Of a DNA stretch of 32,257 bases, positions 1 to 32,257 are shown piece after piece (within the stretch, counting starts at the first letter, position 1; each line of letters begins with the position of its first letter). The position numbers and the translations under genes are program-made. Origin of the DNA: Natrialbaceae archaeon B1-Br10_E2g2 (GTDB lineage Archaea; Halobacteriota; Halobacteria; Halobacteriales; Natrialbaceae). The DNA lies in assembly GCA_001563805.1 (NCBI GenBank), contig LKMK01000007.1:1-32257 (forward strand), written 5' to 3'. Below the pieces are notes generated by a model. It searched no databases. It was not told the origin of the DNA and saw nothing but the letters and a program-made list of their open reading frames with translations.

Positions 1-91
1 CGTCCTCGAGACGGACGGCCGCCCGCGACGCGGCGTCCTCGCTCGGCTGTGACGTCGACGTGCCCGAAGCCCGCAGTATACGGTTGATCAT
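1..91 (-). CDS. Possible N-terminal fragment of a gene running off the window start
   Basis: An ATG at 91 on the minus strand opens a frame that stays open for 30 codons to the window edge, beginning MINRILRASGTSTSQ. Third positions are mostly G or C, and the peptide contains a typical acidic haloarchaeal stretch (PSEDAASRAAVRLED). No domain can be recognised from so little sequence. I see no good TATA element at the expected distance upstream. Because random frames stay open easily in GC-rich DNA, this is only a candidate; the sequence beyond base 1 would settle it. Confidence 0.33.
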   Translation of the reverse strand, partial: MINRILRASGTSTSQPSEDAASRAAVRLED

Positions 92-572
92 TTTCAGCCG
101 GTCAACTCGGACTGACCGATCACTCGTCGGGACATTGTTTCCCGCCGGCTTCCCGACGCCACGTAGCGATTAACGCCACGGGCCAGGACCCGGCCAGCCA
201 GCGATCGTCTCGATCGGAACGGAGGTGGCGACGGCGAGGAGACGACGAGGATGGTCGGTCGTTCCCGACGGCTAGCCGGCGGCGAAACGTCCGCGTACAG
301 GTGACTGTTCGGTAGTGGTGTGGGTCTGTCACAGCCCCGTGCGCCCGAATTCGGCGGATCCAGCCCCGAATCGACAACGACGCCCCGAGTCGACAGTCAC
401 GCCTCGAGTCGATGGGATGGCGGGGCCTCCTGAGATGTCGGGGACCCATCGACCACTCGAGTCGGATCCTCGCGGCCGTCACACGATACGAACGGCTACC
501 TTACAGGAAAATCGCGTGACGGGTGCCGGCGGAACAGGGCCGCTACTCGGGCACCGGCCCCCGTTCGGACGC
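92..572. other. Non-coding stretch of about 480 bases
   Basis: No convincing gene lies here. The open frames on both strands give arginine-rich or low-complexity peptides typical of antisense frames in GC-rich DNA. The only structure I could pick out is a short degenerate tandem repeat at 363-419, listed separately. The rhomboid gene ends at 573 on the minus strand, so part of this stretch is its 3' flank. Confidence 0.5.
363..419. repeat. Three degenerate 19-base tandem units
   Basis: Three consecutive 19-base units start at 363, 382 and 401. Each opens with GCCYCGARTCGA and the tails diverge. Units 1 and 2 match over most of their length; unit 3 keeps only the first 12 bases. CGAGTCGA-type words are common throughout this genome, so the array may be a decayed duplication or coincidence. 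Confidence 0.35.
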
Positions 573-2378
573 TCAGTTGTAGGTCTCCTCGCTCGCGACC
601 GCGATCTCGGTCCCGTTCGAGGCGGCGTAGAGCGTGCCGTCGTCGTTTTCGACGGTGAGCCCACCCACCTCGACGGTCTCGTTGTCCTCGGGGACGGGAG
701 CCGTCTCGAGGTCGCCGTCGGATTCGACGCCGAGCACGAACTCGCCCTCCTGGGGGCCGATCCCGACGGTACGGTCGTCGATCCTGACGTCGGCCGAGGC
801 GCTATCGGACTCGAACGCCAGCCTGTCGTCCCCGTCGGCGGAGAGTCGAACCTGATAGACGCTGTCGTTTCCGACCAGTTCCCAGCCAGACCGCTCGGCG
901 GTGACCGTCTCCCGCCAGCCGGGGCCTCCGACCGACACCGTCTCCTCGCCGGCGAACTCAAGCTGGTCGGCCGAGACGGCCTCGAGCCAGATCGTCCGCT
1001 CGGCGCTCGAGACGATCACCCCGCTGGCCTCGAGTCCCTCGTCTTCGGTCAGTTCGTCGATGCCAAAGCCGGAGACGAGCTGGTTTTCGGCCCCCTCGGC
1101 GTACTCGACGGTGTAATCTTCGATCGTAAGCGTCGCCTCCTCGTCGTGGCTCAGCTCGCCCATCACCAGCAGGTTCGTCGGGACGGCGATTCCACCGACG
1201 ACGGCGAGGACGAGCAGGACGGTCACGAACGCCGTCCCGCGCCGTGTTCGTAAGGACAGCGACGGCACCTCGGCCGACCGCGTGCCGCCGACCACGTCGG
1301 CGATGCGCTCGAACCGGGCGTTCGGCCCGTCGGCTGACTCGACGGTGTTCCGGGCGAGTTCGATCGGTCGGCGGAGCTCTGCCCGGAGGTCGGCGGACGC
1401 ACTCGAGTTCTGGGGCCGACCGAGGACGGACGGGAGCGTCGGCTCGGTCGAGGCGGCGACCGCGAGCGTAATCACGACCGCGAGCGCGATGACGATCGCG
1501 ATGCCCGGTCCCTGAAAGAGCAGAAACGAGTTCCCCTCGCCGAACCAGTAGATCTGGTAGAGCCCCTTGGCGAACGCGTACAACAGGATGGCGATCCACA
1601 GCCGGAGCGGATCCGGGCGATTCCCCCGACGCTCGAGCAGCACGATGCCGAGAACCAGTCCGATCAGGAAACCGAGCGCGTGTCCCTGGATAGCGATGGT
1701 CGCCCAGCCGGGCGCCTGCGGCGGGCTCGCCTCGGCGACGTAGACGTAGACGGGCGTCTGGATGGCGCGGACGGTGGCCATCGCCGCACTCTGGAGGAGC
1801 GTCGTGGCGAGCAAGGTCGCGATCGGGTACCGAACGATCGCAAAGCCCGCGAACGCGTAGACGAGGCCGGAAAAGCCGATGACGGGACCGAGCGCGAACA
1901 GGCTCGTCAGGAGTCCGATGGCGAGGACGGCGAGCGGGAAGACCACCACTGCACGGACCCAGGGTCTCTGCCACGGGGCGTCGACCGAGCCGTCTCGCTC
2001 GTCGGGATAGTGGCCCCAGACGAACTCGGCGATCGGCGCGACCAGCAGCGTTCCCGCCATGTTTCCGGTGAAGTGACCGAGGCTCGCGTGTGAGAACGAC
2101 GCCGTCGCCATCCCGAGCGGCGAAAAGTACGACCAGGCCCGGTAGGGTATCGAGACGGGGTCCGTCGGATCGGTGATCCCGTCCTGGACGAAGAGATAGA
2201 CCGCGGAGACGAACGCGACGACGACGAGGGTCCCCCAGGGGACGCCCAGAACGAGCCTTGAGGAGGCCACCTCGTACCAGCCGCGCGACGGCTCGTGGAG
2301 CCGCCTGACGACGGCGACCGACCCGAGGAGGACGACGGCGAGAAGCGCCGCGAGGACGATCCCGGTGAGCGAACGCAT
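573..2378 (-). CDS. Rhomboid-family intramembrane serine protease with a large C-terminal extension
   Basis: Predicted membrane-embedded serine protease of 601 residues that would cleave transmembrane segments of other proteins. The rhomboid core covers roughly residues 45-250. It contains the HxxxN-type motif HFTGN (His102, Asn106), the catalytic GFSG motif (Ser170) and the catalytic histidine in GHALGF (His233), between several hydrophobic helices. A further helical pair follows near residues 255-310. After a soluble stretch, one more membrane helix precedes an extracellular-looking acidic beta-rich domain of about 180 residues that I do not recognise. The start at 2378 (MRSLTG) was preferred over a longer frame because it begins with a hydrophobic helix, does not run into rpoL, and has a TATA-like element 27 bases upstream. 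It is divergent from rpoL. No substrate can be inferred. Confidence 0.88.
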
Positions 2379-2401
2379 GTCCCTGTGGTTCGAGCGAGGG
2401 C

Positions 2402-2408
2402 GTATAGT
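2402..2408 (-). promoter_or_regulatory. TATA-like element of the rhomboid gene
   Basis: ACTATAC read on the minus strand, centred 27 bases before the ATG at 2378, which implies a leaderless transcript. Confidence 0.5.
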
Positions 2409-2494
2409 GGTTACTTTCGCCCCTTCAAGAGGACGGCCCCGGGACCTCAGCCCCCTCGCCAGGGGACGTGTGTCCCGTCGGATGGCCTTCGAAA

Positions 2495-2502
2495 GGTACA
2501 AG
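2495..2502 (+). promoter_or_regulatory. Weak TATA-like element of rpoL
   Basis: GGTACAAG centred about 28 bases before the rpoL ATG at 2527, consistent with leaderless transcription. Confidence 0.35.
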
Positions 2503-2526
2503 CACGCGTCGGACGGAACTCGTGGC

Positions 2527-2811
2527 ATGGAACTGCGGGTCACCGAGAGCAGCGAGAACGAACTCTCGATCGAGATCGCGGGCGAGGATCACACGTTCAT
2601 GAACGTGCTCAAGGGAACCCTCCTCGAGCACGACGACGTGAGCGCAGCGACCTACGACGTGAACCCCGAACAGTCGGGCGGCCAGACGGAGCCGATCCTG
2701 ACGATCAAGACCGTCGACGACGTCGACCCGCTCGATGCGCTCGAGGAAGCCGCAGCCGACGTCCGTGAGAAAGCCGTCTCGTTCCGCGAGGCGTTCGAAG
2801 CGGCTGCCTGA
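2527..2811 (+). CDS. rpoL: DNA-directed RNA polymerase subunit L (Rpo11)
   Basis: Small structural subunit of the archaeal RNA polymerase, 94 residues, the usual family size. It pairs with subunit D to form the assembly platform equivalent to the bacterial alpha dimer. The family signature [11 protein letters not shown] near residues 20-30 corresponds to the DHT-(x)-N-L segment of Rpb11/RpoL proteins, and the C-terminal half is the expected long amphipathic helix ([17 protein letters not shown]). The ATG at 2527 was chosen because an upstream in-frame extension is not family-like, the length fits, and a TATA-like element sits 28 bases before it. It is divergently transcribed from the rhomboid gene. 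Confidence 0.93.
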
Positions 2812-2817
2812 AGACGG

Positions 2818-2822
2818 TTTTT
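2818..2822 (+). terminator. T-run after rpoL
   Basis: Five consecutive T residues begin 7 bases after the rpoL stop codon, in otherwise GC-rich sequence. Short T-runs act as terminators in archaea. No clear hairpin precedes it. Confidence 0.35.
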
Positions 2823-2907
2823 CGACGCCGTGCCCGCGTGAATCGCCGCTGTATCGCGGTTCGAACGGCCGGACGCCGGTGAGTTCGACCGTTCCCCAGT
2901 TCGTCTC

Positions 2908-3006
2908 TCACTCCCAGTACTCGACGGTCGAGTCCCGGTCGTAGAACCCCTCGAGCGACCGCTTCTCGCGACTTCCCCGGCGGCGAGCCGACGGACTCTG
3001 AACCAA
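2908..3006 (-). CDS. Very small hypothetical protein (32 residues, TTG start)
   Basis: A minus-strand frame reads MVQSPSARRRGS followed by EKRSLEGFYDRDSTVEYWE and a stop. It looks like real protein: the Arg-rich start, a LEGFYDRDSTVEYWE tail with three aromatic residues, and haloarchaeal codon use are unlike the antisense frames around it. The TTG at 3006 is preceded by GGAG five bases upstream, a good Shine-Dalgarno match, which decides the start. I do not know its function. It sits between rpoL and the acidic lipoprotein. The tail could instead be the end of a longer frame open back to about 3294, but that extension is arginine/proline shadow sequence opposite the lipoprotein gene. Confidence 0.45.
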   Translation of the reverse strand: MVQSPSARRRGSREKRSLEGFYDRDSTVEYWE

Positions 3007-3074
3007 GCTGACTCCGGATATGTTGTTGCGTCCGGGCCGGTTAGGGTCGACATCACGAGGGACCGACGGAGTCC

Positions 3075-3962
3075 TCAGTCGTCGTCCGCGAGCGAGACGA
3101 CACCTTCGGTCGAGTTGACGTGGATGCGCCGGTCCTCGCTCACGGTGACACTCGCCCGCGCGAACTCGAGGTCCGCAGGCCGGTCGACCGTGACCACCGA
3201 ATGGCGGGTGGTGTAATCCGTGGTCCCGAACTGCGGGTCGGTGTAGTAGCCGTGGAGGTGGATCGCGTCCCGGTCGTCTTCGACGCGCACCCACCGGTGG
3301 TGAACCGAACTCGAGCCCCAGCCCGATTCGACGATCACGACGGCCGTCTCAGCGAAGTCGACGGCCTCGAGCGTTTCCGCGTCAGCATCGTCGGTGGCCT
3401 CGAGATCGATCGCGTCTTCGAGGTCGGCCTCGTGCTCGAGGAGGCGAACGAAGACCTCCTCGTCGCCGTCTCCGTGTCCGACCGCGTCGTCCTCTTCCGG
3501 TTCCTCGAGGTCGTCTTCATCGTCGTGATCCTCGAGGTCGTCTTCGTCGTCGTCTTCGTCCGGCCCGTCGAGGTCGTCAGTACCGTCGTCCGAGGATACC
3601 CCGACTCCGCCGTCGAGTGCCGAATCGGCGAGCCTGACGTCCTCGAGGACCTCGAACTCGAGAGAGGGCTCGGTCTCCATGTGCTCGCCGAGGTAGTCGT
3701 CGTTCCACGCCTCGTCCTCGTCGGGGTCCTCCGGCACCTCGGGGCGTTCGATCTCGTGTGGCGGCTCGTCGATGCGCGGGTCCTCCTCGACCGTGGTCGG
3801 CCCGTCGTCGTCCGGATCGGTCGGCTCGTCGTCGTCCGCGTCGCTCGAGTCGTCGTCCGGGCCAGCACCCTGCGTGTCGGCCTCGTCGAGACAGCCAGCG
3901 GCCATCCCGAGCAGGCTGGCGCCGCCCGCCGCGAGGACGGTCCGACGGCTTCGATGGGTCAT
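3075..3962 (-). CDS. Extremely acidic Tat-exported lipoprotein, function unknown
   Basis: 295 residues. The N-terminus has a twin-arginine pattern (RSRRTVLAAGG) and a lipobox (LLGMAAGC, Cys24), so the protein should be exported folded and anchored by lipid. Residues 27-200 are dominated by Asp and Glu, including a nearly pure D/E tract around 130-165. The last 95 residues look like a compact beta-rich domain (WVRVEDDRDAIHLHGYYTD, then VVTVDRPADLEFARASVTV). I recognise no catalytic motif. The ATG at 3962 has a TATA box 27 bases upstream. The acidic tract might bind cations or simply act as a spacer in high salt; neither is shown by the sequence. Confidence 0.8.
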   Translation of the reverse strand: MTHRSRRTVLAAGGASLLGMAAGCLDEADTQGAGPDDDSSDADDDEPTDPDDDGPTTVEEDPRIDEPPHEIERPEVPEDPDEDEAWNDDYLGEHMETEPSLEFEVLEDVRLADSALDGGVGVSSDDGTDDLDGPDEDDDEDDLEDHDDEDDLEEPEEDDAVGHGDGDEEVFVRLLEHEADLEDAIDLEATDDADAETLEAVDFAETAVVIVESGWGSSSVHHRWVRVEDDRDAIHLHGYYTDPQFGTTDYTTRHSVVTVDRPADLEFARASVTVSEDRRIHVNSTEGVVSLADDD

Positions 3963-3986
3963 AGTTGCACGTTTTGCGGACGGGGG

Positions 3987-3991
3987 TATAT
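3987..3991 (-). promoter_or_regulatory. TATA box of the acidic lipoprotein gene
   Basis: ATATA on the minus strand, centred 27 bases before the ATG at 3962, in GC-rich surroundings. Leaderless transcription is likely. Confidence 0.55.
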
Positions 3992-4047
3992 GCCTTCAGG
4001 TAGCTCAAAAATCGACTTCGGCGTGTCACTTGCTCTCGCGATGCCGC

Positions 4048-4866
4048 TTAGCAGGCGACGTAGAACACCGCGATCGTTCCGTCCGGCGTGACGTGCAGGT
4101 CGACCCCTTCGGCGTCGTGCCCGGTCGTCGCGGTGTCGCCGAGGGCCTCGAGCAACTCGGCGGTGACGGCGCTAGCGAGGTCGGCCTCGTCGTCGTACGT
4201 CGTCGGATCGATCTCGAACACGAACGGGCCGCCGACGAGGTCGCCCTCACACTCGACGCCGAACTCCTCCGGCGTGACGGGCTCGGGCTGGCCGTCGTCG
4301 TAGTCGACGACGACGTTGACGCGGTTCTGGTACTCCGCGAACGCGGCGAGGCTCCCGTCGTAGCTCCGTGACTCGTCCCGATCGGCCTCGAGCTGGGCGT
4401 GGATCTCGGTTTCGACGGTCTCGAGATCGAGCCCGGCGACCTCGCTCCCCTCGCCGGGGGCGTCCGGTGGGGACGGCGCCCCGATGCCGGGGATGATCGA
4501 CGGCGAGACGATGCCCGTCGCAAAGAGCGCGAAGACGAGGCCGACGACGACGAACACCGGCAGGTACGGCTTCGCGACCTCGAGCCAGCTCGGCGTCTCG
4601 AGGTCACGGTCGACGTCGTCGTACGTCTGTTCGACCTTTTTCAGGTCGTGGTGGTGACAGCGCGAACACGGCGGGTTGTTCTTGACGTGATCGCGGCCAC
4701 AGCTCTCACAGCGCCAGACGTAGGTCGTCCCGGTGTCGACGGTCTTGGGTTCGGGCTCGTCACCGGTGCGAACGACGGCCTCTTCGAACTTGTTGTGGCC
4801 GCACTCGTCACACGGTGGATCGTTCGACTCGTGTGGCTTCCCACACCACGTACACCGCCACTTCAC
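4048..4866 (-). CDS. Membrane protein with two N-terminal zinc ribbons and a CAP-like C-terminal region
   Basis: 272 residues. Two similar zinc ribbons stand in tandem: Cys5, Cys8, Cys19, Cys22 and Cys53, Cys56, Cys67, Cys70, each with the pattern CxxCGK/R...NPPCxxC. One transmembrane helix follows at about 100-122. The distal 140 residues are probably outside the cell. Their layout (VETEIHAQLEADRDES near the start and HVTPDGTIAVFYVAC at the end) recalls a degenerate CAP/SCP domain, but I see no conserved histidine pair, so this is tentative. The duplicated ribbons suggest an internal duplication. It lies 54 bases upstream of hisF on the same strand; I infer no functional link. Confidence 0.72.
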   Translation of the reverse strand: MKWRCTWCGKPHESNDPPCDECGHNKFEEAVVRTGDEPEPKTVDTGTTYVWRCESCGRDHVKNNPPCSRCHHHDLKKVEQTYDDVDRDLETPSWLEVAKPYLPVFVVVGLVFALFATGIVSPSIIPGIGAPSPPDAPGEGSEVAGLDLETVETEIHAQLEADRDESRSYDGSLAAFAEYQNRVNVVVDYDDGQPEPVTPEEFGVECEGDLVGGPFVFEIDPTTYDDEADLASAVTAELLEALGDTATTGHDAEGVDLHVTPDGTIAVFYVAC

Positions 4867-4920
4867 TGGTTGAACTGCACGACCGCGACGAAATAAGCGT
4901 ATTGGAACGGGAGACGGACG

Positions 4921-5736
4921 TCAGAATCGAACGGGGACGTCCCGCTCGTCGAGGTAGGCTTTCGTCTCCTCGATCGAGTACTCGTCGAAGTGGAAGATCG
5001 AGGCGGCGAGTCCGGCGTCGGCGCCAGCCTCGGTGAAGACGTCGTACATGTCTTCGGGGCTGCCACAGCCGGAGGAGGCGATGACGGGCGTGTCGACGGT
5101 GTCGCAGACGGCCTTCGTCAGCGGGAGGTCGTAGCCGTCTTTCGTCCCGTCCTTGTCGATCGAGTTGACGAACAGTTCGCCCGCGCCGCGGGACTCGGCT
5201 TCGGCGGCCCACTCGAGGACGTCGATGCCGGTGCCTTCGCGACCGCCTTTCTTCGTACACTCGAACCAGCAGGATTCGCCGTCGATCTCGACGTAGTGTT
5301 CGCCCGCCTCGTCGTACCGCCGACGGGCGTCGACGCTGATGACGATACACTGGCTGCCGAAGGCCTTCGCACCCTCGTTGACCAGTTCCGGGCGCTCGAG
5401 TGCGCCGGTGGTGATCGAGACCTTGTCCGCGCCGGCGCGCAGGGTCTCTTTGATGTCGTCGGTGGTGCGGATGCCGCCGCCGACGGTCAGCGGGATGAAG
5501 ACCTCGTCGGCGACGCGCTCGACGACGTCGAGCATGGTCTCCCGTCCCTCCGCGGAGGCGGTGATGTCGAGGAAGACGAACTCGTCGGCGCCGGCCTGGT
5601 TGTACGCCTGGGCCATCTCGACCGGATCGCCGGTGTATTTGAGATCCTCGAAGTGAACGCCGGTGTACACGGCCGGGTTCCCGTCTTCGTCCAGGTCGAC
5701 GTCGATACACGGGATGATCCGTTTCGTCAGTACCAT
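4921..5736 (-). CDS. hisF: Imidazole glycerol phosphate synthase, cyclase subunit HisF
   Basis: Histidine biosynthesis. HisF uses ammonia from the HisH glutaminase to convert PRFAR into imidazole glycerol phosphate and AICAR. The 271-residue protein is a (beta/alpha)8 barrel with both catalytic aspartates visible, Asp12 in RIIPCIDVD and Asp136 in IVISVDARR, and phosphate-binding loops TVGGGIR and IASSGCG. The ATG at 5736 ([12 protein letters not shown]) is the family start; the longer frame adds a non-conserved 49-residue extension. A TATA-like element is present upstream. No hisH or other his gene is in this window, so the pathway is dispersed. Confidence 0.96.
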
Positions 5737-5763
5737 CTCTTGTGCGTCCGTTCGCACCCGGGG

Positions 5764-5770
5764 TAGTAAA
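5764..5770 (-). promoter_or_regulatory. TATA-like element of hisF
   Basis: TTTACTA on the minus strand, centred about 31 bases before the hisF ATG. Confidence 0.45.
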
Positions 5771-5992
5771 GAGGTCTGGATCGGTCGATTCTGGCCGTCG
5801 ACGCTCCCGGTGATCAAAGAATGGCGTCTGCGACCGGCGTTCGGGCCTCGAGCCGATCGCGGACGAGAGAACAGGCCCGCCACTGGCTTCGAACTGCACT
5901 GGAGCGGGGACGCCGATCCCCTGTCGACTCCCAGTCGGCCTCCTCTCGACGCCGACCTCGAGGCGCACCTGCCGATGCGCCGCTGTAGGTGG

Positions 5993-5999
5993 TTTTAAG
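5993..5999 (+). promoter_or_regulatory. TATA box of the 62-residue membrane protein gene
   Basis: TTTTAAG centred 28 bases before the ATG at 6024; a leaderless promoter is expected. The preceding 220 bases back to the hisF promoter hold no gene I can support. Confidence 0.55.
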
Positions 6000-6023
6000 A
6001 CCTCGAGCGGGCAACGTCCGACC

Positions 6024-6212
6024 ATGGCAGACGACACTGACCCAGCGGTCGACGAGGATTCGGGCGCCGACGTCGGACACGATCTCGAGGCAGAACGGAC
6101 GACGGCCCCGATGAGCGACTACTCTTCGCGCGCCGTCGTGATCGGCTTTCTCGTGTTGGTAATCGGCGTCGCAGTAACGTTCGGGATTCCGCTCGCGGGA
6201 GTTGGACTCTAA
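6024..6212 (+). CDS. Small single-helix membrane protein (haloarchaeal, resembles DUF7550)
   Basis: 62 residues. A hydrophilic acidic N-terminal half (about 35 residues, ending APMSDYSSR) is followed by one hydrophobic helix (VVIGFLVLVIGVAVTFGIPL) near residues 38-57. From memory, haloarchaeal proteins with an acidic head, a T/AAPM motif and a single helix ending FGIPL belong to DUF7550; I could not verify this. The clean TATA box 28 bases upstream decides the start. It converges on the ribbon-helix-helix gene with 7 bases between stops. Function unknown. Confidence 0.75.
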   Translation: MADDTDPAVDEDSGADVGHDLEAERTTAPMSDYSSRAVVIGFLVLVIGVAVTFGIPLAGVGL

Positions 6213-6219
6213 GAGAGAG

Positions 6220-6441
6220 TTAGAAGACGTACTCGTCGTCGTGGCCCATCATCCCGTCGTCTTCGAGGCCGCCGGTTGCCGGTTCTTCGTCGTCCATCGG
6301 TCCACTCGTCTTGTAGGCTTTGATGCCCGTCGAGAGGAGATCCTCGATGGCTTCCTCGCGGTTGACGAACTCACCACGCTCGACCATCTGGGCGATCTGC
6401 ATCTCGAGGTGCTCCGGTATGGTGATCTCTACTTTCGGCAT
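6220..6441 (-). CDS. Ribbon-helix-helix (CopG-like) DNA-binding protein
   Basis: 73 residues. The first 45 residues form a ribbon-helix-helix fold: a beta strand PKVEITIPE, helix 1 LEMQIAQMVERGEF, and helix 2 REEAIEDLLSTGIKAY, typical of small dimeric DNA-binding proteins. An acidic tail (DDEEPATGGLEDDGMM) follows and ends DDEYVF. This arrangement matches the haloarchaeal DUF7120 type as I remember it. No toxin partner is adjacent, so it is probably a stand-alone regulator rather than an antitoxin. A TATA box lies 28 bases before the ATG. Confidence 0.82.
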   Translation of the reverse strand: MPKVEITIPEHLEMQIAQMVERGEFVNREEAIEDLLSTGIKAYKTSGPMDDEEPATGGLEDDGMMGHDDEYVF

Positions 6442-6465
6442 CTGATTCGGGTTTCGGCGAGGGGG

Positions 6466-6472
6466 TATTTAG
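6466..6472 (-). promoter_or_regulatory. TATA box of the ribbon-helix-helix gene
   Basis: CTAAATA on the minus strand, centred 28 bases before the ATG at 6441; leaderless spacing. Confidence 0.55.
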
Positions 6473-6574
6473 GTCTGACGGGGAGTGAATTCGGTCGCTC
6501 GTGAGAAGTGTATCCGACCGCCGGTGAACCGTCCTCGGTGCTGTCGGCGCGGTGATCCGGGCGGGCCCCGACGG

Positions 6575-6874
6575 CTATCGGTTCCCCATCATCGAGTCGA
6601 GTGCGTTCCGCAGCGTCGTGCCAGGCTGGGTGATCGCGTCCAGTTGCTCGCGCATCTTCCGCTGGTTGAAGTAACTCGCGAACGCGAGGATCGTGGGTGG
6701 CCAGAGGCCGACGAACAGGCCGCGTTCCTTATCGCCGCGAAGGAAGAAGTAGTACCACGCCAGTCCGACTGACGCAGCCGAAGCGAGAGCCGCTGGCCCC
6801 AACGCTTGCTCGCCGACCTCTTCCGCTGCCTGTCCCGAGACGTCTTGATCTGTCATCTGCTGTTTACTCGCCAT
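6575..6874 (-). CDS. Small membrane protein, function unknown
   Basis: 99 residues from the ATG at 6874. There are two hydrophobic segments: LGPAALASAASVGLAWYYFF around 25-45, and LFVGLWPPTILAFASYF around 53-69. They are joined by a charged RGDKERG loop, and a basic-acidic tail with MREQLDAI follows. A second ATG at 6856 (MTDQDV) would give 93 residues. The TATA-like ATATAC at 6881-6886 lies 27 bases before 6856 but only 9 before 6874, so the shorter form may be the one made from a leaderless transcript. No family recognised. Confidence 0.7.
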   Translation of the reverse strand: MASKQQMTDQDVSGQAAEEVGEQALGPAALASAASVGLAWYYFFLRGDKERGLFVGLWPPTILAFASYFNQRKMREQLDAITQPGTTLRNALDSMMGNR

Positions 6875-6948
6875 ACGTCGATATACTGGTGCCAGACCCC
6901 ACTAATTGGTGCCGAGGGTTTCGGAAAGTACCCGCGAATTGTGCTGCA

Positions 6949-6965
6949 ACTGAAACCGTTTCAGT
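6949..6965. promoter_or_regulatory. Perfect 17-base palindrome, candidate operator
   Basis: ACTGAAAC-C-GTTTCAGT has perfect 8-base arms around a single central C. It lies in the divergent intergenic region between the small membrane protein gene (minus) and the molybdoenzyme gene (plus). The arms are A/T-richer than their surroundings. The symmetry and location suggest a dimeric regulator binding site. Confidence 0.5.
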
Positions 6966-7103
6966 CCGTTCTTCCCCCGACGCCGTCACCGAAGTCTGGC
7001 ATTACGAGACCCGAACGTGTGCCGCGTCCGGAACGACGAATCGTTCGAGTCCGACCGTTCGGTCGAGCGTCACACCTACGTGTCCTCGAGCGAACGTGGG
7101 TGT

Positions 7104-7700
7104 ATGACCGTCGAAGACGTCACGGACCTCTACGAGGAGTTCGGCGACGAACGGCTCCCGCCGGGACAGCGCGAGACCTCGGCGTTTCCGGTGCTCTCGA
7201 AGGGTGAGACGCCGCCGTTCGATCCGGACACCTGGGAATTCACCGTCACCGGCGCCGTCGAGACCGAGCTCTCGTTCACCTGGGAAGAATTTCGCGACTT
7301 GCCGAGTGTCACCCAGCGCCAGGACTTTCACTGTGTCACCGGCTGGAGCAAGCTCGACTGTGAGTTCACCGGCGTCCCGTTGCCCGAGCTCGCAGACCGT
7401 GCCGGCGTCAGCGACGACGCCGTCCACGTCATGTTCTCCGCGCTCGACGACTACACCACCGATCTCCCGCTCGAGGACTGCCTGCGCGAGGAGGTCCTGT
7501 TCGCCTGGGCGTACGACGGCGAGCCCCTGGCTCCCGACCACGGCGGCCCGCTCCGCGTCGTCACGCCACACCGGTATGCGTACAAGGGGGCGAAGTGGGT
7601 CGACGGCGTCGAGTTCCTCACCTCGGCCGAACGCGGCTACTGGGAACGACGTGGCTACTCCCAGACCGCGAACCCGTGGCGAGAGGAGCGATATAGTTAG
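7104..7700 (+). CDS. Sulfite-oxidase-fold molybdopterin-dependent oxidoreductase
   Basis: 198 residues, only the molybdopterin (SUOX-fold) domain without the dimerisation or haem domains of full sulfite oxidases. The cysteine that would ligate molybdenum is in DFHCVTGWS (Cys77). Other family features are FTGVPLPELADRAGV, the catalytic-pocket segment YTTDLPLEDCL, and the anion-site region HGGPLRVVTPHRYAYKGAKWV. No Tat signal is present, so the enzyme should be cytoplasmic. The ATG at 7104 was chosen because the upstream extension is not family-like. Substrate unknown; sulfite and S-oxides are possible from the family. It may share the 6949-6965 palindrome with the divergent gene. Confidence 0.85.
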   Translation: MTVEDVTDLYEEFGDERLPPGQRETSAFPVLSKGETPPFDPDTWEFTVTGAVETELSFTWEEFRDLPSVTQRQDFHCVTGWSKLDCEFTGVPLPELADRAGVSDDAVHVMFSALDDYTTDLPLEDCLREEVLFAWAYDGEPLAPDHGGPLRVVTPHRYAYKGAKWVDGVEFLTSAERGYWERRGYSQTANPWREERYS

Positions 7701-7732
7701 GCTGAAGGCGACACGGTCCTGAACTGCGGTCG

Positions 7733-9082
7733 ATGGACCCGACGCCGGGTGAGAGTGGGCTGGCGGCAGACGCTCGAGCGACCGCCGACGAGTCGATCGA
7801 GCTGGTCAGTGACAGCCGTGCGCTCGAGGACGTTTCGTTCGGCGCGATCGCCCACGCCGAGACAGCGCAGGTTCAGTGGGCGACGCCAGACGGCCTCGAG
7901 ATCGTCGGCCGCGGCGCCACGGTCACCCTCGTCGCCAGCGGCCCGACTCGGTTCGAACGCATCCGCACACAGGCCGACGCGGTTTTCGATGGCCTCGACC
8001 ACGATGGCCCCCCGGTCGCTCGGCCGCGCGCGTTCGGCGGCTTCGCGTTTCACGACGAACGCGACCCCGATACCCCCTGGAACGGATTCGCCTCCGCTTC
8101 GTTCGTCGTCCCCCACGTGCTGCTCACCCGGAGTCCTGACGACGACGCCACCTGGCTGACAGTCGTCGGGAACGATCCGGACGCCGTCCGCGACGCCCTC
8201 GAGGAGTGGGCCCGACGGATCGACGACTACCCGGCGATGCGAGCGAGCGGCCGGACTCCCGGCGTCGACGCGACTCGACGAACGACCACTCCCGACGGGT
8301 GGAGCGATCAGGTCGAGGGTGCCCTCGATCGGATCGCCGACGGTAGCCTCACCAAGGTCGTCCTCGCGCAGGCGCTGACCGTCGGCCTCGAGGGACCGGT
8401 TGACGTCTCGGCGACGCTCGAACGACTCCGCCGACGCTACCCCAACTGTTACCGCTTCCTCGTAAACGGCGGTGACGGCGCGACGTTCTTCGGCGCACCG
8501 CCGGAGCGACTGGTGTCGAAACGGGGGAGTCGCGTCGAAACCGAGGCGCTCGCGGGCTCGGTCCCGCGCGGCGAGACCCCGGAGGCCGACGACGAGTACG
8601 CCGATCAGCTGCTGGGCGACGAGAAACTGCGTCACGAACACGAACTGGTCGTCGACGCGATCCGCGAACAACTCGAGCCGTTCGTCTCGGGCCTGTCGGT
8701 CGACGACCGGACGATCCGACGGCTCGCGAACATCCAGCACCTCCTGACGCCGATCCAGGCGACGCTCGAGGGGGACCGACACGTCCTCGACCTGGTGGAG
8801 GCGTTACACCCGACGCCCGCCGTCGGGGGCGTCCCGCCGGAGGTCGCCTGGGAGACGATCCGCGAGACCGAGTCGTTCGACCGCGGCTGGTACGCCGGGC
8901 CGGTCGGCTGGTTCGACGCGGCGGGCGACGGCGAGTTCGCCGTCGGCATCCGCTCGGGCGTCGCCAGCGACGAGACGGTCACGCTCTTCGCCGGCAACGG
9001 CATCGTCGCCGACAGCGACCCGACCGACGAGTGGGAGGAAGTACAGCTGAAGTTCCGCCCGATCCTCGACGAACTCCGATGA
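7733..9082 (+). CDS. menF: Isochorismate synthase
   Basis: First committed step of menaquinone synthesis: chorismate to isochorismate. 449 residues, the usual length of the chorismate-binding family. Visible landmarks are the catalytic lysine in KVVLAQALT (Lys208), ETEALAGSVPRG (269-280), the Mg-binding ELVVDAI helix, LHPTPAVGG, and the C-terminal GEFAVGIRSGV. The stop overlaps the menD start (ATGA at 9079-9082), so the two are translationally coupled. AT-rich sequence around 7691-7701 may carry the promoter. EntC-type synthases look similar, but the men context decides the role. Confidence 0.93.
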   Translation: MDPTPGESGLAADARATADESIELVSDSRALEDVSFGAIAHAETAQVQWATPDGLEIVGRGATVTLVASGPTRFERIRTQADAVFDGLDHDGPPVARPRAFGGFAFHDERDPDTPWNGFASASFVVPHVLLTRSPDDDATWLTVVGNDPDAVRDALEEWARRIDDYPAMRASGRTPGVDATRRTTTPDGWSDQVEGALDRIADGSLTKVVLAQALTVGLEGPVDVSATLERLRRRYPNCYRFLVNGGDGATFFGAPPERLVSKRGSRVETEALAGSVPRGETPEADDEYADQLLGDEKLRHEHELVVDAIREQLEPFVSGLSVDDRTIRRLANIQHLLTPIQATLEGDRHVLDLVEALHPTPAVGGVPPEVAWETIRETESFDRGWYAGPVGWFDAAGDGEFAVGIRSGVASDETVTLFAGNGIVADSDPTDEWEEVQLKFRPILDELR

Positions 9083-10884
9083 CCGCACCGAACCGCGCGA
9101 CCCTGTGGGGTCGTACGCTCGTCGACGAACTCGCCGCGGGCGGCCTCGAGGCCGTCTGTATCGCCCCGGGGAGCCGCTCGACACCACTAACGGTCGCGTT
9201 CGCCGAACATCCGGACGTCACCGTGTTTTCACACCTCGACGAGCGCTCCGCCGGCTTCTTCGCGCTCGGACGGGCACGGCGAACCGGCGATCCGACCGCG
9301 CTGGTCTGTACCTCCGGGACGGCCGCGGCGAACTTCCATCCGGCCGTGATCGAAGCGAATCAGGCACGCGTCCCGTTGCTCGTCCTGACCGCCGACCGAC
9401 CGCACGAACTCCGCGATAGCGGCGCGAACCAGACTGTCGATCAGGTCAAACTCTACGGCGACGCCGTCCGGTGGGACGCCGAACTCCCCGACCCCGAAGC
9501 CGACGAACGCAAGGTTCGTGCCCTCCGGACCACCGCGGCGCGGGCGCTCGCGGAGACGGCCGGCGTCGAACCCGGCCCCGTCCACCTGAACTGCCCGTTC
9601 CGCAAGCCGCTCGAGCCGATCGACCGGCCGGACGACGTTCCAGACTCGTTCGACGACACCCTGGCCGGACGCGGCCGAACGGGTCCGTTCGTCGAAACGA
9701 CTGCGGGAACGAGAACGCTCGAGGCAAATCAGCACCGGCCGCTCGTCGAGGCGCTCGAGCGTGCCGAACGCCCGCTGATCGTCGCCGGGCCGGTGGACCC
9801 GGCCGACCTGATCACGCTCGATCCGGACACCGTCCTCAGCGTCGCCGAGCGACTCGGCGCACCGATCTTCGCGGACCCGCTCTCGGGCGTGCGGTTCGGT
9901 GCCCACGTCGACGCGGGGACCGGTTCTGCGAGGAGTTCCGTCGTCGGCGGCTACGACGCCTACGTCGAGGAGCTCCCCGATCCCGACGTCGTCGTTCGGT
10001 TCGGTGCCTCGCCGACGTCGAAACCGCTGTGTCACGCCCTGCGGGACGCCGACGCCCGCCAGTTCCTCCTCGATCCGGCAGGCAAGTGGCGCGAGGCGAC
10101 GTTCACCGCGACCGACCTCCTCGCGGCGTCGCCCGGACCCGTCTTCGAGGCCCTGCTCGAGCAATTCGACGACGGACTCGAGCCGTCGGCTCACGACGGC
10201 TGGCTTTCCGACGTCCAGGCCGCAGAGCGTCGCCACTGGGCGATCCGCGACGACGCGCTGGCGGCCGCCGAACTCGAGGCGGCTCCCTTCGAGGGGGCGA
10301 TCCTGGCGTCGGTCTTCGACCACGCACCCGATCCGGCGACCGTCTTCGTCTCGAACAGCATGCCGATTCGGGACGCCGACCGGTTCGCCCGGCCCCGTGA
10401 CGCCGGCCTGACGGTACTCGGGAATCGCGGTGCCAGCGGTATCGACGGCATCACGAGTACGGCACTCGGTGCGGGCAGCGCCGCCGACGAACCGCTCGTG
10501 CTCGTCACCGGCGACCTCGCGTTCTACCACGACTCGAACGGCCTGCTCGCGGTCGATCGTTGCGACGTCGACGCGACGGTCGTCTTGCTCGACAACGACG
10601 GCGGCGGTATCTTCCACAAACTGCCCATCGAGGAGTTCGAGCCGCCGTTTACCGACCAGTTCAAGACGCCCCACGATCTCGAGTTCGAGGCTCTCGCCGA
10701 GCTGTACGGCCTCGAGTTCGAGCGCGTCGAGCCGACTGCGTTCGAGTCTGCCTACCGCCGGTCGCTCGGCCAGGAGGGAACGCAGGTGCTCGCCGTCGCG
10801 TTCGACGCCGAAGCCAGCCACCGGCGGCGTGAGGACCTCAAAGACCGGGTGCGGGTCGCAGTTCGGTCGGCGCTCGAGGAGTAG
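9079..10884 (+). CDS. menD: 2-succinyl-5-enolpyruvyl-6-hydroxy-3-cyclohexene-1-carboxylate synthase (MenD)
   Basis: Thiamine-diphosphate enzyme that adds the succinyl-semialdehyde unit from 2-oxoglutarate to isochorismate. 601 residues in three domains. The N-terminal pyrimidine-binding domain has DERSAGFFALGRAR, CTSGTAAANFHPAVIEA and LTADRPHELRDSGANQTVDQ. The C-terminal PP domain has the ThDP motif from GDLAFYHDSNGL to LLDNDGGGIFHKLP. The ATG at 9079 overlaps the menF stop and gives the family N-terminus (MTAPNRATLWGRTLVDEL). Its stop is 4 bases from the stop of the convergent J-domain gene. Menaquinone is the usual haloarchaeal respiratory quinone. Confidence 0.95.
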   Translation: MTAPNRATLWGRTLVDELAAGGLEAVCIAPGSRSTPLTVAFAEHPDVTVFSHLDERSAGFFALGRARRTGDPTALVCTSGTAAANFHPAVIEANQARVPLLVLTADRPHELRDSGANQTVDQVKLYGDAVRWDAELPDPEADERKVRALRTTAARALAETAGVEPGPVHLNCPFRKPLEPIDRPDDVPDSFDDTLAGRGRTGPFVETTAGTRTLEANQHRPLVEALERAERPLIVAGPVDPADLITLDPDTVLSVAERLGAPIFADPLSGVRFGAHVDAGTGSARSSVVGGYDAYVEELPDPDVVVRFGASPTSKPLCHALRDADARQFLLDPAGKWREATFTATDLLAASPGPVFEALLEQFDDGLEPSAHDGWLSDVQAAERRHWAIRDDALAAAELEAAPFEGAILASVFDHAPDPATVFVSNSMPIRDADRFARPRDAGLTVLGNRGASGIDGITSTALGAGSAADEPLVLVTGDLAFYHDSNGLLAVDRCDVDATVVLLDNDGGGIFHKLPIEEFEPPFTDQFKTPHDLEFEALAELYGLEFERVEPTAFESAYRRSLGQEGTQVLAVAFDAEASHRRREDLKDRVRVAVRSALEE

Positions 10885-10888
10885 CTCG

Positions 10889-11782
10889 CTACGGCCGGAG
10901 GACCCACCAGAGTGCGATCGCGTAGCCGAACGGAATCCAGACGAATCCGAGCGCGAGCGCTCCGATCACCGAGAGCGGGGGACCCACATCGAGCGCGACC
11001 ATTCCTGCGGGAATCAACAGACTCCAGGAACCGAATATCAGGACGGCGATGCGGGGCCACGTGAGCAGGTACGCGACGACCCCGATCGTACACGCCGCGA
11101 CGACGGCGTTTACGGCGAGCGGAAACGCACTCGTCAGACTCGAGGCGACGAGTGCCGGATAGAGCACCCAGAGACAGCCGAGCGTGACTGCCGTCGTGTG
11201 GGTGATCGGGCGCGTCTTTCGCTCGAGGTCGACCTCGCCGTCCCAGTCGTGGACGACGTACCGGAACCCCGAGTCGTCGGCTGTGCCGGCTGGACCGGAC
11301 GCTGTGGCCTCGCGACCGTGGGTGGTCCGGCTCTCGTCGCTTTCGGTGGACTCGCCGCTCGGTCCGAACGGCCACTCCTCCGACGCGCGGCGTCGGGCGG
11401 TTCGACGTCGACGTTCCCGTCGCTGCCGTGCCTGGTGATTCGTGGTTCCGCTGCCGGCCTCGGTTTCACTCGTGGTAGCGTTGGCCGCCGACCGCACCCG
11501 GTCGGCAGCAGCCCGCGGATCGGTCCCCGAATTACGGTCCATTGCACTGCCGTCTGTGAAGCGCACGTACGCGTCGTGTCCAAGCCTGTCGTATCGCGCC
11601 CGTTCGGCCTCGTCGGTGAGGACCTCGTTTGCCCGCGAGACGCGCTGGAACGCTTCAGCCGCTTCCGGCGCGTCGTTGTGGTCCGGGTGGGTCTCGAGGA
11701 CGCGCTCGCGGTAGGCCGACCGGATCTCGTCGCGGCTCGCGTCGGGGCTGACCTCGAGAATCTCGTAGTAGGTCTCGCCCAT
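10889..11782 (-). CDS. Membrane-anchored J-domain protein
   Basis: 297 residues. An N-terminal J domain (residues 1-68) has the HPD signature (His32-Asp34) in LETHPDHNDAPEA, so it should stimulate a DnaK-type Hsp70. A charged, arginine-rich linker of about 100 residues follows (QRRERRRRTARRR). At least four hydrophobic segments lie between about 185 and 297. There is no Gly/Phe or zinc-finger domain, so this is a type III J protein that probably recruits Hsp70 to the membrane. An AT-rich element (GAAATTTTCA on the minus strand) lies about 33 bases before the ATG. It sits against the direction of the men genes and has no obvious pathway link. Confidence 0.88.
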   Translation of the reverse strand: MGETYYEILEVSPDASRDEIRSAYRERVLETHPDHNDAPEAAEAFQRVSRANEVLTDEAERARYDRLGHDAYVRFTDGSAMDRNSGTDPRAAADRVRSAANATTSETEAGSGTTNHQARQRRERRRRTARRRASEEWPFGPSGESTESDESRTTHGREATASGPAGTADDSGFRYVVHDWDGEVDLERKTRPITHTTAVTLGCLWVLYPALVASSLTSAFPLAVNAVVAACTIGVVAYLLTWPRIAVLIFGSWSLLIPAGMVALDVGPPLSVIGALALGFVWIPFGYAIALWWVLRP

Positions 11783-11872
11783 CGCGCTTGTGTCGATACG
11801 TCGGCTTCGGTGAAAATTTCTCGCACTGAACAGTCATGGCCGTGGGCTGGACCGGTTCCCGAGCGGGCGAAC

Positions 11873-11890
11873 TCGGATACATAAATCCGA
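11873..11890. repeat. Short inverted repeat with AT-rich loop
   Basis: TCGGAT-acataa-ATCCGA: 6-base arms around an A/T loop, in the 176-base gap between the methyltransferase 3' end and the J-domain gene start (both minus). It could be a terminator hairpin for the methyltransferase or an operator for the J-domain gene. Confidence 0.3.
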
Positions 11891-11958
11891 TGCTGCTATA
11901 CCAAATTGGCTTCGAGATGGCGCCCTCGGTTCGGTACGCAGATCCGGTGGTCGAGCCC

Positions 11959-12723
11959 CTACAACGTCGAGCGTGCCCGAATCAGCATTTTGCGGTTCAC
12001 AAAGGAGACGACGGACCCGTCTTCGACGACGACCTCGAGTGCGGCTTTCACGTCCTCGGGAGCCTCGAGCAGGATCGACTCGACCCGATCCCGACGCGAG
12101 GGCGACGGCGAGAGACGGTCGACCCACGACTCGAACTCGAGGGTCGTCCGCATATGGTGGACCGCCTCGAGGTCGAATCCGCGCTCGGCCAGCCGATCGC
12201 GCCACTGCCTGGTCGGGTACGACCGCACGTGCGTCGGGTCGCGGAGCCGTTCGACGCGGTCGAGCAGGGCGTCGACTGCGGGGTCCTCGGGCGCGACGGT
12301 GTCCTCGAAGGCGAACGTGCCGCCCGGTCGGAGAACGCGGGCGACCTCGTCGACGAACGCTTCGGGGGCCGGAAAGTGGTGGGCGGCGATCCGGCAGGCG
12401 ACGGCGTCGAAGGCGCTCTTGTCGAACGGCAACCGGGCAGCGTCGGCGACGACCCCCTCGAGGCCCGCGAATGCCTCGAGTGCGGTCGCGACCATCCGAG
12501 GGGAGGCGTCTGTAGCGACCACTCGCGGAACGCCTCGCTCGGCGATCGCGCCGGCCGTGTGGCCCGCGCCGGTAGCAACGTCCAGCGCGTCGCTGGCACC
12601 GGTACACCACGCCGCGAGGCGCTCGAGGTCGTCGCCCTCGCGGTGGGTGTCGCTCTCGAGGTAGGCGTCGGCGGCGTCGTCGAACGATCCGACGTCGTCG
12701 CTCGGCTCGTCGTCACGTGGCAT
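11959..12723 (-). CDS. Class I SAM-dependent methyltransferase
   Basis: 254 residues with a Rossmann methyltransferase domain. Motif I is DVATGAGHTAG (48-58), the acidic SAM ribose-binding residue is in VVATDAS, motif II/III is around GVVADAARLPFDKSAFDAVACR, and the post-domain segment is EVARVLRPGGTFAFED. The type resembles UbiE/YcgJ small-molecule methyltransferases. Its place between menD and menB raises the possibility of demethylmenaquinone methylation (MenG), but it lies on the opposite strand and the sequence alone does not fix the substrate. The ATG at 12723 gives an acidic 12-residue lead-in before a UbiE-like FDDAADAYLE segment. Confidence 0.85.
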   Translation of the reverse strand: MPRDDEPSDDVGSFDDAADAYLESDTHREGDDLERLAAWCTGASDALDVATGAGHTAGAIAERGVPRVVATDASPRMVATALEAFAGLEGVVADAARLPFDKSAFDAVACRIAAHHFPAPEAFVDEVARVLRPGGTFAFEDTVAPEDPAVDALLDRVERLRDPTHVRSYPTRQWRDRLAERGFDLEAVHHMRTTLEFESWVDRLSPSPSRRDRVESILLEAPEDVKAALEVVVEDGSVVSFVNRKMLIRARSTL

Positions 12724-12785
12724 TCGTCTCTCTTGAAACGGCCGCCACCGGCTTGACGATACCGGCGGTCGGTGGCCGACGAGAA

Positions 12786-12792
12786 CCTATTT
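12786..12792 (+). promoter_or_regulatory. TATA-like element of menB
   Basis: CCTATTT centred about 30 bases before the menB ATG at 12819, suggesting that menB has its own leaderless promoter apart from menF-menD. Confidence 0.45.
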
Positions 12793-12818
12793 CACGTCAC
12801 GCATGCCACACTCGGACA

Positions 12819-13712
12819 ATGGTTTCGGAACTCTTCGACGCCGAGCAGTGGGAACCGGTCGCCGACCTGAACGACGACTTTCGGGACATCACCTACCACC
12901 GAGCGGTCGACTCGGGGACGGTACGGATCGCGTTCGACCGCCCCGAGGTTCGCAACGCGTTCCGGCCCGGGACGGTCGACGAACTGTACGACGCGCTCGA
13001 GCACGCCAAGCGCCAGACTGACGTGGGCTGCATCCTGCTGACGGGGAACGGCCCCTCGCCGAAAGATGGCGGCTGGGCGTTCTGTTCGGGCGGCGACCAG
13101 ACGATCCGTGGCGACGACGGCTACCAGTACGAGGGTGACGAAGAGCGAGCCTCCGAGCAGGGTCGGCTGCACATTCTCGAGGTCCAGCGCCTCATTCGGC
13201 ACATCCCGAAGGTCGTCGTCTGTGTCGTTCCCGGCTGGGCCGTCGGCGGGGGCCACTCGCTGCACGTCGTCTGTGATATGACGCTCGCCAGTGAGGAACA
13301 CGCCAAGTTCCTCCAGACCGATCCCGACGTGGCGAGCTACGACGCCGGCTTCGGCTCGGCCTATCTCGCGAAACAGATTGGCCAGAAAAAAGCCCGCGAG
13401 GTGTTCTTCCTCGGGAAGACCTACTCCGCCGAGGAGGCCGCGGAGATGGGAATGGTCAACGCGGTCGTTCCCCACGACGAACTCGAGGAGACGGCCCTCG
13501 AGTGGGGCGAGCGGATCAACGAGAAGAGCCCGACGGCGATGCGGATGCTCAAGTACGCGTTCAACATGACCGACGACGGCATGATCGGCCAGCAGGTGTT
13601 CGCCGGCGAGGCGACCCGGCTGGGGTACATGACCGACGAGGCCAAGGAGGGCCGGGACGCGTTCGTCGAGGGGCGCGAGCCGGAGTTCGACGACTACCCC
13701 TGGCACTACTGA
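12819..13712 (+). CDS. menB: 1,4-dihydroxy-2-naphthoyl-CoA synthase (MenB)
   Basis: Crotonase-fold enzyme that closes the naphthoquinone ring from O-succinylbenzoyl-CoA. 297 residues. The oxyanion-hole segments are WAFCSGGDQ (87-93) and VPGWAVGGGHSLHVVCDM (137-154). The segment LQTDPDVASYDAGFGSAYLA has Asp168 at the position where type I enzymes (E. coli) have Gly and bind bicarbonate. By that rule, known from E. coli and mycobacterial MenB, this is a type II enzyme using its own carboxylate. The ATG at 12819 gives the family start MVSELFDAEQWE. It is separated from menD by two opposite-strand genes. Confidence 0.95.
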   Translation: MVSELFDAEQWEPVADLNDDFRDITYHRAVDSGTVRIAFDRPEVRNAFRPGTVDELYDALEHAKRQTDVGCILLTGNGPSPKDGGWAFCSGGDQTIRGDDGYQYEGDEERASEQGRLHILEVQRLIRHIPKVVVCVVPGWAVGGGHSLHVVCDMTLASEEHAKFLQTDPDVASYDAGFGSAYLAKQIGQKKAREVFFLGKTYSAEEAAEMGMVNAVVPHDELEETALEWGERINEKSPTAMRMLKYAFNMTDDGMIGQQVFAGEATRLGYMTDEAKEGRDAFVEGREPEFDDYPWHY

Positions 13713-13827
13713 CGCGAATCCGGTAACGATTGGAGCGGTCTGTGACGCCACTCGACCGGCAGAGTCGTCGACTCGAGACTGCCGCCCCGGGACGGACCCG
13801 GGTGCCGCACTCGCCGAGGGGGGTCGT

Positions 13828-13853
13828 CCCGCTCGAGGCTCCCGTCGAGCGGG
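13828..13853. repeat. Perfect 9-base-pair stem-loop between menB and the DyP-like gene
   Basis: CCCGCTCGA and TCGAGCGGG flank an 8-base loop (GGCTCCCG). It begins 115 bases after the menB stop and ends 73 bases before the next start. It may end the menB transcript or lie in the leader of the exported-protein cassette. No T-run follows directly. Confidence 0.45.
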
Positions 13854-13926
13854 TGGTTGTCGGAGATGTCAGTAGTATTTGTCGGCGCACGAAATCCTTT
13901 GACGACGAGCACCCGAGTCGCGTGCA

Positions 13927-15204
13927 GTGAGACCGATCGATCAGTCGTCGCTCTCTCGCCGTGAGTACGCTCGAGCGCTCGTCGCCGTCGGCGGCGCGAG
14001 TGCACTGAGTGCCTGCCTCGAGCTCGGCTCCGACGGCGCGGACGAGCCGACCGTTCCCACGGGTACCGACGATCCGGCGTCGTTGCCCGAGCGACAGCAC
14101 GCCTGGAACGAGGTCCTCTCGAGCGACGACGATGGCAACGTCAGGCTCCCCGACCACCACGTACTGGTGGCCCTGTCGCTGGTCGACGGTGTCGACGACG
14201 CCCGGGAGACGACGGAAGCCGCGCTTCGAGGGCTCGAGCGAGCCTACGAGTGGAGTCCCGAGGGGCTGGTCTTCACGATCGGCTACACGCCGTCGTACTT
14301 CGACCGGTTCGACGAGTCGATTCCCGAGACGGTCGATCTGCCCGATCCGGAGCCCCTCGCGGCGGGTGAGTCGCCCGAGTTCGACGAGTACGACGCGCTG
14401 GTCCACCTCGCGAGCGACGAGCCGTCGGTCGTCCTCGAGGCCGAAGAAGGGCTGTTTGGCGACCGGGACGAACTCAACGGAACGTCCCTCGAGACGGACC
14501 TCTCGAGCGTCTTCGACCGACTCGAGGACCGACGCCGGACGGGATTCGTCGGCGAGGGACTCCCCGCCGAGCACGCGGACGTCGACGGGGTCCCCGACTC
14601 GGTGCCCGAGGGGGCGCCGTTTTTCATGGGCTTTCGCTCGGGATTTACCGACAGCCAGGCGACCGAGGATCGGGTGTCGATCGAGGACGGTCCGTTCGCC
14701 GGCGGGGCGACCCAGCACCTCGAGTCGCTGTCGATCAACCTCGAGCAGTGGTTCGACCAGGAGACCCACTACCAGCGCGTCTCGAAACTGTTCAGCCCCA
14801 AGCACGCCCGCGAAGAGCTGGTTGGCGACGTCGGCGAGGACCTGGGCGCGACGAGCGGCGTGACCGACGAAATCATCGAGGCCACGGCGGCCGGCGCCCG
14901 GAACGGCGTGGTCGGCCACGCCCAGAAGACGGCTCGAGCCCGCCAGGACGGCGAACCGCTGCTCTTGCGGCGGGATTTCAACACTGTCGACAGCGACCGG
15001 CCTGGACTGCACTTCCTCTCGCTCCAGCGGCATACTGAGGACTTCGTCCGGGTCCGCGAGGCGATGACCGGCGCCGACCTCGACGTCGCGCAGGCGAACA
15101 ACGGCATACTCCACTACCTGTTCGTCGAGCGTCGGGGGAACTACTTGGTCCCGCCGCGGCCACTCCGGTCGCTTCCGCCACCGAATCCCGACGAGGAGAC
15201 CTGA
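13927..15204 (+). CDS. DyP-type peroxidase-like Tat lipoprotein lacking the catalytic aspartate
   Basis: 425 residues from a GTG start. The twin-arginine signal (SRREYARALVAVGG) ends in a lipobox (ALSAC, Cys30), so it is an exported lipoprotein. The C-terminal half follows the DyP layout of EfeB-type haem proteins: GFRSG (235-239) where active DyPs have GxxDG, then GGATQHLESLSINLEQW, the proximal-haem-ligand histidine in VVGHAQKTARAR (His331), LLLRRDFN, and RPGLHFLSLQRHTEDFV. The catalytic Asp is replaced by Ser238, so peroxidase activity is doubtful while haem binding may remain. I recall haloarchaeal relatives as DUF7405. It heads a three-gene exported cassette placed between menB and menA. 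Confidence 0.8.
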   Translation: MRPIDQSSLSRREYARALVAVGGASALSACLELGSDGADEPTVPTGTDDPASLPERQHAWNEVLSSDDDGNVRLPDHHVLVALSLVDGVDDARETTEAALRGLERAYEWSPEGLVFTIGYTPSYFDRFDESIPETVDLPDPEPLAAGESPEFDEYDALVHLASDEPSVVLEAEEGLFGDRDELNGTSLETDLSSVFDRLEDRRRTGFVGEGLPAEHADVDGVPDSVPEGAPFFMGFRSGFTDSQATEDRVSIEDGPFAGGATQHLESLSINLEQWFDQETHYQRVSKLFSPKHAREELVGDVGEDLGATSGVTDEIIEATAAGARNGVVGHAQKTARARQDGEPLLLRRDFNTVDSDRPGLHFLSLQRHTEDFVRVREAMTGADLDVAQANNGILHYLFVERRGNYLVPPRPLRSLPPPNPDEET

Positions 15205-15290
15205 CCCGAACCCGGTCCCGACTCGAGCAGGAGCACCGAACCGTGACGGCGACACTCGACTACCAGACGACGGATACGAACCGAACACCC

Positions 15291-16649
15291 ATGCAGAACC
15301 CGACGACGATCGACAGACGGACGTTCGTGACGCGAACAGGAGCAGTGGCCGGCGCGCTCGCGCTCGCAGGCTGTGCCGGGACCGACGAAGACGACGCCGA
15401 GACCGACGGGGACGACGACCTCGAGGAGGCGGCCGACGAACCGACGGACGACGTGGAGGCCGTCCCGGAGTTCATCGAGGTCGAGGACCCGCCGGACGCG
15501 GTCTACGTCCCGACCCACCGGGAGGCGATGCGAACCCTCGAGCCCGTCGAGACCGGGCACGTCGCCATCGCGCCGATGCTCTCGTACCCACACCCGTTCT
15601 GGATCGTTGCAGGCGGCGACGAGGAGTCGGTCAGCCGCGAAGAGCCCGAAGAGGCCCGCGGCGTCCACCTGATGTTCACCGTCTGGGATCGCGAGACCGG
15701 CGTGGTCCTCCCGGTCGACGACGGCGCGCAGCTCCGACTCGAGCGCGACGGCGAAGGGGTCGGCTCGCCGCGGTCGCCATGGACGATGATCTCCCAGGAG
15801 ATGGGCTTTCACTTCGGCGACAACGTCACGCTCCCCGAGGACGGAACCTACACCGTCGAGGTCGAGTTGCCGCCACTGTCGACCCGGCTGACCGGCGACC
15901 TCGAAGGCCGACTGGACGAGTCGGTGACCGCGACGTTCGAGTTCGAGTACGACGACGAGTTCCGACAGACGGTCGTCGGCGGCATCGAGTATCTCGACGA
16001 GGACGTCTGGGGTGAGCGAGGGGCGCTCGAGCCGATGGAGCACGGCGATCACGGCAGTGACGACCACGATGGACACGTGGACGACGGACACGACGATCAC
16101 CACGACCACAGTGACGACGACCACGGCCACGATGACCACGACGACGAAGACGATGGGCACGATGGCCATCACGACGACCACGGCCACCACGACGTCCCGT
16201 ACTCCGCGCTCCCGGAGATCGACGACTACCCCGGAACGATCCTCGTCGATCCCGACGCGGGGGCGGCCCCCGACGACACCCGGGACCTCCCGAGCAGCGG
16301 CGAGGCCCGCTTTCTCGCGACGCTGCTCGAGTCGGATCACCGACTCGCCGACGACGAGGGACACTACCTGCTGGTCTCGCCGCGGACGCCGTACAACCGA
16401 GTGCCGCTCGCGGACATGTCGCTGTCGGTGACGATCGACCGCGACGGGACGGTCGTCGACGAGACCACGCTCGAGCAGACGATTGACGGGACCTACGATC
16501 TCCACTACGGGGCCGTTCTGGCGGACGTCGAGGCCGGTGATACGGTGACGGTCGAGATCGAGTCGCCACCACAGGTCGCCCGCCACCAGGGCTACGAGAC
16601 GGCGTTTCTCGAGATGCCACCGGTCGAGTTCCGGGTGCCCGAGGAATGA
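15291..16649 (+). CDS. P19-like (Fe2+ transport) Tat lipoprotein with His-rich linker
   Basis: 452 residues. The Tat signal DRRTFVTRTG is followed by lipobox LALAGC (Cys28) and an acidic spacer. Residues about 60-220 resemble periplasmic P19/Tp34 iron-binding proteins: IAPMLSYPHPFW, VHLMFTVWDRETG, then MGFHFGDNVTLPEDGTYTVE, the counterpart of the H-Y-G-A-N plus GxYxV segment of P19. Residues 251-300 hold 17 histidines among Asp and Gly, a probable metal-collecting linker. The last 145 residues end with a second region of related style (DLHYGAVLADVEAGDTVTVE). The start at 15291 was preferred to a GTG at 15243 because it places the Tat motif normally. The stop overlaps the next start (ATGA). 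I recall such proteins as DUF7350/iron transporter-like. No permease gene is adjacent. Confidence 0.75.
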   Translation: MQNPTTIDRRTFVTRTGAVAGALALAGCAGTDEDDAETDGDDDLEEAADEPTDDVEAVPEFIEVEDPPDAVYVPTHREAMRTLEPVETGHVAIAPMLSYPHPFWIVAGGDEESVSREEPEEARGVHLMFTVWDRETGVVLPVDDGAQLRLERDGEGVGSPRSPWTMISQEMGFHFGDNVTLPEDGTYTVEVELPPLSTRLTGDLEGRLDESVTATFEFEYDDEFRQTVVGGIEYLDEDVWGERGALEPMEHGDHGSDDHDGHVDDGHDDHHDHSDDDHGHDDHDDEDDGHDGHHDDHGHHDVPYSALPEIDDYPGTILVDPDAGAAPDDTRDLPSSGEARFLATLLESDHRLADDEGHYLLVSPRTPYNRVPLADMSLSVTIDRDGTVVDETTLEQTIDGTYDLHYGAVLADVEAGDTVTVEIESPPQVARHQGYETAFLEMPPVEFRVPEE

Positions 16650-17485
16650 CCGGGCTCGTCGACGCGGGACGGGTGCTCGCCGTCTTCGCGGTCGGCTGCC
16701 TGTTCGCCGTTGGACTCGCCGCCGGGCCGGCCGCCGCCGGCGACAACGTCGCGATTTTCGATCTCGAACTCGAGGAAACCGACGCCGAACCGGGCGAGAC
16801 CGTCACGGCCGAAGTGCACTTTTACTCCCACGGCGGCTACGGCGGCGAGGGCGTCGTCGAACTCGAGGGGACAGTCTCCTACGACGCCGATGTCCTCACA
16901 GTCGACGACGTCGAGGCGGGAACGTTCTTCGAGCGCGACGGGGCCGACGCGGACGTCACGATCGACGAGGGGGAGGACGGAACGCTCTCGTTCGAGAAAG
17001 TTCGCGAGCCAGCAGACGAGGGAACGACCGGGGACGAACCCGTTCTGACGGTCACGTTCGCCGTGGCCGACGACGCCGGGCCGGCGAACCCCGAAGTCGA
17101 GCTCGAGGATCACGAGGCGGTCCTCGAAACTGACGTCCCGCAGGCGACGTTCGACCACAGCGACGACACCACGATTGCCGTCGCCGGCGGCGTCGACGAG
17201 CCGGAAGAGGCGAACGACGACGACCTCGAGGGGGTGACGCTCGCGGACGACCATGGAGCCGATGAAACGGCCAACGAGGAGGCCGACGATTCGGACGGCG
17301 CAGACGACGAACCGGCGACGGACGACGACCCCGACTCGAGCGAGGCTGACGAGTCGGCCGGAGCGACCGACGACGGCGACGCCGGCGAGGGAGCGGACGA
17401 CAGCGTCCCCGGGTTCGCCGGGTTCTCGGCGTTCGTCGCACTCGTGGTGTTCCTCGTCTTCTCGTTTGCCAGTCGACGGCGTTGA
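16646..17485 (+). CDS. Cohesin-domain surface protein with PGF-CTERM-like anchor
   Basis: 279 residues. A signal peptide (to about residue 31, AAGPAAAG) precedes a cohesin-like beta sandwich at 33-175, with VAIFDLELEETDAEPGETVTA, VSYDADVLTVDDVEAG and EPVLTVTFAV. A D/E/A/T-rich linker of about 75 residues follows. The C-terminus VPGFAGFSAF...VFSFASRRR matches the PGF-CTERM tripartite pattern (PGF, hydrophobic helix, basic tail), so it should be processed and lipid-anchored by archaeosortase A. It is translationally coupled to the P19-like gene, which suggests the two act together outside the cell, perhaps as a scaffold. No dockerin partner is visible here. Confidence 0.78.
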   Translation: MTGLVDAGRVLAVFAVGCLFAVGLAAGPAAAGDNVAIFDLELEETDAEPGETVTAEVHFYSHGGYGGEGVVELEGTVSYDADVLTVDDVEAGTFFERDGADADVTIDEGEDGTLSFEKVREPADEGTTGDEPVLTVTFAVADDAGPANPEVELEDHEAVLETDVPQATFDHSDDTTIAVAGGVDEPEEANDDDLEGVTLADDHGADETANEEADDSDGADDEPATDDDPDSSEADESAGATDDGDAGEGADDSVPGFAGFSAFVALVVFLVFSFASRRR

Positions 17486-17606
17486 TCGTCTACTCGAGGC
17501 GAACCGACGAGGCGGTCACGGGGGGTCGAATACGGGTGGCGACGAACCGGTATCCCTCGCGGTCAATGCCAACGTTGACACTCCCTCGAGTCGGAGACTC
17601 GAGCAA

Positions 17607-18554
17607 ATGAGCACCGTCGAGGCAGACGTGTCGCGGACGAAGGCGTGGGTGATGGCTGCACGTCCGCAGACGCTCCCTGCGGCCGCCGCGCCGGTGATCG
17701 TCGGCACGGCGCTTGCGATCCACGAGGGCGTCTTCGCGCCGTTGCCGGCGCTGTTCGCGTTCGTCGGCGCCGCGTTGATTCAGGTTGGGACGAACTTCGC
17801 GAACGATTACTACGACGCGATCAAGGGGGCAGACACCGACGACCGGGAGGGATTTACCCGCGTCACGCAGTCGGGACTCATCCCGCCCGAGCGGGTGAAA
17901 CAGGCGACGATCGTCACGTTCGCGCTGGCGATCCTCTCGGGAACGTATCTCGTCTACGTCGGTGGCCTGCCGATCCTCGTGATCGGACTCGTCAGCGTCC
18001 TCTGTGGGTGGGCCTACACGGGCGGGCCGTACCCCCTCGGCTACCACGGCCTCGGTGACCTGTTCGTCTTCGTCTTCTTCGGGATCGTCGCCGTGATGGG
18101 GACGTTCTACGTGCAGGCCGCGGCCGTCGCTCCCGTCGGCGCGTTCCCGGCGACGATTCCTCCAGGAACCGTCACGCTGGAGGCCTTCCTCGCCAGTCTG
18201 CCGATCGCGGCCATCTCGACGGCGATCATCGTCGTGAACAACGTCCGAGATAAGGAGACCGACGAGGTGGCCGGCAAGCGGACGCTCGCGGTTCGACTGG
18301 GGTATCGCTGGAGCCGCGTCGAGTACGTTGCACTGTTCGCACTCGCGTATCTCGTCCCCGTCTGGCTCTGGCTCGCCGAAGGGTTCGGCCTCGGCGTGCT
18401 AGCACCCATCGTCACCGTTCCGTACGCCGCTGTCCTCGCTCGAACGCTCTGTACGCGAACCGACGGCGACGCCCTCAACCCGGCGCTCGAGGGCACCGGC
18501 AAACTGCTCGCGATGTACGCGGTCCTCTTCGCCGCCGGAGTCGTGATCGTATGA
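17607..18554 (+). CDS. menA: 1,4-dihydroxy-2-naphthoate polyprenyltransferase (MenA)
   Basis: Integral-membrane UbiA-family prenyltransferase that attaches the polyprenyl chain to DHNA, giving demethylmenaquinone. 315 residues with about eight to nine hydrophobic helices. The two Asp-rich motifs are present: NFANDYYDAIKGADT (63-77) and NNVRDKETDEVAGKRT in the second half, with KRTLAVRLG after it. The ATG at 17607 gives the family start (MSTVEADVSRTKAWVMAARPQ); longer frames upstream run antisense-like. It opens the menA-menC-menE run, with its stop overlapping the menC start (ATGA). It follows the cohesin gene by 121 bases. Confidence 0.94.
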   Translation: MSTVEADVSRTKAWVMAARPQTLPAAAAPVIVGTALAIHEGVFAPLPALFAFVGAALIQVGTNFANDYYDAIKGADTDDREGFTRVTQSGLIPPERVKQATIVTFALAILSGTYLVYVGGLPILVIGLVSVLCGWAYTGGPYPLGYHGLGDLFVFVFFGIVAVMGTFYVQAAAVAPVGAFPATIPPGTVTLEAFLASLPIAAISTAIIVVNNVRDKETDEVAGKRTLAVRLGYRWSRVEYVALFALAYLVPVWLWLAEGFGLGVLAPIVTVPYAAVLARTLCTRTDGDALNPALEGTGKLLAMYAVLFAAGVVIV

Positions 18555-19636
18555 CCGCGACGACGACCGAAGCGTTACGGCTCGAGTACCGGCCGTTTTC
18601 CGTGGGACTCGAGCGCCCACTTGGGACGGCCCATGGGACGATCGAGAGCCGCGACGGCTTTCTGGTACGGATCGTCGAGGCGACGGCCGACGGGGCTGGG
18701 GGCGACCCGACGGCCGGGTTCGGGGAAGCGACGCCGCTTCCCGGCTGGACCGAATCCTCTGCCGACTGTGAGGCGGCACTCGAGCGGGCGAAAACGTCGT
18801 TGCGGACGGGCGGGCCGGAAGCCGCACTCGAGGCCGTCGACGGACAGGTCGCAGCCAGACACGGGGTCACCCTCGCGCTTGCAGATTTCCAGGCGACCAG
18901 GACCGCGACCCCGTTGTACCGGTATCTCGGACAGGGGCCGATGATCGCCCGCATCCCGGTGAACGCGACGATCGGCGACGGCACTCCCACCGACACTGCG
19001 GCCGACGCCGCCCGGGCCGTGAGAAGCGGTTTTTCCTGTTGCAAAATCAAAGTCGGGGCCCGGTCCGTCACCGAAGACGTTGCCCGCGTCCGCCGAGTCC
19101 GGGAGGCCGTCGGCCCGGACGTCGAACTCCGGGTCGACGCCAACGAGTCGTGGACCTACGACGACGCAGCGAGTGCGATCGAATCGCTCGCCGACCTCGA
19201 GGTCTCGCTGCTCGAACAGCCCCTCCCCGCGGGGGCGCTCGAGGGCCACGCCGCGCTCCGGGGCAACGGCGTTCGGATCGCACTCGACGAGGGACTGCTC
19301 GAACACGGCGTCGACGCGATCTGTCACGCCGGCGCCGCGGACGCCGTCGTCCTGAAGCCGATGGCCCTCGGCGGGGTCGACGTCGCCCGTCGGGTCGCCG
19401 CCTGGGTGACCGAACTCGGGGTGGCGCCGATCGTGACGACGACGATCGACGCTGTGGTCGCCCGAACCGGGGCCGTCCACCTCGCGGCGGCGATCCCCGA
19501 CGTTCCTGCCTGCGGGGTCGCGACCGCCGACCTGCTCGCGGAGGATCTCGGGCGCGATCCCGTCCTCCTCGAGAACGGCTCGGCCGTCGTCCCGCAGGCG
19601 AAAGGGCTCGGCGTCGAGGGGGTGTGGCAGGAGTGA
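18551..19636 (+). CDS. menC: o-Succinylbenzoate synthase (MenC)
   Basis: Enolase-superfamily enzyme that dehydrates SHCHC to o-succinylbenzoate. 361 residues. All catalytic landmarks are visible: the KxK motif in CCKIKVG (Lys165, Lys167), metal ligands Asp197 in VDANESW, Glu222 in LLEQPL and Asp246 in IALDEGL, and the second-side lysine Lys269 in VVLKPMALGG. The N-terminal capping domain begins LEYRPFSVGLERPL. It overlaps menA by 4 bases at its start and menE by 3 bases at its end. MenH, which makes its substrate, is not in the window. Confidence 0.94.
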   Translation: MTATTTEALRLEYRPFSVGLERPLGTAHGTIESRDGFLVRIVEATADGAGGDPTAGFGEATPLPGWTESSADCEAALERAKTSLRTGGPEAALEAVDGQVAARHGVTLALADFQATRTATPLYRYLGQGPMIARIPVNATIGDGTPTDTAADAARAVRSGFSCCKIKVGARSVTEDVARVRRVREAVGPDVELRVDANESWTYDDAASAIESLADLEVSLLEQPLPAGALEGHAALRGNGVRIALDEGLLEHGVDAICHAGAADAVVLKPMALGGVDVARRVAAWVTELGVAPIVTTTIDAVVARTGAVHLAAAIPDVPACGVATADLLAEDLGRDPVLLENGSAVVPQAKGLGVEGVWQE

Positions 19637-21219
19637 CGCCGACGGACTGGCCGACGCGCGATCTCCTCGCCCACCGCGTCGCGTCGACGCCCCAGCGAAC
19701 GGCTCTGGTCGACGTCGCGACCGACGAGTCGTGGTCGTACCGGGAGTTCGACGCCCGCGTCGACGCCGTCGCCAGCAGGCTCGAGGCCGCCGACCTCGGC
19801 CGGGGTGACCGCATCGGGATCCTGATGGACACCCGACCGGCGTTCGCCGTCGTCGTACTCGCGGCGATGCGACTGGGCGCGACCGTCGTCCCGCTGAACG
19901 TCCGCGAGACGACGCGGGAACTCGCCTCGAAGGCCGACCGGACCGAACTCGCCCTCGTCGTCTGTGCAGACGATACCGAGGCCGCCGCCCTCGAGGTGGC
20001 CGACGCGGTAGCCGCCCGGGCGGCCTCGGTTGACGACCCCGACGTGACTCGCTGTCGATCGCTGTCGACCGCTCCCGGCGACGCCCCCGCCGTCGATCCC
20101 GTCCCGCTCGAGCGCGACACTGACGCGGTAATCATGTTCACCTCGGGGACCGCCGGCGAGCCCAAAGGCGTTCGCCTGACGGTCGGCAACCTGGTCGCCA
20201 GCGCGACCGCCTCGGCGTTCCGACTCGGCATCGATCCCGACGACCGGTGGCTCTGCTGTCTCCCGATGTACCACATGGGCGGGCTCGCTCCCGTACTCCG
20301 GTCGATCCTCTACGGGACGACCGTCGTCGTCCAGCGTGCGTTCGATCCGGCGGAGACGGCCCGCGTCGTCGACGACTACGACGTCTCCGGCGTCTCGCTC
20401 GTCCCGACGATGCTCGACCGGCTACTCGGGGCCGGTTGGCAGCCCCCCGAGTCGCTGCGCTTCGTCCTCCTGGGTGGCGCACCGGCCTCGAGCGACCTGC
20501 TCGAGCGCTGTCACGCGGCAGCCGTTCCCGTTTACCCGACCTACGGGATGACCGAGACGGCCTCGCAGGTCGCAACGGCGACGCCCGAAGAGACGCGGAC
20601 GCACCCGGAGACGGTCGGCCAGCCGCTCGCGTTCACGGACGTATCGATCGTCGATGACGATGGCTCGCCGGTCGAGTCGGGTGAGCTCGGCGAACTGGTC
20701 GTCTCTGGGCCGACGGTGACGCCGGGGTACCTCGAGTCCGATCACACCGAGGCGGCGGTTTCCGACCGGGGACTCCGGACGGGCGATATCGGACACCGCG
20801 ACGAGGACGGTCGCCTCTGGATCTCGAATCGCCGTAGCGACCGTATCGTCACGGGCGGCGAAAACGTCGACCCCGGTGAGGTGATCGACGCGCTGTGTAC
20901 ACACCCTCGCGTCGAGGCCGCGGCAGTCGTCGGCCTTCCCGACGAGGAGTGGGGCGAGCGCGTCGCCGCGCTCGTCGTTCCGGACTCGAGCACCGAGGTC
21001 GAGGGAGTGGACACGGACGGCCTCGAGGGCGAGGACGCAAACGGCCTCGAATTCGCGTCCGTCCTCGAGCACTGCGACGATCGGCTCGCCGGGTTCAAGC
21101 ATCCGAAGACGGTCGCCATCACTGACGCCCTCCCCCGGACGGCGTCGGGAACCGTCGATCGGGAGGCGGCGCGAACTTTCCTGTGTGAGCGAGGGATCGA
21201 CGTGACCGACGTGACGTAG
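19633..21219 (+). CDS. menE: o-Succinylbenzoate-CoA ligase (MenE), A10 lysine replaced by threonine
   Basis: Acyl-adenylate-forming ligase that makes OSB-CoA for MenB. 528 residues from a GTG at 19633 that overlaps the menC stop (GTGA); another GTG at 19624 would add three residues. ANL-family motifs are present: MFTSGTAGEPKGV (168-180), PTYGMTETASQ (302-312), TGDIGHRDEDGRL (383-395) and RRSDRIVTGGENVDPGEV (400-417). In motif A10 the universally important lysine of PRTASGK is Thr507 (PRTASGTVDR), codon ACC at 21151-21153. Adenylation may therefore depend on another residue. An acidic insertion (VEGVDTDGLEGEDANGLE) lies shortly before A10. Function is assigned from the men context and overall similarity. 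Confidence 0.9.
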   Translation: MTPTDWPTRDLLAHRVASTPQRTALVDVATDESWSYREFDARVDAVASRLEAADLGRGDRIGILMDTRPAFAVVVLAAMRLGATVVPLNVRETTRELASKADRTELALVVCADDTEAAALEVADAVAARAASVDDPDVTRCRSLSTAPGDAPAVDPVPLERDTDAVIMFTSGTAGEPKGVRLTVGNLVASATASAFRLGIDPDDRWLCCLPMYHMGGLAPVLRSILYGTTVVVQRAFDPAETARVVDDYDVSGVSLVPTMLDRLLGAGWQPPESLRFVLLGGAPASSDLLERCHAAAVPVYPTYGMTETASQVATATPEETRTHPETVGQPLAFTDVSIVDDDGSPVESGELGELVVSGPTVTPGYLESDHTEAAVSDRGLRTGDIGHRDEDGRLWISNRRSDRIVTGGENVDPGEVIDALCTHPRVEAAAVVGLPDEEWGERVAALVVPDSSTEVEGVDTDGLEGEDANGLEFASVLEHCDDRLAGFKHPKTVAITDALPRTASGTVDREAARTFLCERGIDVTDVT

Positions 21220-21262
21220 CCGACACCCGACGCAGACGAGACGTCCGGCAAGGTGAGCCGAA

Positions 21263-21268
21263 GTTAAG
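21263..21268 (+). promoter_or_regulatory. TATA-like element of the NRDE gene
   Basis: GTTAAG centred 28 bases before the GTG at 21293; leaderless spacing. Confidence 0.45.
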
Positions 21269-21292
21269 ACGATCGCGTCCCTACAGCCGGCC

Positions 21293-22066
21293 GTGTGCAC
21301 GCTTGCTCTCGCCTGGCAGGTCTTCGAGGACGCGCCGGTCGCCGTCGCCGCGAACCGCGACGAATCGCTCGAGCGTGCCTCCCGGCCACCGGGAATATAC
21401 CGGGAGGAGCCGCTCGTCGTCGCGCCGCGTGACGCTGCGGCGGGTGGCACCTGGATCGGCGTCAACGAGCACGGCGTCTTCGTCGGCATCACGAACAAGT
21501 GGAACGACGCGGACCTCGCTGGCGAGCGTTCGAGAGGGCTACTCGTTGCTGACGTCCTCGAGGCGGTGTCCGCTGCCGACGCGGCCGACGTCGTCGAGAC
21601 GGAGACGGCGACCACCGAATACGAGGGGTTCTATCTGGTCATCGCGGACGCGAGCGAGGCGTTTTGCTACGAGTGGAACGGCGAACTCGGACGGATCGAC
21701 TTCGAGCCCGGCGTCCACGTCGTCGTCAACGCCGCTGTGGACGAGACGGTCGATCCGCCGGCGACCCGGATCGACGCCGCTCGAACACAGGCACAAAACG
21801 GGCGCGCGGTTCGACGGGCGCTCGTCCCGGCCGGAGACGAGACGCTCGAGGAGTGGCTCGAGCGCGCCGGCGGCGTCCTGGGCGACCACGAGCACGGCGT
21901 CTGTATCCACCGGGACGGGTACGGCACGCGCTCGTCGTCGCTGATTGCCACCGGCGAGGCGAGCACATATCGGTTCGCACCGGGGCCACCGTGTCGCACC
22001 TCCTACGACCCGGTTGCCGTCGCGGACCGACTCGCTGCCGAGGGGGACGTCGAAGGCCACATTTAA
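21293..22066 (+). CDS. NRDE/TANGO2-family protein
   Basis: 257 residues from a GTG start immediately followed by a Cys codon. The family has a conserved N-terminal Met-Cys (MCTLALAW), which supports this start, and the name motif ANRDES is at residues 20-25. Other family segments are GGTWIGVNEHGVFVGITNKW (50-69), RSRGLLVADVL and SSSLIATGEASTYRFAPGPPC near the C-terminus. The fold is Ntn-hydrolase-like; TANGO2 has been linked to haem and lipid metabolism in eukaryotes, but the archaeal role is unknown. It sits 73 bases after menE with its own TATA-like element. Its stop codon lies inside the TATA box of the next gene. Confidence 0.88.
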   Translation: MCTLALAWQVFEDAPVAVAANRDESLERASRPPGIYREEPLVVAPRDAAAGGTWIGVNEHGVFVGITNKWNDADLAGERSRGLLVADVLEAVSAADAADVVETETATTEYEGFYLVIADASEAFCYEWNGELGRIDFEPGVHVVVNAAVDETVDPPATRIDAARTQAQNGRAVRRALVPAGDETLEEWLERAGGVLGDHEHGVCIHRDGYGTRSSSLIATGEASTYRFAPGPPCRTSYDPVAVADRLAAEGDVEGHI

Positions 22067-22067
22067 G
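22061..22067 (+). promoter_or_regulatory. TATA box overlapping the NRDE stop codon
   Basis: ATTTAAG; the TAA stop of the preceding gene is inside it. It is centred 28 bases before the ATG at 22092, not before the regulator's own start, so the transcript should begin at the short upstream ORF. Confidence 0.55.
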
Positions 22068-22091
22068 CAGCTTCCGGTACCTCGTTGTGGT

Positions 22092-22142
22092 ATGGACGGA
22101 CTCCTGCCTGTCGCGCCGAGCATGGAGGGGTGGTCACGGTGA
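22092..22142 (+). CDS. 16-codon leaderless upstream ORF coupled to the regulator
   Basis: The frame reads MDGLLPVAPSMEGWSR and a stop. Its ATG is exactly 28 bases from the TATA box centre, as for a leaderless start, and its TGA stop overlaps the GTG start of the following winged-helix gene (GTGA, 22139-22142). A GGAGGGG Shine-Dalgarno-like run inside it (22124-22130) lies 8 bases before that GTG. The arrangement suggests translational coupling or attenuation. Alternatively it is the true N-terminus of the regulator joined by a frameshift, or a sequencing error split the gene. Confidence 0.45.
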   Translation: MDGLLPVAPSMEGWSR

Positions 22143-22489
22143 GCATCTCCGCACTCGAGGCGGAACTCTCCGAAGACGAACGCGCTGGCCTCGAACTCGT
22201 TCGCGAGACCGGTGGCATCCACCAGAGCGACTTCTGGAAGGAACTCGACGTCTCCTCGCGAAAGGGGAGTCGGATCGTCGAGTCGCTCGTCGAGAACGAC
22301 CTCGTCGACCGCGAGGAGACGGTGTACGCCGGACACAACACCTATTACATCACGCCGACGGCGCGTGACCTCGATTTCACCCTGTTGATGGCCGGCGACA
22401 TGCTCTCGCCGTTTATCGGCGAGGAGGAGGTTGACCCCAACAGCGACGCCTTCTCGCAGTGGATCATGAACCTCGCCTATCAGGAGTAA
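22139..22489 (+). CDS. Winged-helix transcriptional regulator
   Basis: 116 residues from a GTG start. The DNA-binding domain covers residues 8-75: helix ELSEDERAGLELVRETGG, the turn IHQSDFWKELDVSSRKGSR and recognition helix IVESLVENDLVDRE, then the wing VYAGHNTYYITPTARD. This is the MarR/Lrs14-like style common in haloarchaea. The rest is a short helical tail (SDAFSQWIMNLAYQE) likely used for dimerisation. GGAGGGG eight bases upstream decides the start. Its translation is probably coupled to the upstream 16-codon ORF. Target genes unknown. Confidence 0.85.
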   Translation: MSISALEAELSEDERAGLELVRETGGIHQSDFWKELDVSSRKGSRIVESLVENDLVDREETVYAGHNTYYITPTARDLDFTLLMAGDMLSPFIGEEEVDPNSDAFSQWIMNLAYQE

Positions 22490-22597
22490 TCTCCTGGGTC
22501 GAGTTCGAACGGACGGAGAGCCGCGGACGGTTCCCGGTTTCTTTCGACGACTACAGAGACGCCACGCGACCGACGTGGAGATGCGATCCGTGCAGCG

Positions 22598-23002
22598 TTA
22601 GTCGTACCGGATAGGCTGCTCGATGCGGACGAACGGCTGTCGGTCGCGCTCGGGGGTGCCGTCGATGGCTTCGACGATCCGGCGGTGGACCGCTCGAGCG
22701 GCCCGGTTCTCGTCGGCAGCCAGGTTGTGTTCACGCTGGAGCTCACTCCAGAGGTCACGCTCGAGCCAGCACAGCGTCTCGCGGTCCGACTCGAAAACCA
22801 GATCGCCGGCGTCGGCGAGGTCGTCCGCCATCAGCCGATGACTCGAGAGCTGCACTCTGGCGAGGACGGCAACGAGCTGGCGTTTCGAAACCGGCGCATC
22901 GAGAGCGACGTCGTCGAGTGTCTCACCGAAGTACGCCTCGACGAGATCACAGGCTCGCGAGAACTCGCCGAACGTGACCTCCGTACCTCTTGTGAGTATC
23001 AT
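22598..23002 (-). CDS. Hypothetical protein, mostly helical
   Basis: 134 residues beginning MILTRGTEVTFGEFSRACD. The body is a run of amphipathic helices (SRACDLVEAYFGETLDDVALD, KRQLVAVLARVQLSSHRLMADDLAD, CWLERDLWSELQREHNLAADENRAARAVHRRIVEAID) with an acidic haloarchaeal composition and no signal peptide or membrane segment. I do not recognise a family. It lies 80 bases downstream of gatA on the same strand and faces the regulator gene with 108 bases between stops; that gap shows no gene. Confidence 0.7.
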   Translation of the reverse strand: MILTRGTEVTFGEFSRACDLVEAYFGETLDDVALDAPVSKRQLVAVLARVQLSSHRLMADDLADAGDLVFESDRETLCWLERDLWSELQREHNLAADENRAARAVHRRIVEAIDGTPERDRQPFVRIEQPIRYD

Positions 23003-23082
23003 TGGATCGCGGGACTGTATACCGAATCAACCACTATCGCGATCAAAAACGTAACGGCAGTTTCCCGGACGTCCTCCGCGAG

Positions 23083-24351
23083 TCACTCGAGTGCGCTCGC
23101 GGCACGAATCAGCGTTCGTTCGTCGAACGCGGGGCCGACGAGCTGAAGACCGACCGGGAGGCCGTCGGTTTCGCCCGCGGGGACGGAGATCGCCGGCAGG
23201 TCGGCGAGGTTGACCGGCACCGTGTTGGCGTCGGCGAGGTACATCTGGAGCGGATCGTCGAGGCTCTCGCCGAGTTCGAACGGCGGGACGGGCATCGTCG
23301 GCGAGGCGAGGACGTCCGCGTCCTCGAGCGCCTCGTCGAAGTCCTGTTTGACCCACGCGCGGGCGTCCTGGGCCTTCTTGTAGTACTTGTCGTGATACCC
23401 TGCCGAGAGGGCGTACGTGCCCAGCAGGATGCGCCGTTTGACCTCGTCGCCGAAGCCCTCCTTGCGGGCCTCGGAGAACGCCTCGTTCCAGTTGCCGTCG
23501 TAGCCGCCGGAGTGGCCGTAGCGGACGCCGTCGAACCGGGCGAGGTTCGAGGAGGCTTCCGACATCGCGATCACGTAGTAGGCTTCGACGGCGTGTTCGA
23601 CCGACGGCAGCGACACCTCGTGGGTGGACGCCCCCTGGTCCTCGAGGTCGCCGATGGCGTCCCAGAACGTCTCGACGACGCCCTCGTCTGCGCCCTCGAG
23701 CAACTCGGTCGGGATACCGATCGAGAGGGCGTCGACGTCACCCGTCGCAGCATCTGCGTACGTCGTCTCGTCGCCCTCGGTTCGGGTCGTCGCGTCGTGT
23801 TCGTCGCTGCCGGCGATCACCTCGAGCAACTCGGCCGCTTCCTCGACGGTGTTCGCGAACGGACCGATCTGCTCAAGACTGTTGCCGTAGGCGACGAGGC
23901 CGTACCGGGAGACGAGTCCGTAGGTGGGTTTGATCCCGACGACGCCGCAGAAGGCGGCCGGACAGCGGATCGACCCGCCGGTGTCGGAGCCCAGCGCGAG
24001 GTCGGCCTCGCCGGCGGCGACGGCGGCCGCGGAGCCGCCGGAGGAGCCACCGGGGACGTGACCGGGTGCCGCGGGGTTGTCGACCGAGCCGAAGTGCGAG
24101 GTTTCGTTGGTCGTCCCCATCCCGAACTCGTCCATGTTGGCTTTGCCGACGATGGTCGCGCCAGCCGCTTTGAGCCGGCTGACGACCGTCGCGTCGTACG
24201 GCGGGACGTACTCCTCGAGCATCGCCGACCCGCAGGTGGTCCGGACGCCGGCGGTCGAGATGTTGTCCTTGACGGCGACGGTTCGACCGGCGAGCGGGCC
24301 GTCTTCGTCGCCGTCGATCGTCTCCTCGGTGATAAACAGGTTCTCGGACAT
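23083..24351 (-). CDS. gatA: Aspartyl/glutamyl-tRNA amidotransferase subunit A
   Basis: Amidase subunit of GatCAB, which converts misacylated Glu-tRNA(Gln) or Asp-tRNA(Asn) into the correct aminoacyl-tRNA and supplies ammonia through a channel to GatB. 422 residues. The amidase-signature triad is visible: Lys28 in AVKDNIS, Ser103 in VPGGSSGGSAAAVAAG, and the nucleophile Ser127 in GSDTGGSIRCPA. The protein starts 2 bases after the gatC stop, so the two form an operon. It is shorter than bacterial GatA at the N-terminus, as is usual in haloarchaea. gatB is not in the window. Confidence 0.95.
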   Translation of the reverse strand: MSENLFITEETIDGDEDGPLAGRTVAVKDNISTAGVRTTCGSAMLEEYVPPYDATVVSRLKAAGATIVGKANMDEFGMGTTNETSHFGSVDNPAAPGHVPGGSSGGSAAAVAAGEADLALGSDTGGSIRCPAAFCGVVGIKPTYGLVSRYGLVAYGNSLEQIGPFANTVEEAAELLEVIAGSDEHDATTRTEGDETTYADAATGDVDALSIGIPTELLEGADEGVVETFWDAIGDLEDQGASTHEVSLPSVEHAVEAYYVIAMSEASSNLARFDGVRYGHSGGYDGNWNEAFSEARKEGFGDEVKRRILLGTYALSAGYHDKYYKKAQDARAWVKQDFDEALEDADVLASPTMPVPPFELGESLDDPLQMYLADANTVPVNLADLPAISVPAGETDGLPVGLQLVGPAFDERTLIRAASALE

Positions 24352-24353
24352 GG

Positions 24354-24632
24354 TCAGGAGACGTTCGGGCCTTTGAAGTAGCCGTCCTCGGTTTCCGACG
24401 CGTTTCGAAGTGCCGCCTCGCTGTCGAGGGACTCGCGTTCTTCGTCGGGGCGCATCACGTTCGCGAGGGGTGCCTCTCGATCGACCTCCGGCACCTCGTC
24501 GAGCGTCTCGAAGTACTCGAGAATGTCCGCGAACTGCCGGGTGAACCGGTCGACCTCGTCGTCTCCGAGGTCGACGCGAGCCAGCTCCGCGACGTGGCGG
24601 ACCTCCTCTGGACTGACGGCGTCTTCGCTCAT
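24354..24632 (-). CDS. gatC: Aspartyl/glutamyl-tRNA amidotransferase subunit C
   Basis: 92 residues, normal for GatC, which wraps around GatA and stabilises the GatA-GatB interface. Family features are VSPEEVRHVAELARVDLGDDE at 6-26 and FADILEYFETLDEVPEVDRE in the middle, followed by VMRPDEERESL and the C-terminal tail ending YFKGPNVS. First gene of a gatC-gatA operon. A TATA-like element lies 28 bases upstream. Confidence 0.94.
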   Translation of the reverse strand: MSEDAVSPEEVRHVAELARVDLGDDEVDRFTRQFADILEYFETLDEVPEVDREAPLANVMRPDEERESLDSEAALRNASETEDGYFKGPNVS

Positions 24633-24656
24633 ACGTGTGAGAATCCGACTGTGGGG

Positions 24657-24662
24657 AGTAAG
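24657..24662 (-). promoter_or_regulatory. TATA-like element of gatC-gatA
   Basis: CTTACT on the minus strand, centred about 28 bases before the gatC ATG. Confidence 0.4.
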
Positions 24663-24771
24663 GGTTTCGATGTGCTATTCGACGTCGGGGGAACTGTCGG
24701 CGCGACCGACCGGGGCCCCGTATCCGTTTCTGGCCGGTGTCACCGTTCGTACGGCGCGAATACCACCGCAG

Positions 24772-24777
24772 TTATTA
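24772..24777 (+). promoter_or_regulatory. TATA box of tfb with a probable 5' leader
   Basis: TTATTA, centred about 72 bases before the TFB ATG. With initiation about 27 bases downstream (near 24802), the mRNA would carry a leader of about 45 bases, unlike most genes in this window. Confidence 0.45.
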
Positions 24778-24846
24778 AGTGGCTGAATGCCCTGTTGTAG
24801 GCTACGTCAGACGGTTTTCGATCGACGCTTCGAACCGTTCACTACA

Positions 24847-25824
24847 ATGACTGACTCCCCGATTCGAACCCGCAGTGACGAGCGACGCCAGAGAGAGCAC
24901 GAGGAGTCACACGAGGACGCGGACGAACGAGAACAGTGTCCGGAGTGTGGCGGTCGACTCCTCTCGGACGCCGAACACGCCGAGACGGTCTGTGACGACT
25001 GTGGGCTCGTCGTCGAGGAAGGAGAGATCGACCGCGGCCCCGAGTGGCGCGCGTTCGACTCCGCCGAAAAGGACCGGAAGAGCCGCGTCGGTGCCCCGAC
25101 GACGAAGATGATGCACGACCAGGGCCTGTCGACGAACATCGGCTGGCAGGACAGAGACGCCTACGGCAAGGCGCTCTCGAGCCGCCAGCGCCAGAAGATG
25201 CAGCGCCTGCGCACCTGGAACGAGCGCTTCCGTACCCGTGACAGCAAGGAGCGCAACCTCAAGCAGGCCCTCGGCGAGATCGACCGGATGGCGAGCGCGC
25301 TGGGACTGCCGGAGAACGTCCGCGAGACCGCCTCGGTCATCTATCGGCGTGCCCTCGAGGAGGACCTCCTCCCCGGCCGGTCGATCGAGGGCGTCGCGAC
25401 GGCCTCGCTGTACGCCGCCGCCCGCCAGGCCGGCACGCCGCGCAGCCTCGACGAAATCTCGGCGGTCAGCCGCGTCGAGAAAGACGAGATCGCCCGCACG
25501 TACCGCTACGTCATCCGGGAACTCGGCCTCGAGGTCAAACCCGCCGACCCTGAGAGCTACGTGCCGCGCTTTGCGAGCGACCTCGAGCTCTCCGACGAGA
25601 CCGAACGCCGCGCTCGCCAGCTGCTCAAGACCGCGAAAGACGCCGGCATCCACAGCGGCAAGTCGCCCGTGGGCCTCGCCGCTGCCGCAGTGTACGCCGG
25701 TGCCCTCCTTACGAACGAGAAGGTCACCCAGAACCAGGTCAGCGAGGTCGCGAGCATCTCCGAGGTCACGATCCGCAACCGCTATCACGAGTTGCTCGAG
25801 GCCGAAGAGGGGACGGTCGCCTGA
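24847..25824 (+). CDS. tfb: Transcription initiation factor IIB (TFB)
   Basis: General archaeal transcription factor that binds TBP-TATA and BRE and recruits RNA polymerase. 325 residues from the ATG at 24847. An acidic N-terminal tail precedes the zinc ribbon (Cys31, Cys34, Cys49, Cys52: CPECGG...CDDCGLV). The conserved B-finger region follows (RGPEWRAFDSAEKDRKSRVGAPTT), then two cyclin-like repeats (about 125-215, LGEIDRMASALGLPENVRETAS, and about 225-320, FASDLELSDETERRARQLLKTAKD). The full domain set suggests a functional paralogue; haloarchaea usually carry several TFBs. A longer in-frame start at 24787 lies only about 12 bases after the TATA box and is unlikely. Confidence 0.96.
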   Translation: MTDSPIRTRSDERRQREHEESHEDADEREQCPECGGRLLSDAEHAETVCDDCGLVVEEGEIDRGPEWRAFDSAEKDRKSRVGAPTTKMMHDQGLSTNIGWQDRDAYGKALSSRQRQKMQRLRTWNERFRTRDSKERNLKQALGEIDRMASALGLPENVRETASVIYRRALEEDLLPGRSIEGVATASLYAAARQAGTPRSLDEISAVSRVEKDEIARTYRYVIRELGLEVKPADPESYVPRFASDLELSDETERRARQLLKTAKDAGIHSGKSPVGLAAAAVYAGALLTNEKVTQNQVSEVASISEVTIRNRYHELLEAEEGTVA

Positions 25825-25841
25825 GACGGATTGCTGTGACG

Positions 25842-25973
25842 ATTTATCGGCGCAACCGCCGGACTGCTCGTGGTTGTGCCGAAACTGCCGTACAGTAATC
25901 CGTACGAGACGGTCTGTCCGTCGGTGCCGACACGACCGGCACCGGTCTGAGTAATACGAACCGCCCGAGCGGT
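25842..25973 (+). ncRNA. Candidate structured RNA: TATA element followed by four tandem hairpins
   Basis: The 274-base gap between tfb and the zinc-finger gene has a TATA-like TTTATCG at 25843-25849. From 25889 four small hairpins follow almost end to end: CGTAC/GTACG (25889-25906), GACGG/CCGTC (25908-25922), CGGTGCCG/CGGCACCG (25922-25944, the strongest, 8 pairs and a 7-base loop) and ACCGC/GCGGT (25960-25973, 4-base loop). The second and third share one base, so they would compete at the edge. No protein frame fits. It could be a small RNA or a structured tfb 3' UTR; short palindromes are also common by chance in GC-rich DNA. Confidence 0.27.
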
Positions 25974-26067
25974 CCGGAGGATCCGATCTGTCGACCCGTT
26001 CAATTCGTCGTTGAGCTGCAGTTAGCGTGGGACTTCCCGGCGGTGAGGAATTCTAAGCTGTGGCTAC

Positions 26068-26074
26068 TGATTAG
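26068..26074 (+). promoter_or_regulatory. TATA-like element of the 42-residue zinc-finger gene
   Basis: TGATTAG centred 28 bases before the ATG at 26099, consistent with a leaderless message. Confidence 0.45.
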
Positions 26075-26098
26075 CGACCGTGACAGTCCCTCTCGGTA

Positions 26099-26227
26099 AT
26101 GCGCTGTGACAACTGTGAAGCGGCGAACGAGATCGCGTATACGCTGACTACCCACGTCGACGGTGGGTCAGGCGACCGGATCGACCTCCACTTCTGTTCG
26201 ACCGACTGTCTCCGCGTCTGGACCTGA
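26099..26227 (+). CDS. Tiny zinc-finger protein (42 residues)
   Basis: The frame reads MRCDNCEAANEIAYTLTT, a VDGGSGDRIDLHF middle and CSTDCLRVWT at the end. Four cysteines form a CxxC...CxxxC zinc site (Cys3, Cys6, Cys33, Cys37) around a beta hairpin, as in treble-clef-type small zinc fingers abundant in haloarchaea. I recall similar proteins as DUF7576, unverified. Such proteins often act in regulation or protein interaction, but nothing here shows the partner. The TATA element at leaderless distance supports the start. Confidence 0.8.
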   Translation: MRCDNCEAANEIAYTLTTHVDGGSGDRIDLHFCSTDCLRVWT

Positions 26228-26308
26228 CGTTCCCTCGCTCGAGCGCTGACTCCGGCGAAGACCGGCGACGGGAGCAACGTCGATCCCATCGCGGCACCAG
26301 CCGGTTCG

Positions 26309-26341
26309 GACTCCTGGGAGTAGGTGGACCGACCAGGAGTC
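26309..26341. repeat. 9-base-pair inverted repeat after the zinc-finger gene
   Basis: GACTCCTGG and CCAGGAGTC with a 15-base spacer, 81 bases after the zinc-finger stop; a smaller hairpin (GACCG/CGGTC) follows at 26353-26367. It may be a terminator-like structure or part of an untranslated RNA. The rest of 26228-26458 holds no gene that I can support. Confidence 0.4.
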
Positions 26342-26458
26342 GGGCCGGGGCAGGACCGGAGCACGGTCGGTCCCGTGGACGGCGTCTGACACTAGTCCGC
26401 CCTCACCATCGTCGGACCTCCTTTCATGGGCCGTCGTCTCGTAGCCGGACCACGGCCT

Positions 26459-27358
26459 ATGGAGACCGACACTCTACCGGCTGACCAGGAACTGCTCCCG
26501 CCCGTTGCCAGCTCGACGGTTCGGACGGTCAACGGAATCGACGTCCACACCGTCGCGGGCGGCGACGGGCCGCTCGTGGTGTTGCTCCACGGCTTTCCCG
26601 AGTGCTGGTACACCTGGCACGGGCAACTCGAGACGCTCGTCGACGCCGGCTACCGCGTCGTCGTGCCGGACCAGCGAGGGTACAACCTGAGCGAGAAGCC
26701 GCAATCGGTCCGTGCCTACCGGCTCCCAGACCTCGCCCGTGACGTCGTCGACCTCGTCGCCACCGAGGGCCGAACCTCGGCGCACGTCGTCGGCCACGAC
26801 TGGGGTGGCGTCGTCGCCTGGCATCTCGCACTCCGGCGGCCCGAGGTCGTCGACAGCCTCGCGGTCGTCAACGCACCGCATCCGACCGTCTATCGTCAGC
26901 ACCTCCTCACCAACCCCGAGCAGCTTCGACGAAGCTGGTACGCGGGTGCGTTTCAACTGCCGTGGCTCCCCGAACGGCTCCTCCGGCGGTCTGACTTCGC
27001 GCTCCTCGAGCGGGCCGTCCGTGGAACGGCCGCTCCGGGGACGTACATCGACGAAACGATGTCCTACTACCGTCGGGCCTGGGAGCGGCCGGGAACGCTC
27101 ACCGCCATGCTCAACTGGTATCGGGCAGTGCTGCGATACCCGCCGACGTACCCCGAGCGTCGGGTCAGGGTACCGACGCTCGTCTGCTGGGGTGACGCGG
27201 ACGTCGCACTGGTGCCCGAACTGGCGATCGATAGCTACCACTCCTGTTCCGACGCTCGACTCGAGTTCCTCCCGGGGGCGAGCCACTGGGTTCCACACGA
27301 GCGACCGGAACGGACGACGGCACTACTGTGTGGTCACCTGGACCGATCAGCTGACTGA
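26459..27358 (+). CDS. Alpha/beta hydrolase, epoxide-hydrolase-like
   Basis: 299 residues. The oxyanion-hole motif HGFPE (44-48) with W50, the nucleophile elbow GHDWGG (Asp114 as nucleophile), the cap region around LLTNPEQLRRSWYAGAFQLPWLPE, the acid in WGDADVAL and the base histidine in GASHWVPHERPE together match soluble epoxide hydrolases and haloalkane-dehalogenase-like enzymes. HGFPE plus an Asp nucleophile favours epoxide hydrolase. An upstream ATG at 26426 would add 11 residues (MGRRLVAGPRP); the shorter start is preferred because the extension looks non-conserved, but neither start has a clear TATA or Shine-Dalgarno. The 3' end overlaps the convergent DUF2249 gene by 12 bases. Substrate unknown. 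Confidence 0.85.
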   Translation: METDTLPADQELLPPVASSTVRTVNGIDVHTVAGGDGPLVVLLHGFPECWYTWHGQLETLVDAGYRVVVPDQRGYNLSEKPQSVRAYRLPDLARDVVDLVATEGRTSAHVVGHDWGGVVAWHLALRRPEVVDSLAVVNAPHPTVYRQHLLTNPEQLRRSWYAGAFQLPWLPERLLRRSDFALLERAVRGTAAPGTYIDETMSYYRRAWERPGTLTAMLNWYRAVLRYPPTYPERRVRVPTLVCWGDADVALVPELAIDSYHSCSDARLEFLPGASHWVPHERPERTTALLCGHLDRSAD

Positions 27359-27655
27359 GCCGTCCCAGATGACGGTCACCACCTCGCGTTCGAGTTCCAG
27401 CGTCTCGTACTCGTAGCCTCGCTGGTCGAGTTTCGGGTAGAGAAACTGCGGGACGCGATCGTTTCGCTGGACGAGCACCGTCTCGTCCGGAGAGTCGGCT
27501 AGGGACTCGAGCGTCTCGGCGAGCGGCTCGGGCGGACCGAGCGATCGCACGTCGAGAACCGTTCGAGGCCGGTCGGCCGGTGCGGCGGTTCGGTCGACGA
27601 CGGACGTCGGTGAGTGCATACCCGCAGTATCGGGTTGGAGTGATCTATCGTTCAT
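27347..27655 (-). CDS. DUF2249-domain protein (copy 1)
   Basis: 102 residues. After about 30 variable residues comes the DUF2249 core: TVLDVRSLGPPEP, an amphipathic helix LAETLESLADSPDE, strand TVLVQRNDRVPQFLYPKLDQRGYEYETLE and a last strand EVVTVIWDG. The family has a TusA/SirA-like fold and its biochemical role is not established; it often occurs near denitrification, NO-related or redox genes. An internal ATG at 27619 is an alternative start. It is 51 bases downstream of the second copy on the same strand and has no palindrome of its own, so the two probably share a transcript. Confidence 0.8.
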   Translation of the reverse strand: MNDRSLQPDTAGMHSPTSVVDRTAAPADRPRTVLDVRSLGPPEPLAETLESLADSPDETVLVQRNDRVPQFLYPKLDQRGYEYETLELEREVVTVIWDGSVS

Positions 27656-27706
27656 GCCGCACCCGTTCGGGAAGGGGATACAGTCGAACGCTCCTGGCTT
27701 GCGGGG

Positions 27707-27940
27707 TTACTGATCGCGCTTCGGGAACCGTGCGACGAACTCCTCGGGGCCGACGCGTTCGACCTCGTAGCCGTCGGCGTCGAAGCGCTCGACCTCGGCC
27801 TGAAACTCGTAGAACAGCGGCTTGGGCTCGTGGTCGTTGACGATCGTCAACGTCTCGCCCGGGGCGAGTTCCTCGAAGGCGTCGTGGATCGTCGGATGGC
27901 GGTTCACCGGTGGAATCTCCCTGACGTCGAGTCGGGTCAT
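27707..27940 (-). CDS. DUF2249-domain protein (copy 2)
   Basis: 77 residues, the bare domain: LDVREIPPVNRHPTIHDAFEEL, the loop APGETLTIVNDHEPKPLFYEFQ, FDADGYEVERVGPEE and FVARFPK. The TxxNDHxPxPLFY segment is the best-conserved part of the family. No classical TATA box sits at -27, but the palindrome CGAATATATTCG is centred 46.5 bases before the ATG, which suggests an activator-dependent promoter (or that its TATATT serves as the TATA box with a short leader). Confidence 0.86.
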   Translation of the reverse strand: MTRLDVREIPPVNRHPTIHDAFEELAPGETLTIVNDHEPKPLFYEFQAEVERFDADGYEVERVGPEEFVARFPKRDQ

Positions 27941-27980
27941 GCGAGTGGTGATCGACGCCGGGCCCGGATCGGTGTTCGCA

Positions 27981-27992
27981 CGAATATATTCG
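27981..27992. promoter_or_regulatory. CGAA-N4-TTCG palindrome, site 1
   Basis: CGAATATATTCG, a perfect 12-base palindrome centred 46.5 bases before the start of DUF2249 copy 2. It shares its half-sites and position with sites 2 and 3. It also lies 15 bases from the end of DUF2249 copy 3. The neighbouring GGTGTTCGCAC at 27971-27981 recurs at site 2. Confidence 0.6.
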
Positions 27993-28006
27993 TCTCGAGT
28001 CGTCGA

Positions 28007-28234
28007 TCAGTCGTGTTCGATGTGGACGTACCAGACGCCCTGGGCGTGTTCGTCGCTCTCGAAGTCGAACCCTCGGGCCTCGAGCACCTCGTAGAGCGGC
28101 GCCGGTTCGAACGGGGCGATCAGTCGCAACTGCTCGCCGTCCTCGAGTGACTCGAGTGCAGCCATGATGTCGTCGAACGGCGGGCCGTCGATTGTTCGGA
28201 CGTCGAGCGTACGGTCGGGTGTCTCTGTCGGCAT
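28007..28234 (-). CDS. DUF2249-domain protein (copy 3)
   Basis: 75 residues from the ATG at 28234: TLDVRTIDGPPFDDIMAAL, LEDGEQLRLIAPFEPAPLYEVLEARGFDFES and a final strand VWYVHIEHD. The segment LRLIAPFEPAPLY corresponds to the LTIVNDHEPKPLF segment of copy 2, so these are diverged paralogues rather than recent duplicates. It is divergent from the HTH_10 regulator, with 137 bases between them containing two CGAA-N4-TTCG palindromes. A longer frame to 28387 would run through both operators and is rejected. No obvious TATA box is present. Confidence 0.85.
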   Translation of the reverse strand: MPTETPDRTLDVRTIDGPPFDDIMAALESLEDGEQLRLIAPFEPAPLYEVLEARGFDFESDEHAQGVWYVHIEHD

Positions 28235-28273
28235 CACGTGTGAGTTTCTCGGTTCGATGGAAGGGTGTTGGTC

Positions 28274-28285
28274 CGAAGGTGTTCG
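28274..28285. promoter_or_regulatory. CGAA-N4-TTCG palindrome, site 2
   Basis: CGAAGGTGTTCG, centred 45.5 bases before the start of DUF2249 copy 3 on the minus strand. The half-sites are perfect; the central four bases differ from the other sites, as expected for the spacer of a dimer-binding site. Confidence 0.6.
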
Positions 28286-28321
28286 CACCGACGGCTGTCT
28301 GCGCCCGGCGAAATCCGCCAC

Positions 28322-28333
28322 CGAACATATTCG
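28322..28333. promoter_or_regulatory. CGAA-N4-TTCG palindrome, site 3
   Basis: CGAACATATTCG, centred 44.5 bases before the start of the HTH_10 regulator and just upstream of its TATA element at 28344-28350, the place where an archaeal activator would contact TBP/TFB. This suggests autoregulation. Confidence 0.6.
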
Positions 28334-28343
28334 ACACCACGCG

Positions 28344-28350
28344 CTTATAG
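28344..28350 (+). promoter_or_regulatory. TATA box of the HTH_10 regulator gene
   Basis: CTTATAG centred about 25 bases before the ATG at 28372; leaderless spacing. Confidence 0.5.
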
Positions 28351-28371
28351 GTTCGGAGTGAAACAGGTCGT

Positions 28372-29046
28372 ATGGCCCAGGCGACACTCACGATCACGAT
28401 GCCCGAGCAGGTCTGGATTCAGCAGCTATCCACGGCCTATCCCGACGCGACGTTCCGCGTGCTTGCAGCGGTCCCGGGTGCAGACTCCGGGTTCGCCCTG
28501 GTCCGAATCACCGGGCCGGAGGTTGCGGACGTGATCGACGATATGAACGATCATCCGCAGGTCACCGAACTCACGCTCGCCCAGTGGAGCGACAACGAGG
28601 CGACGGTGCACTTCGAGACGACGGCACCGCTGTTGTTGTTCTCCTCTCGAGACTCCGGGATGCCGATCGAACTGCCCGTCGAGATCACCGACGGCGAGGC
28701 GACCATCGACGTCACCGGCTCGCGCGAACGCCTCTCGGAACTCGCCCAGCAGCTCGAGAATTTCGGGCTCCAGTACCGTATCGAGCACGTTCGCGAGCGG
28801 CTCCACGAGAGTCAGCTCCTCTCGGAACGCCAGCTCGAGGTCGTGGTGGCGGCCGTCGACGAGGGGTACTACGATACGCCGCGGCGCTGTTCGTTGACCG
28901 ATCTCGCCGAGCACCTCGGCGTCGCGAAGTCGACCTGCAGCGAGACGCTCCACCGCGCGGAAGAGGCGATCGTCAAACGCTTCGTCGACGATCTGCCCGG
29001 GCTGGACGACGAGGAGCCGCTCGAGGAACAACTCGCAACGAACTGA
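28372..29046 (+). CDS. Bacterio-opsin-activator-type (HTH_10) transcriptional regulator
   Basis: 224 residues. The C-terminal HTH_10 domain is clear at about 149-204: LLSERQLEVVVAAVDEGYYD, then RRCSLTDLAEHLGVAKSTCSETLHRAEEAIVKRF. The N-terminal 145 residues form an alpha/beta sensory-looking region (LTITMPEQVWIQQLSTAYPD, ALVRITGPEVADVIDDM, AQWSDNEATVHFETTAPLLLF) without the cysteine cluster reported for NarO. Haloarchaeal regulators of this architecture (NarO, DmsR, BAT) control anaerobic respiration or stress genes. It lies between DUF2249 genes and a molybdoenzyme-type operon, and its promoter carries the shared palindrome. It is probably an activator of these neighbours and of itself. Confidence 0.88.
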   Translation: MAQATLTITMPEQVWIQQLSTAYPDATFRVLAAVPGADSGFALVRITGPEVADVIDDMNDHPQVTELTLAQWSDNEATVHFETTAPLLLFSSRDSGMPIELPVEITDGEATIDVTGSRERLSELAQQLENFGLQYRIEHVRERLHESQLLSERQLEVVVAAVDEGYYDTPRRCSLTDLAEHLGVAKSTCSETLHRAEEAIVKRFVDDLPGLDDEEPLEEQLATN

Positions 29047-29341
29047 GCCCGAGACGAACTGGGTGTCGGGGCTGTCGCCCGCGCTCAGTGACCGGCGGCG
29101 GTGATGGCGACCCGACGTCGTCCATCTCCGCGCCTGCAGTGTCCGCTCCTCGAGTGTCGCCCGGATTCGCTCACTGATCGCTCGCAGTCGCCACCCTCCA
29201 TTGGCTTCGGACGAGTGTCGATTCGCGACCGGGTCTGCAGCGTCGGTCGGACCTGGTACGGTTGCCGCGAGAACGCGCCGACACGTCGCTATTCCGACGA
29301 AAGAACATGAATGACCGAACATGTACGACCCAATTCTCAGC

Positions 29342-29373
29342 ATGTGGAAATCGCCTCGATACTACTTCCACAT
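29342..29373. repeat. Inverted repeat ATGTGGAA / TTCCACAT
   Basis: Perfect 8-base arms separated by 16 bases in the A/T-rich promoter region of the Fe-S operon, about 125 bases upstream of its start. The two half-sites are 24 bases apart start to start, about two helical turns. Confidence 0.4.
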
Positions 29374-29436
29374 CTAGTCGTGAGTCCGCAGTAGAGTAGC
29401 CACAAATGAACGTATTCAAGTATGCGTCGCTGTGTA

Positions 29437-29449
29437 ATCACTCGGTGAT
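29437..29449. promoter_or_regulatory. Inverted repeat ATCAC-TCG-GTGAT before the Fe-S operon
   Basis: Perfect 5-base arms centred 39 bases before the ATG at 29482, immediately upstream of the AT-rich TCATTAT (29454-29460) that probably serves as the TATA box. It occupies the activator position, but its sequence differs from the CGAA-N4-TTCG sites. Confidence 0.4.
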
Positions 29450-29481
29450 AGGATCATTATGAATAGAGGTGTTGTGAGGTA

Positions 29482-31131
29482 ATGAGTACGGACGACGAAT
29501 CATTCCACCCGCTCGGCGCCGAGTGGGAGAACGACCTCGAGGACATGCTCGACGAGACCGAGTACGATACGGACCTCGGGCTCGAGATGGCCAAAGACGC
29601 GATGCGGGTCACGAAGGGCGAACTCTCCGAAGCCGAGTTCCACGAGAAGTATCACGACGACGTGATGGAGGAGTTCGGCGAGGACCAGCGCCCGACCCAG
29701 GAGGCCTTCGAGGAAGCACAGGCCGTCGAGGAGGGGACGTTCTCCCGGATGCTCGATAAGTTCGACGGCGACGGCGAAGACGGTCGCCGCAACGTGATGA
29801 AGAAGATGGGCGCCGGCGCGGCGTTCGTCGGGCTCGGTGCCTGGACGGTCACCGACGACCCCGAACCGGAACCCGAGCCGAGCGTCGCCGCCGCACAGGA
29901 AGACGACGAGGGCGAGGGCACCCAGTGGGGGATGACCATCGACCTCGAGCGCTGTGACGGCTGTCTCAGCTGTGTGACGGCGTGTGCCGACGAGAACCAG
30001 ACCGACGCGGGCGTCAACTGGATGTACGTCTTCGAGTACGACGACCCGGACAACGAGGAAGGGACGAGCTCGTCGCTCGCTCGTGCCGCCGGTCCAGCGG
30101 CGAACCGCATCGTTCGCCCGTGCCAGCACTGTACCGACGCGCCGTGTGAGAAGGTCTGTCCGACGACGGCTCGACACACCCGCGACTCCGACGGCCTCGT
30201 CCTGACCGACTACGACGTCTGTATCGGCTGCCGATACTGTCAGGTCGCCTGCCCGTACGGCGTCAACTACTTCCAGTGGGACGAACCTGACGTGCCGACC
30301 GACGAGATCGCAGCCCACTACGAGGAGATGGACATGGGCGACCACATGACCGACGAGCGTGGTCGCTGGGTCGACAGCCGCGCACCGCGTGGCGCCATGA
30401 GCAAGTGTACGATGTGTCCGACCCGACAGGACGGCGACATGGGCGACGACTTCGTCGGCACGACCGCGTGTTTCGACGCGTGCCCGCCGGACGCCATCCA
30501 GTTCGGGAACGTCAACGACGAAATGAGCGACCCAAAGAAGTACGCCGCCAACCCGAGCCGCGGCCGAACGCTCTCTTCGCTCTCCGTTCCGGCTGCCGGG
30601 GCGCTCGAGGAAGACCTCGAGGACGCCGACGACGACCTCGAGTCCGTCCTCGACGCTGCAGAGGACCTCGACGAGGAGACGCTTGCGCTGTTGCTCGCCG
30701 TCGAGATGACCGGCGAGAACATGGGCGAAGCGCCCGAGGGTGAACAGAGCATCATGGCCGAGTACGAACAGGAGGTCATCGACGCACTCGACGCACTCAG
30801 AGACCACGGCCTGGACCTCGAGGACGAAGCCCTCCTCGAGGAACTCGACCTCGACGGCGGCGAAGACGACGCGCAGGTCGTCCTCGAACGGTACGCTGGT
30901 GCGCCCTCCTCGAGCTACAAGCTGCTCGAGGACATCGGTACCAACCCGAACATCCAGTACCTCGGCAACGAGCCCGGTCCACGGGCGGAACAGCGCGAGC
31001 CGACCGGGACGGGCGTCGAGTACGAGAATCTCGCCTACGAGCAGGTCACCGGTGATACGGTCGAACTCGTCGACAACCGCAAGGACGTCCTCGACGAGGG
31101 AACCGTCGGCTGGACGGGTGGTTCCCTATGA
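29482..31131 (+). CDS. Four-cluster ferredoxin subunit of a molybdoenzyme-type complex, internal Tat motif and acidic insertion
   Basis: 549 residues, DmsB/NrfC/PsrB-like electron-transfer subunit. Four cysteine groups are visible: CDGCLSCVTAC (158-168), CQHCTDAPCEKVC (214-226), CIGCRYCQVAC (247-257) and CTMC (309-312) with CFDAC (330-334), enough for four [4Fe-4S] clusters. A twin-arginine signal-like stretch, GRRNVMKKMGAGAAFVGLGAW (101-121), lies after a 100-residue acidic helical extension, so the export signal would have an unusually long n-region. Between the last cluster region and the conserved SSYKLLEDIGTNPNIQYLG tail (477-495) lies an acidic helical insertion of about 110 residues. 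The stop overlaps the NrfD start (ATGA). It would pass electrons between the quinone subunit and a catalytic subunit expected downstream. Confidence 0.9.
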   Translation: MSTDDESFHPLGAEWENDLEDMLDETEYDTDLGLEMAKDAMRVTKGELSEAEFHEKYHDDVMEEFGEDQRPTQEAFEEAQAVEEGTFSRMLDKFDGDGEDGRRNVMKKMGAGAAFVGLGAWTVTDDPEPEPEPSVAAAQEDDEGEGTQWGMTIDLERCDGCLSCVTACADENQTDAGVNWMYVFEYDDPDNEEGTSSSLARAAGPAANRIVRPCQHCTDAPCEKVCPTTARHTRDSDGLVLTDYDVCIGCRYCQVACPYGVNYFQWDEPDVPTDEIAAHYEEMDMGDHMTDERGRWVDSRAPRGAMSKCTMCPTRQDGDMGDDFVGTTACFDACPPDAIQFGNVNDEMSDPKKYAANPSRGRTLSSLSVPAAGALEEDLEDADDDLESVLDAAEDLDEETLALLLAVEMTGENMGEAPEGEQSIMAEYEQEVIDALDALRDHGLDLEDEALLEELDLDGGEDDAQVVLERYAGAPSSSYKLLEDIGTNPNIQYLGNEPGPRAEQREPTGTGVEYENLAYEQVTGDTVELVDNRKDVLDEGTVGWTGGSL

Positions 31132-32257
31132 GCACCAAGACGCCAACCGAGGCGGACATCCTGCGGCCGATCAAGCACACTTCGAAGAAGTACTTCATCC
31201 TCCTTGCCGTCGCGGGGCTGGCGTTCGCCGGCTTCCTCGCCGGCTGGGCCTACCAGCTTCAGCAGGGGATGATCGTCACCGGACTCTCCGACTGGGGGAC
31301 CGGCGGCGGCGTCACCTGGGGGCTGTACATCGGCGCGTTCATCTGGTGGGTCGGGATCGCTCACGGCGGGATCATCCTCTCGGCAGCCGTTCGCCTGCTC
31401 GGGATGGATCGGTACATGCCGGTCGCCCGACTCGCGGAGATGCTCACGCTCGCCGGCCTGTCGGCCGCTGGCTTCTACGTCATCGTCCACATGGGCCGTC
31501 CGGACCGGATGGTCACCAGCGTCCTCGGACACTACCACATCACGGTCAACAACTCGCCGCTGGTGTGGGACGTGACCGTCATCACGGCCTACTTCGTGCT
31601 GACCGCGACCTACCTCGCGCTCACGCTCCGGTACGACGTCACGCGCCTGCGTGAGGACCTGCCGGACATCTTCGAGCCCGTCTACAAGATGATGACCATC
31701 GGCTACACCGAGAAAGAAGACGAGGTCATCGATCGGATGGTCTGGTGGGTCGCACTCGCGATCATCATCATGGCACCGCTGTTGCTTCACGGCGGTGTGA
31801 TTCCGTGGCTGTTCGCACTGCTGCCGACGTATCCGAGCTGGTTCGGCGGCATCCAGGGGCCGCAGTTCCTCACTATCGCACTGACGTCCGCGATCAGTGG
31901 CGTCATCCTCCTCTCGTACGCCTTCCGACGCGCGTACGACTGGGACCACATCATCACCGACGACGTCTTCCGCGGGCTGCTCCTGTGGCTCGGGTTCTTC
32001 TGCCTGCTGTTCCTGTGGCTGCAGCTTCAGCAGCTCGCCGTGGGTAACTTCTTCCCGCCGGTCGACGCGCAGCCGTCGTCCGCGTCGAAGCTCTCGCACC
32101 CGATGTACGTCATCCCGATGCTGATGGTCTTCGGCGTCCTGGCGTTCATCTTCGCGACCGTCCTTCGACCGTCGCTGTTCACGAAGGCGCGAGCGATCGG
32201 CGCTGGCGTCCTCGTGCTGATCGCGACGCTGGTCGAGAAGACCTACTTCGTCCTCTC
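31128..32257 (+). CDS. nrfD: NrfD/PsrC-family membrane quinone subunit (partial, runs off the window)
   Basis: At least 376 residues, open to the window edge. It starts MSTKTPTEADILRPIKHTSKK, then a series of hydrophobic helices: YFILLAVAGLAFAGFLAGW, VTWGLYIGAFIWWVGIAHGG, MLTLAGLSAAGFYVIVHMGR, WDVTVITAYFVLTATYLAL, WWVALAIIIMAPLLLHGG, then further helices to the edge. WGLYIGAF, GIAHGG and HMGRPDRM are typical of the NrfD/PsrC family, which exchanges electrons with menaquinol in the membrane. It is coupled to the preceding ferredoxin gene by an ATGA overlap. The symbol marks the family, not a proven nitrite-reductase role; the catalytic subunit lies beyond the window. Confidence 0.9.
   Translation, partial: MSTKTPTEADILRPIKHTSKKYFILLAVAGLAFAGFLAGWAYQLQQGMIVTGLSDWGTGGGVTWGLYIGAFIWWVGIAHGGIILSAAVRLLGMDRYMPVARLAEMLTLAGLSAAGFYVIVHMGRPDRMVTSVLGHYHITVNNSPLVWDVTVITAYFVLTATYLALTLRYDVTRLREDLPDIFEPVYKMMTIGYTEKEDEVIDRMVWWVALAIIIMAPLLLHGGVIPWLFALLPTYPSWFGGIQGPQFLTIALTSAISGVILLSYAFRRAYDWDHIITDDVFRGLLLWLGFFCLLFLWLQLQQLAVGNFFPPVDAQPSSASKLSHPMYVIPMLMVFGVLAFIFATVLRPSLFTKARAIGAGVLVLIATLVEKTYFVL

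Follow-up and report, generated by a model that had tools for sequence, protein, structure and literature searches.

How does a gene stay translated when the promoter in front of it is placed for another start codon? The question is raised by a locus of Natrialbaceae archaeon B1-Br10_E2g2, located in a window (the whole stretch of DNA that was analysed) of 32,257 nucleotides. A gene encoding a TANGO2 / NRDE-like protein, found in the ORF list at 21293–22066 (Pfam PF05742 TANGO2, E=8.7e-26), is followed at 22139–22489 by the gene of a 116-aa MarR-like winged-helix protein, hereafter the regulator; these and the other features of the locus given below are on the forward strand. A promoter consisting of a BRE-like CGAAGG and the TATA box TTTAAG (22062–22067) can be read in the sequence at 22051–22067, and the TAA stop codon of the TANGO2-like gene (22064–22066) lies inside this TATA box, as the first-pass annotation had pointed out. 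The first T of TTTAAG (22062) is 30 nt from an ATG at 22092, which is in the position of a leaderless start and opens a short upstream ORF (uORF) of 16 codons and a TGA, MDGLLPVAPSMEGWSR (22092–22142). The TGA (22140–22142) overlaps the GTG start codon of the regulator (22139–22141) in a 4-nt GTGA (22139–22142). Furthermore, the uORF contains a Shine-Dalgarno (SD)-like GGAGGGG at 22124–22130, the window's own SD match being a modest GGAGG, and a GTG at 22130, in frame, is a possible alternative start of the regulator. Haloarchaeal mRNAs are mostly leaderless, but SD motifs inside genes are nonetheless common.

The first-pass annotation had read this layout as a leaderless start on the uORF and an SD-aided start on the regulator, on a single mRNA. 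Orthologous loci drawn from many families were oriented, the regulator start was placed by homology, and each locus was scanned for two features, a TATA box and an ORF whose end falls on the regulator start; the orthologues L188–L190, of families f5 and f11, and the partial locus L164 were not included. The resulting 194 distinct loci fall into 115 with an equivalent of the uORF, 77 that are leaderless-like, and two (L076 and L183) that were left unclassified by the script and appear leaderless. In the leaderless-like loci the TATA box lies 29–33 nt before the regulator ATG, with a distance of exactly 30 nt in 49 of the 77. In the uORF loci it is the uORF that starts at this distance (29–36 nt; exactly 30 nt in 96 loci). 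The spacing of 30 nt in the window is accordingly also the commonest one between TATA box and start codon in orthologues lacking a uORF, which bears out the claim that the TATA box is spaced for the ATG at 22092 and not for the regulator GTG. The overlap holds equally well, since the uORF TGA is found at +4 of the regulator start in 115/115 loci, as GTGA in 95 and as ATGA in 20. The regulator start codon itself is always ATG in the leaderless-like loci, whereas it is mostly GTG in the coupled ones. Each element of the proposed mRNA is thereby backed by relatives, consistent with a leaderless start and an SD-aided start being combined on it.

Five uORFs (L099–L102 and L148) start with GTG, and it is this GTG, not a downstream ATG, that occupies the 30-nt position. 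In nine distinct loci, from one genus of family f7 and of the Salinarchaeum and Halorubellus types, the start is 33–36 nt past the TATA box, and the mRNA of these loci may begin with a short leader, a few nucleotides in length. When the stretch between TATA box and start was shuffled, an in-frame ATG or GTG at 29–31 nt with no stop before the overlap was obtained in 2.1% of cases, or 0.7% if only ATG was allowed. Among the uORF loci such a start was observed at 29–31 nt in 106/115, and within 28–36 nt in all of them. The arrangement of TATA box, uORF and overlap is far from chance.

The same loci bear on the suggestion that the uORF is incidental, with the regulator translated either from an additional promoter that escaped detection or by SD-led initiation directly on a 47-nt leader. 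An SD-like motif is indeed present, and in Haloferax some genes have additional transcripts that start beyond a small ORF (PMC4983044). A second TATA-like element about 30 nt before the regulator start is, however, absent from 111/115 uORF loci, the four that have one all being plasmid-borne or second-copy paralogues, and a displaced TATA box without a uORF was not found at any of the loci compared. We therefore regard an incidental uORF as very unlikely.

The overlap between promoter and preceding gene is not a peculiarity of the window either: the TATA box overlaps the stop codon of the upstream ORF in 10/10 loci checked, both architectures included. In several families, again with both architectures, BRE and TATA box coincide with the final codons and stop codon of the upstream gene (E-[GS]-[HQ]-[IVF]-stop). 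This embedding means that the end of the protein and the promoter constrain each other.

If the uORF is translated, what has been conserved in it? A comparison of the 16 codons across related species had been proposed by the first-pass annotation, and it gave a divided answer, with the frame conserved and the peptide not. The uORFs are 10–30 codons long; at least 23 changes of length are placed on the tree, every one of them a multiple of three (the tree is that of a 348-nt gene, on which this count rests). A genome of the same genus, for example, has a uORF of 30 codons with its ATG 30 nt past the TATA box, ending on the regulator start. Among the 49 loci with 16-codon uORFs the start ATG and the TGA are invariant, and codons 2–9 have 6.0, 5.8 and 5.9 changes per site at codon positions 1, 2 and 3, as against 1.0, 0.6 and 6.8 in the regulator. 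The dN/dS of the uORF is about 1.3. Equal rates at the codon positions, this dN/dS and indels in multiples of three together indicate that selection acts on the frame and on the linkage to the regulator but not on the amino acids. An in-frame fusion of peptide and regulator, which would have pointed to a sequencing error or frameshift in the window, occurs at 0/115 uORF loci, and this explanation was rejected.

These data also weigh on a regulatory leader peptide, the amino acids of which would be sensed through nascent-chain arrest or codon-specific attenuation and so control regulator synthesis. Such a role could be read from the first residues, MDALLPVA, that are similar among many Natrialbaceae. 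It is contradicted by the dN/dS and the uniform codon-position rates, on which a conserved functional peptide was rejected, and by the diversity of the peptides, 94 of them being distinct at the 115 loci and those of other genera unrelated in sequence. The uORF furthermore has no run of a single amino acid, no structured RNA accompanies it, and no Rfam family was found at the uORF region. A sensed peptide is thus highly improbable. More generally, uORFs below the size of ordinary annotation can be strongly selected for frame and linkage even as the sequence of their peptides drifts, and small proteins detected by Ribo-seq should therefore not be presumed to be functional peptides.

Conservation could alternatively reside in the DNA, for instance in an autoregulation operator around the regulator start, the uORF being untranslated. 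A near-palindromic TCAC-N-GTGA at the regulator start, frequent in Natrialbaceae, would suit an operator. It leaves unexplained, however, the indels in multiples of three, the start codon 30 nt past the TATA box, the recurrence of the overlap in separate genera of Haloferacaceae, and the ATGA form, and we give this explanation hardly any credence at all.

The internal SD-like motif separates the two architectures. A match of at least 6 nt to the SD was found in 74/115 uORF loci, compared with 0/77 leaderless loci and about 4% of shuffled sequences, and most often begins 12 nt before the regulator start codon. The 3' end of the 16S rRNA with the anti-SD, read in a genome of the same genus, is GGATCACCTCC. 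The GGAGGGG at 22124–22130 had been proposed to be placed for reinitiation, and the conservation of an SD motif inside the uORF among relatives supports this placement.

An SD motif would also be expected if a hairpin hid the regulator start until translation of the uORF unfolded it, so that new ribosomes could initiate at the SD (UTNI), and coupling of that type is known in E. coli (PMC6728339). In eight species, however, the folding of the uORF/start region does not surpass that of shuffled sequence (z 0.0 to +1.7), and hairpin-gated coupling was rejected for want of structure above shuffles. Initiation at 5' UTRs in H. volcanii is, moreover, not driven by SD motifs (PMC3986360), and a hairpin model has no need of a precise 4-nt overlap. 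Gating by structure consequently has a very low probability.

Instead, it is very probable that a leaderless uORF passes ribosomes on to the regulator by termination-reinitiation, and that its peptide is irrelevant; the transcription start, the translation and the reinitiation are what we infer from sequence. The promoter within the end of the TANGO2-like gene would give an mRNA with its 5' end on the ATG at 22092 or immediately beside it. Leaderless initiation on this ATG would be followed by translation of 16 codons and by termination at the TGA overlapping the GTG, where the SD-like stretch of purines shortly before the GTG may pair with the 16S anti-SD and retain the ribosome or its small subunit. 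The retained ribosome could then reinitiate at the regulator GTG. The uORF would hence be a ribosome-delivery device, in place of direct leaderless initiation at the regulator. Haloferax genes with a 4-nt overlap are strictly coupled via termination-reinitiation, and haloarchaea use the SD there (PMC6728339); coupling in Haloferax declines over a distance of about 20 nt (PMC10666635). For coupling in E. coli, the final 15 nt of the upstream gene are enough. By analogy with the published Haloferax experiments, synthesis of the regulator would depend on translation of the uORF, which probably limits regulator output to at most that of the uORF.

We favour the reading that coupling is only a means of keeping the gene translated, at a fixed and probably reduced yield, rather than of regulating it. 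It seems unlikely, by comparison, that the leaderless uORF serves haloarchaea to control a core regulator in an evolvable manner that does not depend on the peptide, with the architecture switching repeatedly and the dose of regulator following the capacity for leaderless initiation and reinitiation, for example under stress. If this control reading were true, the uORF would be the first conserved element of such a type described in archaea.

Elements of the same kind are already known from mycobacteria, where leaderless small ORFs are tied to the next gene by RTGA and the linkage is conserved but the peptide is not (Shell et al. 2015, PMC4633059). The haloarchaeal uORFs resemble them in the overlap between TGA and the start of the next gene (115/115), in keeping the linkage and not the peptide, and presumably in being leaderless, for which the start codon 30 nt past the TATA box is taken as a proxy. 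They differ from them in having an archaeal TATA/BRE promoter and an archaeal ribosome and in the conserved internal SD motif. Furthermore, and unlike in mycobacteria, the leaderless and the coupled form alternate at a single orthologous gene across a class. With overlapping gene pairs of Haloferax volcanii (Huber et al. 2019, 2023; PMC6728339, PMC10666635), a member of the same class, they share the 4-nt NTGA overlap and the intragenic SD; those pairs are ordinary operon genes, whereas the first cistron here has 10–30 codons and no conserved product. Small ORFs are also present in 5' UTRs of 150–250 nt in H. volcanii (Babski et al. 2016, PMC4983044), and these are similar in having 15–31 codons and in preceding normal genes, regulators among them. 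Unlike for the uORF, a start/stop overlap or conservation is not described for them in the text consulted. No report of a conserved archaeal leaderless uORF with a start/stop overlap was found in the literature searched. With the mycobacterial element known and reinitiation at overlaps of 4 nt demonstrated in Haloferax, the uORF is an archaeal form of a familiar type of element that had not been met in this literature, with a clean evolutionary switch between the two architectures.

The switch is evident on the tree of the regulator gene, where at least 6 changes of architecture are placed, compared with about 60 for shuffled labels, both counts being read on the tree of the same 348-nt gene. 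The locus exemplifies how a gene may leave its promoter without losing translation, through the gain of a tiny leaderless ORF that stops at the gene's start codon. Leaderless and coupled orthologues are, in addition, natural matched pairs for testing termination and reinitiation by leaderless ribosomes in archaea.

The regulator was matched in 391/392 sampled genomes of Halobacteria, and is therefore a core gene of the class. Against Pfam DUF7343 it scored 23.7 bits, below the curated cut-off of 27.6, and neither the protein (phmmer) nor its profile matched any PDB sequence. Its AlphaFold model has a mean pLDDT of 76, rising to about 90 over residues 11–60. A Foldseek search with this model gave 54 PDB matches with E <= 0.001, and most among the matches listed belong to the MarR family, which is also the annotation of most plasmid-borne homologues. 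By fold similarity of the predicted structure, the regulator is a MarR-like winged helix. Structures of the oxidative-stress regulator RosR are deposited in the PDB, and an identity with RosR was rejected, given the lack of a PDB sequence match for protein or profile.

Plasmid or second copies of the regulator were seen in Natrinema, Natribaculum and Haloterrigena (L054, L055, L057, L062 and L078), with promoter and uORF travelling along. In three of them (L055, L057 and L062) an ATG start is preceded, at a distance of about 32 nt, by a CTTATA, which perhaps represents a return to leaderless translation. In the distant family f11, two homologues (L188 and L190) seemingly have the winged-helix domain twice, in tandem within a single protein.

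An initial survey of 400 kb revealed no enrichment of coupled uORFs positioned by a TATA box. A larger survey, based on crude gene calls over 2 Mb of a same-genus genome, recovered the regulator locus and gave 7 coupled short ORFs with a TATA-like element at 30 nt versus about 3 expected. From these counts the arrangement is rare and not general. It is probably not unique to the regulator. Another of the seven precedes a membrane-transporter gene, by appearance of the bile acid:Na+ symporter type; this short ORF is likewise TATA-positioned and overlaps the transporter start codon in an NTGA (G000:C112 near 16201, L241; G003:C3:398013, L240:18013). Other Natrialbaceae genomes are without this overlap, and in at least six it is kept, with peptides and lengths that differ.
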